Source of the DNA: Muribaculaceae bacterium Isolate-013 (NCI)
GTDB taxonomy: Bacteria > Bacteroidota > Bacteroidia > Bacteroidales > Muribaculaceae
DNA length: 64,000 bases
Reading direction: 5' to 3'
NCBI GenBank assembly: GCA_004102785.1
Contig: SCEJ01000003.1
Span: 62,001-126,000, forward strand
The notes below the pieces were generated by a model. It was not told the DNA's origin, did not search any database, and saw only the letters and a list, made by a program, of their open reading frames with translations. Shown in pieces: positions 1 to 64,000 of this stretch. The translations under genes and the position numbers were made by a program. Position 1 is the first letter of the stretch, and each line of letters opens with the position of its first letter.

Positions 1-1
1 C

Positions 2-958
2 AGCGACGATATGTCGTCGCTCGACAACACACTGTTCGTCCAGCCGCTTTTCCGCAATGACCCGCGGCAGAGCAAGAACTACCTGCGCGTATACTTCCCG
101 TCGAAGGACAAGTATATCCTTTCGTCGGTAAAATTCCTGATACCCTCGTTTGTGTTCACTTTCATTCTGATAATCGTTTTCATCTACACGATTGTGCTTT
201 CCTTCCGCCAGAAGAAACTCACAGAGATGAAAAATGATTTCATCAACAACATGACACACGAGTTCAAGACGCCGATTTCCACCATATCGCTTGCCGCACA
301 GATGCTCAACGACAACTCTGTGAGGAAATCACCCGCCATGCTCCAGCACATATCCACGGTCATCAACGATGAGACCAAGCGACTCCGCTTCCAGGTGGAA
401 AAAGTGCTGCAGATGTCGATGTTCGACAAAAAGAAAGCCACTCTGCGCCTCCAGGACGTCGATGCCAATTCGCTGATTTCCAACGTAGCCAATACATTCA
501 GGCTTAAAGTGGAAAAATATGGCGGCCGCCTTGCCACAGACCTTGATGCCCGCAATGCCATTATCAACGTCGATGAGATGCACTTCACCAACGTAATCTT
601 CAATCTGCTTGACAATGCAGTGAAATACCGTAAGGAGGACGAGCCTCTGCGCCTCACTATAACCACCGCCGACACCTCGTCCGGCAAGCTGAGAATCTCC
701 ATCGCCGACAACGGCATAGGGATAAAACGCGAGAACCTCAAAAAGGTTTTTGAACGATTCTACCGCGTATCTACCGGAAACCGCCACGATGTGAAAGGTT
801 TCGGCCTCGGACTGGCCTACGTGCACAAGATGATAACACTCATGGGCGGCCAGATAAAAGTCGAGAGTGAATTCGGCAAAGGCACATGCTTTATCATCAC
901 TCTTCCGTTGCTTTCGGACGACTCTGATACTGACGACGGCAACGGTTCCGCCGAGTGA
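2..958 (+). CDS. rprX: Sensor histidine kinase, RprX-like (5' end cut by window)
   Basis: Membrane sensor kinase of a two-component system; only the C-terminal part is present because the frame stays open to the left edge. Numbering from the first visible Met (position 11): a membrane segment at about 40-63, the phospho-acceptor His near residue 83 in the context THEFKTP, then a HATPase domain with an N box (NLLDNAVKY), a G1 box (DNGIGI) and a G2 box (GFGLGLAY). It lies 88 bp upstream of a response regulator on the same strand. The pair matches the Bacteroides RprX/RprY system by domain content; the gene name rests on this resemblance. The signal sensed cannot be read from this fragment. Confidence 0.85.
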   Translation, partial: SDDMSSLDNTLFVQPLFRNDPRQSKNYLRVYFPSKDKYILSSVKFLIPSFVFTFILIIVFIYTIVLSFRQKKLTEMKNDFINNMTHEFKTPISTISLAAQMLNDNSVRKSPAMLQHISTVINDETKRLRFQVEKVLQMSMFDKKKATLRLQDVDANSLISNVANTFRLKVEKYGGRLATDLDARNAIINVDEMHFTNVIFNLLDNAVKYRKEDEPLRLTITTADTSSGKLRISIADNGIGIKRENLKKVFERFYRVSTGNRHDVKGFGLGLAYVHKMITLMGGQIKVESEFGKGTCFIITLPLLSDDSDTDDGNGSAE

Positions 959-1046
959 TTTTCACACATTTCACTCAGAAATGTTAAATCACGGTGAACA
1001 ATTTTGAATATTTAAGAATTATAACAGTAAATAAAACTAAAAGACT

Positions 1047-1754
1047 ATGGACGACCGTATGCGAATTCTCCTTTGCGAGGATGATGAGAATCTGGGAATG
1101 CTCCTTCGTGAGTATCTCCAGGCCAAGGGGTTCAGTACCGACCTTTTTGCCGATGGCGAGGCCGGCTACAAGGCGTTCCTCAAAGGGAAATATGATATAT
1201 GCGTGCTGGACGTGATGATGCCGAAAAAGGACGGATTCACCCTGGCCCAGGAAATCCGCGCCGTAAACTCGGAGGTTCCCATCATCTTCCTCACCGCCAA
1301 AACCATCAAAGAGGATATTCTTGAAGGGTTCAAAATCGGTGCCGACGATTATATCACCAAGCCTTTCTCGATGGAGGAGCTTGTGCTCAGAATCGAAGCC
1401 ATACTTCGCCGTGTAAAGGGGAAGAAGGGTAAAGAGGTCACGATGTACAAAATCGGCAAGTTCACCTTCGACACCCAGAAGCAGGTGCTCATCATCGGCG
1501 ACAAAGTGACCAAGCTCACCACCAAGGAGTCGGAACTCCTCACCCTGCTCTGCGCCCATGTCAACGAGATTCTTGAGCGCAACTACGCCCTGAAGACCAT
1601 CTGGATTGACGACAACTATTTCAACGCCCGCTCTATGGACGTCTACATCACCAAACTGCGCAAGCACCTCAAGGATGATCCGGCGATTGAAATCATCAAC
1701 ATCCACGGAAAAGGCTACAAACTTATAGCACCGGAAGCCACTCCGGAAAAATAA
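1047..1754 (+). CDS. rprY: Response regulator, OmpR/PhoB family (RprY-like)
   Basis: DNA-binding response regulator paired with the upstream kinase. The receiver domain occupies about residues 5-120, with acidic residues E11-D12-D13, phospho-acceptor D55 in LDVMMP, T83 and a KPF motif. A winged-helix effector domain follows at about 135-230 (RSMDVYITKLRKHL, then IHGKGYKL). At 235 aa the length is normal for the family. Met5 is a possible alternative start 12 bp downstream. The gene is followed by a strong hairpin terminator, so rprXY appears to be a closed transcription unit. Target genes are not evident from the window. Confidence 0.9.
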   Translation: MDDRMRILLCEDDENLGMLLREYLQAKGFSTDLFADGEAGYKAFLKGKYDICVLDVMMPKKDGFTLAQEIRAVNSEVPIIFLTAKTIKEDILEGFKIGADDYITKPFSMEELVLRIEAILRRVKGKKGKEVTMYKIGKFTFDTQKQVLIIGDKVTKLTTKESELLTLLCAHVNEILERNYALKTIWIDDNYFNARSMDVYITKLRKHLKDDPAIEIINIHGKGYKLIAPEATPEK

Positions 1755-1809
1755 CCCCGGCGCGAAACTTTTACACGCTTTTGCCGTGTAGGTATGAAAT
1801 TTAATTGTT

Positions 1810-1856
1810 AAATTTGCGAAGTCGAAATACAAAATTTCCGACTTCGCAAATTTTTT
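1810..1856 (+). terminator. Rho-independent terminator after rprY
   Basis: A 15-bp perfect stem (1810-1824 with 1839-1853) with a 14-nt loop runs into a six-T tract. It lies 56 bp after the rprY stop and only about 20 bp before the GH13 start, so it also forms most of that gene's upstream region. Confidence 0.8.
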
Positions 1857-1877
1857 ACTTACGTTCTATACCGATTC

Positions 1878-3305
1878 ATGAAAAAACTCGTTCCGGCGCT
1901 TGCCGCCGTGGCTCTCATCGCGTCGCCGGCTTTGGCTAAAGACCGTATGACCCACAACCCCAAAGCCACCAACACAGAGACAATACTCCACGTATGGAGC
2001 TGGAATTTCCCTGCCATAGCGCAAAACATGAAGCAGATTGCCGATGCCGGCTTCACCATGCTCCAGACCTCTCCGGTGCAGGCCTGTTACAATCCCGAAG
2101 GGCAGTCAAAGAAACTCTTTGACAAGGAGGAAGGCAATTGGTATTATTACTATCAGCCCACCGACTGGAAAATCGGGAATCAGATTGTCGGCACCAAAGA
2201 GCAGATGAAGGAAATGCTCGACTCCGCCGCCAAATATAATGTCAAGGTCCTCGTAGACGTGCTTCCCAACCACACCGCGTTTGACATCGACGCCGTTTCG
2301 CCTGAATTCTACAAGGCCGTAGGCGGCCGCGACAAGATGTTCCACTCCAACGGTCTCACTCCGATTTCGGATTACAACGACCGCATGCAGTGCACACTTC
2401 AGGGCACAGGCGCCCTGCCCGACGTCAACACCGAGAATCCCGACTTCCAGAAATATTACATGGAGTTTGTCAATGAACTTCTGAATATGGGTGTTCGCGG
2501 ATTCCGCTACGACACAGCCAAGCATATCGGCGTGCATTCCGACCCGGTCGATACCGCTTCCGGTGTGAAAGAAAATGATTTCTGGGATGTTGCCACCGGA
2601 CGAAAAAGCGTCAAAGGTGTAAAGCTCGCGCTCCCCTATGACTCGCTGTTTGTTTACGGTGAGATTCTCCAGGACCGTAACGTGCCTGAAGCCGAGTATG
2701 CCGACTACATGGGTCAGACTGCTTCATCCTACGGCCACGTGCTTCGTGAAGCCCTTCAGAAGGGATCGGCGAAAGGGATGGATCTCGCCAACTGGTATCA
2801 TCAGGCCGCCCCGGAATTCCTGACCACATGGGTTGAAAGCCACGACACATACTGCAACGCCCATGAAAGCGCCGGACTCACCGACGAGCAGATCCGTACC
2901 GGATGGGTATTCCTCACAGCCCGCCAGAACGGTGTGCCTCTGTTCTTCTCACGTCCCATGAACTCCACCCGCGAGAACTACTGGGGCGACAATATCCTTG
3001 GTGCGCGCGGCAACGACGAGTTCTTCCATCCTGAAGTTGTTGCGGTCAACCATTTCCGCTCCGACATGAATGGACAGCCCGAAGATATGCAGATAAGCGA
3101 CAACGGGCAGATTCTCCTTGTAAACCGCGGTAAAAAAGGTGCTGCCGTAGTCAACATTTCCTCTAAAGCCGATTTTGTAAATCTGCCCACCGGTCTGCCC
3201 AACGGCACCTACCGTGATAAAGTCTACAATATCGAATTCAAGGTGAAGAACGGCCGTCTCACCGGCGCTGCCGCACCGTTCCGCACATATATTCTGGAGA
3301 AATAA
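1878..3305 (+). CDS. Secreted GH13 (alpha-amylase family) glycoside hydrolase
   Basis: Starch- or maltooligosaccharide-type glycoside hydrolase, likely exported. A signal peptide spans residues 1-20 (MKKLVPALAAV to ALA). The four GH13 signatures are visible: region I DVLPNH (127-132), region II GFRYDTAKH with nucleophile D212, region III GEIL with acid/base E262, and region IV ESHD with D323. A small beta-domain closes the 475-aa protein. It stands alone between two terminators, not in a typical PUL with SusC/SusD. The exact substrate (starch, glycogen or other alpha-glucan) cannot be decided from sequence reading. Confidence 0.85.
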   Translation: MKKLVPALAAVALIASPALAKDRMTHNPKATNTETILHVWSWNFPAIAQNMKQIADAGFTMLQTSPVQACYNPEGQSKKLFDKEEGNWYYYYQPTDWKIGNQIVGTKEQMKEMLDSAAKYNVKVLVDVLPNHTAFDIDAVSPEFYKAVGGRDKMFHSNGLTPISDYNDRMQCTLQGTGALPDVNTENPDFQKYYMEFVNELLNMGVRGFRYDTAKHIGVHSDPVDTASGVKENDFWDVATGRKSVKGVKLALPYDSLFVYGEILQDRNVPEAEYADYMGQTASSYGHVLREALQKGSAKGMDLANWYHQAAPEFLTTWVESHDTYCNAHESAGLTDEQIRTGWVFLTARQNGVPLFFSRPMNSTRENYWGDNILGARGNDEFFHPEVVAVNHFRSDMNGQPEDMQISDNGQILLVNRGKKGAAVVNISSKADFVNLPTGLPNGTYRDKVYNIEFKVKNGRLTGAAAPFRTYILEK

Positions 3306-3331
3306 ATATCCCATCCGGATTGATTAATTAA

Positions 3332-3382
3332 AACGATAGCCCCGTGAAGTTCACTTATGCTTCACGGGGCTATCGTTTTTTT
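3332..3382. terminator. Bidirectional terminator between convergent genes
   Basis: An 18-bp perfect inverted repeat (3332-3349 with 3360-3377) around a 10-nt loop, with a T tract on the right and A residues on the left. It separates the GH13 gene from the TPR gene arriving on the other strand and probably serves both. Confidence 0.8.
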
Positions 3383-3409
3383 GCGAATCTCGCTTAACTC
3401 ATCAGGTAT

Positions 3410-4945
3410 TCATATCCGTTCCCTGTCGGTGATTGGGTCAAAGTCCGGGGTTGAGGGTATTGTTGATGGATTAGCGGCATATCTGTTTATATCTCGCATG
3501 ATATTCAGCATCCCTTTATAAGAGATGCGATCATAAATATCAAGCTCATCGAAGTTGGAATAGGCCGTTGCTATTGCCATTTCTGACACCAATGCGGCAG
3601 TTGCGTAATCTCCGGCAAGCAATGATGCCGAGGCAAAGAAAAGGATTGAAGCCGATGATAGCTGAAGCGGCATGCGCGAGGTGATTCCGGCTGATTCGCT
3701 TTCGCCGCAAGAGCCGGAGGGAACGGCTGACTGCCCACTGCCATCCGGATTGCGGTTGCGGTCGCAGCATTTTTTGAAGAATGCGATAAGATCCTCATGG
3801 CGCCGGAGCCTGTAATATACCTCAATCATAAGCTCCGCACCGATACATATCCCATATCTTAGGTCGAAACGCTCCAGTATGAACGCCGCTCCTGAACCAA
3901 GATTCTGCTGCATGAGGCCGCGCGCAATCTCTATATAACGCGCCTCATCATCGCCGAACGAGTCATAAATCAGGGTTGCCACAATATCGGCCTGGCGGTC
4001 CGTCATACCCATCGATAAAATCTGCGGCAGAATCGACGGCAGACTTGTAGCATCGGCGCTCAACATGCGCAGACATTCGTCTACGGCCTCATCTTTGCGG
4101 CCTTCCTGCCTCAGGGCCTCTATAAGCCCGCGCATGGCCACAGTGTCGTCGGGCTGCTCATGCATAAGGTTTCTAAGCGTCTCTATGGCTTCAGGGCGGT
4201 TCTCGCCCGTGACCACCATTCCGAGGGCCTTCATTATTTTCGGAGGACGGAACGACGGGTCAAGAGCTGCTGCATAATCCGCCGCGGAGACAGCCTCTTC
4301 GGCGTCCTGACGCTGGAACTGGATTTTTGACAGAAGAACCCAGTTGTCGATATTGAACGGCTCCTTCTCGGTAAGCTCCTCCGCAAGGTCGCGTGCCGTA
4401 TCAAGATACGGCTCACCGGCGTTGCGCAACGACTCGGCCGCCTCGAACAGCAGCCCCTGCGGGTCTTCCACCGCTTTCCTTAAATCGGTAAGATGCGCAT
4501 GTAACAGATCCGGCCGCTCCATCTCACGGAGAAGGTCCACAAGCTTTATTACCGACTCCGAATCTATACGCTTATGCTTCTTGAAAAACGCCTCCAGGTC
4601 GGATGCCGGATCACCCTGCGGATAATGCTTCACACCTAAGGCGAGCACGTCCCACAGAGGTGTATCAGGCCTCCCTTTGCGCTGAAGCAGGTCCATACCC
4701 GCCCGCGAATCAAGATAGCTCACGAAGAAGCCGATACGCTCCCCGAGGAAGCTGTCGGCATCTGGATATAAGCGGGAGGCCACCAGGAATACATACATCT
4801 GAACCATCACATCGGCTTCATCCTGGGCATAGTCGTATATGTCAAGGAGTTCATCGCGGTCGTAATAATCCGGCTGTATCCCTTGGGTAATCTCGTTACG
4901 AAAGCGTTCGTAGAGACCCCTCATGTATTCCTGGTCGTTTTCCAC
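3410..4945 (-). CDS. TPR-repeat protein, function unknown
   Basis: A 511-aa cytoplasmic-looking protein with no signal peptide. It is helical throughout, with degenerate tetratricopeptide repeats around residues 190-300 (NWVLLSKIQFQRQDAEEAVSAADYAAALDPS, then ETLRNLMHEQPDD). A polar, Gly/Ser-rich linker lies near residue 400. It is encoded 12 bp downstream of glnS on the same strand and is probably co-transcribed with it. No catalytic motif was found, so a scaffolding or protein-interaction role is inferred from the fold only. Confidence 0.75.
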   Translation of the reverse strand: MENDQEYMRGLYERFRNEITQGIQPDYYDRDELLDIYDYAQDEADVMVQMYVFLVASRLYPDADSFLGERIGFFVSYLDSRAGMDLLQRKGRPDTPLWDVLALGVKHYPQGDPASDLEAFFKKHKRIDSESVIKLVDLLREMERPDLLHAHLTDLRKAVEDPQGLLFEAAESLRNAGEPYLDTARDLAEELTEKEPFNIDNWVLLSKIQFQRQDAEEAVSAADYAAALDPSFRPPKIMKALGMVVTGENRPEAIETLRNLMHEQPDDTVAMRGLIEALRQEGRKDEAVDECLRMLSADATSLPSILPQILSMGMTDRQADIVATLIYDSFGDDEARYIEIARGLMQQNLGSGAAFILERFDLRYGICIGAELMIEVYYRLRRHEDLIAFFKKCCDRNRNPDGSGQSAVPSGSCGESESAGITSRMPLQLSSASILFFASASLLAGDYATAALVSEMAIATAYSNFDELDIYDRISYKGMLNIMRDINRYAANPSTIPSTPDFDPITDRERI

Positions 4946-4957
4946 TTCTCTTACAGT

Positions 4958-6667
4958 TTAGTTCTTTTTCTGCGCCTTCTCCCACGAATCTTTCAGGGCG
5001 ATGGTGCGGTTGAATATGAGTTTCTCCGGGGTTGAGTCGTAGTCGGGGGTGAAATAGCCAATGCGCTGGAACTGGAACTTTGTGCCCGGTTTGGCATTCT
5101 CGGCGATAAACGGCTCTACCTTCACTCCTTCAAGCACACGGAGGGAGTCAGGATTGATCAGATCGCGGAAATCGCAATCCTCGGCCGATGGATTCTCCAC
5201 CGAGAAGAGGCGGTCGTAAAGGCGCACGGTAGCGTCAACGGCCTCTGAGGCAGAAACCCAATGGAGTGTGCCCTTTACTTTACGCGATGCTCCGGGCAGG
5301 CCGCTGCGTGTGTCGGGGTCGTAGGTGCATCGGAGCTCGGTGATATTGCCGTCGGCATCCTTTATCATCTCCTCGCACTTTATGATATAGGCACCTTTCA
5401 GGCGCACTTCGCTGCCGGGAGCAAGGCGGAAGAACTTTTTGGGAGGGTTCTCCATAAAGTCATCGCGTTCGATGAATATCTCACGGGTGAAAGGCATCTT
5501 GTGGGTGCCTGCTGCGGCATCCTCCGGATTGTTTTCCATCTCCACAGTCTCACTCTTACCTTCCGGATAATTGGTAATCACTACTTTGAGAGGATTGAGC
5601 ACGGCCATGGCACGCGTGGCGGTGGCATTGAGGTCTTCACGCACGGCATGCTCGAGCAGCGACATTGAAATCATCGCCTCCTCTATCTTCGTGTAACCGA
5701 TACGGTCAATAAAGTTGCGCACACCCTGCGAAGTGTAGCCGCGGCGGCGCATGGCCGATATGGTCGGCATGCGGGGGTCGTCCCATCCGCTCACAAGCCC
5801 CTCCTGCACAAGCTGAAGGAGCTTGCGCTTGGACATAACCGTATAGGTGAGATTGAGTCGGTTGAATTCAATCTGACGCGGACGGTATGAGCCGTCGCTG
5901 AGGAAATCCACGAAATAGTCGTACAGCGGACGATGAGGCACAAATTCAAGAGTACATATCGAATGGGTCACACCCTCGAAGAAGTCACTCTGCCCGTGGG
6001 CAAAGTCATACATCGGGTAGACACCCCATTGCGTGCCGGTGCGGTGGTGCGGGGTCTTAATTATGCGGTACATCACCGGATCACGGAAATGCATGTTATC
6101 CGACGCCATGTCGATTTTAGCGCGAAGCACACGCGCACCTTCCTCAAATTCGCCGGCGTTCATGCGGCGGAAAAGGTCGAGATTCTCCTCCACCGAACGG
6201 TTGCGGTAAGGCGAGTCAGTGCCGGGAGTGGTAGGCGTGCCCTTCTGGGCAGCTATCTCTTCCGAGGTCTGGTCATCCACATATGCCTTACCCTCCTTTA
6301 TCAGGCGCTCGGCCAGCTCATAAAGCTGGGGGAAATAATCTGAGGCATATCTCTCGTTCTCACCCCAGTCGAATCCGAGCCAATGTATATCCTCGCGGAT
6401 GGAATCAACGTATTCCACATCCTCTTTCACAGGATTAGTATCGTCGAAACGAAGGAAGCATTTACCGCCGAAACGCTCAGCGATTCCGAAATCCATGCAG
6501 ATAGCCTTGGCATGTCCGATATGCAGATAGCCGTTGGGCTCCGGCGGGAAACGTGTCTGTATACGCCCGGAGTTCTTCCCCTGGGCGAGGTCATCCTTTA
6601 CAATCTGTTCTACAAAGTTGAGGCTGCGAGCCTCTTTGGAGCTTTCGGCTTCGTGGTTTTCGGCCAT
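4958..6667 (-). CDS. glnS: Glutaminyl-tRNA synthetase
   Basis: Class I aminoacyl-tRNA synthetase that charges tRNA-Gln with glutamine. The HIGH motif appears as [15 protein letters not shown] (41-55) and the KMSKS loop as VMSKRKL (277-283). The GlnRS-type FRFDDTNP segment at 72-79 and the two C-terminal anticodon-binding beta-barrels are present. The 569-aa length is typical. Many bacteria use the GatCAB route instead, so this gene implies direct glutaminylation. A Bacteroidetes -7 element (TAACTTTG on the minus strand, 6708-6715) lies just upstream. Confidence 0.95.
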
Positions 6668-6707
6668 AATCTATAATGTGTGAAAAATTTGTTGAAGTTT
6701 TGAAATG

Positions 6708-6715
6708 CAAAGTTA
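6708..6715 (-). promoter_or_regulatory. -7 element of glnS promoter
   Basis: TAACTTTG on the minus strand, a perfect match to the Bacteroidetes TAnnTTTG consensus, 41 bp before the glnS start. No clear TTG was found at the expected -33 distance. Confidence 0.5.
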
Positions 6716-6759
6716 GCCATAAATTCCTTATCACCATCTTTTATATCGCAAAAAATCGC

Positions 6760-6767
6760 TACTTTTG
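6760..6767 (+). promoter_or_regulatory. -7 element of rmuC promoter
   Basis: TACTTTTG, matching TAnnTTTG, 55 bp before the rmuC start and divergent from the glnS element about 45 bp away. Confidence 0.5.
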
Positions 6768-6822
6768 CATATAACAACCGCATCGGTATTGTTTGAACTT
6801 GAATATGTAAGAAACACTTGAA

Positions 6823-8262
6823 ATGGAATATGCATTGACAGCCCTGCTGGGCGTTATAATCGGAGTCGTGGCCGGCTGGCTCATCGGCCGTGGTGCGGCG
6901 TTGCCACGTATCACTGAGCTGCAGACTCGACTGGGAGCAGAGAAACAGAGAGCAGAATCTGCTGCGGCTCAGGCGCGTGAAGCCGACTCCCGCGCGGAGA
7001 ACGAACGTCAGCGGGCCGAGCGGCAGTTCGCATCCCTGCGGGCCGAACATGCCGCCGAAATGGATGCCAGGCACGCCGAGCACCGGCAAGCGCTAAAAGC
7101 CGACAACGACCGCTGGCAGGAACGCTTTGAAAGCCTTAAAGCCGAACTCGGCAGACTGCAGGCTGAATCGCTGGCACAGAAACAGTCGGCGCTTGCCAGT
7201 GAGAACTCACGACAGATAAACGAACTTCTCGAACCGGTGCGCCGCCAGTTTGCCGAACTCGGCAAACTCACCCGTGAAAGCCACACCGCATCCGAAGTCG
7301 GACGCCGGGAATTGCAGGGAGCATTCTCCACCGCCATGAAGCTCTTCCAGCAGCAACAGCAGCAGGCAGTGGAGCAGATGCAGCGCCAGACCGAGAAAAT
7401 ATCATCGGACGCCGCCGCTCTCGGACGTGCTCTGCGCGGCGACAACCGCGCGCAGGGACGCTGGGGTGAAATGGTGCTTGAGCACATACTGGAAGAGAGC
7501 GGTCTGCGACGCGACCATGAATTTGTGCTTCAGAACTCGCGGGCAGGCTCGGAGGGGCAGCAGCAACGGCCGGATGTCGTAGTGCAGTTACCCGACGAAC
7601 GCGCGGTAATCATCGATTCAAAAGTATCGCTCACTGCCTATGCCGCAGCAGTGGAGGCGCAGGACAGCGATCCGGCGGTAGCCGAAAAACTCCTTACGGA
7701 CCACGCTCGTTCGGTGCGTCGGCACGTTGACGAACTTGCCGCCAAGGACTACACCGCATCGCAGCCCGGCGCAGTGGAGATGGTCATGATGTTTCTTCCT
7801 ACCGATTCATCATATATGGCGGCCGTGCGCTCGCAGCCCGACCTTATCGAATATGCTCTCCAGAAGCGTGTGGCAATAATAACCCCCTCGAATCTGATGC
7901 TTTCACTAAAGCTGGTCTATCATCTCTGGCAGCACGAACGCCAGGAGCGCAATGTGGAAAAGATTGTTGCCCGAGGCAACGAGCTATATTCCCGCATGGC
8001 GGGTTTCATGGACTCATTCACTGAAATCGGCACGATGCTCGGACGAGTCGGCAAGGTCTACGAAACAGCCGAAAAACGCCTTACCGGCCGCGGTGGCCTT
8101 GTCTCGCAGTTCGAGATGCTGCGCAAACTCGGCCTGACGCCCAAAAAGAGGATACGCCAGGCCGAGATTGTGGAAGAGGATGCCGAAGGTGATGATATCC
8201 CCGCCGTTTTGCCGGCCGACAGTGATACTACCGGCAATATTTTGCCTCAGAGTTCTGAATAA
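6823..8262 (+). CDS. rmuC: RmuC-family DNA recombination protein
   Basis: Homologue of RmuC, a protein that limits inversions at short inverted repeats and carries a nuclease-like fold. An N-terminal membrane anchor (residues 4-20) is followed by a long charged coiled coil (about 28-130, Ala/Glu/Arg rich). The RmuC domain spans about 170-430 and contains the conserved GRWGE segment and a VIIDSKV motif typical of PD-(D/E)xK-like folds. The 479-aa length is usual. The last 16 bp overlap the convergent metallopeptidase gene. Biochemical activity is inferred from the family. Confidence 0.9.
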   Translation: MEYALTALLGVIIGVVAGWLIGRGAALPRITELQTRLGAEKQRAESAAAQAREADSRAENERQRAERQFASLRAEHAAEMDARHAEHRQALKADNDRWQERFESLKAELGRLQAESLAQKQSALASENSRQINELLEPVRRQFAELGKLTRESHTASEVGRRELQGAFSTAMKLFQQQQQQAVEQMQRQTEKISSDAAALGRALRGDNRAQGRWGEMVLEHILEESGLRRDHEFVLQNSRAGSEGQQQRPDVVVQLPDERAVIIDSKVSLTAYAAAVEAQDSDPAVAEKLLTDHARSVRRHVDELAAKDYTASQPGAVEMVMMFLPTDSSYMAAVRSQPDLIEYALQKRVAIITPSNLMLSLKLVYHLWQHERQERNVEKIVARGNELYSRMAGFMDSFTEIGTMLGRVGKVYETAEKRLTGRGGLVSQFEMLRKLGLTPKKRIRQAEIVEEDAEGDDIPAVLPADSDTTGNILPQSSE

Positions 8263-9110
8263 GATGGTGTGAATGTGTCGCCCGCAAGCGGATTACCCGA
8301 TTTGAGCCCTTTTGTCAGCCATCTGACACGCTGCGACGAACGGCCGTGGTTGAACGAATCGGGTTGTTCCATTCCGGTGGCCTTGCGCTGAAGATAATCA
8401 TCACCGATTTTTGAAGCGGCATCAATTGCCAGCTCTACATCGCCGGGCTCAAGCGAACCGAACATCTCATTGTCGCGGTTGGCCCATACACCGGCATAGA
8501 AGTCGGCCTGCAGTTCCAGGCGCACGCTTACTTTGTTGGCCTCCGTTTCCGGAAGTCTGTTCATCAGAGAGTGGGCTTCGTCAAGGGTGCCGAGCAGATA
8601 CTGCACGTGATGCCCCACCTCATGAGCGATAACATAGGCGTAGGTGAAATCACCTCCGGCGCCGATTGTCTGCTTCATCTCCCTGAAAAACGAAAGGTCG
8701 ATGTAGACAGTCTGGTCGGCTGAACAATAGAACGGCCCGACCTGCGATGAAGCCTGCCCGCATCCCGACTGCACGGATCCGGAATATAGCACCATTTTTG
8801 GACACTCGTATTCGCCCCATCCCTGACGCCGGAATTCTTCTGTCCATACATCCTCGGTGCCGGCGAGCACCTTGGATGCAAGGTCGGCCAGACGCTCGTC
8901 TTCTGCATCCGGCGTATAGTTGCCGGTATATGAATAGTTGCTGCCGCTTCCGGCTACATTCTGGATTACATCGCCCAGGTCGCCTCCGCCGAGAAGAGTC
9001 ATCACAGCCACAGCAATCAGCCCGATTATGCCACCCCCTATCCCGACCGCCTTACCGGCTCCACGCCGGTCTGATACGTTGGAGCTGCCTCGTCGTCCGT
9101 CAAGTTTCAT
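8247..9110 (-). CDS. ypfJ: Putative neutral zinc metallopeptidase (YpfJ family)
   Basis: Membrane-anchored member of the YpfJ/neutral zinc metallopeptidase family. An N-terminal Arg/Gly-rich stretch precedes one membrane segment (about 22-42). The zincin motif HEVGHH is at 163-168, with a downstream glutamate-rich segment (ELQADFYAGVWA) that supplies the third ligand. The N-terminal KLDGRRGS-x-NVSDRRG pattern is characteristic of the family. It converges on rmuC with a 16-bp overlap and has no obvious partner. The physiological substrate is unknown. Confidence 0.88.
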   Translation of the reverse strand: MKLDGRRGSSNVSDRRGAGKAVGIGGGIIGLIAVAVMTLLGGGDLGDVIQNVAGSGSNYSYTGNYTPDAEDERLADLASKVLAGTEDVWTEEFRRQGWGEYECPKMVLYSGSVQSGCGQASSQVGPFYCSADQTVYIDLSFFREMKQTIGAGGDFTYAYVIAHEVGHHVQYLLGTLDEAHSLMNRLPETEANKVSVRLELQADFYAGVWANRDNEMFGSLEPGDVELAIDAASKIGDDYLQRKATGMEQPDSFNHGRSSQRVRWLTKGLKSGNPLAGDTFTPSYSEL

Positions 9111-9129
9111 AATCTTATCGTTTAACTGT

Positions 9130-9178
9130 TTTGAAAAATAAAGCCGGCCGCCTCCACTCTGGGACAGGCAACCGGCTT
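9130..9178 (-). terminator. Terminator downstream of gyrA/TPR unit
   Basis: On the minus strand an AAGCCGG...CCGGCTT stem of 12 bp (including two G-U pairs) is followed by TATTTTTC. It sits 34 bp after the stop of the 404-aa TPR gene and closes the gyrA-TPR unit. Confidence 0.7.
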
Positions 9179-9211
9179 GTATCTATTCTGTCATTGCCAT
9201 TTTGGCATTTA

Positions 9212-10426
9212 TCACATCGCCTCTACGCGCTTAAGATTCTCCTCGTCGTTAAGCTTGTAATAGATTCCGCGCAGAAGGGTGCGGGCATCGTCAAGGTTGT
9301 TGTCGATTTTATAAGCCTGCTCGAGATAACCGGCAGCTTCCTTATAAAGAGGATCAACCTTCTCGGTGCGCAGTGCGTTGTATGCTGCATTGGAGAGGCC
9401 GCCGCCTTCCGATTCATCGATGGCATCGCCCTGCTTGCAGAGCTGATAGCCGAGCTGAAGCAGCGCACGCGCGTTCTCGGGATTGATTTCAATTGCCTTG
9501 CGATAAGCAGCCAAAGTCCCTTCGGTATTGCCCTCGCTGTCGCAAAGAATCCCCTTTACATAATAGAGTTCGGAATTATCCGGCTCTGCTGCGATATACT
9601 CGTCAAGCATCTTGTTGGCGTTGGCGAAATCCTTTTTGGCGATAAGGTCATTTACCATAAACCCGATGTAACGGGAATCCTCTTTGCCATAGATAGGATA
9701 TGCCATGCGGGCTATTTCAGCCATCTCGCCGGTGTTCTGGAGCTCGGAGGCCTCCGAAATAGCAAAGTCGTAGGCGTTTTTCTTGTCGTATCCGAGCTGG
9801 ATAGCTTTCTTGAAGCTGTCAAGCGACTTCTGGTGATCCTTGTTCAGGGCCGAGGCAAGTCCCATGTTGAAATAGATCTCGCCATAAACCGTGTCGGCGA
9901 ACTGCTTGGCCTTGGGAGCAAGCATCGGATTGTTTGCACCTTCGGCAAACATGCGCCACGCTTCATATGCACCGGGGAAATCCTCTACCTGGTACATATA
10001 AACGGCTGCATTCTGCAGGTCAAGATAGTGCCCCTGAGCGAGGTCATATATCTTTTTGGAGTATTTTGTCTTGATTTTGCCTTTGGCATCGGCAACGGAA
10101 TCAAGGGGAAGAGCTTTTTCAAAGAAGCCGAATCCGTCGATAAGAGCGTGCCCCACAGCCTTTTTGTCGACACTCTCGTTGCCCATCTGTATGAGCAACT
10201 GCTGCTTGTCGAAGAAATCCACAGCTCCTTTACCGGCTACAAACCATGTATAGGCATCGGATGCCGATTCCTGGTCGGTGAATGCGGGTTTGAGTTTTTC
10301 AATGGCGGCGGGATAGCTCTCGGGGGCGCTTTTGAGTTCACGCTCCACATCCTTCACCAAAGCCTGCTGGGCCATGGCGCAGGTGGCAGTAAGCATTCCA
10401 AGTCCAAATAAGCTAATTTTTTTCAT
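9212..10426 (-). CDS. Exported TPR-repeat protein
   Basis: A 404-aa protein with a signal peptide (residues 1-19, ending CAMAQ), so probably periplasmic. TPR-like helices cover most of the chain, clearest around 215-340 (ANKMLDEYIAAEPDNSELYYVKG, then AYRKAIEINPENARALLQLGYQL). It starts 39 bp after the gyrA stop on the same strand, so it may be read through from gyrA, but no functional link follows from that. Similar exported TPR proteins are common in Bacteroidales and uncharacterised. Confidence 0.8.
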   Translation of the reverse strand: MKKISLFGLGMLTATCAMAQQALVKDVERELKSAPESYPAAIEKLKPAFTDQESASDAYTWFVAGKGAVDFFDKQQLLIQMGNESVDKKAVGHALIDGFGFFEKALPLDSVADAKGKIKTKYSKKIYDLAQGHYLDLQNAAVYMYQVEDFPGAYEAWRMFAEGANNPMLAPKAKQFADTVYGEIYFNMGLASALNKDHQKSLDSFKKAIQLGYDKKNAYDFAISEASELQNTGEMAEIARMAYPIYGKEDSRYIGFMVNDLIAKKDFANANKMLDEYIAAEPDNSELYYVKGILCDSEGNTEGTLAAYRKAIEINPENARALLQLGYQLCKQGDAIDESEGGGLSNAAYNALRTEKVDPLYKEAAGYLEQAYKIDNNLDDARTLLRGIYYKLNDEENLKRVEAM

Positions 10427-10465
10427 AGCCTTAAATGTTAGTTATGTAGTTGATGTTATGTCTTT

Positions 10466-13114
10466 TCAGAATAGAGTAGGCTGTATGTCGGCATTGCTGT
10501 CATCGTCAGCATCAGCATCCGTCTCGTCGCTGCCGGCATCATCTGCCTCAAGAATTTCGTCATCGAGTTCCTCCTCCTCTTCTATCGCCGCTTCAATTTC
10601 ATCGGCGGCAACAGTCTCGGCTGGAATCTCTTCGGGATTCTCCGGGGTTTCCACAGCTTCCTCTTCAGGGTCAGTGTCAACGCAGCATACTGATGCGATT
10701 TCATCGCCACGCTTGGAGAGGTTGATTACACGGACTCCCTGGGTGTAGCGCCCGAGAATACGGATGTCGGCCATACGTACACGCAGGGTTATTCCCGACC
10801 GGTTGATTATCACGAGGTCATTCTCGTCTGTAACACTCTTGATAGCCACGAGTTCGCCGGTTTTCTCCGTTACATTCATGGCTTTCACGCCTTTGCCGCC
10901 ACGATTGGTGATGCGGTATTCTTCGAGCTCGGAACGCTTTCCGAAACCGTTTTCAGAGAGAACCATCACTGTATGGCCGTCCTCACGGTGCATCGCCACC
11001 ATGCCTACGACATAGTCATCGGCTCCGTCAAGACGCATGCCTCGCACACCGGTGGAAACTCGTCCCATCTGGCGCACGGTGCTTTCCGGGAAGTGGATTG
11101 CACGGCCGCCGCGATTGGCAAGCAGAATGTCGGCAGAGCCGTCGGTGAGTTCTACGCCAACGACCTGGTCGCCCTCCAGTATTTTAATGGCTTTCTTCCC
11201 CTTAATGTTCACTCGGGCATATTCGGCGAGTGAAGTTTTTTTGATTATACCATTGCGGGTGGCAAACACAAGATTGTGCGACGCAGTGAATTCGGCATCG
11301 TCGAGGTTCTTGCAACGGATGAAGGCATTCACAGAATCACCCTGCTCGATATTTAGCAGATTCTGAATGGCGCGCCCCTTGGTGTTTTTCGCCCCTTCGG
11401 GTATCTCATAGACCTTCATCTTGTATACCATTCCCCTCTGTGTGAAGAACAGAATGTTGTTGTGCATCGAAGCGGGATATACATATTCGATGAAATCCTC
11501 CTCTCTGGTGCTGGAGCCGCGGGAGCCTACGCCGCCGCGGTTCTGGGCGCGGAACTCGGTCAGTGGAGTGCGTTTGATATAGCCCATGTGCGAGATGGTG
11601 ATTATCATCTCGTCATCGGCATAAAAATCCTCCGCATTGAATTCTCCGGCTGTATAATCGATCTGTGTTCGGCGGGGATTGCCGTATTTCTCGCGTACTT
11701 CGGTCAGTTCGTCCTTGATTACGCCGCGGCATACTTCCGGGTCATTCAGGATGAGCTCCAGGCGGGCGATAAGTTCTTCGATTTCCTTATACTGCTGGTG
11801 GAGTTTATCCTGCTCGAGTCCGGTGAGCTGACGCAGACGCATGTCAACGATAGCCTGTGTCTGAGCGTCGGAAAGGCCGAACCGCTCACCCAAAGTGGCC
11901 TTGGCGGCCTCCGGGCTATCAGCATTGCGGATAATCTGTATAACCTCATCAATATGATCGGAGGCTATGATGAGACCCTGGAGTATATGGGCGCGGTCCT
12001 GGGCTTTTTTAAGCTCGAACTGAGTGCGGCGTATCACAACTTCATGGCGGTGGTCAACGAATGCCTTGATGAGGTCCTTGAGGTTGAGCAACTGCGGGCG
12101 GCCGTTAACAAGAGCCACGTTGTTGACCGAGAACGCCGACTGCATGGGCGTCATCTTGTAGAGCTTGTTGAGCACTACGTTGGCATTGGCATCCTGACGC
12201 AGTTTTATCACGATGCGCATACCCTCGCGTGCGTCCGACTCGTCGTTGAGGTCGGCGATACCGTCGAGTTTCTTGTCATTTACAAGCTCGGCGATATATT
12301 TGATAAGCTCGGCTTTGTTAACGCCGTAGGGTATCTCGCGAACAATTATAATCTCATGCTCTTTCTCCTGCTCGATTTCGGCTTTGGCACGCACCACGAT
12401 GCGTCCGCGGCCGGTGGCGTACGCCTCCTTGACTCCGGCATACCCGTAGATGGTGCCGCCGGTAGGGAAGTCAGGCGCCGGAAGATAGTGCATCAACCCT
12501 TCCGTGTCTATTTCAGGATTGTCAACGTAAGCCAGGCATGCGTTGATGGTCTCCGAAAGGTTATGCGTAGGCATATTGGTGGCCATACCTACGGCAATAC
12601 CCTGCGCGCCGTTGACAAGCAGGTTGGGGATACGGGTCGGGAGCACTACCGGCTCCTTGCGCGCATTGTCGTAAGTAGGCTGGAAGTCCACAGTGTCAGA
12701 GTCGATATCGCGGAGCATCTCCTCCCCTATTTTCTGAAGGCGCACTTCAGTGTAACGCATGGCGGCCGGTCCGTCACCGTCAATGGAGCCGAAGTTGCCG
12801 TGGCCGTCAACAAGACACTCCCGCATGGCCCATGGCTGCGCCATACGCACGATTGTGCCATAAATTGACGAGTCGCCATGCGGGTGATATTTACCCATCA
12901 CCTCGCCCACGGCATTTGCGGCCTTCTTGTGAGCCTTGTCTGAGGTGTTGCCCATTTCATTCATGCCGAACAGCACACGGCGATGAACAGGCTTCATGCC
13001 GTCGCGCACATCAGGCAGGGCACGGGATACAATCACCGACATCGAATAGTCGATGTAGGCCGATTTCATCTCGTTTTCGATATTGATCTTGATAATACGA
13101 TCTTCTTCCAGCAT
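10466..13114 (-). CDS. gyrA: DNA gyrase subunit A
   Basis: Breakage-reunion subunit of gyrase. Catalytic Tyr121 lies in AAMRYTE. The quinolone region reads [11 protein letters not shown] (77-87), with Ser82 at the E. coli Ser83 position and Gly86 at the Asp87 position. A GyrA-box variant, QNRGGVG, occurs about two thirds along and marks gyrase rather than topoisomerase IV. The C-terminus ends in a long acidic tail (about the last 80 residues, Glu/Asp rich), a common gyrase feature. The 882-aa length is normal. The promoter lies about 190 bp upstream, and a MITE is inserted just behind it. Confidence 0.95.
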
Positions 13115-13309
13115 TTTTCTGATGAATTATTTCAACAATAAAAGTGGTTTGCTCCAAGGATTCCGCCGGGCAATACGCCCGTTTTTAATCATCGCTTTGT
13201 CACGCCACAATTGGAAACCATATGCAAAGCACCAAATCTCAACATTTTAACACGGGTCACGATACATACGGTTGTTTCTGACAGCCCGGCGAAATGCCAA
13301 AATTCGCTA

Positions 13310-13339
13310 CAAAGATACGAATTTAAATTCATTTTTCAA
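13310..13339 (-). promoter_or_regulatory. gyrA promoter
   Basis: Minus-strand TTG (13337-13339), 19-nt spacer, TATCTTTG (13310-13317): a full Bacteroidetes promoter. It implies a leader of about 190 nt before gyrA. The MITE begins 30 bp upstream of the -33 box. Confidence 0.7.
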
Positions 13340-13360
13340 TCCTTTTTCGCAACTTACTTT

Positions 13361-13556
13361 CATATCAGGCACGGCTCTTTCATTTAAAAATGCTTGGAAT
13401 TTTCAAAGTGTATGACTGATAGTTAGTTAAAAGCCATTAACCCTTTTATCCAAAATGAGATTAATACAGCCATTGCGTAACTGCTACATATAACTACCTG
13501 ATTAACAGTGGCGCATTATAGCATCAAAGTTAAATGAAAGAGCCGTGCATATCAGG
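13361..13556. mobile_element. 178-bp MITE with 18-bp TIRs and 9-bp target duplication
   Basis: The element is 13370-13547. Its ends are perfect 18-bp inverted repeats, CACGGCTCTTTCATTTAA at 13370-13387 and its complement at 13530-13547. It is flanked by the direct repeat CATATCAGG (13361-13369 and 13548-13556), as expected for a 9-bp target duplication. The interior is AT-rich and has no coding frame, so any movement would depend on a transposase elsewhere. Perfect ends and duplication suggest recent insertion. It sits between the divergent gyrA and carboxyltransferase promoters without disrupting either core. Confidence 0.85.
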
Positions 13557-13741
13557 GGAGATGCTTCAAAAGAATAAATACCGTCACTTACAAATTTTCT
13601 TGAATTAATACTAATCACCAAATAAGCCTCAATTGATTAAATTTTCACAATATATACACTAACATCCTATATTTTCGGTGCTTACAAGTTTATTGTGTCT
13701 TAATTGGAGTGGTGTGTGCCGCAAACAGTGGTGAAAATTTT

Positions 13742-13772
13742 TTGCCAATATCAAAAATAAATAGTAAGTTTG
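13742..13772 (+). promoter_or_regulatory. Promoter of carboxyltransferase gene
   Basis: TTG (13742-13744), 20-nt spacer, TAAGTTTG (13765-13772): a full Bacteroidetes-type promoter about 44 bp before the ATG. Confidence 0.65.
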
Positions 13773-13815
13773 CAAGTGAAACATTTTAATAACTCCACAA
13801 CCCAACTATTTGGAT

Positions 13816-15711
13816 ATGGAAGAGAAGAAACTTAAAATTAGGGATTTGACGCTGCGCGATGGCCAGCAGTCTCTGTTCGCCACACGTCTGAAACAGGAAG
13901 ACATTGACCCGCTGCTCCCCTTATATAAGGACGCAGGATTCTACATCATGGAAGTATGGGGCGGCGCTGTGCCCGACTCCGTGATGCGCTATCTTGACGA
14001 ATCGCCATGGGAGCGCCTGCGCAAGATTTCAAAAGCCATCGACGGCAAATCGCTTCTTTCGGCCCTTTCACGCGGCCGCAACCTCTTCGGTTATGTACCC
14101 TACCCCAATTCCGTGCTTGAGGGATTCTATAAAGAAGCCATCAAGAACGGCCTTAACATAATGCGTATCTTCGATGCGCTCAACGACATCGACAACGTAA
14201 AAGAGTCCATCCGTCTTATCAACGAACTTGGTGGAATCGCTGATGCCGCCGTCTGCTATACCGTCGACCCCAAGGAGGAACCGGTGGCCGCCGCTCCCGA
14301 AAAGAAAGGCTTCTTCAGCCGACTGTTCGGCAAAAAAGAGGAGGCTCCTGCCGCTCCCAAGAAAATCTTCACCGACGAATATTTCGTGGAGAAGGCCAAA
14401 GAGATGGAGCGTCTCGGCGCCAAGATAATCACTCTGAAAGATATGGCCGGCCTGGTAAATCCGTCGCGTGCGGCTTCAATTATCGGCAAGCTGAAACAGG
14501 CTGTGAACGTCCCGGTCGACTTCCACACCCACTGCACCCCCGGCTACGGGCTCGCGTCATCCGTGATGGCAATCATCAACGGTGTGGACATCCTTGACAC
14601 CAATATATGGTACTTCGGCGAAGGCTCTGCCGCACCCGCCCTCGAATTGGTGTATGTCTTCTGCAAAAAGCTCGGCATTGAAGTTGAAGTCAACATGGAG
14701 AAAGTGGGCGAAATCCGCGTACAGCTTGAAGGTGTACGCCGCCGTCTGGCTGACTTCGACCTCAACAAGGATAAATTCCCGCGTGCATTCGATCCTCTGA
14801 AAGATACTCTCCCCGCCGAGGTCGACGCTATGTTCGACAAAGCCATCGCCGCCGCCAAGGCCGGCAACGAAGAGGAGCTCCTCGCCCAGTGCCATGCCAT
14901 TGAGGCCCATTTCGGCTTCCCCAAGCCCAACCTCCTTGTAAAGGATGCTGAGGTCCCCGGCGGTATGTATTCCAACATGGTGGCCCAGTTGAAAGCTCTC
15001 GGAGCATCCGACCTTCTCGACGATGCCATGCGCCTGATTCCCAAAGTGCGCCGCGATGCCGGTCTGGTACCCCTTGTAACCCCCACCTCACAGATTGTAG
15101 GCTCACAGGCCGTACTTCTGGCAATGGATCGTCGCAAAGGAAATCCCGATTACACCCAGGCCAACAACCAGTTCATATCACTGGTCAAGGGTGAATACGG
15201 CCATACTCCGGTGCCCGTAGACCCCGCGTTCCGCGAAAAAATCACAGGCGACCCCAATGAGAAAGCCTACGACGTATCTTCTTATAAGAAACCAGGCAAT
15301 CCGGTTGATGACAAGCTCGGTGTGCCCCTGGCATCCAACACTGAGGAAGAACTCCTTCTGGAGCTTCTCCCCAATGTAGCCAACAAATTCCTCCGCAACC
15401 GCCGCGAGGAAGAGGCTGCAGCAAAAGCCCCCCAGACCGAAGCCAAGCCTGCCGAGGCCCCCGCTCCCGCTGCAGTCCCCCAGACCGCGGAGATTACCGG
15501 TGAAGTGTTCCGAGCTCCGATGGGCGGACGCATCGTGGAAATCAACGTCAAGCCCGGCGACAAAGTAAAGAAAGGCGACGTTATGCTGGTTTACGAGGCA
15601 ATGAAGATGGAAAATGACCTGGAAGCCGAACGCGACCTTACCGTAAAGCAGGTACTTGTGGCCAACGACCAGGTTGTAAACGCCAATGACGCCCTTATCG
15701 AATTTGAATAA
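13816..15711 (+). CDS. Biotin-dependent carboxyltransferase (oxaloacetate decarboxylase alpha / pyruvate carboxylase B)
   Basis: Carboxyltransferase with attached biotin carrier. An N-terminal DRE-TIM domain starts RDLTLRDGQQS and includes VDFHTHCTPGYG; a conserved carboxyltransferase domain follows. A Pro/Ala linker leads to the biotinyl domain, with biotin lysine in EAMKMEN (about residue 597). Such proteins form the alpha subunit of Na+-pumping oxaloacetate decarboxylase or subunit B of a two-part pyruvate carboxylase; no beta, gamma or biotin carboxylase genes are nearby, so the choice stays open. An unusual Lys/Ala/Pro insert (about 153-185, containing GFFSRLFGKK) interrupts the TIM domain after the VCYTVDP strand. 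ATG 13816 is preferred over an in-frame TTG six bases upstream. Confidence 0.85.
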   Translation: MEEKKLKIRDLTLRDGQQSLFATRLKQEDIDPLLPLYKDAGFYIMEVWGGAVPDSVMRYLDESPWERLRKISKAIDGKSLLSALSRGRNLFGYVPYPNSVLEGFYKEAIKNGLNIMRIFDALNDIDNVKESIRLINELGGIADAAVCYTVDPKEEPVAAAPEKKGFFSRLFGKKEEAPAAPKKIFTDEYFVEKAKEMERLGAKIITLKDMAGLVNPSRAASIIGKLKQAVNVPVDFHTHCTPGYGLASSVMAIINGVDILDTNIWYFGEGSAAPALELVYVFCKKLGIEVEVNMEKVGEIRVQLEGVRRRLADFDLNKDKFPRAFDPLKDTLPAEVDAMFDKAIAAAKAGNEEELLAQCHAIEAHFGFPKPNLLVKDAEVPGGMYSNMVAQLKALGASDLLDDAMRLIPKVRRDAGLVPLVTPTSQIVGSQAVLLAMDRRKGNPDYTQANNQFISLVKGEYGHTPVPVDPAFREKITGDPNEKAYDVSSYKKPGNPVDDKLGVPLASNTEEELLLELLPNVANKFLRNRREEEAAAKAPQTEAKPAEAPAPAAVPQTAEITGEVFRAPMGGRIVEINVKPGDKVKKGDVMLVYEAMKMENDLEAERDLTVKQVLVANDQVVNANDALIEFE

Positions 15712-15756
15712 CAGAACCTGCAGATGAAGCCGTTGTAGCTTCAGCTTATACTGACA

Positions 15757-15800
15757 CAGACGGTCATCCGGTGTTGAGCCGGATGACCGTCTGATTATTA
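15757..15800 (+). terminator. Terminator-like hairpin after carboxyltransferase gene
   Basis: A 15-bp perfect stem (15757-15771 with 15779-15793) and 7-nt loop followed by a weak, T-rich ATTATTATT stretch, 45 bp after the stop codon. Confidence 0.6.
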
Positions 15801-15886
15801 TTACACAATTTAGGTCGCCAAACAGCTTGCAGCCAGCGCGGGACAGAACCTCCATCGCATTGTGGTAAATTTTTCCGTCAAAATTC

Positions 15887-16285
15887 TTGCGTAATTAAAC
15901 GAATAAGATTAATTTTGCGTTATAATAATAAAGCAAGCGAGCTTTACAGGCTTCATCGAAGCCCCGATGATATTGCCACACCAAAGTTGATTGGGAAACT
16001 CATCAATTTTATATGAAATGCCGAGACATCCTCTACGTCTGATGGCGGGCCCCGATTCTCCAATTTGGAGAATGTGTTTCACACCAGGCGGATTACAAAG
16101 GGCGCAGAGACCTCAAATCCTGTCATTCGGAGTTTCATCGCATCCTTTGATGTGGCACATTACAAATGCCGGCAGTGCTTACACCAATTTGGTAGCGCTT
16201 GCCGGCATTTCCTTGTAAAATATTGCACACCAACCAACTATAATGTGCAGAAATAAGAAAATATGTTCTACAACATATTTTCAAT
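15887..16285 (+). ncRNA. Candidate structured RNA or long ndk leader
   Basis: This stretch lacks a credible gene but has a full promoter: TTG (15887-15889), 20-nt spacer, TAATTTTG (15910-15917), predicting a start near 15923. Downstream are several dyads: TTCATCG/CGATGA near 15953-15968, a 9-bp dyad at 16055-16073, an 11-bp stem with a 25-nt loop at 16164-16210, and an 11-bp stem with a 4-nt loop at 16257-16282. It could be a free-standing small RNA or the 5' part of a very long ndk leader. No match to RNase P, SRP or tmRNA motifs was recognised. Confidence 0.35.
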
Positions 16286-16524
16286 CTATGCTTCTGAAAC
16301 ACTAAGGTTTATGAGCGCAATTTAATACGGTTTAATACTTGTTTTACGTTTTTTAAGTCCTTGAAATTTCGCTCCAAGCCTGATTTTTAGTAACTTTACG
16401 ACATCAAATTTCTCACAGCATCATCCTTCGGCATTCAGTCGGGAAACTTTCATTCAAGCTGCCTGATGAGATTACCATAAAACAGGATTGTTGTGTGACA
16501 CAAACCAAACCTGATAACACGATT

Positions 16525-16992
16525 ATGGAAACAACTCTCGTCATCCTCAAGCCCTCCTCCATACAGAGGGCACTTGCAGGCAAAATTCTATCCCGCTTTG
16601 AACAGAAAGGCCTCCGCATTGCCGGGCTTAAGATGATGATGCTTGACGAGAATCTGCTACGCGAACATTACGCCCATCTTGTTGACAGGCCGTTCTTCCC
16701 GTCGCTTATCCTCTCCATGACAGCCACTCCCGTCATTGTGGCAGCCATATCCGGTGTTGAAGCCGTTCAGACCGTAAGGCAGATGACCGGAGCAACAAAC
16801 TCCCGCAAGGCTCTGCCGGGTACGATACGCGGCGATTTCAGCATGAGCGGCCAGGAGAATGTGATTCACGCATCCGACTCGCCCGAAAATGCCGCAATCG
16901 AGTTGGCAAGATTCTTCTGCCCGGAAGAGCTTTACGACTATTCTCTCATTTCCACACCGTCGCTCTATGCCCCGGATGAATTAACCCGATGA
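16525..16992 (+). CDS. ndk: Nucleoside diphosphate kinase
   Basis: Transfers the gamma phosphate from ATP to other nucleoside diphosphates through a phosphohistidine. The N-terminal ETTLVILKPSS segment, the RPFFPSL motif, GTIRGDF and the active-site histidine in ENVIHASDS are all visible. The 155-aa length is slightly above the bacterial norm of about 140-150, owing to a C-terminal extension. The ATG was chosen because an upstream in-frame GTG would add ten residues absent from the family. The intergenic region before it is long and may be transcribed. Confidence 0.92.
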   Translation: METTLVILKPSSIQRALAGKILSRFEQKGLRIAGLKMMMLDENLLREHYAHLVDRPFFPSLILSMTATPVIVAAISGVEAVQTVRQMTGATNSRKALPGTIRGDFSMSGQENVIHASDSPENAAIELARFFCPEELYDYSLISTPSLYAPDELTR

Positions 16993-17050
16993 AACCTCCC
17001 GGCTCAAAAGCCTTTCGCATAAAGAATGGCTCAAGAGAAAAAAACAGACT

Positions 17051-18037
17051 ATGCTTCATAACAATATATTTAAAACGATTACACTCTCGGCTGTGACGCT
17101 GGTTTCAGCATTCACAGCCCTTGCGCAGACCTATCAGCTACCCAAAGCCCATCGCAGCGAGCACTCATCGCTGATTGCAAAGCAGGAAAATGTCGGCAAC
17201 CAGGTTTCAGTGAAGGAGACCCAGGAATTTCTTGACAATCTTTTTAAAGACGAAGAGGAGCCTGAAATCGACATCTACACCCAGGGATGGAATTCACGCA
17301 GCGTAAACGCTTATGTAGGCCAGGAAGTGCCCAACTCAAAAGCCATTGACGTAAGCGAATTCGCCATGCCGGTGCCCGGATTTATTACCTCCCCCTATGG
17401 CTATCGCCCGCGATTCGGCAGAGAACACAAAGGCGTGGATTTAAAATTGCATATAGGCGATACCGTAAGAGCCGCTTTTGACGGCAGAGTGCGCCTTACG
17501 AACTTTGAGCGAAAAGGCTACGGGTATTATGTCATCGTACGTCACCCCAACGGGCTTGAGACTGTCTACGGACATCTCTCCAAATTCCTTGTGAAACCCG
17601 ACCAGTATGTAAAAGCCGGCGAACCGATAGCTCTTGGCGGAAATACCGGACGAAGCACCGGCCCGCACCTGCATTTCGAGACCCGATTCATGGGATATCC
17701 CATAAATCCGCAGGCTATATTCGACTTCGCCAACCAGACAGTACACACCGATACCTACACATTCAACAAGCGGACATACAAACAGGCTCGAAACTTCGAT
17801 CCTGCGGCGGAGAAGAATCATCACATGCAATATGTGCAGCAGGCTCAGAAAACAAGGCCTGCCGCCACAGCAACCAAAGCGAAGAAAGCCACCGCATCGT
17901 CCTACACAGTGCGCAAAGGAGACACACTCAGTAAAATTGCTGCCCGTAATGGCATAACTGTGCGTCAGCTTTGCAAACTCAATGGCATAAAGACCACAAC
18001 CAAACTGCCGGCCGGTAAAAAGCTACGCCTCAAATAA
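17051..18037 (+). CDS. M23 peptidase with C-terminal LysM domain
   Basis: Exported cell-wall endopeptidase of the LytM/M23 type. Signal peptide at 1-25 (ending TALAQ). The zinc site is intact: H126-x3-D130 in REHKGVD and H206/H208 in GPHLHFE. A basic Ala/Thr linker (about 255-285) leads to one LysM repeat (about 286-328, SYTVRKGDTLSKIAARNG), which should bind peptidoglycan glycan strands. It acts in the periplasm, either as a DD-endopeptidase or an activator. It is followed by a very strong terminator shared with the convergent cpsB-like gene. Confidence 0.9.
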   Translation: MLHNNIFKTITLSAVTLVSAFTALAQTYQLPKAHRSEHSSLIAKQENVGNQVSVKETQEFLDNLFKDEEEPEIDIYTQGWNSRSVNAYVGQEVPNSKAIDVSEFAMPVPGFITSPYGYRPRFGREHKGVDLKLHIGDTVRAAFDGRVRLTNFERKGYGYYVIVRHPNGLETVYGHLSKFLVKPDQYVKAGEPIALGGNTGRSTGPHLHFETRFMGYPINPQAIFDFANQTVHTDTYTFNKRTYKQARNFDPAAEKNHHMQYVQQAQKTRPAATATKAKKATASSYTVRKGDTLSKIAARNGITVRQLCKLNGIKTTTKLPAGKKLRLK

Positions 18038-18040
18038 CAC

Positions 18041-18108
18041 TTTCGTGCCGTATAAAAACAGCGCTGATTCCAAAGACGGAATCAGCGCTGTTTTTATACG
18101 GCACGAAA
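18041..18108. terminator. 31-bp perfect bidirectional terminator
   Basis: A 31-bp perfect stem (18041-18071 with 18078-18108) around a 6-nt loop. A five-A run on one arm and a five-T run on the other give both strands a U tract inside the stem. It lies between the convergent M23 and CpsB-like genes. Confidence 0.85.
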
Positions 18109-18129
18109 TGGCTACGCTTCTTTCAGATA

Positions 18130-18867
18130 TCAGAATGCAGTGTCGTTCAAAAGATGACCATCGAGTTGCGAGGCAAGTCTGCGATATTCCTTACTTGACA
18201 GATAACCCTCTATCGCATCAGCATGGCGTGCGTGATGCATATCCGTGCCCAGAAAGTCAACCCAACCTTTCTCCACGAGGCTTTCTGCCACCTTCTTGAC
18301 CTCCTTGTTATAGAATCCGGCCAACGACAGGAGATTAACCTGAAAAAGTATTCCGGCTTCCTTAATCTGCTTGTAACGGTCGTGGTTCTTGAAATAGTAG
18401 GCATACCTTTCAGGATGCGCAAGAATCGGCTTCATGCCCTGAAGGCGCAAATCAAAGAGAAGCTTGTCAAAGTTCCACGCCTCCTGCACAAATGAATTCT
18501 CTACAAGAATATAATTGCCCGGGAATGGAGTGATGGCCCCGGCCTTCAATTGCCGCTGAAAAAAATTATCAATGCGGTATTCCGCCGAATGGTAGAGTTC
18601 AACATCTGTGCCACGCCCCGACACAGCTTCTTTAAGCCGCGCAAATGCAGGTTCGATTGTAGCAGGTGTATTCTCAAATGTATCCTGGGTGACATGTGGG
18701 GTGGCGAATATGCGCGATATTCCCCAGGTGACCTGTCTTTCAACAAGGTCTGCCGCCGGCTCAGGCTCTTTCTGGCCGTCATCTATGCCGGGCACCAGAT
18801 GGCAATGTATGTCTGTATGAAAACATATTGTCTCCGGTTTCGATTTCTTATTGAAAAAGTTAAACAT
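18130..18867 (-). CDS. CpsB/CapC-family tyrosine-protein phosphatase (PHP fold)
   Basis: Metal-dependent protein-tyrosine phosphatase of the kind that regulates capsule or exopolysaccharide export. PHP-fold metal ligands are visible: DIHCH (19-23), ATPH (55-58), HPERY and the C-terminal GTDMHH. The 245-aa length fits. The next gene upstream on the same strand is a flippase, 29 bp away, which supports a polysaccharide role. No Wzc-like tyrosine kinase lies in the window, so its substrate is not apparent. Confidence 0.85.
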   Translation of the reverse strand: MFNFFNKKSKPETICFHTDIHCHLVPGIDDGQKEPEPAADLVERQVTWGISRIFATPHVTQDTFENTPATIEPAFARLKEAVSGRGTDVELYHSAEYRIDNFFQRQLKAGAITPFPGNYILVENSFVQEAWNFDKLLFDLRLQGMKPILAHPERYAYYFKNHDRYKQIKEAGILFQVNLLSLAGFYNKEVKKVAESLVEKGWVDFLGTDMHHARHADAIEGYLSSKEYRRLASQLDGHLLNDTAF

Positions 18868-18896
18868 CGTGATTAGATTTTGTAGTAAGACAACAG

Positions 18897-20426
18897 CTAC
18901 ACTCTTTTAAATTTAATCAATATTTTATTTCGGATTATTGTGCGGGTATCCTTGTCAATAGCAAGAAGCCAGCCAAGCGCCAGTATCACAGCCGCCGAAA
19001 TCACTCCGATTCCGAGCACTCCAAAAAAGGAGTCACGCCACGCGCCTGACACCGACCACGCGGTGACCATTGCAAGCGACAGAATCCCGACCGGCACGGC
19101 AACGCCCCTGGTCCAGAAACGCAAGATTCGATAATCCTTTATTTTCGTTTTAAGGATGGTGCTGTCAATGAACGCAATCACAAAAATAAGCACAAGGTGC
19201 ACAGCATATACAGCTTCCGGGATACGTGTAAAATACAGCAACAGCCACATAAGTGCCAGTTCGACAAGATACATCGTGCCTGACACCAGACTGAGACGAG
19301 CCACTTTGCCGGTTGACTGTATGCCGATTGAGACTATTTCATTAACAAGCTCTCCGCATACGGCAATCAATGCCAGCCGGCAGAATACCGCAGTAAATTC
19401 CGGAACCTCCTTAAGCCATATGCCAAGAATAGTATCCATTCCTATAATCATCGGTACGATAATAACTCCTACGAGCAGCAACGAATACTTGGCGCAGTTC
19501 TCGAGAAGCCTGTTCATATAGCCGATATCCCCTTTGGCATATTGCTGGATTATCTGCGGACGAAACGCCGTAATCACATTAACAGCAAAACTGTAAAGCG
19601 TGGTACTGACAGTAGTCGTAAGCCCCGAAGCAGCATTTACAGCTATTCCTCCGAATTTATTGAGAATCAACTGCAGCCCCTGCACCCTTGCTGAAACGCA
19701 CATGTTGCTGTAAATATTCCACGCGCTGAATCCGACCATCTGCTTCACGACATCACGCCGCATGGCGCCTTTAAAACGGCATTCTGTAAAGTTCCTGTGA
19801 CAATACACTGCGTACATCAGCCCCATCAGGAATATAGCACCGAACATCATGGCGGAATAACTGATCAGATTGTCAGCAGTCACCATATACATCAGCAACA
19901 GCACTATCCCAAGTTTTACCATTACATTCACAAATGCCACAAGTGCGAAATACCCCATACGCTCTCTGGCTATAATCAATGCATAATAGGGCACCTGCAC
20001 TATCTGCACGATAACACCAAGGATTGCGAACTGATAGGCCCACACAGCCACAATGCGTCGTTCGGGTGCTATCTCAAGCTCCTTGAGCACATACCACAGC
20101 CCGACAGTATCGGCTATCAGAGCGATTATCACAGCCAGCACAATATGCACTTTCAGAGCCACTGTAAAAGTAGATCTGAGTTTTTCCTTGTCACCTGTGC
20201 CAATTTCATAACTCAGAAAGCGGGAGGTGGCTCCGGCCATAGCTGAATTAAGAAATCCGAATCCGAAAGCAAGCCCTCCGACCACAGTATAAATGCCATA
20301 GTCATCAACTCCGAGCACATCAAGAACGACCCTGGAGATATACAGGGATATAAAAATTGTGAGCAACATCCTGCCGTATAGGTAGAATGTGTTACGCGCA
20401 ATCCGTTTATCGTTTTCTGTCGGCAA
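18897..20426 (-). CDS. Polysaccharide flippase (Wzx-like, MOP superfamily)
   Basis: A 509-aa inner-membrane protein with about 12-14 hydrophobic segments along its length, typical of the MATE/Wzx-type lipid-linked oligosaccharide flippases. It starts RIARNTFYLYGRMLLTIFISLYISRVVLDVLG, the usual family opening with an amphipathic N-terminus, and continues with DYGIYTVVGG. It shares a probable operon with the CpsB-like phosphatase. Cargo (O-antigen or capsule precursor) cannot be told; no glycosyltransferases are nearby. Confidence 0.85.
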   Translation of the reverse strand: MPTENDKRIARNTFYLYGRMLLTIFISLYISRVVLDVLGVDDYGIYTVVGGLAFGFGFLNSAMAGATSRFLSYEIGTGDKEKLRSTFTVALKVHIVLAVIIALIADTVGLWYVLKELEIAPERRIVAVWAYQFAILGVIVQIVQVPYYALIIARERMGYFALVAFVNVMVKLGIVLLLMYMVTADNLISYSAMMFGAIFLMGLMYAVYCHRNFTECRFKGAMRRDVVKQMVGFSAWNIYSNMCVSARVQGLQLILNKFGGIAVNAASGLTTTVSTTLYSFAVNVITAFRPQIIQQYAKGDIGYMNRLLENCAKYSLLLVGVIIVPMIIGMDTILGIWLKEVPEFTAVFCRLALIAVCGELVNEIVSIGIQSTGKVARLSLVSGTMYLVELALMWLLLYFTRIPEAVYAVHLVLIFVIAFIDSTILKTKIKDYRILRFWTRGVAVPVGILSLAMVTAWSVSGAWRDSFFGVLGIGVISAAVILALGWLLAIDKDTRTIIRNKILIKFKRV

Positions 20427-20563
20427 AACTTTATGTACTTTTTTCTATTTTATGCAAAGTTACTAAATTCACGGCAATCCGCCAACTCCGTAATCTCAAC
20501 ATAACCCATGGCAAAAGCGTTTAATAAGTGAATCAACTGTTTACTATTATTCCGTTCCAGGTT

Positions 20564-21238
20564 ATGAACAATAGCATCAAACATATGGCATGTGCCTTGA
20601 CCGCAGCATTATGCGGTGCAGTACCATCCCATGCTCAATACTATGAACTGGCAAGTCAGTTGCCGTCGCTGATTTCGCCGGCTCTATCGGGCTCAATGCG
20701 ATATAAAGGGTATGCCGACGCCGGCTTCACCGGCGGCTTCACTGACAACAAAGCCAACTTCATGAGTTTCTCCACATCGCAGGGCTTCCAGTATTCCGAC
20801 TGGTTCTTTATGGGAGCCGGAATCGGCGTGGACGTGACATTCCGAAACAATGACCTCCGCACGGACATACCCGAAGAACGCCGGAATTACCACACCACAT
20901 CGACCGGGGTAATGATGCCTGTGTTTACCGATTTCAGATTCATACTGGGAGGCCCGCAGGCTGCAGCCAACTTCTTTATCGATTTGAAAATCGGCGCCAC
21001 ATTCCTGCTTGGCAACAATTACATGGAGTTCAGCAACGGGTACCTTACCAACAATGCCAACTTCTACCTGAAGCCCTCTCTCGGAGTCCGTATTCCCGTC
21101 AACAGCAAGAATCCCCGTCAGGCAATAAACCTGGGTCTGACATACCAATTGATAACATCCAACAACAACCTCACATGGTATGGCGGGAACACATTGACGC
21201 TGAATTCTATCGGGGCGACAGTAGGATTCGAGTGGTGA
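20564..21238 (+). CDS. Small outer-membrane beta-barrel-like protein
   Basis: A protein of about 224 aa with a signal peptide (ending SHAQ). Alternating hydrophobic/polar strands and aromatic girdles run through the mature part. It ends in a terminal aromatic residue (GFEW), as outer-membrane barrels do for BAM recognition. ATG 20564 was chosen because it begins the signal peptide; an upstream GTG gives a non-conforming N-terminus. It stops 9 bp before the convergent B12 operon ends. Function unknown. Confidence 0.7.
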   Translation: MNNSIKHMACALTAALCGAVPSHAQYYELASQLPSLISPALSGSMRYKGYADAGFTGGFTDNKANFMSFSTSQGFQYSDWFFMGAGIGVDVTFRNNDLRTDIPEERRNYHTTSTGVMMPVFTDFRFILGGPQAAANFFIDLKIGATFLLGNNYMEFSNGYLTNNANFYLKPSLGVRIPVNSKNPRQAINLGLTYQLITSNNNLTWYGGNTLTLNSIGATVGFEW

Positions 21239-21247
21239 TTAAGCCGT

Positions 21248-22006
21248 TTACAGCTTGCCGACTATACGCTTCCGGACGGGGTCGAAGGTCACATATTCGG
21301 TTGTGAAGTGCTTCTCCATCAATCCGCTTTCTGAAAGGCGGTCAGCCGACATGCACTTTAGGTCAGGAGGCACAATCAGTGCAATCGAATCGCATATCTC
21401 GAATGCCACATCCACCTCATGAGTGGAAAACACAATACATTTGCCTCTTTCACGGGCAAGCCCGGCCAAAAGACGGCAGAGCCCATATCTGCCCGGCTGG
21501 TCCAGAAACGAGGTAGGTTCGTCAAGAAGCAATATACCGGAATCCTGAGCCAGCGCCCGTGCAATCATTATTTTCTGATATTCTCCGTCGGAAAGGGTAT
21601 CTATCCGCCGTGAAGCATAGCTGGCCATCCCGACCGATTCGAGGGCCTCATCAACAACACTGTGGTCGGCCTCTGACAGGGCGCCGCTCCATGAGGTATA
21701 AGGAGTGCGACCCAGTTCCACAGCCTGTCGGCATGTCAGCCCCGGCACACGCTCACGTCGCGTTGCCACAAGAGCCATCCGGCGTGCTCTTTCTCGCGGC
21801 GACATTGATTTGACCGATACGCCGTCAACCGCAATATCACCGCAATAGCGTGACTCAAGTCCGATTATCGAACGCAGAAGAGTTGATTTTCCTGCACCGT
21901 TACGCCCGATCAGAGCCGTGAGCGTACCGCTGTGAAACGCGGAATTGCATCCCGTCAGCAACTCCTTGCCGTTAAAGCCTATGGAATAATTCTTTATTTC
22001 AATCAT
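21248..22006 (-). CDS. btuD: Cobalamin ABC transporter ATPase
   Basis: ATPase of a BtuCD-type importer. Walker A GRNGAGKST (34-42), an LSDGEYQK signature (138-145, a variant of LSGGQ), Walker B ILLLDEPTS (158-166) and the switch histidine in STHE are present. It overlaps the upstream permease gene by 4 bp and is the last gene of a seven-gene operon behind a cobalamin riboswitch. By sequence alone it could serve iron-siderophore uptake; the riboswitch makes B12 the likely cargo. Confidence 0.88.
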   Translation of the reverse strand: MIEIKNYSIGFNGKELLTGCNSAFHSGTLTALIGRNGAGKSTLLRSIIGLESRYCGDIAVDGVSVKSMSPRERARRMALVATRRERVPGLTCRQAVELGRTPYTSWSGALSEADHSVVDEALESVGMASYASRRIDTLSDGEYQKIMIARALAQDSGILLLDEPTSFLDQPGRYGLCRLLAGLARERGKCIVFSTHEVDVAFEICDSIALIVPPDLKCMSADRLSESGLMEKHFTTEYVTFDPVRKRIVGKL

Positions 22007-23016
22007 CCTTTAGCAGCTTTGAAAAGTACATATATCACCACCGGAATGCCAAGCAGCGCAGTAACGGCATTCACCGGCAGAGTAAACGATGACGCAAGTA
22101 TATCGCACAGCAACACTGATGCCGCACCACAAAACATAGATGCCGGCACTAAAACCCTGTGATCAGCCGTGTCAGTAATCATACGTGCCACATGTGGCAT
22201 AGCGAGACCGATGAAACCGATTGGACCGCAGAATGCAGTGACAGTACCGGCCAGAAGCGTTGTCGATGTAAACAGCAATCCGCGGGCACTCCTGAGATTC
22301 AGCCCCATTGTCAAGGCATATTCCTCTCCGAACAAAAGCATATTGAGCGGCTTCACAGTCAAAAGCGCAAGAACAAGTCCAGCCGCTATGGCAGGCACAA
22401 GTATCGCAAGTTGAGCCGAGGTCACTGTTGAAAGCGATCCCATAGTCCACAACACATATGATTTAAGCGCATCCTCACGGCTCAGGAACTGAAGTATCTG
22501 CACTATCGCTCCGATGCCTGATGAAAACATCATTCCGAGAATCAGCACCACCATTATATCCTTGAGCCGGGCCGATATAACCGACACAAGCACAAGCACT
22601 GTCACCGATCCGAGCCAGGCCGCTCCGGCCGAGCCAAGCCACATCCAGCGCCCGGCAAGCCCGACAAGAGGAGCTCCAAGCACAAACAGGGCGACCCCGA
22701 GGGATGCTCCAGATGATATGCCCAGCACATAGGGCCCGGCAAGCGGATTGCGGAAGAGGGTCTGCATCTGAAGGCCGCTCACTGACAGCGCCGCTCCGGC
22801 CATCAATGCCACGAGGGCTTTCACAAGACGTATGTCAAGTATTATCGCCCGTACAGACTCATCGCATGCTCCTCCGGTCATAGCCTTCCACACTTCACCC
22901 ACCGGTATGGCGACAGCGCCTGAGCCTATATCGCATAGAAACAGCATCAGAGTCAGCACTCCAAGCCCGGCGACAGAAACACTTATCCGATTTATTCTTA
23001 TATCAGGCATAATCAT
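22003..23016 (-). CDS. btuC: Cobalamin ABC transporter permease
   Basis: FecCD/BtuC-type permease, 337 aa, with about ten membrane helices. The characteristic GLQMQTLFRNPLAGPYVLGISSGA segment near residue 83 and the late GPIGFIGLAMPHVAR segment (coupling-helix region) are both clear. It overlaps the genes on both sides by 4 bp, so it is translationally coupled to the binding protein and the ATPase. Confidence 0.9.
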   Translation of the reverse strand: MIMPDIRINRISVSVAGLGVLTLMLFLCDIGSGAVAIPVGEVWKAMTGGACDESVRAIILDIRLVKALVALMAGAALSVSGLQMQTLFRNPLAGPYVLGISSGASLGVALFVLGAPLVGLAGRWMWLGSAGAAWLGSVTVLVLVSVISARLKDIMVVLILGMMFSSGIGAIVQILQFLSREDALKSYVLWTMGSLSTVTSAQLAILVPAIAAGLVLALLTVKPLNMLLFGEEYALTMGLNLRSARGLLFTSTTLLAGTVTAFCGPIGFIGLAMPHVARMITDTADHRVLVPASMFCGAASVLLCDILASSFTLPVNAVTALLGIPVVIYVLFKAAKG

Positions 23017-24170
23017 CTGAGTTTATGATAATATACCAGTTCGCCATGAAACCTGTCAGGATGCAGGATTTTTGTCAGGTCGGAGAGTATCACATCGGGA
23101 TGCATCACACCCGACTCGAAATAATCATTGCCTCCCCCCGGAGTTGACCGGAGATTATTGTTGAACACGCCCCCTCTCTGCACGCAGCGTGTCGAGGCAA
23201 ATCCGGGAGCAAGCCGTTCAAGTTCGGCCAGACAGTGCACATTGCCCGGATTAAGCCAGATATCGGCCTCCCGAGCTATGGCGTAGGCCTCCTCACGGGT
23301 TACTGGTATCACTCCTGACGTTTTTTTCCCGCCGGTAAGGATTTCTCCTCCGGCATCGGCAATCAGACGCTCGCCATAGCTGCCGGCCGGCGGCAACAGC
23401 CATGAATCCGCATACGGAGCATTCATCAGCACCTTTACAGGCGCGAGGCCAAGTGCGGCTACCGAATCGCGCAGAGCATTATATCTCGCTGGAATATCCC
23501 GGTACACTCTTTTCCCCTCATCCACATTTGAGGTTATCGCGGCAAGAGCCACAATCCACTCTGCCTTGCCCAGCGGTGACTCCTCAAGATAGTCTCCCAC
23601 ATACATATACGGGATGCCAAGCTCCTTGAGCTTACCCTCCATGGAGTTCGCTCCCTCCACCCCGTAAAGCAACACTATGTCAGGGTGGCAGGCTATCAAT
23701 GCCTCATAATCCACTTGCCCCTCGTAGCCTACATCGGCGATACTGTCAAGCCTGGCTCTGACTTCAGGGGCTGATATGAATCTTTTCCCCGATACTCCCG
23801 CGATATCGGAAGCCTTGCCGAGAGCTACCAGCATGGCTACATTTGTCGATGACATTGCGACGATACGCCCTGCGTTGCCTCGGAGCACCTGTCCTTCATA
23901 TCCGGCAGGCACATCCTCGCCGTCAGCCAGCACAAGCAGGGAGAAACTTACTGAGTCGGCTCCTTCCCAGGGGTCCGACACCTCGATCATGATACTTTTC
24001 ATGCCGTCACATCCGAGAATACGGAATCCGGACGCATATTCAGGTTTGTAAACCTCGCGGTTGAAAATCTCGGAATTATCAACCGGAGGTTTACCCGTGC
24101 AACAGCAAAGGAGCACAGCCAGCAATGCCGCCGGCAATATGTATCTGATTATTTCAGTAATTGATTTCAT
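23013..24170 (-). CDS. btuF: Cobalamin-binding lipoprotein (ABC solute-binding protein)
   Basis: Substrate-binding protein of the BtuF/FepB class. A lipoprotein signal ends LAVLLCCCTG, so it is membrane-anchored in the periplasm. Two lobes follow, with the family segments IVAMSSTNVAMLVALG, HPDIVLLYG, and GIPYMYVGDYLEESPLGKAEWI. At 385 aa it is longer than E. coli BtuF, with an N-terminal extra domain of about 80 residues common in Bacteroidetes versions. Its start overlaps the btuB end by 17 bp. Confidence 0.85.
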   Translation of the reverse strand: MKSITEIIRYILPAALLAVLLCCCTGKPPVDNSEIFNREVYKPEYASGFRILGCDGMKSIMIEVSDPWEGADSVSFSLLVLADGEDVPAGYEGQVLRGNAGRIVAMSSTNVAMLVALGKASDIAGVSGKRFISAPEVRARLDSIADVGYEGQVDYEALIACHPDIVLLYGVEGANSMEGKLKELGIPYMYVGDYLEESPLGKAEWIVALAAITSNVDEGKRVYRDIPARYNALRDSVAALGLAPVKVLMNAPYADSWLLPPAGSYGERLIADAGGEILTGGKKTSGVIPVTREEAYAIAREADIWLNPGNVHCLAELERLAPGFASTRCVQRGGVFNNNLRSTPGGGNDYFESGVMHPDVILSDLTKILHPDRFHGELVYYHKLR

Positions 24171-26223
24171 CGTTTTTATTGTTGCATGTGAATTTCGGTG
24201 TTATGCCGATAAAGAATTCAAAATTGATTCCGGGCATCGGACGCGACAGCACCGACACATAGTCCTCATTGAAAAGGTTGTTGATATTGAGCTTCAACTG
24301 CAGGCCCACCGGTTTGAAGTCAAGATGCTTTTCCAGCGAGGCATTGTTCATGAGGTAGGCGGGCAGCGAGCCGGTAATGGTTATATCATTGCTCGACATC
24401 GTATGCCGGCGGCTATAAAAGCACCATTTGTAGCCCAGGGCCCAGCCGCGCCAGGTGACGCGCCCGGCAATCGACGCCGAGTGGAGGGGCACATAAGGAA
24501 GCTGTTTGCCCACCGACCGGTCGGCTTCTGAAACCTTGTCGCCACGATTTATTGACGGAGTCCATGAGTACGAGCCGCTTATATCAACAAACCAGTCCTT
24601 ATGAGGCACAAGCGCCAGGTCGGCTTTTATCTCCACGCCATATGAATGCACCCTGCGGATGTTGCGCGGCGAAAAGAATCCCTTTGCCGTAGGGAGCCAT
24701 ATTATCCAGTTGTCGATATATGAGTCAAACCAGGTAACACTGCCGCTCGTAGAGAATACCGAAGACTTTCCGGCAGTAAAATTCAGACCGGCATCATAGC
24801 TCACTCCCGATTCGTTTTTCAGCGACGGATTGCCCCCCGGCAGGAAATAAAGGTCATTAAGCGACGGAAATCTGTAATTGCGTGTTACCGACGCTTTTGC
24901 TGTGATATTGGCAGGACGCCACAAAATATAGTCTATGTATAAAGCCGGAATCGGTGCGGCCCATGTGCGACCGTTCATTTCTTCACGGATTACCGCCGAG
25001 ATACCCATCCGGTCATAAGGCTGCCACTTCGCAGAGATGGCGGCAGAGAGTTCCGGGCGACATTTGTCATATCCATAAATCATCCGGCCGTCGGCAGTAG
25101 CCGCCGGATACAGGTCCCTACTCTCGACCATATGATGATAGAATGATAGATTTGCAGTGAGGAACCAGTTTCTTGACGGGGTATATTCCCCCTCGCCCTG
25201 TGCATAGACAGTGTTCACTCTCGAGCGTGACGCTGTTATCGGCGACAGCACTCCGGCGCCGGCATCGCGCTTGTAATCGTAATCCATACCGGTGTGCAGA
25301 TAGCCGGCTCTGACTCCGGTTTTCCATCCGGAACGTATGCGGCTCCATGACACAATGCCGCGGAAGGTGCTTTCCTTCTGGCGGTTTTCTATTTTGCTGA
25401 CATCACTGTAATCTGTGGTTATAAGGGGTAGTTCACGGTTTGAATTGAAATACCATGCGCTTAGTCCGAAGCGGTCACCGTGCAGCGTGTTGTAATATGC
25501 CTCCTGGAGCACATGCAGGTCTTTGAATGAGCCGTTGCGGTTTTTCTCTTTAGGATGATACTGCCCGATGATATTACCATCGCTGTCGTATATGTTTTTC
25601 TTTATATCATGGTTTGTATATTCGTAATCATTGGGTGAGGACGAATATAATGCTCTGGTGGAAATCTGCCATTTCTCATTTCCATATCCGAACCGAAGAA
25701 ACTCATCAAAAGTGCTGAACGAGCCGATTCCCTGCACATACTGCGCGTTGAAGCCCTCGCCGGCGTCGGGAATCGTAGCAAGCCGGACCATCCCGCCGAG
25801 TCCCCCACCCGTCTCGGTCACGGATGAGGAGCCGTGAAGCAACTGGGCATTGTCGATAAAAAAAGCCGGAATTGTAGAGAAATCGGTCATCCCCAGCATA
25901 GGACTGTTGATTTTCATTCCGTTCCAGCTCACCTGTGTATGGCTTGGGGAGGTTCCCCTGAAAGCAACCGTTGAAAGGGTTGCCCTGCCGTAGCTTTTAA
26001 CAAAAACAGAGGAATTATAAGCCAGCACATCGGCCATTGAGTTTGCGAGGTTGTCGCGGAGCGCAAGAGAGTCGAAAACAGTTTTGGTCACTCCTATATC
26101 CTTCATCGGACGGCGCCCTGTCACAGTCACTTCCCTAAGAGAACTGCTCATGACCGGCTGCTGCGCCGCGGCTGTGATAACCGCGGCGCAGGCAATGGCC
26201 GATAATGTCAGCTTACGTTTCAT
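24154..26223 (-). CDS. btuB: TonB-dependent outer-membrane receptor, BtuB-like
   Basis: Outer-membrane gated channel for B12, 689 aa. Signal peptide at 1-20 (ending AAAQQ), then a plug domain with LREVTVTGRR, VAFRGTSPSHTQVSWNGMKINSP and GSSSVTETGGGLGG motifs, then a 22-strand-type barrel ending in an aromatic-rich C-terminal region. It overlaps the beta-propeller lipoprotein upstream by 4 bp. In Bacteroides, BtuB works with the surface B12-binding protein BtuG, and this gene order fits that model. Confidence 0.88.
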   Translation of the reverse strand: MKRKLTLSAIACAAVITAAAQQPVMSSSLREVTVTGRRPMKDIGVTKTVFDSLALRDNLANSMADVLAYNSSVFVKSYGRATLSTVAFRGTSPSHTQVSWNGMKINSPMLGMTDFSTIPAFFIDNAQLLHGSSSVTETGGGLGGMVRLATIPDAGEGFNAQYVQGIGSFSTFDEFLRFGYGNEKWQISTRALYSSSPNDYEYTNHDIKKNIYDSDGNIIGQYHPKEKNRNGSFKDLHVLQEAYYNTLHGDRFGLSAWYFNSNRELPLITTDYSDVSKIENRQKESTFRGIVSWSRIRSGWKTGVRAGYLHTGMDYDYKRDAGAGVLSPITASRSRVNTVYAQGEGEYTPSRNWFLTANLSFYHHMVESRDLYPAATADGRMIYGYDKCRPELSAAISAKWQPYDRMGISAVIREEMNGRTWAAPIPALYIDYILWRPANITAKASVTRNYRFPSLNDLYFLPGGNPSLKNESGVSYDAGLNFTAGKSSVFSTSGSVTWFDSYIDNWIIWLPTAKGFFSPRNIRRVHSYGVEIKADLALVPHKDWFVDISGSYSWTPSINRGDKVSEADRSVGKQLPYVPLHSASIAGRVTWRGWALGYKWCFYSRRHTMSSNDITITGSLPAYLMNNASLEKHLDFKPVGLQLKLNINNLFNEDYVSVLSRPMPGINFEFFIGITPKFTCNNKNDEINY

Positions 26224-27302
26224 TTCCAGCAGAAAGAGCCGGGTATTATACCCACATAGAATTTATCAATGAGGCTTCCGGAGGTCGAATAACGGTAAAC
26301 CATCCCCGGCTGCTGATAGTCAACAGCGTCAGCCACATATATCTCGCCGTTGGCCGGATTAACGGTCAGGGCATAGAGGCTGTAACTGTCGGTTGTGATT
26401 AACGGGGCGGCGGGAAGCGCCGATGCGTTGATGTTCATTTTCCACACGCCTGAATTCAGCCAGTAGATATTTTCGCGGCTTCCGTCGATAGCAAGGCCTT
26501 TCACATAGTCGCCGAGCTGGAGACTAAGAGTCTCGACAACCTTGAACGAACCGGTATCGATTTTACTGATAGTCGGAGCCTCATAACCCACAGGGTTAGC
26601 CTCCCAGCCGCCGCCGTTGGTCAGGCACCAGATGTTGTCGTTGCGGTCAAGAACAATGGCTATCGGCTGAATCCCGACCTCAAGCTCATCGACAACCTTA
26701 TCGGTTGTCGTGTCGATTTTAACAATCTTTTTCTGGTATGAGGGGCAGGCACAGTATACATAGCGCCCCGACTGCACCATCGGACCTGTTGACGCGGTAA
26801 GAGAATCATCCATTCCGGGCACAGTTATGTAACCGGTTATTTCGCATGTCGAGGGGTTCACAACTGCGATACGGTTGTCGTAGAACTGCGAGATATAGGC
26901 CTTTGACTCACTGACAAAGTGGATTTCACGCGGAGAATTCAGACCGGTGATACGGTCCTCCTCCTTGAATGTGTCGGGATTGATGGCAAACACCACGTTA
27001 GAAACATTCATCACAATCCACACCTTGTTGCCGAACATCGCCACATAATTGGCCGTATCGCCAAGTTTCATGCCGTTGGCCCGGGCGAACACCTCGTTCT
27101 GCACCTCTTTCGTAGCAGGGTCGTAATATGAGAGAGATGCGGTTGAACGGGAATAGGCGCCCTCGTTGGCGATAAACAGACCTACACCTTTGGTGTCGAA
27201 TTCCTCCTCTTTGCCGGAGTTGTCATCCATACATCCGCCCAGCGGAAGCATGAAGGCAAGCGCGGATAAAGCCACGATGGCTTTTGCAAACATCTTTTTC
27301 AT
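26220..27302 (-). CDS. btuG: Surface beta-propeller lipoprotein, BtuG-like
   Basis: A 360-aa lipoprotein whose signal ends LPLGGCMDDN; acidic residues right after the lipid cysteine fit a Bacteroidetes surface-export signal. The rest is a YncE/DUF5074-type beta-propeller with repeating blades (IVMNVSNVVFAINPDT, RIAVVNPSTCEITGYI, KIVKIDTTTDKVVDEL). Position next to btuB and control by a cobalamin riboswitch make a BtuG-like B12-capturing role likely. ATG 27302 is used because it opens the signal peptide and overlaps the previous stop as ATGA; a longer upstream frame is not credible. Confidence 0.82.
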   Translation of the reverse strand: MKKMFAKAIVALSALAFMLPLGGCMDDNSGKEEEFDTKGVGLFIANEGAYSRSTASLSYYDPATKEVQNEVFARANGMKLGDTANYVAMFGNKVWIVMNVSNVVFAINPDTFKEEDRITGLNSPREIHFVSESKAYISQFYDNRIAVVNPSTCEITGYITVPGMDDSLTASTGPMVQSGRYVYCACPSYQKKIVKIDTTTDKVVDELEVGIQPIAIVLDRNDNIWCLTNGGGWEANPVGYEAPTISKIDTGSFKVVETLSLQLGDYVKGLAIDGSRENIYWLNSGVWKMNINASALPAAPLITTDSYSLYALTVNPANGEIYVADAVDYQQPGMVYRYSTSGSLIDKFYVGIIPGSFCWK

Positions 27303-28546
27303 TTTCGTATATTTAAATCTTTGATAGTGAATATTTCTGTCGACACTTCGCCGAGAGGACCGCTTTCGGCCTGAGTGGCACACTGCACCTTCACAAAATC
27401 TATATAGCCGAGTCTAACGGGCGAGCCGTCGGCGTTTACAGCATTTGAAATACAGAATCCGCAGTGGCTGCCAGGTCCGAGAGCCGGTTCCTCCAGATTG
27501 TCAGAGCCGATATTGTCGGCATAACCCCATGGATACGGCATATTCTCCCACTTTCCCGCCGGGCTCAAGGCATTGCGTGGAGCGATTCTTGAGCCATAGA
27601 GTGTATATGAATCCGCATTAATCCACGAGGGATAATAATCACGTCCTGTTTTTTTCAGAGATGAGAGATAGGTCACCACACCCGAGGCGCCCTCGGCATC
27701 GGTCCATTCCACATCAAGGCCCGGTGCAGACGGCCGGTGATATGTCACATATGTGTTGCGCAAAGTGGTGGCTGAGTCATATTCGCTTCCGCGGAGCTCA
27801 TACCATTCATCATCGGGCAGTCCGTTGCCGTTAGCATCCTGCATCACCCACACTATTCCTGGCTCGTTACTCGAGCCGTATTCCGTCACAAAGGCATTTC
27901 CTCGGATTACAAAATCATATCCGTCATCCGAGGATACCACACTGTGGTCAAACCCCACGGTGATATATCCACCGAAAGCACCGAGAGAAATCATTTTCCC
28001 GTTCTGCATTCTTTCCTGCGCCCATTCAGCCGCTTCGGCCGGAGTACCTGCATTCCTTACATCTCCGACAAACTGCCCCGGCGCAGGCAGATACTCGAAC
28101 ACACGTATGGCCGTTTCTGATGAGGAGGCTGCCGGTATACGGCAACGGCTCTCCTCCGTGGCATCAACAGCGACAACATCACATTCACCGATATGCTTCG
28201 CACCTTTGACGGCAGCTTCCACGCTGATATGATATATGCCCGGAATATCAGGCGTGAATTTAAGCAGACGTCCGTCCGATTCAACTGCTTTACCATTGAT
28301 TGACCATGAAAAAGCGATAGCCTCGTATTCAGGCGCCACAGCAGCCAGGCACACCTCCCTCTCGGGGAAAGTATAGCGGTCGGAGTTTTCCGCTAAAGAG
28401 GATAACGGCACTATGCGCACAAGCGAGCCATCAGTGTCAATTGGAGAGTTGTCATCCCCGTCCACAGGAACAATCTCCTCTTTGCTACATGAGGAATACG
28501 CCATACAAATAGCCGCGGATAGAAAAAGACTCAAACGTGACTTCAT
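27299..28546 (-). CDS. PKD-like surface lipoprotein in B12 operon
   Basis: A 415-aa lipoprotein (signal ending MAYSSCSKEE). The N-terminal part has an Ig/PKD-like fold (residues about 60-125, AIAFSWSINGKAVESDG...PGIYHISVEA). The larger C-terminal part has a Ca-site-like DANGNGLPDDEWYELRG motif and a jelly-roll-like pattern. It is coupled to its neighbours by ATGA overlaps on both sides. Being riboswitch-controlled and beside the BtuG-like gene, it is likely a surface accessory of B12 uptake; whether it corresponds to the BtuH class cannot be decided here. Confidence 0.7.
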   Translation of the reverse strand: MKSRLSLFLSAAICMAYSSCSKEEIVPVDGDDNSPIDTDGSLVRIVPLSSLAENSDRYTFPEREVCLAAVAPEYEAIAFSWSINGKAVESDGRLLKFTPDIPGIYHISVEAAVKGAKHIGECDVVAVDATEESRCRIPAASSSETAIRVFEYLPAPGQFVGDVRNAGTPAEAAEWAQERMQNGKMISLGAFGGYITVGFDHSVVSSDDGYDFVIRGNAFVTEYGSSNEPGIVWVMQDANGNGLPDDEWYELRGSEYDSATTLRNTYVTYHRPSAPGLDVEWTDAEGASGVVTYLSSLKKTGRDYYPSWINADSYTLYGSRIAPRNALSPAGKWENMPYPWGYADNIGSDNLEEPALGPGSHCGFCISNAVNADGSPVRLGYIDFVKVQCATQAESGPLGEVSTEIFTIKDLNIRK

Positions 28547-29811
28547 TTTACGGCTATTTTTCGGTTGGCAAATATGTATATCCCGGCCGGAAGTTTCCTC
28601 ACAGCCTCAATATCGGCATTATTGAAGACTTCAATCCCCATGGGGGTATAAACCGGGCCACGGTAGCCGTGTTCATTCTCATCAGGCTTCGTTTCATGGA
28701 TTGAGGATATAGACGCCGGATAAAGAATCTGCGCCGGGAACCAATATTCATCAGGCATTTCAATAGTTCGGTCAGGAATCAGCTCGCCGGTCGAGGCATC
28801 CGCGGAATAGATCCTGAAGTCGTCATTGAACACATCTCCTGCGGAATGGGCTGCTATAACCGTCACCGAGCCGTCGTAAGGCGACACACTTATCCCCTGG
28901 CCATATACCACTCCGGCATATCCTTTGGATGTCTCCGGCAATTTTATGAATCCGGAGATGAATTCACCGGTATGCAGTTCATAGCGGTTGACTTTTTCGG
29001 CTGATTTTCCGGTAATCAGCAAAGCATTGTTCCCACAGTCAAAAGCAAACGGCTGTAAATGCCAGGACTCCCACACTTCTGTCAGAGCGGCATCGCCGCC
29101 CGGCAAATCTATCTTTTCAACAGAATAGTCATCTGCCGATATTTTCACGATTTCCCCTGACGAGTTTGTAGTGCCGATATAAATCATGCCTTCAGCCGAT
29201 GAAGATGCAATTGCGGAGGCACCCTGCACGGGTATCACTTTCTCCACCTCATCAGTGTGTATATTCACCACAACCACGCCGTCACGCCGGCTTATCGCAT
29301 ACAGCCTGTCGTGCAGACACAGGCTTTGCCCGAACATTCCCGACGAAAGCCCCGCGCCGGAGACTCGGGCCGTAACCACCATGCCTGCCAGGTCTATCAC
29401 ATATAGCCCTTCCGAGGTAGAAAGATAACCTTTTTCTTCCGACACAGTGCTGAGATAAAATGCCTGGCAATGCCCCGGCAGACTATTTAACGCACCTTTA
29501 TATTGAAGCGTTGAGGCCTCCATCACTGTGATGAACCCTCCTCCCGCGGCATCCTTGCTTACGACATACACATTATCGTTCCGGCAACATCCCGACTGAG
29601 ATGTTGTGCCGAGATAATATCCCGGATTAACCTCCGAGAATACACGATACATACGGCTGCCGTCTTCACCGAAAAATGCCAGGGAACCATAATCGGCACC
29701 GAACTGACCTTCGCACACAAGAAGCATGCCGCGGCGGAAGTCCGCCGCATGCATATGCGATACAGCCAGCACGGCTACAAGAAGAATCAATGTTTTTCTT
29801 ATTTCGGCCAT
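28543..29811 (-). CDS. Exported beta-propeller protein, first gene of B12 operon
   Basis: A 422-aa protein with a cleavable signal peptide (to about residue 22, HMHAA). A YncE/DUF5074-like propeller follows, with recurring short blades (GYLSTSEGLYVIDLAG, LYAISRRDGVVVVNIHTDEVEKV, IYIGTTNSSGEIVKIS). The last about 40 residues (GIEVFNNADIEAVRKLPAGIYIF, ending in IAVK) resemble a type IX secretion or sorting tail rather than a propeller blade. It directly follows the riboswitch and attenuator. A second B12-handling propeller is the simplest reading; no lipid anchor is visible, unlike the BtuG-like gene. Confidence 0.7.
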   Translation of the reverse strand: MAEIRKTLILLVAVLAVSHMHAADFRRGMLLVCEGQFGADYGSLAFFGEDGSRMYRVFSEVNPGYYLGTTSQSGCCRNDNVYVVSKDAAGGGFITVMEASTLQYKGALNSLPGHCQAFYLSTVSEEKGYLSTSEGLYVIDLAGMVVTARVSGAGLSSGMFGQSLCLHDRLYAISRRDGVVVVNIHTDEVEKVIPVQGASAIASSSAEGMIYIGTTNSSGEIVKISADDYSVEKIDLPGGDAALTEVWESWHLQPFAFDCGNNALLITGKSAEKVNRYELHTGEFISGFIKLPETSKGYAGVVYGQGISVSPYDGSVTVIAAHSAGDVFNDDFRIYSADASTGELIPDRTIEMPDEYWFPAQILYPASISSIHETKPDENEHGYRGPVYTPMGIEVFNNADIEAVRKLPAGIYIFANRKIAVK

Positions 29812-29821
29812 AAAACGGTCT

Positions 29822-29859
29822 AAAAAAAATCCCGGAATCCATTATAGAGTTTCGGGATT
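29822..29859 (-). terminator. Attenuator terminator of the B12 operon
   Basis: On the minus strand AATCCCG (29859-29853) pairs with CGGGATT (29834-29828), followed by an eight-T run (+ strand A tract 29822-29829), ten bases before the first ATG. Its place after the riboswitch suggests control by premature termination. Confidence 0.7.
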
Positions 29860-29959
29860 ACGCGACCGTATAAGACTTGAACCCGGAATGCGGCGCACAC
29901 AACTTGTAAAAGAAATTCGCCGGCAATTCCATATCAAGCATAATGGCCCATTATCCCGC

Positions 29960-30150
29960 AGGCTCCTTAATGCCTTTGCTTCCGGCAGGTATTCTGACTT
30001 GCCCCATTTTCATTGCGCGCCTTCCCAAAGCATATGCTTCAGTGACATATTGCGCCTGATTGCCGGATGCCGGCAAGGGGGTTACAGCAGCGGGTACTGT
30101 CGACGGATTCACACCGTGTTCCCTGCCCTCCCGAAGCGGGAGGTTTCCAA
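29960..30150 (-). promoter_or_regulatory. Cobalamin riboswitch
   Basis: Read on the minus strand the leader contains the canonical core GGGAACACGGTGTGAATCC with downstream CAGTACCCGCTGCTGTAA, then the B12-box-like GTCAGAATACCTGCC near 29984-30000. A short CCTCCCG/CGGGAGG hairpin opens it. It lies between a minus-strand -7 element (30159-30166) and the first gene of the uptake operon, with a terminator in between. It should lower expression of all seven genes when cobalamin is plentiful. Confidence 0.92.
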
Positions 30151-30158
30151 AAGCTTTG

Positions 30159-30166
30159 CAAATTTA
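30159..30166 (-). promoter_or_regulatory. -7 element of B12 operon promoter
   Basis: TAAATTTG on the minus strand; the predicted start falls at the 5' edge of the riboswitch. It is divergent from, and about 48 bp away from, the -7 element of the AlkD-like gene. Confidence 0.55.
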
Positions 30167-30213
30167 ATGAGAATTTATGAAACCGCCTCTATCCGGGTTA
30201 TAAAAAAAAGCAG

Positions 30214-30221
30214 TACCTTTG
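30214..30221 (+). promoter_or_regulatory. -7 element of AlkD-like gene; leaderless start predicted
   Basis: TACCTTTG ends six bases before the ATG, so with the normal spacing the transcript would begin at or one base before the start codon. Confidence 0.5.
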
Positions 30222-30226
30222 CTGAC

Positions 30227-31000
30227 ATGACTATCAGAACCGCAACAGAGATACAGAAAATCATACGCTCGGCGGCCGATGCCGGGCAGCAAAAAATCCT
30301 TTCACGCTTTTTCAAGACCGGCCCGGGTGAATATGGCGAAGGCGACAGATTCCATGGTGTCCGTGTGCCTGAGGTGCGCAATGCGGTGAAGCAATACAGG
30401 CATCTGTCCGGGATAGATGATGTGCGCATCCTTATCAGCTCTGACTATCATGAAGAACGGCTTGCAGGTTTTCTGCTGTTGGTGGAGATGTATAAAACAG
30501 CTTGTAAAGCAGCTTGTAAAACAGGAAGTCAGGATGAAGTGCGGTTTATCGTCGACTTTTACCTTTCGGCCATCGACCGCGGCAACAACTGGGACCTGGT
30601 TGATCTTGTGGCGCCCAAGATATTAGGCGAATATATCGCCGCAAACCCTGCGGAGAGCTATCTTTTGTATAACCTTGCCGCTATGGAGAGCTGCCTCTGG
30701 CATCAGCGGGTGGCAATGGTGTCGACATGGACTCTAATCCGTGACGGACGATATGCGGACGCGCTCAACCTGGCTGAAATGTTTCTGAACCACAAACATG
30801 ACCTTATGCATAAAGTTTCGGGCTGGATGCTCAGGGAGATTGGCAAGCGAGGCGGCATGAACCGGCTGCTGGCTTTCCTTGACAGATTCGCCGGGATTAT
30901 GCCCCGCACGATGCTGCGTTATTCCATTGAAAAGCTGCCGGAACATCTGCGCAAACATTATATGGCGGTAAAACAGACGAAGGTGCGACCCGGGATCTGA
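30227..31000 (+). CDS. AlkD-like DNA alkylation repair protein
   Basis: HEAT-like-repeat DNA glycosylase family that removes alkylated bases without base flipping. The 257-aa protein shows the family pattern: FFKTGPGEYGEGDRFHGVRVPEVR near residue 25-50, SDYHEERLAGFLLLVE, NNWDLVDLVAPKILG and WHQRVAMVSTWTLIRDG. A short Lys/Ala/Cys duplication (KTACKAACKT) lies in one helix. The frame is open much further upstream, but that part overlaps the riboswitch; ATG 30227 gives the family N-terminus and sits right behind a promoter -7 box. Confidence 0.85.
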   Translation: MTIRTATEIQKIIRSAADAGQQKILSRFFKTGPGEYGEGDRFHGVRVPEVRNAVKQYRHLSGIDDVRILISSDYHEERLAGFLLLVEMYKTACKAACKTGSQDEVRFIVDFYLSAIDRGNNWDLVDLVAPKILGEYIAANPAESYLLYNLAAMESCLWHQRVAMVSTWTLIRDGRYADALNLAEMFLNHKHDLMHKVSGWMLREIGKRGGMNRLLAFLDRFAGIMPRTMLRYSIEKLPEHLRKHYMAVKQTKVRPGI

Positions 31001-31067
31001 CCGGCAGGCGCACCTTCGTGATATGTGTAAACGAACGAGGGATGTTCACATGTACATCCCCCGGACA

Positions 31068-31334
31068 TCATTGTTCGGCCTTGGCTTCCTCTTCCTGAAG
31101 AATCTGAACAGCCATATCGTAGATAGTGGTGTCATCAAGAACCACGATGCCGCCGTCAGGTCCCGGCTCGATATGCAGGCCGCAATTCTTGCCGAATTCA
31201 TAGTTTGAGCCGCCGAAGTAGTTGCGTACGGTCTGGGCGGTGATATTGAGTTTGTCAGCGATACGTGCGGTTGCTCCGTCAGGCAGCGCGTCTTTCAGAC
31301 GACGGAGGTCATTAAAGGAGATCGTTTTAGTCAT
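31068..31334 (-). CDS. Small HTH DNA-binding-like protein
   Basis: An 88-aa protein. The first half reads as a helix-turn-helix (DGATARIADKLNITAQTVRNYFGG, residues about 19-42). The second half is a short strand-rich part (IEPGPDGGIVVLDDTTIYDMAVQIL) ending in an acidic helix. Similar small proteins occur in Bacteroidales without known function. A 26-bp perfect palindrome lies 75-100 bp upstream and could be its own operator. Confidence 0.7.
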   Translation of the reverse strand: MTKTISFNDLRRLKDALPDGATARIADKLNITAQTVRNYFGGSNYEFGKNCGLHIEPGPDGGIVVLDDTTIYDMAVQILQEEEAKAEQ

Positions 31335-31408
31335 GACTTTATGATTTTGGGGTGAGTATTAATTTTATGGCTTAAATTTAAATCTTATTTTTTTAATTAC
31401 CAAATTTT

Positions 31409-31434
31409 ATTAATGTGTTATATAACACATTAAT
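31409..31434. promoter_or_regulatory. 26-bp perfect palindrome, candidate operator
   Basis: Half-site ATTAATGTGTTAT (31409-31421) is followed directly by its exact complement (31422-31434). It lies in the AT-rich gap between the bat operon end and the small HTH gene. With no loop it reads as a protein-binding dyad rather than a terminator. Confidence 0.55.
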
Positions 31435-31484
31435 TCGGTGAATATCGCTAACAATGCCAAATTCAAAGGATTACCCTTCGGTCA

Positions 31485-32282
31485 TCAGATTTTCTCAATT
31501 TCGTCGGCCTTGATCCAGGCACGCTCACGGGCTCCGACTCTGACTTCATACCATTTGCCTTCGACTGATGTTGAAATCGAATCGACAATCATAACCTTTG
31601 TTCCCTCGTGCAGGAGAAAAGCCTGCTCCGACTGCGAACGGGCCACACGCGGCGTAGTGGCCAGTTGGGCCGCCGGCGGGAGTATGATACCGTAATCCGA
31701 CGATGTAACGCGGTTGGCAGCCGCAAACGATATAATTATGGCAATAAACGTGGTGACAAATACTATGATTCCGCCAAAAAAGCTGATTTTTCTTAAAACC
31801 ACTGCATTGGCAAAAAGATATACCGCAATGCAGCCGATAAAGACTGCAAACAGCACAACTGCGATGACCGCCCAGGTATCGGCCTTGAATGCGCTTACCG
31901 CGCGGTCGCTTAGCCGTGTCATTATCGAGCCGTCGTCAAACTGTTTGTCGGCAAGTTTTCCCTGTACGAATTCAAGATTCGCACGTGCGTCTTCATCGGT
32001 GGGGTCAAGTTTCAGCGCGCGCTCATAGTTCACCACGGCCATTCCGAGATTTCCCTGACGATAGTATGCGTTGCCGATATTATAGTAGAGGCTCGGCGAC
32101 GTTCCATGCTTTTCAAGAGCGGATATATATAACTGTTCTGCCAGGACAAAATTATCGGCTTCATAAGCCGAATCGCCCCTCTCAGTGAGAGACAGCGCGG
32201 CGGCAAAACCTCTGGCGGGGCTGAATACGACAAGTGTCAGAAGGAGCAGTCCCAATATGCGGTTGATTCTTTTCATTTCCAT
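31485..32282 (-). CDS. batE: BatE: TPR and SH3-like protein
   Basis: Last gene of the aerotolerance operon. A signal peptide or N-terminal anchor is followed by TPR repeats (about 28-105, SLYYNIGNAYYRQGNLGMAVVNYERALKLDPTDEDA). Two membrane helices follow (about 135-185), then a C-terminal bacterial SH3 domain (VMIVDSISTSVEGKWYEVRVGARERAWI). This order is the BatE architecture. It starts 12 bp after batD. Met3 could be the start. Confidence 0.85.
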   Translation of the reverse strand: MEMKRINRILGLLLLTLVVFSPARGFAAALSLTERGDSAYEADNFVLAEQLYISALEKHGTSPSLYYNIGNAYYRQGNLGMAVVNYERALKLDPTDEDARANLEFVQGKLADKQFDDGSIMTRLSDRAVSAFKADTWAVIAVVLFAVFIGCIAVYLFANAVVLRKISFFGGIIVFVTTFIAIIISFAAANRVTSSDYGIILPPAAQLATTPRVARSQSEQAFLLHEGTKVMIVDSISTSVEGKWYEVRVGARERAWIKADEIEKI

Positions 32283-32294
32283 TCGTATCTGAGG

Positions 32295-34142
32295 TTATTT
32301 ACGGAGGAGCCTGGCGCGGTCAAGCTCGGTAACGGCTTTTTCAGCCTGTTCATAGCTCTGATGTATTGTGGAAGCCTCGGATGCGCCGGGTGTATAGCGG
32401 GCCATCTCGCAGTTGTCAAGCACTCCGATTACGTTTTCGACAAGTTCGGGGGCAACTCCTCTTTCAGAAAGATTGGCCACAATGTTCTCCCGGTTGAGCT
32501 GCGACACGGGGATAGTGAGTTTGTCACTCAGATACCCCCACATAGCCCGGAGCAGTTCGGCATAGAATTCCTCGCTTTTGCCTTCATTCATGAAGCGACG
32601 CGCAAGTTTCAGACGTTTTTGTGCAGTTTTTCCGGCTTTTGCATTTCTGCGCCCGGCCACATCGGCCAGCATGGCGTTGCGTCGCGAGGCAAAAACTACG
32701 GCTCCGGCCAGCAATACAATCAGCAGTCCGTACACACTCCAGTACCACCATATACGCACCGCCGGAATGTTATCCTTGCTCATATCGCTTACACCTTTGC
32801 GGATGTGGAGAATATCGGTGTTCTTCACCTTTATGTCGGTCTGCTCGGAGACGGATGCGCCTGCACCTTTCTCAACCTTAACGTTATAGGCCGACGTGTT
32901 GAGTGTGACATATTTGCGCGCTGTGGGATCAAAGTAGACAAACGGCATAGCCGGTATTTTGAACGTTCCCACGCTCTGCGGCACAAATGTGTATTCTATT
33001 GATGTGGTGCCCGAGACATTGGAGCCGCTTACACGGGCCCTGGAGTCGGTCTTGGGGGTGTACTGCTCGAATTCCGAGGGGAGTTCCGGTTTCGGCGCCT
33101 CGATATATTTGATATTGCCCGTACCCGTGATTATATATGTCAGCGCCGCGGCCTCGCCGGTGCGCAGTTCCTCGGGGGCGAGCTGGCTCTCAATCTGGAA
33201 TTTTCCGACAGCATTCGTGAAGCCGGCCGGACGCGGTTCAGGCAGCGGAGTGATTGTCACGGTAGAGGTGTAGGGAGGGAGCACCACTTTCTTCTCTACC
33301 GGACGGGCGGTATAATACCATCCGCTTGAGACCCGCTCTATCTGCTGCACAGTAAGGTCATATTTGCCGGAACTGATAGTGAGCTTACCTGATTTCTGCG
33401 GGAAAATGATGCATTTCTTAAGAACGGCCGTAAGGTAGTTCTGGCCGTTATACTGCTCTACGTTGTTGAGCTGTCCCTGCACGTCGACTTCATCAATAAG
33501 GAATCCGTCAAAAGTGGGCGGTGCGGCAGCCATGAACGATACGATGCTCTGATATTTTGTATAGAGTTTAATCGTGCACTCAACGGCTTCCTGCTCATAT
33601 ACATGCTGCTTGTTGAGTATGATTCTTACGAAAATATCATCCTTGCCAATCTTTTTGTCGGAGGTCTGAGTGGAAAGGTCGTCAACAAACACGTGGTCGG
33701 GAGCGGCGTCATATCCGCCCCACCCCTGCCGGGCAGCCTGTGACTGCGCCGTGCCTTTGTCGGCAGGAAGCACAGTAAACTGAGTGGCCTTGGTCGACAG
33801 TTTCTTGCCGTCGACAGCGAGCGACACTGCCGGGATGGTATATGTGCCCTCTTTTTCGGCCCGGTAAACAAAAGTATACTCCACCGAGGTGCTTGAAGAG
33901 GACTGTCCGTTGATCATCTGGAAACTCTGCATGGTGCTTCTCCCCGGCGTAGGCGAAAGGAGCTTGCAGCCAAAGATGGATGGAGCCTGTGGCGCACCCG
34001 ATTCTCCATTGACGACCTTAAATTTGACCATGAACTTATTGCCGGCAATCACGTTGCGCGGCGGGATTACCTGGAACGCAGCCTGGCACCATGCCGGCAG
34101 ACAGACCGCTAACAGTAATATTACTAATAAAATCTTTTTCAT
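32295..34142 (-). CDS. batD: BatD
   Basis: Exported protein of the Bat complex: signal peptide (MKKILLVILLLAVCLPAWCQA), long Ig-like beta-rich periplasmic region with the family start FQVIPPRNVIAGNKFMVKFKVVNG, and one membrane helix about 145 residues from the end (WYWSVYGLLIVLLAGAVVF). A basic cytoplasmic tail follows. The start at the second Met is chosen for the signal peptide; an ATG seven codons upstream is possible. Molecular role is unsettled in the literature; the operon is linked to oxygen tolerance in Bacteroides. Confidence 0.87.
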   Translation of the reverse strand: MKKILLVILLLAVCLPAWCQAAFQVIPPRNVIAGNKFMVKFKVVNGESGAPQAPSIFGCKLLSPTPGRSTMQSFQMINGQSSSSTSVEYTFVYRAEKEGTYTIPAVSLAVDGKKLSTKATQFTVLPADKGTAQSQAARQGWGGYDAAPDHVFVDDLSTQTSDKKIGKDDIFVRIILNKQHVYEQEAVECTIKLYTKYQSIVSFMAAAPPTFDGFLIDEVDVQGQLNNVEQYNGQNYLTAVLKKCIIFPQKSGKLTISSGKYDLTVQQIERVSSGWYYTARPVEKKVVLPPYTSTVTITPLPEPRPAGFTNAVGKFQIESQLAPEELRTGEAAALTYIITGTGNIKYIEAPKPELPSEFEQYTPKTDSRARVSGSNVSGTTSIEYTFVPQSVGTFKIPAMPFVYFDPTARKYVTLNTSAYNVKVEKGAGASVSEQTDIKVKNTDILHIRKGVSDMSKDNIPAVRIWWYWSVYGLLIVLLAGAVVFASRRNAMLADVAGRRNAKAGKTAQKRLKLARRFMNEGKSEEFYAELLRAMWGYLSDKLTIPVSQLNRENIVANLSERGVAPELVENVIGVLDNCEMARYTPGASEASTIHQSYEQAEKAVTELDRARLLRK

Positions 34143-34224
34143 CCGAAACTGATTTCTTTCCACTCTTCTCTCAAAAACTCTAATCCCGGCAGGTGTTGCC
34201 GGATAGCAACGCAGTCAGAGGGCC

Positions 34225-35046
34225 TTACCAGGGCTTTTCAGGCTGGCGTCGGGATGCCTGACCTGCTTTCCCCTGCTTCATATTCTCGAGCTTCTGGCGG
34301 GTGGCATTCTCCTTATCCTCCATAGCTTTCAGAATCTGCTGGGCATTGGCATCGCTGAGACCGCCATTCTGCTGCTGGGGCTGCTCCTTTTTGTCTTTAT
34401 TCTGGTTAGCCTCGTTTTGCTGCTGATTCTGGTTCTGCTGGTCCTGCTGCTTTTGATCATCCTTGTTCTGCTGCTGATTCTGTTGTTGCTGCTGGTCCTG
34501 GTTCTTGTCGTCGTCCTTATTCTGCTGATTCTGATTCTGCTGCTGTTGCTGCAGTTTAAGCTGAGCCAGGCGCAGATTCTCTCTAGCGGCATCATCAGCC
34601 GGATTTCGGCGCAGAGCATTCTTGTAATGCTCGACAGCCGAGGAATAGTCCTCACCTTTATACGCAAGATTACCGCGGTCATAAAACGCAGGCTGCGCGA
34701 TTCCGGGTTCGGCGTCAGCCGAAAGTTCAGCCAGCATCGAGTTCGCCCGCGACATAAGGGAATCGCCTTTATTTTCAGAATCCTCCCCGCGCTGCTTTAT
34801 ATATGCTGAGGCGAGATTGAACTTCGCCACCTTGTTGTCAGGATTCTCGCCCAAAGCCTTGTTATAGCTTACCTCGGCTTCGGCATAACGTTTCTGGCGA
34901 TATAGGTCGGTGCCATTTTTTATGAAGTTGCGCTCTTTCTTTGTCGACACAACTTCAGCCTGCCCACGCTCCCCCGAATCCGCGCATGAAGCCGAGATGA
35001 GGAGAAGTGAAGCCAGACCTGTTGCTATGTTTATGAGCCTTTTCAT
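34225..35046 (-). CDS. batC: BatC: TPR lipoprotein with Gln-rich tail
   Basis: A 273-aa protein with a lipoprotein-type signal (LLLISASCADSG). Two or three TPR repeats follow (about 45-155, RYAEAEVSYNKALGENPDNKVAKFNLASAYIK). A low-complexity Gln/Asn/Lys/Asp tract spans about 165-230. The C-terminal segment AQQILKAMEDKENATRQKLENMK is the usual BatC ending. Its start overlaps the batB stop by 4 bp. The CAG-type repeat tract is a likely site of length variation. Confidence 0.85.
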   Translation of the reverse strand: MKRLINIATGLASLLLISASCADSGERGQAEVVSTKKERNFIKNGTDLYRQKRYAEAEVSYNKALGENPDNKVAKFNLASAYIKQRGEDSENKGDSLMSRANSMLAELSADAEPGIAQPAFYDRGNLAYKGEDYSSAVEHYKNALRRNPADDAARENLRLAQLKLQQQQQNQNQQNKDDDKNQDQQQQQNQQQNKDDQKQQDQQNQNQQQNEANQNKDKKEQPQQQNGGLSDANAQQILKAMEDKENATRQKLENMKQGKAGQASRRQPEKPW

Positions 35047-36089
35047 TTTTTCCTTGTGAAGAAATTATATTTGGTAAGCCAGCGTATCTTGCGGGGCAGA
35101 ATGAACACATCAAGAACAAGCAGGCCAAAAGCCAGCCAGGCAAACACCGGAAATTGCTCCGCACTCGCCTTGTAGGTTATATGCCTGAGATCTGATTTCT
35201 TTATTTTGTCGAGATTGTCGACAAGTTCGTTCACTGCCTGGCTCCCGGAACCGTGTATATACACGCCACCGCCGGCAGCCGCAATCTCTTTGGCTTCTTT
35301 TTCATTAAGATAAGTAGTGACCGGCGCACCGGAAGCATCCTTGAGGAAGTCGCCGGAATTTTTATGCAGGGGAATAGGAGCACCCTTGGCCGAACCAACA
35401 CCTATAACATCGACTTCAATGCCGAGTCCCTTGGCATACTTGGCCATCTCTATGGCATCCCCTTCGTGGTTCTCGCCGTCGGTTATTACCACAATAGCCT
35501 TGTTCACATCACTGTCAGGGGTAAATGAATTGATTGCCATATTTATCGCCGTGCCTATCGAAGTGCCCTGAGTGCTTACCATATCGGTTGAAATCTCATC
35601 GAGATAAATCCTGGCCGAGACAAAATCGGTTGTTATCGGGAGCTGGGTATATGCTTCACCGGCGAATACGATAAGCCCTACACGGTCGTTGGAAAGTTTA
35701 TCGATCATACGGTTAAGTATGAACTTGGCTCTGTCAAGGCGCGATATTCCGCCGGCATCGTCAGTCGATGAGGCAAGCATTGACCGCGATACGTCAAAGG
35801 CAATCATAACTTCGATTCCCCTGGTATTCTCGGTCTCTTCCTTCTCGCCGGCACGCGGGCGCGCGGCTGCTATAATCAGCATGGCAAGCGCAAGGAGCTC
35901 GACTGTGATTTTTACAGCAGGCATGTATTTTGATACAGCCGGCATCAAATCCGAGTAATTGGCAGCATCGCCGAACCGTTTCAGCTTCCTCCTCCGTGTC
36001 ATGCGATTGATTATCCATAATACCAGAATAACCGGAATAAGGATAAGGAGATATAGTAATTTAGGATATGCGAAGGTCATAATTGGCAA
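35043..36089 (-). CDS. batB: BatB: vWA-domain membrane protein
   Basis: von Willebrand factor A protein of the Bat operon. Two N-terminal membrane helices (about 11-27 and 56-75), a vWA domain with a complete MIDAS site (DVSRS near residue 100, a threonine in STQGTSIG, and ITDGENHEGD), and a C-terminal helix (FPVFAWLAFGLLVLDVFIL). This matches BatA/BatB topology. ATG 36080 is an equally good start (MTFAYPKLLYLL). Thought to form a complex with BatA and the TPR partners. Confidence 0.87.
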   Translation of the reverse strand: MPIMTFAYPKLLYLLILIPVILVLWIINRMTRRRKLKRFGDAANYSDLMPAVSKYMPAVKITVELLALAMLIIAAARPRAGEKEETENTRGIEVMIAFDVSRSMLASSTDDAGGISRLDRAKFILNRMIDKLSNDRVGLIVFAGEAYTQLPITTDFVSARIYLDEISTDMVSTQGTSIGTAINMAINSFTPDSDVNKAIVVITDGENHEGDAIEMAKYAKGLGIEVDVIGVGSAKGAPIPLHKNSGDFLKDASGAPVTTYLNEKEAKEIAAAGGGVYIHGSGSQAVNELVDNLDKIKKSDLRHITYKASAEQFPVFAWLAFGLLVLDVFILPRKIRWLTKYNFFTRKK

Positions 36090-36122
36090 TCGTTGAAGAT
36101 TATTCGTTTGAAGTCTGTTACA

Positions 36123-37112
36123 TCAGGGCATCGTGCGCAGCCATGTATTGCGGAGAAGCAGATCCAGAAGGAGCAGTCCGAGCGCTACCATGGCCCACGG
36201 AAAGTATATGTCCTCTGTGTGAGAAAAGTGGCGCACATCAATCTCGGAGGTCTCAAGCCTGTCGATTTCGGCAAATATGTCAGCCAGGACTTTATTGCCT
36301 GTCGCGCGGAAATACTTGCCTCCGGTGATATCGGAAATCTGCTTCAGTGTGCCTTCGTCAATCACTACCGGCTGAGGCACGAACTCCATACGGCCGAACA
36401 TGTTGATCTGAGGATATGGCGCGGTGCCGTTGGTGCCGATGCCGATTGTATAGACTTTTATCCCCTCTTTATGGGCTATTTCAGCGGCCATCAGCGGCGA
36501 CACTATACCTGTGTTGTTGGAGCCGTCGGTCAGCAGGATTATGCTTTTTGACTTTGCCTGGCCGGACTTTATGCGGTTGATCGCGGTTGCAAGTCCGTCG
36601 CCGATAGCTGTGCCGTCCTCCAGCATCTCGCGGTTCAGCGACTGCACATAGTTCATCAGTGTGGCGCGGTCAGTGGTCATCGGCACTCCGGTAAATGCCT
36701 CTCCGGCAAATACCACCAGTCCCATATTGTCGTTCTCGCGGCCGTTGATGAATCTCGAGGCTATCTTTTTGGCAGCCTCCAGGCGGTCGGGCTTGAAATC
36801 CCGGGCAAGCATTGACGACGATATATCAAGGGCGATAATCATGTCGGTTCCCTCTGTCTTTGATGTGGACCATGCATCTGAACTCTGCGGACGCGCCAGC
36901 ACTATTATAATGCAGCCTAAAGCCAGAAGTCGGAGTACAAACAGAAAATACAGTCCATACTGGCGCAGCGGGCGGCCCGCCTTGGCCATCCACGATACTG
37001 TTGACATGCCCATCGACGGGTATGCGTCGCGATGGCGCATTATGTACCATGCAATCAGAGGTATATAAAGTAGAAACAGCCAAAGAAGGCCGGGATGAGC
37101 CAGTTGCATCAT
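36123..37112 (-). CDS. batA: BatA: vWA-domain membrane protein
   Basis: 329-aa paralogue of BatB. N-terminal helices (LLWLFLLYIPLIAWYIM, YFLFVLRLLALGCIIIVLARP) precede the vWA domain with MIDAS residues DISSS, a threonine in EDGTAIGDG, and LTDGSNNTG. One C-terminal helix ends the protein. It begins 4 bp inside the end of the preceding gene and is separated from batB by 33 bp. Confidence 0.88.
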   Translation of the reverse strand: MMQLAHPGLLWLFLLYIPLIAWYIMRHRDAYPSMGMSTVSWMAKAGRPLRQYGLYFLFVLRLLALGCIIIVLARPQSSDAWSTSKTEGTDMIIALDISSSMLARDFKPDRLEAAKKIASRFINGRENDNMGLVVFAGEAFTGVPMTTDRATLMNYVQSLNREMLEDGTAIGDGLATAINRIKSGQAKSKSIILLTDGSNNTGIVSPLMAAEIAHKEGIKVYTIGIGTNGTAPYPQINMFGRMEFVPQPVVIDEGTLKQISDITGGKYFRATGNKVLADIFAEIDRLETSEIDVRHFSHTEDIYFPWAMVALGLLLLDLLLRNTWLRTMP

Positions 37113-38122
37113 TTTTCCTCCTTTCTTGTTATCGTCTGACCGGCGGCCGGAGTAGCATTTGTAGATTCGCTATCCGCTTCTGCCTCCGGGGCAGGCCTGG
37201 TTTCTTCAACAAACTGAAGCGCCTCGTTGAAGGCACGCACATTGTCGTCGGGGAGAGGGCGTACCTTTGCAAACTTCACAAAATCAGCAATCTGAAGAAT
37301 ATTCCTCATATAGCGGTTGGGCTGACGGGTCGCCTCGTTGCTGGAAAGGACCTTTACTATCTGGGTAGAAGTCATCTCCATGGCATTTATACCGAACCGC
37401 TCCTGGAGATAGTCACGAAGAATATCTATAAGACGCGTATAATATTCCTTCTCCATGCCACGCTCCCAAAGAGAATCGGTGCGGAGTGCCTCCAGGCGTT
37501 TGACGGCAAGTTCGTAGGGCGGCAGACGTTTTTTCTGCGGAAGTATATTCACTGCCACCTTGCGTGTCATGATAAGGTATGCACATACACCGGCGGCAAT
37601 TATCAGTACCGCGGCAAGAATCCAGCCCCAGTAGTCAGTAATCCAGTCAGGCAGAAAATCATACCACTTGCTCTGAAACTCAAGCGGCTCTGCTATGGGA
37701 TGAATATCATTAAGGTGGCTCACATCAACCGGATTGACCTTGATGGTCAACGAATTTGACTTTAGTGTATCGTTGCCTGAAACAAGACAGAACGGAGGCA
37801 ACACGTACACTCCGGAGTCAAACGACTGGATTACAAGCGCACGTTTGATTTCACGCAGACCGTTGCCGAGATCGGTTGTGTCTCCGGCAACCCAGTCGAC
37901 CGGTTCTACCTCTTTTGGAAACGCATTCTCATCGATTACCAGCCGGCTCTCGCCAGATTTTTTTTCCACAATGTCAAGGCGCACGGCTGTAACGTTGCCC
38001 ATCGTAATCTGCGACGAGTCAAGCGCGGCTTTTATCGACTGGGCATTCCCCTCTGAAACAGAAAGGGTCAGCCCCGCAGCCAACAACAATGACGTAATAT
38101 GTGATTTGGAAGGAAATTTCAT
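37109..38122 (-). CDS. Bat-operon exported/membrane protein (DUF4381-like)
   Basis: 337-aa protein between the DUF58 and batA genes, a position usually held by an uncharacterised membrane protein. Signal peptide (to about 27, SEGNAQS), beta-rich periplasmic domain, one membrane helix (about 163-185, WGWILAAVLIIAAGVCAYLIM), then a helical cytoplasmic domain (KEYYTRLIDILRDYLQERFGINAMEMTSTQIV). The latter matches the cytosolic part of BatD/DUF4381 proteins. Role inferred from the operon only. Confidence 0.75.
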   Translation of the reverse strand: MKFPSKSHITSLLLAAGLTLSVSEGNAQSIKAALDSSQITMGNVTAVRLDIVEKKSGESRLVIDENAFPKEVEPVDWVAGDTTDLGNGLREIKRALVIQSFDSGVYVLPPFCLVSGNDTLKSNSLTIKVNPVDVSHLNDIHPIAEPLEFQSKWYDFLPDWITDYWGWILAAVLIIAAGVCAYLIMTRKVAVNILPQKKRLPPYELAVKRLEALRTDSLWERGMEKEYYTRLIDILRDYLQERFGINAMEMTSTQIVKVLSSNEATRQPNRYMRNILQIADFVKFAKVRPLPDDNVRAFNEALQFVEETRPAPEAEADSESTNATPAAGQTITRKEEK

Positions 38123-38162
38123 GGAAATTGTTATATAAAATCCCTGGAATTGCGCCGCAGAC

Positions 38163-39032
38163 TTACAGGCGTTTATGGAAGAGCCCCATCAGAGCCGCCA
38201 CATAGTCTTCATCGGTCGCTACCGAACAACTGTTTACACGGCAACGCTTCAGAGTGTCCGACATCACCTGCTGGCGTCCGTACCACCATCGCGAATAGCT
38301 GTCGCGCAACTTCTTTGAGGAGGTGTCAATCCACCGCGATGCTCCTGTTTCAAGGTCGGCTATGCGTATCAGCCCTACATTGACCATTACGGAATCACGT
38401 TTGTCATAAACCTGTATTCCATATACGTCATGCTTGTTAGTGGCTATCGAAAGAGCCTTGTAATAATCCCGGTCATCAATGAAGTCGGAAATCAGGAAAG
38501 TAGTGCACCTTTTTTTCAGAGCATCTGTGAAATAGCGCAGAGCCATGCCGATATCGGTGCCTTTGCTTTCCGGACTGAAGTCAAGCAACTCCCGGATGAT
38601 AAAAAGGATATGTTTGCGCCCTTTTTTCGGAGGAATGAATTTCTCGATTTTATCAGAGAAGAAAATCACACCGATTTTATCATTGTTCTGAATTGCCGAG
38701 AAAGCCAGGGTGGCGGCAATCTCGGCAATCATCTCCCGTTTCGGCTCTCCGACAGCACCGAAAAGGCGCGAACCGCTCACGTCGACAAGCAGCATCACCG
38801 TGAGCTCGCGTTCTTCCTCATACACCTTTATATAAGGATGATTGTGGCGCGCGGTGACATTCCAGTCGATATCGCGGATGTCATCGCCATACTGATACTC
38901 GCGGACTTCCGAAAAAATCATACCCCTCCCCTTGAATGCCGAATGGTATTCACCAGCGAATATGTTCTGAGAAAGTCCGCGGGTCTTGATTTCAATCTTA
39001 CGTACTTTTTTCAGCAGTTCATTTGCATCCAT
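38163..39032 (-). CDS. DUF58-domain protein of the bat operon
   Basis: 289-aa vWA-like DUF58 protein. The conserved block is complete: YQYGDDIRDIDWNVTARH, then KVYEEERELTVMLLVDVSGS. It is normally encoded between moxR and batA, as here, and is taken to be a partner or client of the MoxR ATPase. No membrane segment is seen. Confidence 0.87.
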   Translation of the reverse strand: MDANELLKKVRKIEIKTRGLSQNIFAGEYHSAFKGRGMIFSEVREYQYGDDIRDIDWNVTARHNHPYIKVYEEERELTVMLLVDVSGSRLFGAVGEPKREMIAEIAATLAFSAIQNNDKIGVIFFSDKIEKFIPPKKGRKHILFIIRELLDFSPESKGTDIGMALRYFTDALKKRCTTFLISDFIDDRDYYKALSIATNKHDVYGIQVYDKRDSVMVNVGLIRIADLETGASRWIDTSSKKLRDSYSRWWYGRQQVMSDTLKRCRVNSCSVATDEDYVAALMGLFHKRL

Positions 39033-39066
39033 ATGGATTTCCTGGGGTTTAGTCTGACAATCTTAC

Positions 39067-40062
39067 TTAAGGCACTATTACCTTGTCGAGAATCTCGGAG
39101 ATGATTTCATCGGCGCTGATGTTGTTTGCCTCTGCCTCATATGTGAGACCGATACGGTGCCGGAGCACATCGTGACACACAGCACGCACATCCTCAGGAA
39201 TCACATATCCGCGCTGACGCAGGAATGCGTAGGCTTTTGCCGCACGGGCCAGCGATATTGACGCACGAGGCGATGCTCCGAACGATATGATGCTCTGGAG
39301 ATCGGCAAGGCCGTATTCGGCTGGGAATCGTGTAGCGAATACGATGTCAACGATATAGCGTTCGATTTTCTCGTCAATATATATTTTCTCAACCACACGC
39401 TGGGCGTCAAGAATCTCCTCGGGGCGGAGAAGCGGGCGTATCTCACGGCGTGTGCTGCTGAGGTTCTGGCGTATGATAAGTTTCTCCTCATCCCGTGTAG
39501 GATAGCCGATAACCACTTTCAGAAGGAAACGGTCGACCTGTGCCTCGGGAAGCGGATATGTGCCTTCCTGCTCGATGGGGTTCTGAGTGGCCATTACCAG
39601 GAACGGGTTGTCGAGGGGGAATGTATGGTCGCCGATTGTGACCTGGCGCTCCTGCATGGCTTCCAGAAGGGCCGACTGCACCTTGGCCGGGGCACGGTTT
39701 ATCTCGTCCGCCAGCACAAAGTTGGCGAAAATAGGGCCTTTCTTTACCTGGAACTGCTCGGACTTAACCGAATATACCATAGTACCGAGCACATCGGCCG
39801 GAAGGAGGTCGGGAGTAAACTGTATGCGGCTGTATCTGGCGTCGATAATCTGCGCGAGTGTCTTGATGGCAAGTGTCTTGGCAAGGCCGGGAACACCCTC
39901 GAGAAGTACGTGGCCGTTGGAAAGCAACGCAATCAGAAGCGATTCAACAAGATGCTTCTGCCCTACTATGGCCTGGTCCATACCTTGTGTTACAAGATTC
40001 ACAAAGTTGCTCTTGCTGGCTACAAGATCGTTAAGTTCTCTGATATTTACCGAGTCACTCAT
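39067..40062 (-). CDS. moxR: MoxR-family AAA+ ATPase
   Basis: First gene of the bat operon, 331 aa. Walker A GVPGLAKT (56-63), Walker B VLADEINRA, and the family segments LLEAMQERQVTIGD, NPIEQEGTYPLPEAQVDRF and GASPRASISLARAAKA are present. MoxR ATPases act as chaperones for vWA proteins, here DUF58, BatA and BatB. A -7 element (TACTTTTG, minus strand, 40124-40131) about 60 bp upstream is a likely operon promoter. Confidence 0.92.
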   Translation of the reverse strand: MSDSVNIRELNDLVASKSNFVNLVTQGMDQAIVGQKHLVESLLIALLSNGHVLLEGVPGLAKTLAIKTLAQIIDARYSRIQFTPDLLPADVLGTMVYSVKSEQFQVKKGPIFANFVLADEINRAPAKVQSALLEAMQERQVTIGDHTFPLDNPFLVMATQNPIEQEGTYPLPEAQVDRFLLKVVIGYPTRDEEKLIIRQNLSSTRREIRPLLRPEEILDAQRVVEKIYIDEKIERYIVDIVFATRFPAEYGLADLQSIISFGASPRASISLARAAKAYAFLRQRGYVIPEDVRAVCHDVLRHRIGLTYEAEANNISADEIISEILDKVIVP

Positions 40063-40123
40063 AATGAAGTTATTATATGCTGATATTTCTTATATTGGCT
40101 TTCTCGAACGGAGAAATGTACTG

Positions 40124-40131
40124 CAAAAGTA
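40124..40131 (-). promoter_or_regulatory. -7 element of moxR-bat operon
   Basis: TACTTTTG on the minus strand, 62 bp before moxR. A TTTG lies upstream but at a shorter distance than usual, so only the -7 box is claimed. Confidence 0.45.
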
Positions 40132-40212
40132 AAAATTTCCCTACGCCAAATGTGAAAATCAAATGTTAATTTTAACTATCAATCCTAAACCTCTATTAAT
40201 TATTATGGATTT

Positions 40213-41442
40213 TTAGGATTCTTTGCTTAGAATCTTGCCGGAAAGCCTTTCGGCGTTCTGTATTGAAGCCTTGCTTTTGGGGTCGATGCCATATTTGTCC
40301 GCAGGAGGGATAACCACCACTGTGCCAGGGCAGATATTATTGGGATCCTGGATTTTATCTTTGTTCTCCTCGTAGATATACACCCAGAATATATCCTTGC
40401 CATAATGCCTGCGGGCAATCCGTGAGAGATAATTGGTGCCCTGCACCGTATCGGTGACAATCTCAGGCGCTGAGTCTCGGACCTCATCGGCGGCACCCGA
40501 AACAACAGTGGCCGAATCAGGCTCAGCGACTGCAGAAGCCACAGGCTCCTCTGCGATCTTCTGTCGGCCTGTATCTGCCTCCGCCATGGCAGGCGTATTT
40601 TCACCATTCATGAGCGTGACTTCCTCTGCTGTGATTTTAACACTCCTGACTCCATTAATGTTTAGCCCGGGAATGCCGAAATGACCGGCAAGCAATCCGG
40701 CAAGCAACGACAGCAGACCGACAAGGACGATGATAATTATCTCCTTTCGGCGGTGTGTTGCCTTGCTCGCTTCGGGTGGTTCATTTTCATCATTATTACA
40801 TATGGCACCTTCAGCACAAGTGAGAACGGATACCTCCGGCGCAGGATTAGCCTCTACGGACGTACCGTAAATCTCCGGTGCCGATGCATGGTTGTCAGCT
40901 CGTTCGGCGGCCAGTGGAAGTGGCGGAATTCCGGACGGCAATGGTTCTGTGGCTTTTGGTGTCTCTGCCTCCGTAGCGTTGTCAACAAAATTTACGGGAT
41001 CGGGATTCTCATGACACTCGCAAGTATCTTGAGGAACATAGCCGGGTGTCATAGCCTCAGTCTCTGTTTTCAGTTCGTGAGTTTGCGGCAATAGATTGTC
41101 GGCACCTGGGGTTATTGCAGAATCATCGGAGGTGGAAGTATGCGTATCAAGCATATCTTCAGTGACGCCATCGCTTAAAACCACCGGCTCGAATAATGAA
41201 AACGGTGAATTGACTTCCATGGCAAGGGACGTGTCCGGACGAAATTCCACAGTCTTTTCCGTCCCACTGTCGATTATACGAAACTCCCCCACCCCCTTTA
41301 CAACAACAGTGCCGTCGGACGAAAGCCCATCTATAATGGCCTCTGTCATTGCGTGAATGAAATCGGCTGCTTCCTCAGCGCTGCAGCCACAGTTGTTCTG
41401 TAACGATGTGAGTATCACAGGAAGTGTTATAGCGTTTCCCAT
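40213..41442 (-). CDS. HU/IHF-like domain fused to membrane segment and LysM
   Basis: 409-aa composite protein. Residues 1-95 look like an HU/IHF fold (helical hairpin, then VVVKGVGEFRIIDSGTEKTVEFRPDTSLAMEVNSPFSLFEPV as the beta-arm region). A long acidic, low-complexity linker follows. One membrane helix lies at 234-254, preceded by HRRKE. A LysM-type domain lies at about 335-385 (YLSRIARRHYGKDIFWVYIYEENKDKI). The topology would put the HU part in the cytoplasm and LysM in the periplasm. It is followed upstream by a stand-alone HU gene. A DNA-to-envelope tether is an inference, not an established role. Confidence 0.75.
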   Translation of the reverse strand: MGNAITLPVILTSLQNNCGCSAEEAADFIHAMTEAIIDGLSSDGTVVVKGVGEFRIIDSGTEKTVEFRPDTSLAMEVNSPFSLFEPVVLSDGVTEDMLDTHTSTSDDSAITPGADNLLPQTHELKTETEAMTPGYVPQDTCECHENPDPVNFVDNATEAETPKATEPLPSGIPPLPLAAERADNHASAPEIYGTSVEANPAPEVSVLTCAEGAICNNDENEPPEASKATHRRKEIIIIVLVGLLSLLAGLLAGHFGIPGLNINGVRSVKITAEEVTLMNGENTPAMAEADTGRQKIAEEPVASAVAEPDSATVVSGAADEVRDSAPEIVTDTVQGTNYLSRIARRHYGKDIFWVYIYEENKDKIQDPNNICPGTVVVIPPADKYGIDPKSKASIQNAERLSGKILSKES

Positions 41443-41467
41443 CGGGATTTCAATATAGTTAGATAGG

Positions 41468-41740
41468 TCAGTTGAATCTCTTCTTAAGCATCGCCCCGGC
41501 CGAAAAAACGACCTCGATCATCGGAGGGTAAAGCTTTTTTTCGCCAGTCGATAAATCTGTGCGAATCTCTTCTTCATGTTTCACTCCTTCAAATGACCCG
41601 AAACCGGGAATAGCAACTCTATTGAGTTCGGCACATTCACTGCCTAAAACTGATGCAAATTCCTCAAGAAGACGGGCGGCAGTTCGGGAGTCCATCCCCG
41701 TCTTTTCGGATATGACGCTGAAAATATTTTTATGTTCCAT
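41468..41740 (-). CDS. HU-family DNA-binding protein
   Basis: 90-aa histone-like protein: two N-terminal helices (NIFSVISEKTGMDSRTAARLLEEFASVL), the turn IPGFGSFEGVKH, a beta arm (EIRTDLSTGEKKLYPP) and the closing VVFSAGAMLKKRF. The arm carries Tyr-Pro-Pro rather than the classic Arg-Asn-Pro tip, so it is a divergent HU. It lies 25 bp upstream of the HU-LysM gene on the same strand; they probably share a transcript. Confidence 0.82.
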   Translation of the reverse strand: MEHKNIFSVISEKTGMDSRTAARLLEEFASVLGSECAELNRVAIPGFGSFEGVKHEEEIRTDLSTGEKKLYPPMIEVVFSAGAMLKKRFN

Positions 41741-41755
41741 GAAATATGTCGTGAC

Positions 41756-43408
41756 TTATCTGACAACAACTTTTGAAATGGCGTCACCCCACTGTGCTAT
41801 ATAACATCCGGGGTTAAGAACGTCGAGGTTGACTTCCGTGCAATTACCAAGCGAGTATGCAAGAAGGCCGTCAACTGTGTAGATATGCAAATCTGCTACT
41901 GAACCATCAAGCCTAAGAATGTTGCTGCTACGGGAGATTACCTGAAACTTTTCGTGGGATGGATCGCCCAAAGATGTCATCCACCCATTATAGGTTGGCT
42001 CAAAATCATATTTCCCCACTCCTGATGAAGGCGAATAAAGGTAACATGTGGTCTTGCGCCAATTCTCCGTGGTAACTTCGTTGGGATTTTGAGTGATTCT
42101 GACGGGCTGCAGGCTCTTCATCCGTTTAGATAATGTTTCTTCATTTGGCTCAGCTTGCCCGTCGTCGTAAATTTCATATTCTACAATGCAGTGCTGGGTA
42201 TAAAGATTGTAATATCTGTCGGTGTTTAATGTGAATTTATTCCCAGGTAAGTTCATCATCCTAACCATTTTATCGAAATCAGACTTGTCAACCCAGCTCC
42301 AAAGACTAAAACCGGTCGGTGCGTTCTCTTCATTTCCGGATTCTCCCGATGTTATGTAATATTCCTCGCCGGCAATATATACCGGCGTGAAAAGTCGGTT
42401 ATCAGCGATGACTTTATTTTCAGTATCAGAGTACCATTTCTCTGTGGATTCGTGGCTGCATGAACCGTAGATTGCAGGGCGAATGCGTGTAGAGCCCTCA
42501 AGGGGGGTGTTTAAGATATATGTGTCGTCGTTGAGTTTTGAAATAGTGCGTGATTCATATGTTGATTTAAAAACACAATCTCCTGACATCGAAAGATATC
42601 TATTGGAAAGCGACTGGGCTTGAGCATCAAAATGAAACCACCTGTTATCGCCGGTCGATTCTTTCGTCCCATTGTTATACTGCATGATAAGGAAGTCAAA
42701 CGAAAGTGAATAGTCTTTCAAAAAACCTTTTACATTGAACAGGTTTGAGACATGGTTTTCGCTACCCGAAAAGGCATTTTTGTCGGAGGCTGTCGCACAA
42801 TACTGCAAACTCAATTCTTTATTGATTAGAGTTTGATTAAGGTCTACTTTGAAAACCGTGGCTTTAAGTGTTACTCTGCTGTCCGGATCTGATCTCACAT
42901 AGTCTCTCAGGAACGAACAGAGCCCCAATTCTCCTGAGTCGTCAATAAAAAACCGCAACCAGGAATTCTTTATGTCAGAATTAAAATTAGGATTTATCTG
43001 AATGCTTTCATAGGGACCGTGTATTTGATTGAGGTTGTTTTCCGGTATTTTTATTGCTGTGAGTGCAGTTCCGTCATCCGACAGCACCATCTCTCCTGTT
43101 GATGCGTTGAATTTTCTGAGATGAATATCATTGGAATTATATTGATATACAAGCGTATAAATAAATTCATTATATTTGAATATTGCATGAGAATTTCCAT
43201 AGGCATCATCGTTTTCGAGATCTGTTTCCCATATAGCTAAAGGTTTAACCCCTTCGTTGTCGTCACTGGTGCCTCTGGAAAACTCATCAAAAACAGACAT
43301 ATCTGAATGTCCGCGTGGCACTGCACTGTCTTCAGCCTTGGCATTATCTATGCCAAAACCGACTGATAAAGTCACTATGATTATAAAAATCCGTATTGAA
43401 ATTTTCAT
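41756..43408 (-). CDS. Exported protein with T9SS-like C-terminal tail
   Basis: 550-aa protein with a signal peptide (to about residue 25, NAKAED). The body is rich in aromatic and polar residues and shows no recognised catalytic motif. The last about 45 residues (LHIYTVDGLLAYSLGNCTEVNLDVLNPGCYI, then a short VVVR ending) match the pattern of Bacteroidetes type IX secretion or sorting tails. Surface exposure is therefore likely. The genes downstream are HU-like, with no functional link evident. AT-richer than its neighbours. Confidence 0.65.
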   Translation of the reverse strand: MKISIRIFIIIVTLSVGFGIDNAKAEDSAVPRGHSDMSVFDEFSRGTSDDNEGVKPLAIWETDLENDDAYGNSHAIFKYNEFIYTLVYQYNSNDIHLRKFNASTGEMVLSDDGTALTAIKIPENNLNQIHGPYESIQINPNFNSDIKNSWLRFFIDDSGELGLCSFLRDYVRSDPDSRVTLKATVFKVDLNQTLINKELSLQYCATASDKNAFSGSENHVSNLFNVKGFLKDYSLSFDFLIMQYNNGTKESTGDNRWFHFDAQAQSLSNRYLSMSGDCVFKSTYESRTISKLNDDTYILNTPLEGSTRIRPAIYGSCSHESTEKWYSDTENKVIADNRLFTPVYIAGEEYYITSGESGNEENAPTGFSLWSWVDKSDFDKMVRMMNLPGNKFTLNTDRYYNLYTQHCIVEYEIYDDGQAEPNEETLSKRMKSLQPVRITQNPNEVTTENWRKTTCYLYSPSSGVGKYDFEPTYNGWMTSLGDPSHEKFQVISRSSNILRLDGSVADLHIYTVDGLLAYSLGNCTEVNLDVLNPGCYIAQWGDAISKVVVR

Positions 43409-43606
43409 TGTAATTTAGCACTATAAAGATAAGAAGCTTACGTCTATACACTGCTGTACAGCTCGATATATTCGGTAAAGTTAGTTCATTTCGTTGCAAT
43501 AGCCAAATTTATTCAACAAAATCTTAATAGTTCAAAACAAAACGCCTTAAAATCATATTTTTGTCAAACCATCATTAAATTTAGACAAAAAAACAGCCTA
43601 AAAATT

Positions 43607-43636
43607 TTGCCATTCAAAAAATAACTCATAACTTTG
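43607..43636 (+). promoter_or_regulatory. tRNA-Ser promoter
   Basis: TTG (43607-43609), 19-nt spacer, TAACTTTG (43629-43636): a consensus promoter 47 bp before the tRNA. Confidence 0.75.
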
Positions 43637-43683
43637 CACACCGAAATGAGACAACAACTCATCTCAACCCCGACATATTAATT

Positions 43684-43771
43684 GGAGCGATGCTCGAGTG
43701 GCTGAAGAGGCACGCCTGGAAAGCGTGTATACGCCAAAAGCGTATCGGGGGTTCGAATCCCCCTCACTCCG
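43684..43771 (+). tRNA. tRNA-Ser(GGA)
   Basis: Class II tRNA with GGA anticodon in CTGGAAA, a long variable arm (TATACGCCAAAAGCGTAT) and the T arm GGGGGTTCGAATCCCCC. The acceptor stem is GGAGCGA with TCACTCC, which leaves one C-A mismatch at the fifth pair. CCA is not encoded. It is the apparent integration site of the adjoining prophage, whose integrase gene starts about 210 bp downstream. Confidence 0.95.
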
Positions 43772-43773
43772 CT

Positions 43774-43823
43774 AAGTAACACGTTATAAATCAGCACGAT
43801 TTAAGCGTGTTACTTTTGTTTTT
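43774..43823 (+). terminator. Terminator after tRNA-Ser
   Basis: AAGTAACACG (43774-43783) pairs with CGTGTTACTT (43806-43815), followed by TTGTTTTT. Confidence 0.65.
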
Positions 43824-43880
43824 AGCCTCGACAAGTGACTTAAAAAAAAGCCTTCCGATACCGAAAGTTGACGGAATTTG

Positions 43881-43930
43881 CCGAAGTTTACCGAGGTTTA
43901 CTTGCGCATCACTTGCGCAAGTTGCGCAAG
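43881..43930. repeat. Short repeats next to attachment site, candidate integrase arm sites
   Basis: Two near-identical decamers stand in tandem, CCGAAGTTTA and CCGAGGTTTA (43881-43900). They are followed by CTTGCGCA at 43901 and 43912 and by a CTTGCGC/GCGCAAG dyad (43912-43930). The position between tRNA and integrase is where arm-type sites of phage attachment regions lie. Confidence 0.45.
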
Positions 43931-43983
43931 TAGATGTTGCAAGTCCTATTCCAGAGCGGTATCGTAGGAAAATTTTTAAGCCT

Positions 43984-45273
43984 ATGGCAACAACAAAATT
44001 TTACCTCGACTGCCGTCGAGCCTCGGAGAAAACCCATAATCTCCGCATCAACATCTGCCAGCACACAAAAACTGCGGCCTACCCTCTCGGGATAAAACTC
44101 GAAAGGCACCAGTGGGAACCCAAAACACTCTCGATAATCAATCACCCCGAGGCGAAGTTTTGGAATAACTACATCAACAAGCGTAAGGTCGAGATTGACA
44201 CTCTTATTCTAAAATTAGAGGACGAGGACGCGCAAAAATTGGTGGCGATGTCTGCAACGGAGATACGCGACTATTTAGTAAGCAAACTTTCTCCGGCAGA
44301 CACTCCAAAGAAAGTGCAGAAGCCGAAAGAAGACCCGAACACATTCTTAAAGTGGTTTGACCGCTTCACAGCCCGAAAGTCGGGTCGCACTAACGACATC
44401 TATACCGCCACGCGCAATCGCCTTGTAGCTTGGCTCGGAGAAGAAAAACTCGGCAAAGTCAAATTCGAGGACATCAAGATTTCGTGGTTGGAGGACTTCG
44501 AGGATTTTCTCTCGCAGACAGCCGGAGTTAACGCCAACGCCATACACTTCCGCAATATCCGTGCCGTTGTAAACTACGCTATCGACAACGAGGTAACAAG
44601 CTACTACGCATTTCGCCGCTTCAAAATCAAGTCCGAGAAAACACGCAAGCGCAATTTCGACATCGACACTCTGCGCCGTATCTTCAAGCACACCTGCGAT
44701 GAAGAGTGGCAGCAAAAATACCTTGACTTCTTCAAGCTCTCCTTTATGCTAATCGGTATAAATGTTGTTGACCTCTGCGGCTTGAAGAAGATTACACAGG
44801 GGCGTGTCGAATACCTCCGCGCAAAAACACATCGACCCTACTCTATTAAGGTGGAGAAAGAGGCACGGGAGATAATCGACCGTTACGCCGGAAAGGAGTT
44901 GCTTGTCAACTTCTGCGAGAGCTATGCAAACTACCGCCATTTCTACAACAATCTATGCAAGGGATTGAAAGAAATAAAAGGTCAGCTCGAACTCGAAGAA
45001 CTCACAACTTATTGGGCGCGGCACTCCTGGGCTACAATAGCCCGTAAGTTGGGAGTAAGCAAAGATACAATCGCTCTCGCCCTCGGTCACGGAAGCCACG
45101 ATGTGACCGACATTTATATCGAATACGATATGAAAGAGGTCGATGAGGCTAACCGCAAAGTCCTCGATTACGTCCTCTACGGAGGCGTAAAAAGCGAGGC
45201 TCCGGCAAAGAAAAAGCGTGGCCGTCCGAGGAAGAACGCCACGCCGGAGATTGAGGCGGAGGTTGCCGCTTAA
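43984..45273 (+). CDS. int: Tyrosine recombinase (phage integrase)
   Basis: 429-aa site-specific recombinase. An N-terminal arm-binding domain typical of Bacteroidetes integrases (TKFYLDCRRASEKTHNLRINICQHTKT) is followed by a SAM-like core-binding domain (about 115-210) and the catalytic domain. Catalytic segments are TYWARHSWATIARKLGVS (His/Arg), LGHGSHDVTDIYIEYD (His and nucleophile Tyr) and a beta-strand Lys region. The usual first Arg is replaced in GINVVDL. A basic tail (KKKRGRPRK) resembles an AT-hook. It is adjacent to its tRNA target and its stop overlaps that of the convergent tail gene. ATG 43984 is preferred over an upstream frame extension through the repeat region. Confidence 0.9.
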   Translation: MATTKFYLDCRRASEKTHNLRINICQHTKTAAYPLGIKLERHQWEPKTLSIINHPEAKFWNNYINKRKVEIDTLILKLEDEDAQKLVAMSATEIRDYLVSKLSPADTPKKVQKPKEDPNTFLKWFDRFTARKSGRTNDIYTATRNRLVAWLGEEKLGKVKFEDIKISWLEDFEDFLSQTAGVNANAIHFRNIRAVVNYAIDNEVTSYYAFRRFKIKSEKTRKRNFDIDTLRRIFKHTCDEEWQQKYLDFFKLSFMLIGINVVDLCGLKKITQGRVEYLRAKTHRPYSIKVEKEAREIIDRYAGKELLVNFCESYANYRHFYNNLCKGLKEIKGQLELEELTTYWARHSWATIARKLGVSKDTIALALGHGSHDVTDIYIEYDMKEVDEANRKVLDYVLYGGVKSEAPAKKKRGRPRKNATPEIEAEVAA

Positions 45274-47090
45274 TCCTTGACGGGGTAAAAGATGCCTTTG
45301 AGTAACTGCGACATTCCATTTTCGGTGAACGTCGCAGTTATTTTTTCGCAGATGTAGCGTTTGCCCCGGATAAGGAACAGGGAGCGCACATCGGGGATTG
45401 TATTGGCGAGGAACTTAAAGGAAGTCTTCATCTTCGGCTCGACGGTGTGGAACACTTTGCTGCGGCGTGTGAGGCGGTTGTTGATGCGCAGGGAGAAGTG
45501 GACGTATGCAAAGTTGCTCCAATCGTCGGCAATGGCTATATCATCGACATTCGGGTACGGGAGGTGATTGCCGACAAAGTGATTGGCGCCGTCGTACCAG
45601 CCCACATATATGCGGTCGTAATATTCCGATTTCTTCTCTTTCTCACCGGCGGCGAGTGTCGAGTCGGAGATTGTTTTGAGAAAGGGGTGGTCGCTGTCGT
45701 CCTCGCTCGTTGTGTCGGTGTCCTCGTCATAGCCGGAGAAAGAGAGGAACAGCACACGTCCATACTTTTCCTCGGTATCGTCTATCCACGCCGGAACAAA
45801 CTCTATTTCCTCGCTGTCGGCATCTTCTTCGTCATTGACTATGCGGCCACCAAAGAGATTTACGGGTTGCAGACGGCAGGTATAGAGGTAATAAATCCGT
45901 ATCAGCCCCGGGGAAAAGTCAATCTTCCGCTCGCGGCTAATGGTGCGTATCAGGAAGTAGGCGTCGCAGTCCTCGGCATAGAGCAGCTTGTCGATTTGGG
46001 CGTTGCGTCCACGCTGCCCTCTCCAAGTGCGATAACCGCGATTGGCGGCAAGCAGCTCCGACATCGTCTTGTAGCGCACCACACGGTTCTGCCACCCCTC
46101 GATAAACCAGTCGCAGCTGTAATACTTCCACATTTCGTGGTCGCAGTCCTTATAGACAAGGTTCTTCGCCTCGGAGTAGTCGCAGTCTTCTTCCTCGACT
46201 TTTACCTCGGTGGAGTGTTCCTCCACCACGTCGGCGATGCAGACGGTCGGCTTGTCTGCAAGCACCTCGTGGGTAAAGGCAAAGGTGATGCGCTTGCCCC
46301 GGTGGTCGAAGTCGAACTCTCCCCCTAAAAACAGCTCCAACTTCTCGAAATATTCCTCGACCGTCCAATGCGGCAGGGCGTTTGCGAAGCCCGGCATATA
46401 CCACGCATGAGGGAGAGCATTGCAAATAAGGAGGTATTTGTATTCCTCGTGTTCCTCCCATTTCGAGAAGTCGGGCGTGTAGCCCACGGCCTCGCAGATT
46501 TTCCGTGTGATGTGCAGCAGATAGGGTTGCCACGACAGCCCCGTGGTCTTCTCGCTGTTCCATTCAAAATGCCCTCTCCCCTGCGCGGCATCATCTACGA
46601 CATATTCGGCGAGATTTTGGATATTGCCGGAATAGTCGTTGACCCACGGCAGCGCCACGCATCGGTCGGAGTTGGAGGCCGGGTGCCAGGCGTTGGAGGG
46701 GGTTATCTGCGAGGTAGAGGTTGTCGGGGGTGCGCCGAGGTCGAGTTCGTTTATATACACCTTGTCGAAAGTCTTGTCGAAGTTCTGCTCGGAGCGCCCC
46801 TCCAAGAATTGCGTCTTGACCTCGGCCTCGGATATTTCGGTAATGGTGATAGAGCCGAACTTGTAGAAGCCACGGTCGCGTATCTCGCAGTCGAAAATCA
46901 CCTTTTGCGCCGCCACATCGGCACGGTTGATGTGGCCGAAGATTGCAAGGTTCTCCGGGCAGTCTTTGAGCGGAAAGGTGATTGTCAGCGTGTAGCCGTC
47001 GCTTCCGCTGAACATACGGTTTTCGGAAACATACTCAAACGAAGTGCCTTGCTTCAAGGCCGCGAGCCTGTTGTTGACGTAGATTTGCAT
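45270..47090 (-). CDS. Phage tail/baseplate-like structural protein
   Basis: 606-aa protein. The start (MQIYVNNRLAALKQGTSFEYVSENRMFSGSDGYTLTITFPLKD) resembles the hub-like or distal tail proteins found after tape-measure genes in Bacteroidetes phages. The rest is aromatic and acidic with no signal peptide. Gene order (tape measure, small lipoprotein, then this) supports a tail or baseplate role. A phage-type promoter lies 29-63 bp upstream. The stop codon shares a TTAA with the integrase stop. Confidence 0.65.
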   Translation of the reverse strand: MQIYVNNRLAALKQGTSFEYVSENRMFSGSDGYTLTITFPLKDCPENLAIFGHINRADVAAQKVIFDCEIRDRGFYKFGSITITEISEAEVKTQFLEGRSEQNFDKTFDKVYINELDLGAPPTTSTSQITPSNAWHPASNSDRCVALPWVNDYSGNIQNLAEYVVDDAAQGRGHFEWNSEKTTGLSWQPYLLHITRKICEAVGYTPDFSKWEEHEEYKYLLICNALPHAWYMPGFANALPHWTVEEYFEKLELFLGGEFDFDHRGKRITFAFTHEVLADKPTVCIADVVEEHSTEVKVEEEDCDYSEAKNLVYKDCDHEMWKYYSCDWFIEGWQNRVVRYKTMSELLAANRGYRTWRGQRGRNAQIDKLLYAEDCDAYFLIRTISRERKIDFSPGLIRIYYLYTCRLQPVNLFGGRIVNDEEDADSEEIEFVPAWIDDTEEKYGRVLFLSFSGYDEDTDTTSEDDSDHPFLKTISDSTLAAGEKEKKSEYYDRIYVGWYDGANHFVGNHLPYPNVDDIAIADDWSNFAYVHFSLRINNRLTRRSKVFHTVEPKMKTSFKFLANTIPDVRSLFLIRGKRYICEKITATFTENGMSQLLKGIFYPVKD

Positions 47091-47118
47091 AAAATAAGCA
47101 CCTTTACAGTGGTGTCTG

Positions 47119-47153
47119 CAAAGGTGCTATTTTATGAGCGTTTTGAAAAAGAC
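47119..47153 (-). promoter_or_regulatory. Phage-type late promoter, tail/baseplate gene
   Basis: Minus strand GTCTTTT (47153-47147), 20-nt spacer, CACCTTTG (47126-47119). Member of a six-site family with invariant spacing; the -7 box here departs from TAnnTTTG at its first base. Confidence 0.65.
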
Positions 47154-47155
47154 GG

Positions 47156-47473
47156 TTAGTTAAGACGCGACATCGCATCGGATTGAGCCGCAGTAACTTC
47201 CTTTTCTTTTTGTTGAACCAAGTTTTGGATATCTTTTGGCACTTTATCAATCGAGCATAAAGAGTCATACTCTTGGATTAGCTCGCTGCTCTTGAAGTCG
47301 GAAAATTTCTCCGAGGTTGCATCGAAGTTTTCAACATTCTGGGCAGCATTAAATTCCGACATAATAATGTCGTATTTTGAAATCACTGACTTATAGATTT
47401 TTTCATCGCTACTTTCGCAAGAGCAAAGTATTATAGCGATAACCGAACAAAGGAAGATGAGTAATTTTTTCAT
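47156..47473 (-). CDS. Small lipoprotein, prophage cargo
   Basis: 105-aa lipoprotein: signal MKKLLIFLCSVIAIILCSC with lipobox LCSC, then a short helical domain (SVISKYDIIMSEFNAAQNVENF, ending in KEKEVTAAQSDAMSRLN). AT-rich against the GC-rich tail genes on both sides. A TAATTTTG -7 box lies about 20 bp upstream on the minus strand but no -33 was found. Lipoproteins carried by prophages often exclude other phages; here that is an inference from position. Confidence 0.75.
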   Translation of the reverse strand: MKKLLIFLCSVIAIILCSCESSDEKIYKSVISKYDIIMSEFNAAQNVENFDATSEKFSDFKSSELIQEYDSLCSIDKVPKDIQNLVQQKEKEVTAAQSDAMSRLN

Positions 47474-47504
47474 ATACTTGGGTTTTACGCTGCAAAATTA
47501 CAAA

Positions 47505-50500
47505 TTATTTTCGAGATTTGGGTGATTTGTTCTTCATCAGTCGGTCGTATTCCTCCTGTGCCTTTTGTATGCCGTGATCGCCGCTGACGGTGTTCACGGT
47601 CACAAAAGGTTCGTTGAGCCGGGCATCGAGGCGGTCGAGCACGGCCACCATTCTGCCGTCGCTCGCCGGGGCTTCCTGGGTGTAGGTGTTGTTCACTACG
47701 GTTTGGGGTACTGACTGCTGCGCCGCGATAACCGCCGGTGCGGTTATTGTCCTCGACACATCGGCTGCTGTGATAGAGCCGATTGTGTTGGTACGCTGCG
47801 CATAGTCCAGAGCCTCCAATAAAGGGCGGGTCCGGGGATTATTGACAAGTCGCTGCGAGGCGACCCATTCCCCTTTGTGAACGACACCTGCTTCCTCGTA
47901 CTTTCCGCCGGGAGGTGTGAAGCCACCCTCGGCATATCCCTGCGCCTCCGAAGCCTGTTGCTGCTTCTTGATAGTGGCGATTTGGATAGCACCTGCGGCC
48001 ACGGCCATAGCCGCCGCGATAGGTGCGATGATATAGCCGATTACGGGCACCTGCGCCGCCGAGCCGTAAGCGTTCAGGGCGTTGGTGGCAGTCTGCGCCA
48101 CGGCCTGTATCACCTGCATTGCGAACTGCTTGCGCGAGGCGTCGGACTTAATCTTGGCTATCTCCTTTTCCTTGTCTTTCTCGGCTTTCTTGACCTTGTA
48201 GGAGTTGCCCTCCGCAAGCTCAATCTCGCGGTCGTACTTCTTTTCAGCCTTTGCAACTTCAAGGTCGGCCTCGGCTTGCATATACTCCGACATCTGCTGC
48301 ATACCTGCGGCCATTACAGCGAACACCGATTGGGCGAGAGCGGCAAGGCGCGTGGCCCAGTTGCCGCCGTCTTCCTCGGTGGCATCAAAGAAATTCTTCC
48401 ACGCCTCGTAAATGTCGAGAAGTTGGTTTGTCTGCGTCGAGCCGAACTTGCGGACTGCATCAAGCGACTTCTTGTTGTATGCCCTCTCGATGCGCTCCTT
48501 TGCGTCCTCGTACTGCTTCTTGTCGAGTATGCCCTGGTCGTAGAGCGACTTCACCACATCGAGGTCGCGCTTCATCGCCACGGCCTGACGGTCGGCAGAT
48601 CCTTCGGAAGGTTTTGCCGACTCCGGCAGGTATTCTCCGGCATACTTCTTTTTCAAGTCGCGCTGCGCTTGCAGATAGTCCTTGTAGGAGATAAGCCCCC
48701 GGTCGTAGGCTTCGAGCAACAAGTCCATTTCGAGGGCATAGCGTTGCCCGGCCTCGCGGTATTCATACTGCTTGCGCCATTCGGCCACACGCTGGGCGAG
48801 CAATTTCTGACGGCGCAGTTGCTCCGCAGCCTCGGCCTGTTCAATCTGAACCTTGTAGCCGTGCCATTCCTCGGAAGCCTCGTTATAGGCGGCTTGCATC
48901 TGTTTGAGGTACTTGATGCGGATATCGAAAAGCCGCTGCTGCAAGGCTTCCTCCTTTTGGTACAGCTCACTGCCGGGCGTGTAAAAGTCCATTTGCGCGT
49001 CCGTTTCCTCGGTCTGCTGCATACGTTTCGCCTCGTCGACTTTGAGGGCTGCGTTGCGTTTTAGCCACGCGGCCTGCATTTCCTCTTTCTTTTTGAGCAG
49101 TTCCTGATAGTCCTCGTCCTCGGTGAGGTTGAAGCGTTTATAGACAGCCTCGCGGTCTTCGTAATACTTGACTTCGAGATTGTATTTGTCGAGAAGGAAT
49201 TGCGACCACGGCTTCAACCCAGCGGAATAGTCGGAGATATTCTGCGCCGCAGCCGCCTCCCAGTCGCCCTTGGTGTCGTTGAGGGCGTCGCGGAAGTCCT
49301 TACGGGCCTTGACCTGCGCCCGACGCTCGGCGGCTTCCCTCGCCTTGCGGTCTTTCTCCGACTCGTAGGGTGTGAAGTCGTCGAGGTTGAAGTCGGGATT
49401 ACCGCCCACGACCTCCGGCGTCGGGCTTTCGAGCACCGACAGCCGGGCGCGTGCCTCGTCGAGGAAGTCGCGCAGCTCCGCTGCCGACACATCGCGCACC
49501 GTGGGGTTAGGCTCGTTGAGTCCGAGAATAATGCGCCCTCCGCGGTTGGCATCGACATTCGCCTCGTTGTCACGGATAAAGCGGCGCAGTTCCGCCTCGG
49601 TATATGTGGCGAGCGGATTGCCGTTGCGCTCTATATCCTTGATTTCCTCCATAGTGACATTATACTCGGTCTGCCCGGCTATCATTTCATTCACGATGTT
49701 CACCGGGTGCGTCGCCATACCTTTCTGCTGCCAGGTGTTGCCCTTGATTGCTTGCAGCTCGTTCACAAGGTCTTGCGAGAGCGTACCCGTGGTCTGCAAC
49801 TGATACACCACCTGATTTGTGATGCGGACGGCGTCGCGCAGGGATTTGCCCTCGTCGATAAGCGACTCCTGCAACTTCTTCGCCCATTCCTTGAAAGAGT
49901 CGCGGTAAGTTTCGTCGGCGGTTTCACGGGCAACCTGTATCGAGCGCTCCCGGGCGGCGATACGGGCAGCGGCGGCGAGGCGTTTGTACGCCTCGGCAAG
50001 GTTCGTGATTTCTCCGCGCTCGTCGATAAGCCCTTTGAGATATTTGCCGTACTGCTTGATAATTTCGTCCTTGACCTCCTTGTATGCTTTTGTGCCTTTC
50101 TTTGCCGCTTCGAGCCGCCCCATGAGCGTGTCTATGGTCTTCATTTCCTTGTGCAGTTCCTCCGAGAAATTGGCGGCGGTGTTCCTGGCCTCGCGCATCT
50201 TCTTTGTATATTCCGAAGTGCGGTCGCACAGCGCCTTGATTGCTATTGCGACAGCGGCGAGCACCGAAAGGATCAGCCCGAAAGGGTTGGCCTTTACCAC
50301 GGTGTTGAGTATGCGCATGGCGTGTGTGGCCGCGCCCACGCCCTGCGTGAAAGCGATAACGGCGATGCGCCCGAGGATAATTGCCGTGCGGTATGCCACC
50401 ATAGCGGCCTTGCCGACAGCGACAACGGCGTTCCACGCCACGGTGGCCGTCTTGACAAGCACAATCCACCCGTAATAGGCGGCGATAACGGTAACGACAT

Positions 50501-52013
50501 TGGCGATAGCCTTGCGGTGTGCGATGATGAACGACACAAGGGTGTTGAGCACACGGAGGAACACCGACGATGAAGTATATATGTGCTTCATCAGCGGATA
50601 GAGCTTTTCTCCGAGTTCGATTGCAAGCTCCGATACACGCTTACGCGCCTTGTCGATAGATGCTTGCACGGTGTTGTTGAAGATTGCGTACTCGTTGGAG
50701 GCCGACGTGCCCTCGCGGAACGCTTCGGCTGCCTCACCCATTTGCCAACGGAGGAAGTCGAGGTGGGAGGAAAGGTTGGAGAGCACCGACGACACACGGG
50801 CGCCGTCGAGGCCGAGGTCTTGGAACAGCGGCGACAGGACGGCCAGAGCCTTGTCCTCGCCCAGTTTGCCGAGGGCTTCGAGGAACATCATCACGCCCTG
50901 CGTGGTGCTTTTATTGAGCGTTTCAATAAAAGTGTTCGTTTCAAGACCAACCTTTTTCGCCATTTCGGCAGGTTTCTTGAACAGCTCCATAATGGTACGC
51001 TGCAAAGCCGTGGCCGACATTTCCACCTTTTGGCCGTGCGCGTCGAGCGTTGCGGCAAAAGCCATAATCTCGGGGATAGTCATTTTGGCGGTCGCGCCGA
51101 TGCCGGCCATACGTTGCGCAAACTCTACGATAAAAGGCTTGGCGGCGGTGCAGTTCTGCGAGAGGTGGTTGACCGTCGAGCCGATTTTGAGCATCGAGTC
51201 ACGCACACCATACATCTGCTCCATACCGAAGATGTTAGACAGCTTGGCAATGGTCTGCGTGGCCCCCTCTCCGAGGTCGACGAGCGCCACGTTGATAATC
51301 GACGCGGCCTCGACATACTCGCGGACGGAGGCGACAGTATTGTAGCCGAGTCGTCCGCCCTCCTGGGCGAGCAGGTTCAGCTGCTCACGGGCAAGACGGG
51401 TGTCCATGCCCTTGAAGATCTCGTTGAGTTCTTCAACCTCGGCGGCGGTCATACGGGTGTACTTTATGGTGTTAGCCATAGTTTCCTCGATGTCCGAATA
51501 CGACTGCACCGCCTTACGTCCGGCCATAATAAGCCCCGTGACGGCGGCGGCAACTGCCATTATGACTGTCTGCGCCGAGTTGAGCCACCCGTTGAAGCGT
51601 TGCCAAAGGGTCTTTTGTGTGGCGAGAGTGGCGTTTACCTTTTGGAGTTCCGCTTTGAGCATACGGATTTTAGCGACGTGCGCATCCCAAGCGGCGGTGC
51701 CTCGCTGCAATCCGTTGAGTTGCTGTTGGAGTTGGCGCAGGGCTGTGTTGAGCTGCTTTGGAGTGGCCTTGTTGAGCCGCAGAAGCACCTGCTCGGCAGT
51801 CGAGGCGGTGCCTTTCAACTGCTCCATAGTCTTGCGTGTGGAGTTCAGCTCGCGCTGCAACTTCTTCATCGTGGCCTTGTCACCTGCGACGGCTGCTTTC
51901 GCTATCCCGTTTTCCAGACGCTTTGCGTCCTTTTCGAGCTGGGATAGCATCTTTTGAGCCTGTTTGCCGTTGACGGTGAGTATTACGTTGGCGGAGGTGG
52001 AATAATTTGCCAT
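47505..52013 (-). CDS. Phage tail tape-measure protein
   Basis: 1502-aa tape measure, by far the longest gene here. The N-terminal third has the TP901-type core (DIEETMANTIKYTRMTAAEVEELN, LNLLAQEGGRLGYNTVASVREYVEAASI). A hydrophobic block follows (about 490-605, several membrane-like stretches) and then long Lys/Glu/Arg coiled coils. A second hydrophobic patch near 1370-1420 (GSAAQVPVIGYIIAPIAAAMAVAAG) precedes the Gly-rich segment GYAEGGFTPPGGKYEEAGVVHKGE common in Bacteroidetes versions. It sets tail length and helps DNA ejection. Its promoter is of the phage type. Confidence 0.92.
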   Translation of the reverse strand: MANYSTSANVILTVNGKQAQKMLSQLEKDAKRLENGIAKAAVAGDKATMKKLQRELNSTRKTMEQLKGTASTAEQVLLRLNKATPKQLNTALRQLQQQLNGLQRGTAAWDAHVAKIRMLKAELQKVNATLATQKTLWQRFNGWLNSAQTVIMAVAAAVTGLIMAGRKAVQSYSDIEETMANTIKYTRMTAAEVEELNEIFKGMDTRLAREQLNLLAQEGGRLGYNTVASVREYVEAASIINVALVDLGEGATQTIAKLSNIFGMEQMYGVRDSMLKIGSTVNHLSQNCTAAKPFIVEFAQRMAGIGATAKMTIPEIMAFAATLDAHGQKVEMSATALQRTIMELFKKPAEMAKKVGLETNTFIETLNKSTTQGVMMFLEALGKLGEDKALAVLSPLFQDLGLDGARVSSVLSNLSSHLDFLRWQMGEAAEAFREGTSASNEYAIFNNTVQASIDKARKRVSELAIELGEKLYPLMKHIYTSSSVFLRVLNTLVSFIIAHRKAIANVVTVIAAYYGWIVLVKTATVAWNAVVAVGKAAMVAYRTAIILGRIAVIAFTQGVGAATHAMRILNTVVKANPFGLILSVLAAVAIAIKALCDRTSEYTKKMREARNTAANFSEELHKEMKTIDTLMGRLEAAKKGTKAYKEVKDEIIKQYGKYLKGLIDERGEITNLAEAYKRLAAAARIAARERSIQVARETADETYRDSFKEWAKKLQESLIDEGKSLRDAVRITNQVVYQLQTTGTLSQDLVNELQAIKGNTWQQKGMATHPVNIVNEMIAGQTEYNVTMEEIKDIERNGNPLATYTEAELRRFIRDNEANVDANRGGRIILGLNEPNPTVRDVSAAELRDFLDEARARLSVLESPTPEVVGGNPDFNLDDFTPYESEKDRKAREAAERRAQVKARKDFRDALNDTKGDWEAAAAQNISDYSAGLKPWSQFLLDKYNLEVKYYEDREAVYKRFNLTEDEDYQELLKKKEEMQAAWLKRNAALKVDEAKRMQQTEETDAQMDFYTPGSELYQKEEALQQRLFDIRIKYLKQMQAAYNEASEEWHGYKVQIEQAEAAEQLRRQKLLAQRVAEWRKQYEYREAGQRYALEMDLLLEAYDRGLISYKDYLQAQRDLKKKYAGEYLPESAKPSEGSADRQAVAMKRDLDVVKSLYDQGILDKKQYEDAKERIERAYNKKSLDAVRKFGSTQTNQLLDIYEAWKNFFDATEEDGGNWATRLAALAQSVFAVMAAGMQQMSEYMQAEADLEVAKAEKKYDREIELAEGNSYKVKKAEKDKEKEIAKIKSDASRKQFAMQVIQAVAQTATNALNAYGSAAQVPVIGYIIAPIAAAMAVAAGAIQIATIKKQQQASEAQGYAEGGFTPPGGKYEEAGVVHKGEWVASQRLVNNPRTRPLLEALDYAQRTNTIGSITAADVSRTITAPAVIAAQQSVPQTVVNNTYTQEAPASDGRMVAVLDRLDARLNEPFVTVNTVSGDHGIQKAQEEYDRLMKNKSPKSRK

Positions 52014-52042
52014 TTGAAAACTGAAATTGGGAGTTGTACCTG

Positions 52043-52077
52043 CAAATTTCAGCCGTCTTTATCGAGGGCGAAAAGAC
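52043..52077 (-). promoter_or_regulatory. Phage-type late promoter, tape measure
   Basis: Minus strand GTCTTTT (52077-52071), 20-nt spacer, GAAATTTG (52050-52043), 30 bp before the start codon. Part of the six-site family. The GTCTTTT box also forms one arm of an 8-bp hairpin (52053-52079). Confidence 0.65.
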
Positions 52078-52099
52078 GGTAAAAGGCTTATATTCCGCT

Positions 52100-53880
52100 G
52101 AAAAAGGGAGAGGTGTCGGAGTAGGAACGCCCTCTGACGGAAGGGTGCCGGGAGGGAAAATCCCGGCTTGCACTCTCAAAGGGCGGCGGTGCCGGTCGGG
52201 CCCCGTTGAGAGTGCCTTAAAGAGTTGACATTTAGGCAACTCGACCGCAATTTCAGGGGTCACGCTGCAAACTTTTTCCAGTTTGTAGTGGGTTGAAATT
52301 GCTAACGAGTGAAGAATGAGCGAGTTGGGGGTTACGGGGGCTTGCCCCCGTAATGGCTTTGCACACCCCCCACCGCCCTGCCGCTACTTTTCGGCTCACC
52401 CTTGCCGCTCCGTGCGGAATATGCAGAGCCGCCCCCACGGAGGGAGGGCATCGGGCGGTCAATGGCTTGCGTGTGTGTCAAAATCCGCAGGGTGGATTTT
52501 GATGCACTCGCAAGCAACCGCTCTCCCTCGGCGCGGATTTATCAAGGCGAGGGGTTGAATGACGGCGATGTGCGGTGAGGACGATGCGGCGCGACACGGA
52601 GGTGCAGGGTCAAAGTAGCGGAGGGAACTCGGCGTGGTCAGTCGAAGTAGCCGCGCTCCCCCCGACGCAGGAGAACACTTTTCGACGCAGCGCAGGGCAC
52701 CGAGCACGGGGCGATATGTGTGTGGGGGTGGCGTGGCGTTCACCTCGACCGACAAAACGCGGAGCGAGTGTAGAGGTTGACACTGGGCCTTAGTGGAGTC
52801 TGTGCATCGGCTGTCCGCACATCGGGGCCTGGGGTGGGGTCGCGTCGCAGACGATGTTCGGGAACCGGGAATTGGGGATTGGGAATTGGTGCGCCTGTTC
52901 CAAATCCCAAATTCCTAATTCCTTGATTGGGTGGGTGGAGCGTGGCGTATGTGCGGCTGCTGCGCCGGGCGGAGTTCGGAGAGCCACGGCTCGGCATCGG
53001 CGGCTCGGAACAGCAAGGGGTGGTTGCCGGTCAATGCGTGACGCAGACGCGCACGCCACCGCGAGGCAAGGAGCGGTGGCGTGAGGGAAGCGGCGGCGTT
53101 TCGGATTGAGAAGTTTGTCGTGGCCGTCGCAGATCCGCAACTCCCGACAACCGACGGCTCTGCCGGAGGTGTCGGGGCAAAGTTGCGGTCAAGAGGGAGG
53201 CGGCAATCTTCGTGCCGGCAACCGCCCCGGTCGCTATTCATAAGCGTAACTTGTGGAGCCTATGAACAGCGATGCTCGGAGTTGACGATGTCGTGGGCTG
53301 TGGCTTGGAGAATGGAGAACGTGCGGTGTGATGCCGGGGCGCGCCACGCTCCGGGTGGGTCAATGATGCCTCCCCCTACGTCTGCCCCCTGCGGCGTTCA
53401 ATCCTCTCTGCCCTGCAAGGGCGTTGCTCCGTGTGTCCGTCAGTCCGCTTTGGGTGGGGAGGAAGGTGGCGTGGCGGCTGCTGTGCCAATGAGGGAGGGA
53501 GTGCGGCGTATAGACCTTCGGGAAGCCGGAAAACAAGCAAGGTGGCGGACGGTTGTAGCGAGCATCGCCACAGCCGAGAAAGTTTTTGAAAGGAGGTGCG
53601 GACATCGCGCACGCCACCGTGAGTTTAGGAGCGGTGGCGTGATGGAAGCGAGGGCAAGCCGGAGAGATAAATCTTTCGTTCCGCCAACCGCAGCGGTCGC
53701 AGTTTACAGGGAGGTACGACCCGTGAACTGCGATGTTCGGGCTTTCAAAGGTCAGATACGCAAGCGAGTGAGTGAGGCCGGTTCATAAGTAGCCGCCGCG
53801 CCACCTGACGGGTCGGGGTCAATAAGGACGGGCACGATAAACAAAACGAGCCACCCTCACGGGCAACTCGCTTGCTATCT
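52100..53880. other. Gene-free, hairpin-rich, internally repeated region
   Basis: About 1.8 kb without a credible gene on either strand: frames are short, or long only because of GC richness, and match nothing recognised. It holds strong hairpins: 52147-52167; 52170-52215; a 9-bp stem with a CTTG loop at 52332-52353; a 22-bp near-perfect stem at 52465-52515. A motif block recurs in diverged form (CGCCACCG...CGGTGGCG at about 53053 and 53611; GGTCGC...GATGCTCGG or GATGTTCGG at about 52840, 53229 and 53695). In two copies the stem inside the second block differs in sequence but can still pair. It may be a large RNA or a decayed region; the strand is not known. Confidence 0.5.
52861..52922 (+). 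repeat. G-rich dispersed repeat, copy A
   Basis: AATTGGGGATTGGGAATTGG followed by a C/T-rich arm (CCAAATCCCAAATTCC), so it can fold on itself. Intergenic, within the gene-free region. Confidence 0.65.
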
Positions 53881-53910
53881 ATGAAAAAACTTACTCTTGG
53901 GGTATGGGGA

Positions 53911-54456
53911 TTAGCGTTTTCGGAGGAAAAGCCATATAAGGACGGCTGCGGCCAGGAGGGCTGCTACGGATATTATCGTGCCGTCGGGCGGATTGTATAG
54001 GCGTGTGGTGGCGGTGTGCTCGGTTGATGCCTCAACTGCCGCTTGCCTGTATCTTACCGTATCGAGGCTGTTGTAGGCTTCAACGCTATCCCGATGCTCA
54101 CGCCGCCGGTCTATCACACGCCCTTTTATGGCTTTTAGCCGGATAATCTCGGGTGCCTCGGCGTATTGACCGGGTCGCTCGATTTCGATTTTCAGGGTGT
54201 CGAAGCTAAAATCGAAATGTCTTATGGCGGAGTCTATCACCGCTGTTGTGCGGTGATGCTCACTGTGCGCGAGCGAGTCGGTGGCGAGCGATTTATCAGT
54301 GACGATGTTTTTGTTGGTCTTACAGCCGCAAAGTATGAGGAATGGGAACAGGTAAATGGGAATTGACCGCAGCCAATCAATCCTCAATCTCCAATTACCG
54401 TTTGCCTTTATAGTGCGCATAGGTCGGTGTCGTTTTTTACGATGAATGAGGGGCAA
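53911..54456 (-). CDS. Candidate unimolecular spanin (lysis)
   Basis: 181-aa protein with two membrane signals: a lipoprotein-type segment (SIPIYLFPFLILCGC, lipobox LCGC with C45) and a C-terminal helix (about 158-178, GTIISVAALLAAAVLIWLFLRKR). Between them lies a charged, partly helical periplasmic stretch. Outer-membrane lipid at one end and inner-membrane helix at the other is the u-spanin layout, which fuses the two membranes at the last step of lysis. It follows holin and endolysin and overlaps the endolysin end. Met13 (54420) is an alternative start. No sequence family was recognised. Confidence 0.65.
   Translation of the reverse strand: MPLIHRKKRHRPMRTIKANGNWRLRIDWLRSIPIYLFPFLILCGCKTNKNIVTDKSLATDSLAHSEHHRTTAVIDSAIRHFDFSFDTLKIEIERPGQYAEAPEIIRLKAIKGRVIDRRREHRDSVEAYNSLDTVRYRQAAVEASTEHTATTRLYNPPDGTIISVAALLAAAVLIWLFLRKR
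54373..54401 (-). repeat. G-rich dispersed repeat, degenerate copy in spanin gene
   Basis: On the minus strand GGTAATTGGAGATTGAGGATT resembles the repeat seen elsewhere; it encodes NGNWRLRIDW near the spanin N-terminus. The match is weak and the orientation opposite to the other copies. Confidence 0.3.
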
Positions 54457-55112
54457 GCCTTGTTTGCGAACTCACATTCTGTGCATTGACGGCTGCACTC
54501 GGCATAGTTGAAGCGAGCTTCACTCTGCGCTCGTTTGCACGTCAATTCGTTATGTCCGTGGAGGGTGGCCGAGGGATAGCGGCTTTTCAGCTCTTTGCAG
54601 AGCCTGATTATGGCGGCACGTTGCTCCGGGGTGCGTGTGTCCTTGCCTTGGTTGGCCCAGTTCTTGACGGTGCGCGGAGGGCAACCGCCGCAGTAGCACA
54701 CTCCGATTGAGTGGGAGTTTTGGCCTGTGGTGTGCGCCCCGATTTTGGCCTCGTCGCGCCCTTTGTGGATTTTTCCGTCGCGTGTGATGTACCAGTGATA
54801 GCCGATGTCGGTAAATCCACGGGCGAGGTGCATCTGCCGGATTTGGTCGACGGAATAATCCTCACCCTCGGGGGTGGCCGAGCAATGGAGGATTATCTTG
54901 TCGATGCGGCGAGGGTTCGGTGATGAGCCGATGCCGAGCGCAGCCCAGGTCTTGGGGCCAACGATGCCGTCGACGGCGAGGTTATGGGTGCGTTGGAAGT
55001 CGCGGACGGCTTCGTCGGTAATTGGGCCGAAGATGCCGTCGGCAATAAGGTTGAGAGCGTGTTGGAGGGTGGCGACGTCGCCCCCTCTGCTGCCTTTACG
55101 GATTGTCTGCAT
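54408..55112 (-). CDS. Endolysin: N-acetylmuramoyl-L-alanine amidase with peptidoglycan-binding domain
   Basis: 234-aa endolysin. Residues 1-60 form a peptidoglycan-binding-1 domain (VATLQHALNLIADGIFGPITDEAVRDFQ). Residues 68-225 form an Amidase_2/PGRP zinc amidase: ligands H76 (IILHCSAT), H187 (HGHNE) and C220 (KACPSF), and Tyr in GYHWYIT. A 25-residue Cys-rich insert (190-214, TCKRAQ to TECE) separates HNE from FANKACPSF. The start at 55112 removes a poor 23-residue extension and leaves a 17-bp overlap with the holin-like gene. Confidence 0.88.
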   Translation of the reverse strand: MQTIRKGSRGGDVATLQHALNLIADGIFGPITDEAVRDFQRTHNLAVDGIVGPKTWAALGIGSSPNPRRIDKIILHCSATPEGEDYSVDQIRQMHLARGFTDIGYHWYITRDGKIHKGRDEAKIGAHTTGQNSHSIGVCYCGGCPPRTVKNWANQGKDTRTPEQRAAIIRLCKELKSRYPSATLHGHNELTCKRAQSEARFNYAECSRQCTECEFANKACPSFIVKNDTDLCAL

Positions 55113-55368
55113 TTTGGGTTGATGTGTTATGAGTTGATGATTGTGATGAGTTTTCGTGGTGGCAGCTACTGCCGTATTCATAATGGTATTTTAATCCGAA
55201 CACCGCCCCTGCGAAAGTGAGGATTTCACCGAAAGCGATAAGGACTGAATTGTGGATTTCGCCGGGCGGTGGCACGACAAATCCGGCGATGAGCAGACCG
55301 CAACCTACGACAATCAGAAAGACTGCCGCAAGGAGCTGAATGGTCGGGCGATGTTTGCGAATTTCCAT
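55096..55368 (-). CDS. Holin-like membrane protein
   Basis: 90-aa protein with two membrane helices (about 11-35, LLAAVFLIVVGCGLLIAGFVVPP; and 44-65, SVLIAFGEILTFAGAVFGL), a short loop and a polar His/Ser/Asn tail. Size, topology and place directly before the endolysin fit a class II holin. A start 16 codons upstream is possible, but MEIRKHRPT gives a normal basic N-terminus. Confidence 0.72.
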   Translation of the reverse strand: MEIRKHRPTIQLLAAVFLIVVGCGLLIAGFVVPPPGEIHNSVLIAFGEILTFAGAVFGLKYHYEYGSSCHHENSSQSSTHNTSTQNADNP

Positions 55369-55377
55369 TGTAAAATG

Positions 55378-55408
55378 TTGTGTATGTGGAGAATTATTGT
55401 TACCTTTG
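55378..55408 (+). promoter_or_regulatory. Host-type promoter of the three-hairpin RNA
   Basis: TTG (55378-55380), 20-nt spacer, TACCTTTG (55401-55408), pointing right, against the late operon. Predicted start near 55414. Confidence 0.65.
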
Positions 55409-55413
55409 CATAT

Positions 55414-55642
55414 CAAGATACGTTAAACCAAACTAATTAACCCGGACACCTCTACCTGTAAGTGAAGCCAAGCTAAAAGAACTGTGATACCTATGTCCGT
55501 ATGCGTGATAGCACTCCGTTTGGGCTATCATTGCGGTGCATTTGCGATAGCACCCCCGCAGGTTTCGGCCTCGGGCTATCGGGAAGCGGTATAAAACAGA
55601 TAGCATCACCCTTGCGGCTCTGCCGTGAGGGCTATCTTTTTT
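55414..55642 (+). ncRNA. Candidate small RNA with three GATAGC/GCTATC hairpins
   Basis: About 230 nt between a promoter and a terminator with no reading frame of note. An outer CGGACA/TGTCCG pairing (55443 and 55494) comes first. Then three hairpins share the closing stem GATAGC...GCTATC: 55506-55530, 55545-55581 and 55598-55637. Their flanking base pair differs each time (T-A, C-G, A-T) yet still pairs, which is compensatory change. The third ends in a six-T run and is the terminator. It is antisense to late mRNA between the 335-aa gene and the holin. No known RNA family was recognised. Confidence 0.6.
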
Positions 55643-55653
55643 CGCTCCGCTCA

Positions 55654-55715
55654 CGGAATTGGGAATTTGGGATTGGAAATTGGTATTTGCCAATCCCCGG
55701 TTTCAGTTTCCTTGT
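55654..55715 (+). repeat. G-rich dispersed repeat, copy B
   Basis: GGAATTGGGAATTTGGGATT followed by a C/T-rich arm (CCAATCCCCGGTTTCAG). It lies just after the small RNA terminator and just below the stop codon of the 335-aa gene. Confidence 0.6.
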
Positions 55716-55717
55716 TC

Positions 55718-56725
55718 CTACTTCCCAAAAGTCCACTTTTGGGAAGTGGGGTTGTAAATTATCGAGAACTCGGCGAGCGAGCTTGCGAGGTTGGCGGTGG
55801 TGATAAGGGAGCGTCCGGGGAGCATCTTCTTTGCAAAGCCGACGGCGAAACGCAGTCGGATCATGCGGTGCTTCTTCGGGTTCTTGGGGTCAAGCAGGGA
55901 GATTGTCGAGCGGCCCCAGCCGATAGAGGGGGTGCCGTCGCGGCGTATATGGACGGTGACGAGGGCATCGGGCGAGGTCGAGTAGCCTATGGCGACGGTT
56001 GTTTGCTCGGTTTTGGGGTTGATTGAGAAAGAGAGCGTAGAGCCGGATATTTTGACGGAGTGGACGGAGCCGTAGAGGTTCCACCCCTTGCGTTTGTCGC
56101 AGTATTTCTTGGTGGCGCCTCCGGCCTCGATTACGAGCTTGTCGCCCCACTGGTTGCGCTTTCGTGTGTGCCGGAACAGGTAAGGCACATACCCGTCGGC
56201 GATGAGCTGTTGCGCACCGTAGATTTTCAAGGTGCTGCCAACGACGGCCACGGAGATTTGGGCGGTGTTATACAGCCCTTTGGTGCCGTCGGTCATACCG
56301 AGTTTAGCCTGAATTTTTTCGAGCAGGGGCAGGATTTCGGCGATGCGGTTACGGGCGTTGTTGAGGTCTACGACCTGCTGCGCACGCATCGCCCCGGCAC
56401 GCTCGGTGGTGGCCTGTTTGATGAAAAGGTTGTTTGAGGCGGTTGCGATAGAGCCGTTACCGAGGTCTACGGCCTTGATGTTTGCGAGGATATTGTTGCG
56501 GTCGGCAGCCCCTTGCTCAATGGAGCACACCGCTTGCCCTGCGGCCTTGAAGCCGTTGAGCAGGGTTTGAATAGCGGTGACGGTGTCGGACGTACCGGCA
56601 GTAGCGAGCAGGTCGGCGATGCGCTGCAAGATAGCACCGAGCGACTCCGGGGAAACGGAGTCCTTGGATTGCAGCTTTCGGAAGTCCGAGATAATCTGCG
56701 TGAGTGATTTAACGTCGATAGCCAT
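55718..56725 (-). CDS. Phage structural protein, function unresolved
   Basis: 335-aa protein first in its block. The N-terminal 150 residues are helical (SLTQIISDFRKLQSKDSVSPESLGAILQRIADLL). The C-terminal half is beta-rich with basic residues (YVPYLFRHTRKRNQWGDKLVIEAGG, KMLPGRSLITTANLASSLAEFSIIYN). A tail fibre or appendage role is possible from layout and place before the lysis genes, but nothing decides it. An 11-bp inverted repeat (55721-55746) covers the last codons. A phage-type promoter lies 53-87 bp upstream. Confidence 0.55.
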   Translation of the reverse strand: MAIDVKSLTQIISDFRKLQSKDSVSPESLGAILQRIADLLATAGTSDTVTAIQTLLNGFKAAGQAVCSIEQGAADRNNILANIKAVDLGNGSIATASNNLFIKQATTERAGAMRAQQVVDLNNARNRIAEILPLLEKIQAKLGMTDGTKGLYNTAQISVAVVGSTLKIYGAQQLIADGYVPYLFRHTRKRNQWGDKLVIEAGGATKKYCDKRKGWNLYGSVHSVKISGSTLSFSINPKTEQTTVAIGYSTSPDALVTVHIRRDGTPSIGWGRSTISLLDPKNPKKHRMIRLRFAVGFAKKMLPGRSLITTANLASSLAEFSIIYNPTSQKWTFGK

Positions 56726-56777
56726 ACGAAAAGCGCCGGTGGCGCGGTTTATGGTTAATAGGTTTATGAGTTTACCG

Positions 56778-56812
56778 CAAAAGTATGGCTATCGGTTGGG
56801 CGGTGAAAAGAC
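56778..56812 (-). promoter_or_regulatory. Phage-type late promoter, 335-aa structural gene and lysis block
   Basis: Minus strand GTCTTTT (56812-56806), 20-nt spacer, TACTTTTG (56785-56778). Part of the six-site family. Confidence 0.7.
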
Positions 56813-56871
56813 ACATATAGGCACAATAAAATCGTCTGTCAAGCGTTTTATGATGTATATAAATTACTCTA

Positions 56872-57417
56872 ATGAAAACGATTAAGATTTTACTGGTTGC
56901 TGTTTTAGCAATATTCATTTCGTCTTGTCACCACACAAGCGAACCTCTTTATATACAGCAAAAGATTACGCAACTGAACACTGTAATTGCGCCGTGGCAA
57001 AAGGATAATGACCTCTTGCCGTGGAAAGGCGTAAATCACATGGATATAATAAATTCGGTTGCAGATGTATATGATACGCAAACTGAAAAATTTATTGAAG
57101 CAAATCCAAATTGGCTCAATGTGGATTTTACTACAAAGTCTATTATTTCCGTAAGAACTATTTTAGTGTCAAGCAATTATTGGCAGGCTACGAAAGTTCG
57201 TAGCTTCTCACTATTTGTCGGAGATCAGGATTATCATATGATAAAGGGCGATTATTATTTGGTTGTAGAAGAACAGTTTTCTTCATACGATGACCCCGAG
57301 GACGAAGATGAAAGCCAATATCGCATCTATCAGGTCGCTTTTGTGACCGATAAAGTGCCCTCTGATGCTCGAATTAAAATGAATTGGGATTTGAATATTA
57401 CTCCTGAAAGCAAATAA
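56872..57417 (+). CDS. Lipoprotein, prophage cargo (reverse to late genes)
   Basis: 181-aa lipoprotein: signal MKTIKILLVAVLAIFISSC with lipobox ISSC, then a mixed alpha/beta domain with an acidic patch (YDDPEDEDESQYRIY). AT-rich and on the + strand, opposite to the structural genes, both typical of an acquired single-gene insert. It ends 2 bp from the convergent gp10-like gene. No clear promoter box was found. Function unknown. Confidence 0.75.
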   Translation: MKTIKILLVAVLAIFISSCHHTSEPLYIQQKITQLNTVIAPWQKDNDLLPWKGVNHMDIINSVADVYDTQTEKFIEANPNWLNVDFTTKSIISVRTILVSSNYWQATKVRSFSLFVGDQDYHMIKGDYYLVVEEQFSSYDDPEDEDESQYRIYQVAFVTDKVPSDARIKMNWDLNITPESK

Positions 57418-57419
57418 AT

Positions 57420-57866
57420 TTATGTAACGAAGCGACGGGAAATGTTGCGAGTTAGGGCGTTGCTGACGGTGTCGGCAAGGTCGCGTCCGAGGTTGTCGGC
57501 GTAGAAGTCGCGTATGTTCATCACGGAGGCATAGTATTTGCGGCTGAACCACCGCTTGCGTCGTCGGGCGTTGTCACGTCCGAGATCGCCGGGGTTGCCG
57601 CGTGGCGTGTTTGAGCCGGTGGCGTAGTCGACGAACAGGCCGTACAGGTTAAATGATTGTTCGAGGGTGATAGATGTATATTTGCCGTCGGCGTTCATAC
57701 GCACGGCAAGCGTCGAGCGGTAAAGTGCGCCGGTGTCTATGACCCCGAGCAGGGCAATTTGCTCGCGCCAAATCCGCACCATAGTCGCATTGAACGCTTT
57801 TACATAGCGTTCACGCGCCTTTTGTGCGGATTGGGAATTTGAAATTGGGTATTGGGAATTGGGCAT
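57420..57866 (-). CDS. HK97 gp10-like / tail-completion protein
   Basis: 148-aa protein. The core (TMVRIWREQIALLGVIDTGALYRSTLAVRM, then GLFVDYATGSNTPRGNPGDLG and a basic RRRKRWFSRKYY) resembles the gp10-like family that joins head and tail. The first about 13 residues (PNSQYPISNSQSA) are encoded by the G-rich dispersed repeat, so the native start may have been replaced by the repeat. It lies opposite the four-helix-bundle gene, whose promoter shares the same repeat. Confidence 0.6.
   Translation of the reverse strand: MPNSQYPISNSQSAQKARERYVKAFNATMVRIWREQIALLGVIDTGALYRSTLAVRMNADGKYTSITLEQSFNLYGLFVDYATGSNTPRGNPGDLGRDNARRRKRWFSRKYYASVMNIRDFYADNLGRDLADTVSNALTRNISRRFVT
57829..57864 (+). repeat. 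G-rich dispersed repeat, copy C
   Basis: TTGGGAATTTGAAATTGGG continuing into TATTGGGAATTGGG. It provides the start of the gp10-like protein on one strand and the -33 TTG of the four-helix-bundle promoter on the other. Confidence 0.65.
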
Positions 57867-57881
57867 AAATGTTTATCTTTG
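57852..57881 (+). promoter_or_regulatory. Host-type promoter of four-helix-bundle gene
   Basis: TTG (57852-57854), 19-nt spacer, TATCTTTG (57874-57881), 16 bp before the ATG. The -33 box lies inside a G-rich repeat. Confidence 0.7.
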
Positions 57882-57897
57882 CGCAAAGATTGAGAAT

Positions 57898-58257
57898 ATG
57901 GCAGTTATAACTTTTGAAGACCTCGATGCTTGGCGAGAGAGTATGAAGCTCGTCAAGGACGTTTACGCACTCACAAAGAAATTTCCACAGGAGGAACGAT
58001 TTGGCTTGACAAGTCAGGTGCAAAGGGCGGTTGTTTCTATTCCGTCGAACATCGCAGAGGGGCATGGAAGATATTCTAAATCTGAATTTGCAAATTTTGT
58101 GTCTATCTCACACGGCTCTCTAAATGAAGTGAGGACACAAATACGTATTGCTCAAATGCTTGGCTACATTTCCGATAATGAGGCAAATGACATCATAGCC
58201 AAATGCACTACTATTGGAAAAATCCTCGGAGGATTGATGAAATCACTTAAACAATAG
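57898..58257 (+). CDS. Four-helix-bundle protein (S23/TIGR02436 family)
   Basis: 119-aa protein with the family pattern FEDLDAWRESMKLVKDVYALTKKFPQEERFGLTSQVQRAVVSIPSNIAEGHGR, SEFANFVSISHGSLNEVRTQIRIA. Members occur as open frames in 23S rRNA intervening sequences and as scattered accessory genes; the diversity-element helper Avd shares the fold. Here it is a single + strand gene with its own promoter in the middle of late phage genes, so it behaves as cargo. No reverse transcriptase is nearby. Confidence 0.88.
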   Translation: MAVITFEDLDAWRESMKLVKDVYALTKKFPQEERFGLTSQVQRAVVSIPSNIAEGHGRYSKSEFANFVSISHGSLNEVRTQIRIAQMLGYISDNEANDIIAKCTTIGKILGGLMKSLKQ

Positions 58258-58272
58258 GTATTCAACGGGTTT

Positions 58273-58779
58273 CTAATCCCCGGTCACCCATTCCTCTTTA
58301 CAATAGCGTAGATCTGTAAAACAGTCTACCGCTATTGTAAAGTATGCGCCGGCAGCTCCCGAGAAAAAATAGCGGTCTATCTCGTTGAACGATATTCGGG
58401 GGTCGAGGTAGATGCAGTTCTGCTCCAAACGGACTTTTTCGAGTATAAGGCGTGTGGCGAATTGGCGGAACAGCTCGCGCATGGTTGCCATACATTCGGC
58501 CCGTGCCTCCATATCTTCGGCGGCGTGTCGCATGGCGAAGAATACGGTCTTGATGCGGCGAGTGCGAGGTGTGTTGTTGAGGTCGGTGTAGCCGTCGGCT
58601 ACGTCCGACACGCAGACAAATGCAGCGGTGTTCTGCATTTGCGCGACGGCTTCCTCGAAGCCCTCCAAACCGCTGACGCGGCAGAAGGTGAAGCCTTCGG
58701 CCAGAGCGAGGCGGTTGGCGGCGGTCAATTTCTCGAAAAATTTATCAGCCGCCCACGTTCCTTTGAGTTGGGCTGTCAT
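58273..58779 (-). CDS. Phage protein, neck/tail-terminator-like
   Basis: 168-aa protein without signal or membrane segment. The segment CRVSGLEGFEEAVAQMQNTAAFVCVSDVADGYTDLNNTPRTRRIKTVFFAMRH and the late YFFSGAAGAYFTIAVDCFTDLRYC have the mixed fold pattern of small neck or tail-terminator proteins. It overlaps the 253-aa gene by 4 bp. Assignment by position and size only. Confidence 0.55.
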   Translation of the reverse strand: MTAQLKGTWAADKFFEKLTAANRLALAEGFTFCRVSGLEGFEEAVAQMQNTAAFVCVSDVADGYTDLNNTPRTRRIKTVFFAMRHAAEDMEARAECMATMRELFRQFATRLILEKVRLEQNCIYLDPRISFNEIDRYFFSGAAGAYFTIAVDCFTDLRYCKEEWVTGD

Positions 58780-59537
58780 TTCTTGTTGAGTTGGGAGTTG
58801 AGCTGTTTGTACTCACGGGCTTGCGCATTTAGCTCGGTAAGTGCGCGGTGAGTATCGAGGGCGAGGACTTCGGCCTCTTTTGTGACATCGCCTTTGGTGA
58901 GGGCACGGATTTGTGCGTTCACGGCATCTTCGATGCGGGAACGGGAAATTGGGGATTGGGAATTGGCAAGCAGGTTTCCGTCTTCCGTTTCCGGGTTTCC
59001 AGAAAAGAAGTCGGAGTATCGGCTTGCGAGCGAGGATTTGAGCGATGCGACCCAGTAGAAAATGGCGATGCGCTCGTCGGGGGCGAGCGGTGTCTTGATG
59101 CCGGGGTATACCACCGAGGCGATTTCGTCGAGCAGTGTATCGTCCTGTGTTTGGAGATAGCCTTGGTAGAGGTTATCGACGATGATGTATTGCTCAAATG
59201 GCACCTCGTCGAAGTCGGCGGCGATGCCGGGGCGGTGTTTGAGTTTTACGGGGCGAATTGGAGAAGTCGGGAGCGAGCCGAGCCAATCGAGGTTCGGGAG
59301 CAGTTCGGCGAGTGTGAGCGGCGTAACCTCGAAAAGGAAGCGTCCTTTTCGGAGCAGGTAGCCGTCGGTGTTTTGCTTGCCAATAACTTTGGTGCCCGTC
59401 CAATGGAGCAAGCAAAGAGTCTTCACCTCGTCGGAGGTGAAATTTTGAGCGAGCAGTTGATAAACATAGCGTAGCTGTTTATCGGAGAGTTCGTGCCACC
59501 CCTGCGGCACGATGAAATTTATTGAAATTGTCTGCAT
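58776..59537 (-). CDS. Phage protein of unknown function
   Basis: 253-aa protein starting MQTISINFIVPQGWHELSDKQLRYVYQLLAQNFTSDEVKTLCLLHW. It is mainly helical. A segment near residues 188-202 (LLANSQSPISRSR) is encoded by a dispersed G-rich repeat inserted in frame, and its boundaries look foreign to the rest. The C-terminal part is a Glu/Lys-rich coiled coil. Followed with a 4-bp overlap by the neck-like gene. Role unknown. Confidence 0.6.
   Translation of the reverse strand: MQTISINFIVPQGWHELSDKQLRYVYQLLAQNFTSDEVKTLCLLHWTGTKVIGKQNTDGYLLRKGRFLFEVTPLTLAELLPNLDWLGSLPTSPIRPVKLKHRPGIAADFDEVPFEQYIIVDNLYQGYLQTQDDTLLDEIASVVYPGIKTPLAPDERIAIFYWVASLKSSLASRYSDFFSGNPETEDGNLLANSQSPISRSRIEDAVNAQIRALTKGDVTKEAEVLALDTHRALTELNAQAREYKQLNSQLNKK
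58937..59000 (+). repeat. G-rich dispersed repeat, copy D
   Basis: AATTGGGGATTGGGAATTGG with the companion arm CAGGTTTCCGTCTTCCG, in frame inside the 253-aa gene on the opposite strand. Confidence 0.65.
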
Positions 59538-59560
59538 AGAAAAAGGGCTTTAACGCACTG

Positions 59561-59595
59561 CGAAAGTACGGTAAAGCCCTCTATGCGGAAAAGAC
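59561..59595 (-). promoter_or_regulatory. Phage-type late promoter, 253-aa gene block
   Basis: Minus strand GTCTTTT (59595-59589), 20-nt spacer, TACTTTCG (59568-59561), 24 bp before the start codon. Part of the six-site family. Confidence 0.65.
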
Positions 59596-59606
59596 AGGGG
59601 CCTGTC

Positions 59607-59933
59607 TTACATTTTTACTTTTGGATATTCACGAGGAAATAGTTTGTGGAGTACTTCTTGTTTCGATGAGTTGATGATTTCTTTGTCGGATTTCAGAATT
59701 TCTCCATTCGGGAGCGAATATGTACGTTCAACCACAGTTCGGTTGGGGGCATCTTTAACTGCCGTAACATTTGTTACCACAATAACTTCAACACCTCCGT
59801 CGGTATTACCCTTGCAAGGATTATTCTTTTGTGTCAGGTCAATTTCCGACCCATAATAATGAGCTGTGACAGTTTCCGCAGACAATGGGAGCACGGCACA
59901 AAGAGCGATGAATAGAGTGTAAAATATTTTCAT
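59607..59933 (-). CDS. Small exported protein, prophage cargo
   Basis: 108-aa protein with a cleavable signal peptide (MKIFYTLFIALCAVLPLSAE) and a short beta-rich mature part (VTAHYYGSEIDLTQKNNPC, VEVIVVTNVTAVKDAPNRTVVERTYSLPNGE). AT-rich, with its own host-type promoter about 70 bp upstream and a late promoter just downstream for the next block. Likely expressed in the lysogen. Function unknown. Confidence 0.75.
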   Translation of the reverse strand: MKIFYTLFIALCAVLPLSAETVTAHYYGSEIDLTQKNNPCKGNTDGGVEVIVVTNVTAVKDAPNRTVVERTYSLPNGEILKSDKEIINSSKQEVLHKLFPREYPKVKM

Positions 59934-60003
59934 ATTATTATAGCTAATTTATGTTATAACAGACTATGCTGTAAAATTGTTCGCGTGAAGTGATATATCT
60001 TTG

Positions 60004-60034
60004 CAAATATAGGGATAAATTCTACAATAGACAA
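60004..60034 (-). promoter_or_regulatory. Host-type promoter of small exported protein
   Basis: Minus strand TTG (60034-60032), 20-nt spacer, TATATTTG (60011-60004). Leader of about 65 nt. Confidence 0.55.
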
Positions 60035-60115
60035 ATAATAAGTTGAAGCAAAATATATTATGGCCTCCGGTTCAGTCGTCGCTTGCGTGGAGGCTTATGT
60101 TGGCTACGGGTATGC

Positions 60116-60955
60116 TCAAAAGAAGTAGCCGGAGGCTTCTTTGCGGTTGCGGAACGTCGGGGGCGTGAACAATCGGGCGGTGTCGGAGCTGTGCCATTCG
60201 GGAAAATCGGTCGGGCGGTGGCGTATGATGTTGACTATATCGGCGAGGCGTCGGCTGTTGAACGTGCCTTTATGCAGGTAGGCTATGAGCTGCGCCTTGA
60301 TTTGGCGGACTACATCGTGGCGGACTGGTGGCAGATCTCCGCGCAGGTTATCTGCCCGGAGCGCTGACATCAGTTCCGGCGACAACCATTCCTCGGCCAA
60401 CGATGCCTCCAAGTCTATGATTTGGGGGCGGAGTTCGAGGTAACGCTCCCAGTTGGGGGAATTGGAAATTGGGGATTGGGCGACAATTTCCAAAGTCGGA
60501 AAGAGGGTTGCGCCGAAGAAAGCGGCTTGCCCGGAGTTGAGCCACCGGCTCGCGCCCGGCAGCTCGGGCAAGAGCGCGGCGATGCAGTCGTCGCGGTGGG
60601 TCAGCATAGAGCCGACAAGTCGGTCGACACGCATCTTCGATGCGGCGACGAGGTTTTGGGTGCCGACGGTGGCGAAGCCGTTGGGTGTAAGCACAAGGTC
60701 GAGCGAGGGTATGGCACGGCGCATGGCGTCGGCGACGACGAGCCGGGCGGTGGCTATGCGGATAGGGTTGCTATCCGTGTAGCCGCAGATTGTGTTGTAG
60801 GTCGGCTCGGAAGTGAAAGTGTCCTTGACCCACGCTTCGGCGAGGTCGAGGAAGGGAGCGAGCTTGTCAAAGAGCGGCGTTTCGCCTTTGACTGTGATTA
60901 GGCTGTTGGGAATTAAGGCCGTCAGTTCCTCGTTGCTGTTGATTATCTTTGCCAT
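60116..60955 (-). CDS. Phage head-completion-like protein (DUF6712-like)
   Basis: 279-aa protein that follows portal. The pattern (KIINSNEELTALIPNSL, CGYTDSNPIRIATARLVVADAMRRAIPSLDLVLTPNGFATVGTQNLVAASKMRVDRL) is that of a conserved Bacteroidetes phage protein placed after portal and thought to be a connector. An in-frame segment AQSPISNSPN near residue 158 comes from the G-rich repeat. Family name given from memory of the pattern. Confidence 0.65.
   Translation of the reverse strand: MAKIINSNEELTALIPNSLITVKGETPLFDKLAPFLDLAEAWVKDTFTSEPTYNTICGYTDSNPIRIATARLVVADAMRRAIPSLDLVLTPNGFATVGTQNLVAASKMRVDRLVGSMLTHRDDCIAALLPELPGASRWLNSGQAAFFGATLFPTLEIVAQSPISNSPNWERYLELRPQIIDLEASLAEEWLSPELMSALRADNLRGDLPPVRHDVVRQIKAQLIAYLHKGTFNSRRLADIVNIIRHRPTDFPEWHSSDTARLFTPPTFRNRKEASGYFF
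60453..60491 (+). repeat. G-rich dispersed repeat, copy E
   Basis: GGAATTGGAAATTGGGGATT followed by a short CAATTTCC arm; in frame inside the DUF6712-like gene (AQSPISNSPN). Confidence 0.65.
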
Positions 60956-60991
60956 AATGTTGTATCAGGTAAGAGTATTGAAGTGAATACT

Positions 60992-62377
60992 TTACGCCTT
61001 GTCACCCGTGACTTTGACTTCTTTTGCGTCTTGGTGTTCGTCGAGGGTGGTTAATTGGATAAAGGGCACATCGACGGTGACGCCCTGCCAGGCGTTGAAT
61101 TTGATAATGATGCGGTGGACGGTAAAGAGCAGGTCGTGGTATGGCTTTTGGAGAGCCTGGGCTATGGTGTACAGCTCGCGCTTGTCGGAGCCGGAGTTGT
61201 TGGTCTGCGCCTTTCCGGGCACGGAGCCGACGAGGTTTGAGTGGACGCGCATAGTGAAGCATATCATATTGATAGCTTCCTGAATGTCGGTTTCCCAATC
61301 GCCGCCCTCTTTGGTGGCGTCGATTTTGTTTATCACAACGTCGTGCTGCTCCTTTCCGTCGGGAGTGATGTAGAACGTGGAAAACCACGCTTTGCCGGAG
61401 TTTTCCGCGCCGGTGAGAAAATCAAGAATTGATTGTTTCTCACGGACGATGCGCTCCTGTTGCTTGCGGCGGTCGGTGATGCCCTCGGCACGGAAAATCG
61501 ACTCCCAATATTTGGCGGAGATTTCGATTTGGTATTTTATGGGAGCGTGGTTTTTGAGCTTCGCTTCCTTTGCTATGCCGATGAGCTGCTTGATGTTGTA
61601 CCATTTGCCCCGGAACAGCGAGGCATAGTAAGGTATGGGGTAATAGGTGGAGTCAACGGTGGGTATGCGGCTCACGATTGCGAATTTTCGCAATCGTGGG
61701 GAATTGGGGATTGGGGATTGGGTACCGGGGGGCAGGTTTCTTGTTCCCGGTTTCCGCTCGCGCTCCAAGCGAGCTTGCAGATCACGCCACGGCGCGGAGG
61801 GGTCGAGCAGGTCTATGACCTCGATGTCGGAGGGAGAAGCGACGCACTTACGCCAGTTGGCGTAAAGGACGGAGGGGATTTTGCCGACGGTGTCGGCAGG
61901 GGCGAAGCGGCAGTAACAGGCTTCCTTACGCAAGAGGCGCACAATCTTTGTGCCGTCCTCGTTGAGAATAAGCACACTGACGGCAAAGCCGAAGTGCTTG
62001 AAGTCCTGACTGACGCCGAGGAAGTATGCGGCGAGGTCGTTGTCGAGAAGGAAGTCCTCGACTTCTTGTTTTACGGCATCGGAGGCGATGCACGTATCAT
62101 ACCGCAACCCTGCGCCATAGCAGACCTCGGCGTTGAAGCATTGGCAGGTGGCGAGGGTTTCGTCTTTCTCTATGAGGTCGAGAATATCGAAAGGCATCTG
62201 ATTGTCGCCGCCCCACGGGATATAGGAGAGCTTATCGTCTATGAGCGTCGGCACTATGTCGGTGTCCTCACGGAACACCGACTGCGAATTGACGGTGAAC
62301 GCTGCACGGGCTTCAAGACCGGGCAGCTGCTCCACGGAGCTGAAATTTAAGTCGTCGGGGAAAAAAGAAAAGTCCAT
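60992..62377 (-). CDS. Phage portal-like protein
   Basis: 461-aa protein with portal features: early SVFREDTDIVPTLIDDKLSYIPWGGDNQMPFDILDLIEKDE, a wing with TCQCFNAEVCYGAGLRY, and the late stem/clip-like segment AINMICFTMRVHSNLVGSVPGKAQTNNSGSDKRELYTIAQAL. The portal is the dodecameric DNA gate of the capsid. Near residue 215 an insert (PGTRNLPPGTQSPIPNSPRL) derives from the dispersed repeat plus a 12-bp hairpin (61673-61698). Its leader and first codons are duplicated upstream. Confidence 0.78.
   Translation of the reverse strand: MDFSFFPDDLNFSSVEQLPGLEARAAFTVNSQSVFREDTDIVPTLIDDKLSYIPWGGDNQMPFDILDLIEKDETLATCQCFNAEVCYGAGLRYDTCIASDAVKQEVEDFLLDNDLAAYFLGVSQDFKHFGFAVSVLILNEDGTKIVRLLRKEACYCRFAPADTVGKIPSVLYANWRKCVASPSDIEVIDLLDPSAPWRDLQARLERERKPGTRNLPPGTQSPIPNSPRLRKFAIVSRIPTVDSTYYPIPYYASLFRGKWYNIKQLIGIAKEAKLKNHAPIKYQIEISAKYWESIFRAEGITDRRKQQERIVREKQSILDFLTGAENSGKAWFSTFYITPDGKEQHDVVINKIDATKEGGDWETDIQEAINMICFTMRVHSNLVGSVPGKAQTNNSGSDKRELYTIAQALQKPYHDLLFTVHRIIIKFNAWQGVTVDVPFIQLTTLDEHQDAKEVKVTGDKA
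61698..61756 (+). repeat. G-rich dispersed repeat, copy F
   Basis: GGGGAATTGGGGATTGGGG with companion arm GCAGGTTTCTTGTTCCCGG, in frame inside the portal gene. It is flanked on its left by a perfect hairpin CACGATTGCGAA/TTCGCAATCGTG. Confidence 0.7.
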
Positions 62378-62436
62378 AACATTGAGGTTGGTTGCTCAAA
62401 GTTATGGACGATATGATGAGCGCGAAAAGACGCTTA
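62322..62436 (-). repeat. 115-bp direct repeat, copy 1 (portal leader and first codons)
   Basis: Begins on the minus strand at the TAA of the membrane-protein gene, carries the late promoter and leader, and ends about 18 codons into portal. It matches copy 2, exactly 615 bp away, at 111 of 115 positions. Confidence 0.9.
62397..62431 (-). promoter_or_regulatory. Phage-type late promoter, portal
   Basis: Minus strand GTCTTTT (62431-62425), 20-nt spacer, TAACTTTG (62404-62397), 19 bp before the portal ATG. The best match in the six-site family. Confidence 0.75.
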
Positions 62437-62853
62437 TTTCTTTGAAGTCTTGAAAAATTTTATGCGTTTTAATATATGTCCAATGCCTACCGCCAACATT
62501 AAAAATCCAATCTTGCCGTGCACTCCACCAAGAATAGAATGGTGATTAGAAATGAGCCAATGGATAAAGGTTGCGATGCCAAGAATAATGGTTGCGAGAA
62601 ACAAATACCATAAAATACGCGTAACGGGCTTTTTTAATTTATTAAATCTGGCAAACCAGTTACACCATTTGAAATGGAGATAGATGTGTAAAATAACTAA
62701 GAGAGAAAATAACAAGCCAATAAACACATGAAGCCATACCGGCAATAAACCTCTGCTTCCTGTGGCTTCAAGTTGAATACTGGAAGTTAATATGAGTAAA
62801 CAAAATATTAGTAATGCCCAATTGCAAATTTTCAGTTTTTCAAGATGTTTCAT
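62434..62853 (-). CDS. Four-helix His-containing membrane protein, prophage cargo
   Basis: 139-aa inner-membrane protein with four helices (ALLIFCLLILTSSIQL, LHVFIGLLFSLLVILHIYLHF, ILWYLFLATIILGIATFIHW, GKIGFLMLAVGIGHIL). Histidines sit in pairs on helices 2 and 4 (LHVFIG, HIYLHF, HGKIGF, GIGHIL), as in small haem-binding cytochrome b-like or DUF4405-like proteins. AT-rich. It is bracketed by a duplicated portal leader and has a consensus host promoter whose start coincides with the ATG, so it should be made leaderless in the lysogen. Confidence 0.75.
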   Translation of the reverse strand: MKHLEKLKICNWALLIFCLLILTSSIQLEATGSRGLLPVWLHVFIGLLFSLLVILHIYLHFKWCNWFARFNKLKKPVTRILWYLFLATIILGIATFIHWLISNHHSILGGVHGKIGFLMLAVGIGHILKRIKFFKTSKK

Positions 62854-62857
62854 ACTA

Positions 62858-62887
62858 CAAAGTTACTTATTTTCTGCGAACTATCAA
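62858..62887 (-). promoter_or_regulatory. Host-type promoter of membrane protein cargo gene
   Basis: Minus strand TTG (62887-62885), 19-nt spacer, TAACTTTG (62865-62858); the expected start is at 62853, the A of the ATG. Confidence 0.7.
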
Positions 62888-62905
62888 AGAAAAACTTCGA
62901 GGCCG

Positions 62906-62992
62906 TTAATGCGGAAGATGCAGCAGTCGCGCAGACGGCAGCTGCTCCACGGAGCTGAAATTGAGGTCGTCGGGATAAAAAGAAAAGTCCAT
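62906..62992 (-). pseudogene. Truncated copy of portal N-terminus
   Basis: 28-codon frame reading MDFSFYPDDLNFSSVEQLPS then diverging into an unrelated tail and a stop. It equals the start of the real portal (MDFSFFPDDLNFSSVEQLPG) with small changes. It is the residue left by duplication of the portal leader. Confidence 0.8.
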
Positions 62993-63051
62993 AACATTGA
63001 GGTTGGTTGCTCAAAGTTATGGACGATATGATGAGCGCGAAAAGACGCTTA
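62937..63051 (-). repeat. 115-bp direct repeat, copy 2
   Basis: Same organisation as copy 1: it opens with the TAA of the S41 peptidase gene, continues with a late promoter, and ends in the truncated portal start. Confidence 0.9.
63012..63046 (-). promoter_or_regulatory. Phage-type late promoter, duplicated copy
   Basis: Identical GTCTTTT-N20-TAACTTTG inside repeat copy 2, now pointing at the portal remnant and the membrane-protein gene. Confidence 0.65.
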
Positions 63052-64000
63052 CTTCCTAATCATATTCAAGGCGGCGTTTATCACATTATCTTCGCCGAAG
63101 ATTATACTCTCATCTTCCAATACAACTATGTCAGGTTGAATGCCAACACCTATAAATTCTGTACCGTCGGCAAGGCGTTCATGCCGCGTACATATTCTGC
63201 CGTAGTAGCCCCAACCGAGGTCTATCATTATAGGATTGCCTGTACTTCCGCCTGTTGGTGTACCCATTACGATACCTCTTTTTGCATTTTTGAATAGAAC
63301 TGCAAAATCCTCTGCGGCAGAGAAAGTGCAGGCGTTAACAAGAAGTATAATTGGCTTGTCATATTTTGGCACCTCACTGGTGAGCATAAAAAACGGAGTT
63401 ATCGACTGCGACGGTTCGGAAACAGTATGCCATTTTTTACCCCAAGAAGCATAAGCGGCATCATATCGCGGTGTGTCCCATGCCGCTTGTGGAATAGAGT
63501 CGGTGGCCAAAAGCATCATAATTCGTTCCCCGACCTTACTATTTCCGCCATTGTTCTCACGAATATCTATAATAAGGCCGTCTGTGTTAAGTATTTTTTG
63601 TTCATATAGGTCAGCAAAAGTTCCCATGTTAAAATCGTTTGTCTGAAACGATGGAATTTTTAGATACCCTATATTACCCGGCAGGGAGTCAAACGAAATT
63701 TCCCTACTTGGGTTTACAATACCCCAAGGAGATTGTCGTTGGTCGACAATCTCGAATTTCTCACCGTTACCATTTCTGAATGTCACTGTTATAGCCTCAC
63801 CACGAGCACCTTTTGTAAGGTTTATGCTGTTGAAGGGATAATAGTCCGACCATTGCTGTGTAGAAGAGGCAATATATGGAACAACATATTTATTGCCATA
63901 GTCAATAACTGGCATTCCGTTGATTGCGATTATTTCAGTGCCTTTCTTTACTCCTTTCCGAGTGTATTCGTCGGAGTAAACCCCGGTGACAAAAACCTTG
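63049..64000 (-). CDS. S41-family peptidase (5' end beyond window)
   Basis: C-terminal-processing-type serine peptidase, cut at the right edge; the frame continues through position 64000. A PDZ end (GVKKGTEIIAINGMPV) is visible in the last 60 bp. The S41 domain shows GYLKIPSFQTNDF, LIIDIRENNGGN, the catalytic serine in CTFSAAEDFAVLFKNAKRG, and GTPTGGSTGNP. AT-rich against the structural genes and ending at the portal-leader repeat, so it is probably another cargo gene. Its N-terminus, and thus any signal peptide, is not visible. Confidence 0.85.
   Translation of the reverse strand, partial: KVFVTGVYSDEYTRKGVKKGTEIIAINGMPVIDYGNKYVVPYIASSTQQWSDYYPFNSINLTKGARGEAITVTFRNGNGEKFEIVDQRQSPWGIVNPSREISFDSLPGNIGYLKIPSFQTNDFNMGTFADLYEQKILNTDGLIIDIRENNGGNSKVGERIMMLLATDSIPQAAWDTPRYDAAYASWGKKWHTVSEPSQSITPFFMLTSEVPKYDKPIILLVNACTFSAAEDFAVLFKNAKRGIVMGTPTGGSTGNPIMIDLGWGYYGRICTRHERLADGTEFIGVGIQPDIVVLEDESIIFGEDNVINAALNMIRK

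Follow-up and report, generated by a model that had tools for sequence, protein, structure and literature searches.

A predicted small RNA built as three copies of one hairpin lies beside a tail-protein domain in prophages of Muribaculaceae and Prevotella

The ColE1 RNA I is about 100 nt long and consists of three tandem hairpins, in RNAs of the CsrB/RsmZ type one hairpin recurs several times, each copy being a site for protein, and type III toxin-antitoxin systems pair ToxI, a short tandem repeat RNA, with the protein gene next to it. Very little is known about RNA biology in Bacteroidales phages. In Salmonella prophage BTP1, the RNA STnc6030 is encoded opposite the late operon near a tail gene (PMC7067206). 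Among Bacteroides small RNAs, FopS has a sigma-ABfr promoter, GibS, FopS and DonS end in an intrinsic terminator, and DonS is an antisense RNA (PMC11697453, PMC7366714). Here, we analysed a window of 64,000 nt (the whole stretch of DNA under study) that holds a prophage of a mouse-gut-type Bacteroidales bacterium with a Muribaculaceae-type genome (G000, 3.3 Mb), related within its family to Duncaniella muris and further Muribaculaceae. Within the prophage lies the predicted gene of an undescribed small RNA that is built as three copies of one hairpin. A literature search of open-licence papers found no published description of this RNA, and no Rfam 15 family scores above its gathering threshold for it.

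The RNA shares with STnc6030 its place in a prophage, opposite the late operon and near a tail gene. However, STnc6030 is 786 nt long and antisense to coding sequence, whereas the RNA described here is about 228 nt, or 95-110 nt in compact relatives, and lies in a gap only; three like hairpins kept across many phages are a further difference. The compact forms resemble RNA I in their length of about 100 nt and three tandem hairpins, yet RNA I is antisense to a replication primer and its hairpins differ from each other, and the Rfam RNAI covariance model does not match our RNA. Repeated copies of one hairpin are also a feature of CsrB/RsmZ, but the core here is of the GATAGC type, and CsrA (PF02599) is absent from the prophage's own host genome by a search that was positive in three control genomes. 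As with ToxI, a repeat RNA stands beside a protein gene; ToxI's toxin gene, in contrast, lies downstream on the same strand, while the neighbour here is convergent and tail-fibre-like, with no Pfam match to a ToxN-type toxin. The promoter type and intrinsic terminator are those of the Bacteroides RNAs, which differ in being chromosomal and in acting through seeds or as susC antisense (PMC11697453, PMC7366714).

One end of the prophage is marked by a tRNA at 43684 and an integrase at 43807, with the late genes on the minus strand. The RNA occupies the gap between the stop of the tail-fibre-like gene (55718) and the start of a holin-like gene (55368), downstream of which an amidase endolysin is encoded (Table 1). 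Its promoter carries the TTG near -33 and the TAnnTTTG at -7 of the Bacteroidetes consensus, in which the upstream element is TTTG or TTG (PMC7366714), and TTG-N19/20-TAnnTTTG is present in 25/26 aligned members. The original prediction had described a plus-strand unit of about 230 nt with a host-type promoter and no frame, which our analysis confirms as a whole, here as 55414-55641. The promoter is indeed of the host's Bacteroidetes type (TTG-N20-TAnnTTTG, not sigma-70), and transcription in the lysogen is predicted from that promoter type. As expected of a sigma-ABfr small RNA gene, the unit ends in an intrinsic terminator and has no conserved reading frame: the sole long plus-strand frame, 47 codons and open at its 3′ end, is not kept in relatives. 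A further statement, that the RNA runs against the late genes, does not hold for their coding sequence, since the RNA is confined to the gap and, unlike STnc6030, overlaps neither coding sequence nor a translation start of a late gene.

Table 1. Positions in the window of the predicted RNA gene, its parts and the adjoining late genes
Feature	Position	Strand	Remark
Sigma-ABfr type promoter	55378..55408	+	TTG 55378-55380, 20-nt spacer, TACCTTTG 55401-55408
Predicted noncoding RNA, ~228 nt	55414..55641	+	start inferred from promoter, end inferred from terminator
5′ module unit 1 (GTTAAACCAAACTAATTAACCCGGACACCTCT...)	55422..55461	+	model R1 matches 55421-55504
5′ module unit 2 (GTGAAGCCAAGCTAA...GATACCTATGTCCGTATGC)	55462..55504	+	within R1 match 55421-55504
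Hairpin 1	55506-55530	+	GATAGC/GCTATC stem
Hairpin 2	55545-55581	+	GATAGC/GCTATC stem
Hairpin 3 and T-run (55637-55642), intrinsic terminator	55598..55642 (stem to 55637)	+	GATAGC/GCTATC stem
Tail-fibre-like protein, 335 aa	55718..56725	-	convergent with the RNA; candidate partner gene
C-terminal domain of tail-fibre-like protein (~residues 151-335)	55718..56275	-	pI 10.3, fold unassigned; constant neighbour of the RNA
Small membrane protein, probable holin, 90 aa	55096..55368	-	adjoins amidase
Endolysin, amidase_2 and peptidoglycan-binding domain	54408..55181	-	

All three GATAGC/GCTATC hairpins were found as originally claimed, the last being a terminator with its T-run. The combination GATAGC-N8-35-GCTATC occurs three times at the locus and once elsewhere in the 64 kb, while shuffled sequences give 0.11. 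Single-sequence folding is unremarkable (z = -1.28 for the plus and -0.82 for the minus strand, with 22/200 shuffles folding equally well on the plus strand), and the case for a predicted RNA is built on comparative data rather than folding energy. Conservation of the paired stems in homologous regions, on which the original prediction hinged, was found: promoter, stems and position are kept in relatives. That prediction had also pointed to the outer pair of each stem, which reads T-A, C-G and A-T in the window; these pairs are present, but because the outer pair is standard in only 45/60 hairpins, its covariation is weak when taken alone, and the covariation signal in the aligned sequences sits in the inner stem. 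Across 60 hairpins from 20 loci, pairing is found in 381 of the 420 stem cells, whereas reshuffled 3′ letters give 348 ± 4 (0/5000); the arms were aligned by hand and many loci are related, so that the counts are not independent events. RNAalifold on MAFFT alignments performed poorly because loop lengths vary. Compensatory changes occur at pair 2 (A-T to T-A and to G-C), pair 3 shows a recurrent pyrimidine-pyrimidine mismatch, which some genomes (L052, L059) have in each of their three hairpins, and L011 has an A-G mismatch at pair 4 of every hairpin. Of the 60 hairpins, 46 have GATAGC as the 5′ arm and 33 have GCTATC as the 3′ arm, and a linker with a GTAT-like sequence precedes each of the three long-form hairpins. 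Over 432 inner stem positions at 24 loci, 23 G-U pairs form when the plus strand is taken as the RNA, compared with 0 for the minus strand; related loci are not independent in this count, and L138, L113 and L112 show the plus-strand bias separately. Conservation of promoter, stem and position, together with these strand-specific G-U pairs, supports a predicted three-hairpin RNA gene on the plus strand. As a separate observation, a host intrinsic terminator at 3334-3375 (+) likewise has a GATAGC/GCTATC stem. GATAGC was considered as a common host or terminator word and rejected, with 63 occurrences observed and 51 expected in about 84 kb (rank 260/3426); as the word is not over-represented, the stem of that terminator is probably coincidence.

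Homologues were found well beyond the window. Among 198 family genomes, a BLAST search with the RNA stretch recovered 10 good homologues of 71-99% identity, and pattern searches and IMG/VR added further ones, including two Prevotella MAGs. Those in Muribaculaceae and Prevotella prophages retain promoter, hairpins and position, and the loci sit between the same two genes, even where the flanking products are only 42-66% identical in more distant phages. A cultured strain, Duncaniella muris DSM 103720, is among the carriers, with the RNA on contig NZ_PUEC01000047.1, which makes the RNA testable. At the same position, distant relatives of the neighbour gene have other units of promoter, hairpins and terminator. 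The farthest are compact RNAs of 95-110 nt, in which three hairpins share one core that differs from phage to phage. In L138 and L113 the RNA, at 95-98 nt, is three hairpins and nothing else, and three tandem hairpins within about 100 nt are likewise seen in L115, L119, L120, L248, L251 and L254. GUGUGC-UUCG-GCUCAC-like hairpins are present three times in L115-L119, from Muribaculaceae phages of another genus, and in the IMG/VR phages L248-L254, with a compensatory change (GUGUAC/GUUCAC) in hairpin 2 of L251. Core likeness is 0.81 within one RNA and 0.62 between lineages (0/5000 label shuffles). The hairpins of L008/L050 form a degenerate set; L139/L140 are ambiguous.

One way to read this arrangement is as a cis-encoded antisense RNA, which in lysogens would pair with the late mRNA between the tail gene and the holin, expose it to RNase and block late or superinfecting expression as STnc6030 of prophage BTP1 does, with the three hairpins acting through kissing-loop contacts, like those of ColE1 RNA I. 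Every member lies on the opposite strand inside the late operon, the compact forms fit three hairpins into about 100 nt, and STnc6030 is a precedent (PMC7067206), but the lack of overlap with any late coding sequence or start site and the UUCG loops of some hairpins, which are poor for kissing, argue the other way. More broadly, complementarity in cis does not call for a core in three copies, a GATAGC arm that hardly varies or G-U pairs confined to one strand. The pairing with late mRNA that was originally proposed is possible in cis but does not predict the observed constraints. We regard the antisense explanation, which accounts for the position, as rather unlikely, though it is the chief rival of the reading favoured below. 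The other original proposal, a repeat-hairpin decoy, is possible and fits the shared hairpin core.

Members of the window type have in common a 5′ module of two to four 40-nt units (GTGAARCC...CCGGACACCTCT); the long-form unit follows the pattern GTGAARCCANRCTAA...CCGGACACCTCT, each about 40 nt, with two units being usual and four found in L006 and L065. The units are highly conserved and by prediction mostly unpaired. A sequence model of this part, R1, finds 16 true genomes among 397 of the family, and no member outside Muribaculaceae and Prevotella in samples of the order and phylum; its weakest matches (E 0.004-0.01) lie in coding genes and so are not members. Conserved, apparently single-stranded units would suit an RNA that base-pairs in trans with host mRNAs, its seeds being the C-rich 5′ units (ACCUCU) or the hairpin loops, and Bacteroides host small RNAs do regulate in trans through single-stranded 5′ parts (PMC11697453). 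Against this, the 12-nt conserved 5′ core has no second complementary copy beyond its own locus in eight phage regions, and since the compact forms lack the 5′ module, pairing by its units could occur in long forms only. We hold trans base-pairing to be improbable. The module, absent from compact RNAs, needs an explanation separate from that of the hairpins. Mimicry of the 16S rRNA 3′ end by the 5′ unit (an ACACCTC match) was considered and is not significant, as 0.06-0.37 of shuffles do as well. Two IMG/VR relatives (L022/L029/L032) carry some 95 additional bases, rich in inverted repeats, from the -7 box to the 5′ module, which would lengthen their RNA. The 3′ domain is larger in L135 and in L045, which retains the 5′ module; this larger domain (~100-400 in L045, ~6000-6250 in L135) has repeated GAAAA...GAAGTA hairpins that resemble loop-E type internal loops, and it has no Rfam match. 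Genome G339 holds two different RNA copies on two contigs (L057/L069 and L087); their stems are of the form GTTAGC/GCTTAC, and GTGAAAGC..GTGAGTAG occurs in their long upper stems.

The original prediction placed the RNA with the lysis genes, an association that is incidental, and it missed the link to the tail gene. Porphyromonas phages whose holin is homologous leave no gap to house the RNA, and it is missing from most of the other holin relatives in IMG/VR, which turned attention to the tail protein. Moreover, the holin neighbour varies, being of a different family in L116 (weak Phage_holin_4_1 match) and separated from the RNA by another membrane-protein gene in L112, while the tail-protein C-domain always adjoins. 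The RNA lies tail-to-tail with the tail-fibre-like gene, and a convergent TTG-N19/20-TAnnTTTG is found 134-452 nt from the gene's stop in 37/40 distinct C-domain loci, where chance would give about 0.03 per locus (per 350 nt). The three loci that lack the full pattern still show a hairpin RNA; the misses are an N in the -33 box (L087), a contig edge (L245) and no well-spaced -33 (L119). A convergent promoter just upstream of the lysis genes in nearly all members would also be expected of a transcriptional barrier, in which opposing promoter and terminator keep leaky late transcription from the lysis genes and the RNA itself is inert. This would leave three like hairpins, compensatory stems and the near-constant GATAGC arm unexplained, and we consider it very improbable.

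The coupling is to the C-domain rather than to the whole protein. Wherever a family genome encodes a strong full-length relative of the 55718 protein (15 genomes), the RNA is present as well, and in L120 the N-terminus is unrelated, yet C-domain and RNA are both kept. Six relatives by the N-terminus only (L121-L126) lack the RNA, a modest control because several are short fragments. RNA-core distance tracks C-domain distance (r = 0.84; partial 0.81 with the N-terminus held fixed) and does not track N-terminus distance (partial r = -0.24), a correlation to which linkage by position would equally give rise. As the RNA stands beside the same tail-protein domain in every related phage found, they probably have a joint function or at least move as one, and RNA and C-domain of the convergent gene probably form one cassette. 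The domain is basic (27 K/R against 9 D/E, pI 10.3), and its AlphaFold model is confident (pLDDT 90.6, pTM 0.83). Fold and family searches of PDB, BFVD, Pfam and PHROGs gave no match at useful scores, and in structure searches the fold resembles nothing known to bind RNA. From its sequence, the remainder of the protein resembles a tail fibre, with an N-terminal anchor and repeated AT..AG motifs.

We tentatively favour, at somewhat less than an even chance for the reading as a whole, a multivalent RNA acting in trans. Here, a noncoding RNA read from the host-type promoter in the lysogen would carry one hairpin three times and so offer the same binding site thrice to one partner, probably a protein; three hairpin copies that change together suggest such a repeated partner. 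The partner would differ between phages and co-evolve with the RNA, which would act as a multivalent ligand or decoy, and the likeliest candidate is the basic C-domain of the tail-fibre-like protein, or its production. Conservation across the loci extends to the promoter, the hairpins and the strand, and equally to the repetition in threes and the coupling with the domain; that the RNA binds protein, and which one, we infer from these patterns. Simple physical linkage, with neighbours recombining as a unit, could account for the coupling, and a basic tail tip may bind acidic polysaccharide rather than RNA. A stricter version, in which the C-domain binds its own phage's triple-hairpin RNA as an obligate pair, the RNA controlling, chaperoning or neutralising the virion tail-tip protein, seems to us unlikely. 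If the multivalent reading is right, an undescribed class of RNA tied to one tail-protein domain runs through a whole lineage of gut phages, its hairpin sequence changing in all three copies together and together with the protein. Such a class would be a ready system in Bacteroidales phages for studying how RNA and protein co-evolve, or a function in antisense control or exclusion.

Elsewhere in the late region, a gene at 57852-58257 (+) encodes a 118-aa four-helix protein of the 23S rRNA-intervening-sequence/bAvd-like kind (PF05635, E 4e-41). It has its own sigma-ABfr-like promoter, is read from the plus strand within the minus-strand late operon, and is likely an accessory gene of the prophage. 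Two further sigma-ABfr-like promoters, at 60034 and 62887 (-), point the same way as late transcription and precede genes 59607-59933 and 62434-62853. Within the host DNA of the window there are a Bacteroidales-1 (6S-like) RNA at 15974-16163 (+) and a cobalamin riboswitch at 29967-30166 (-).
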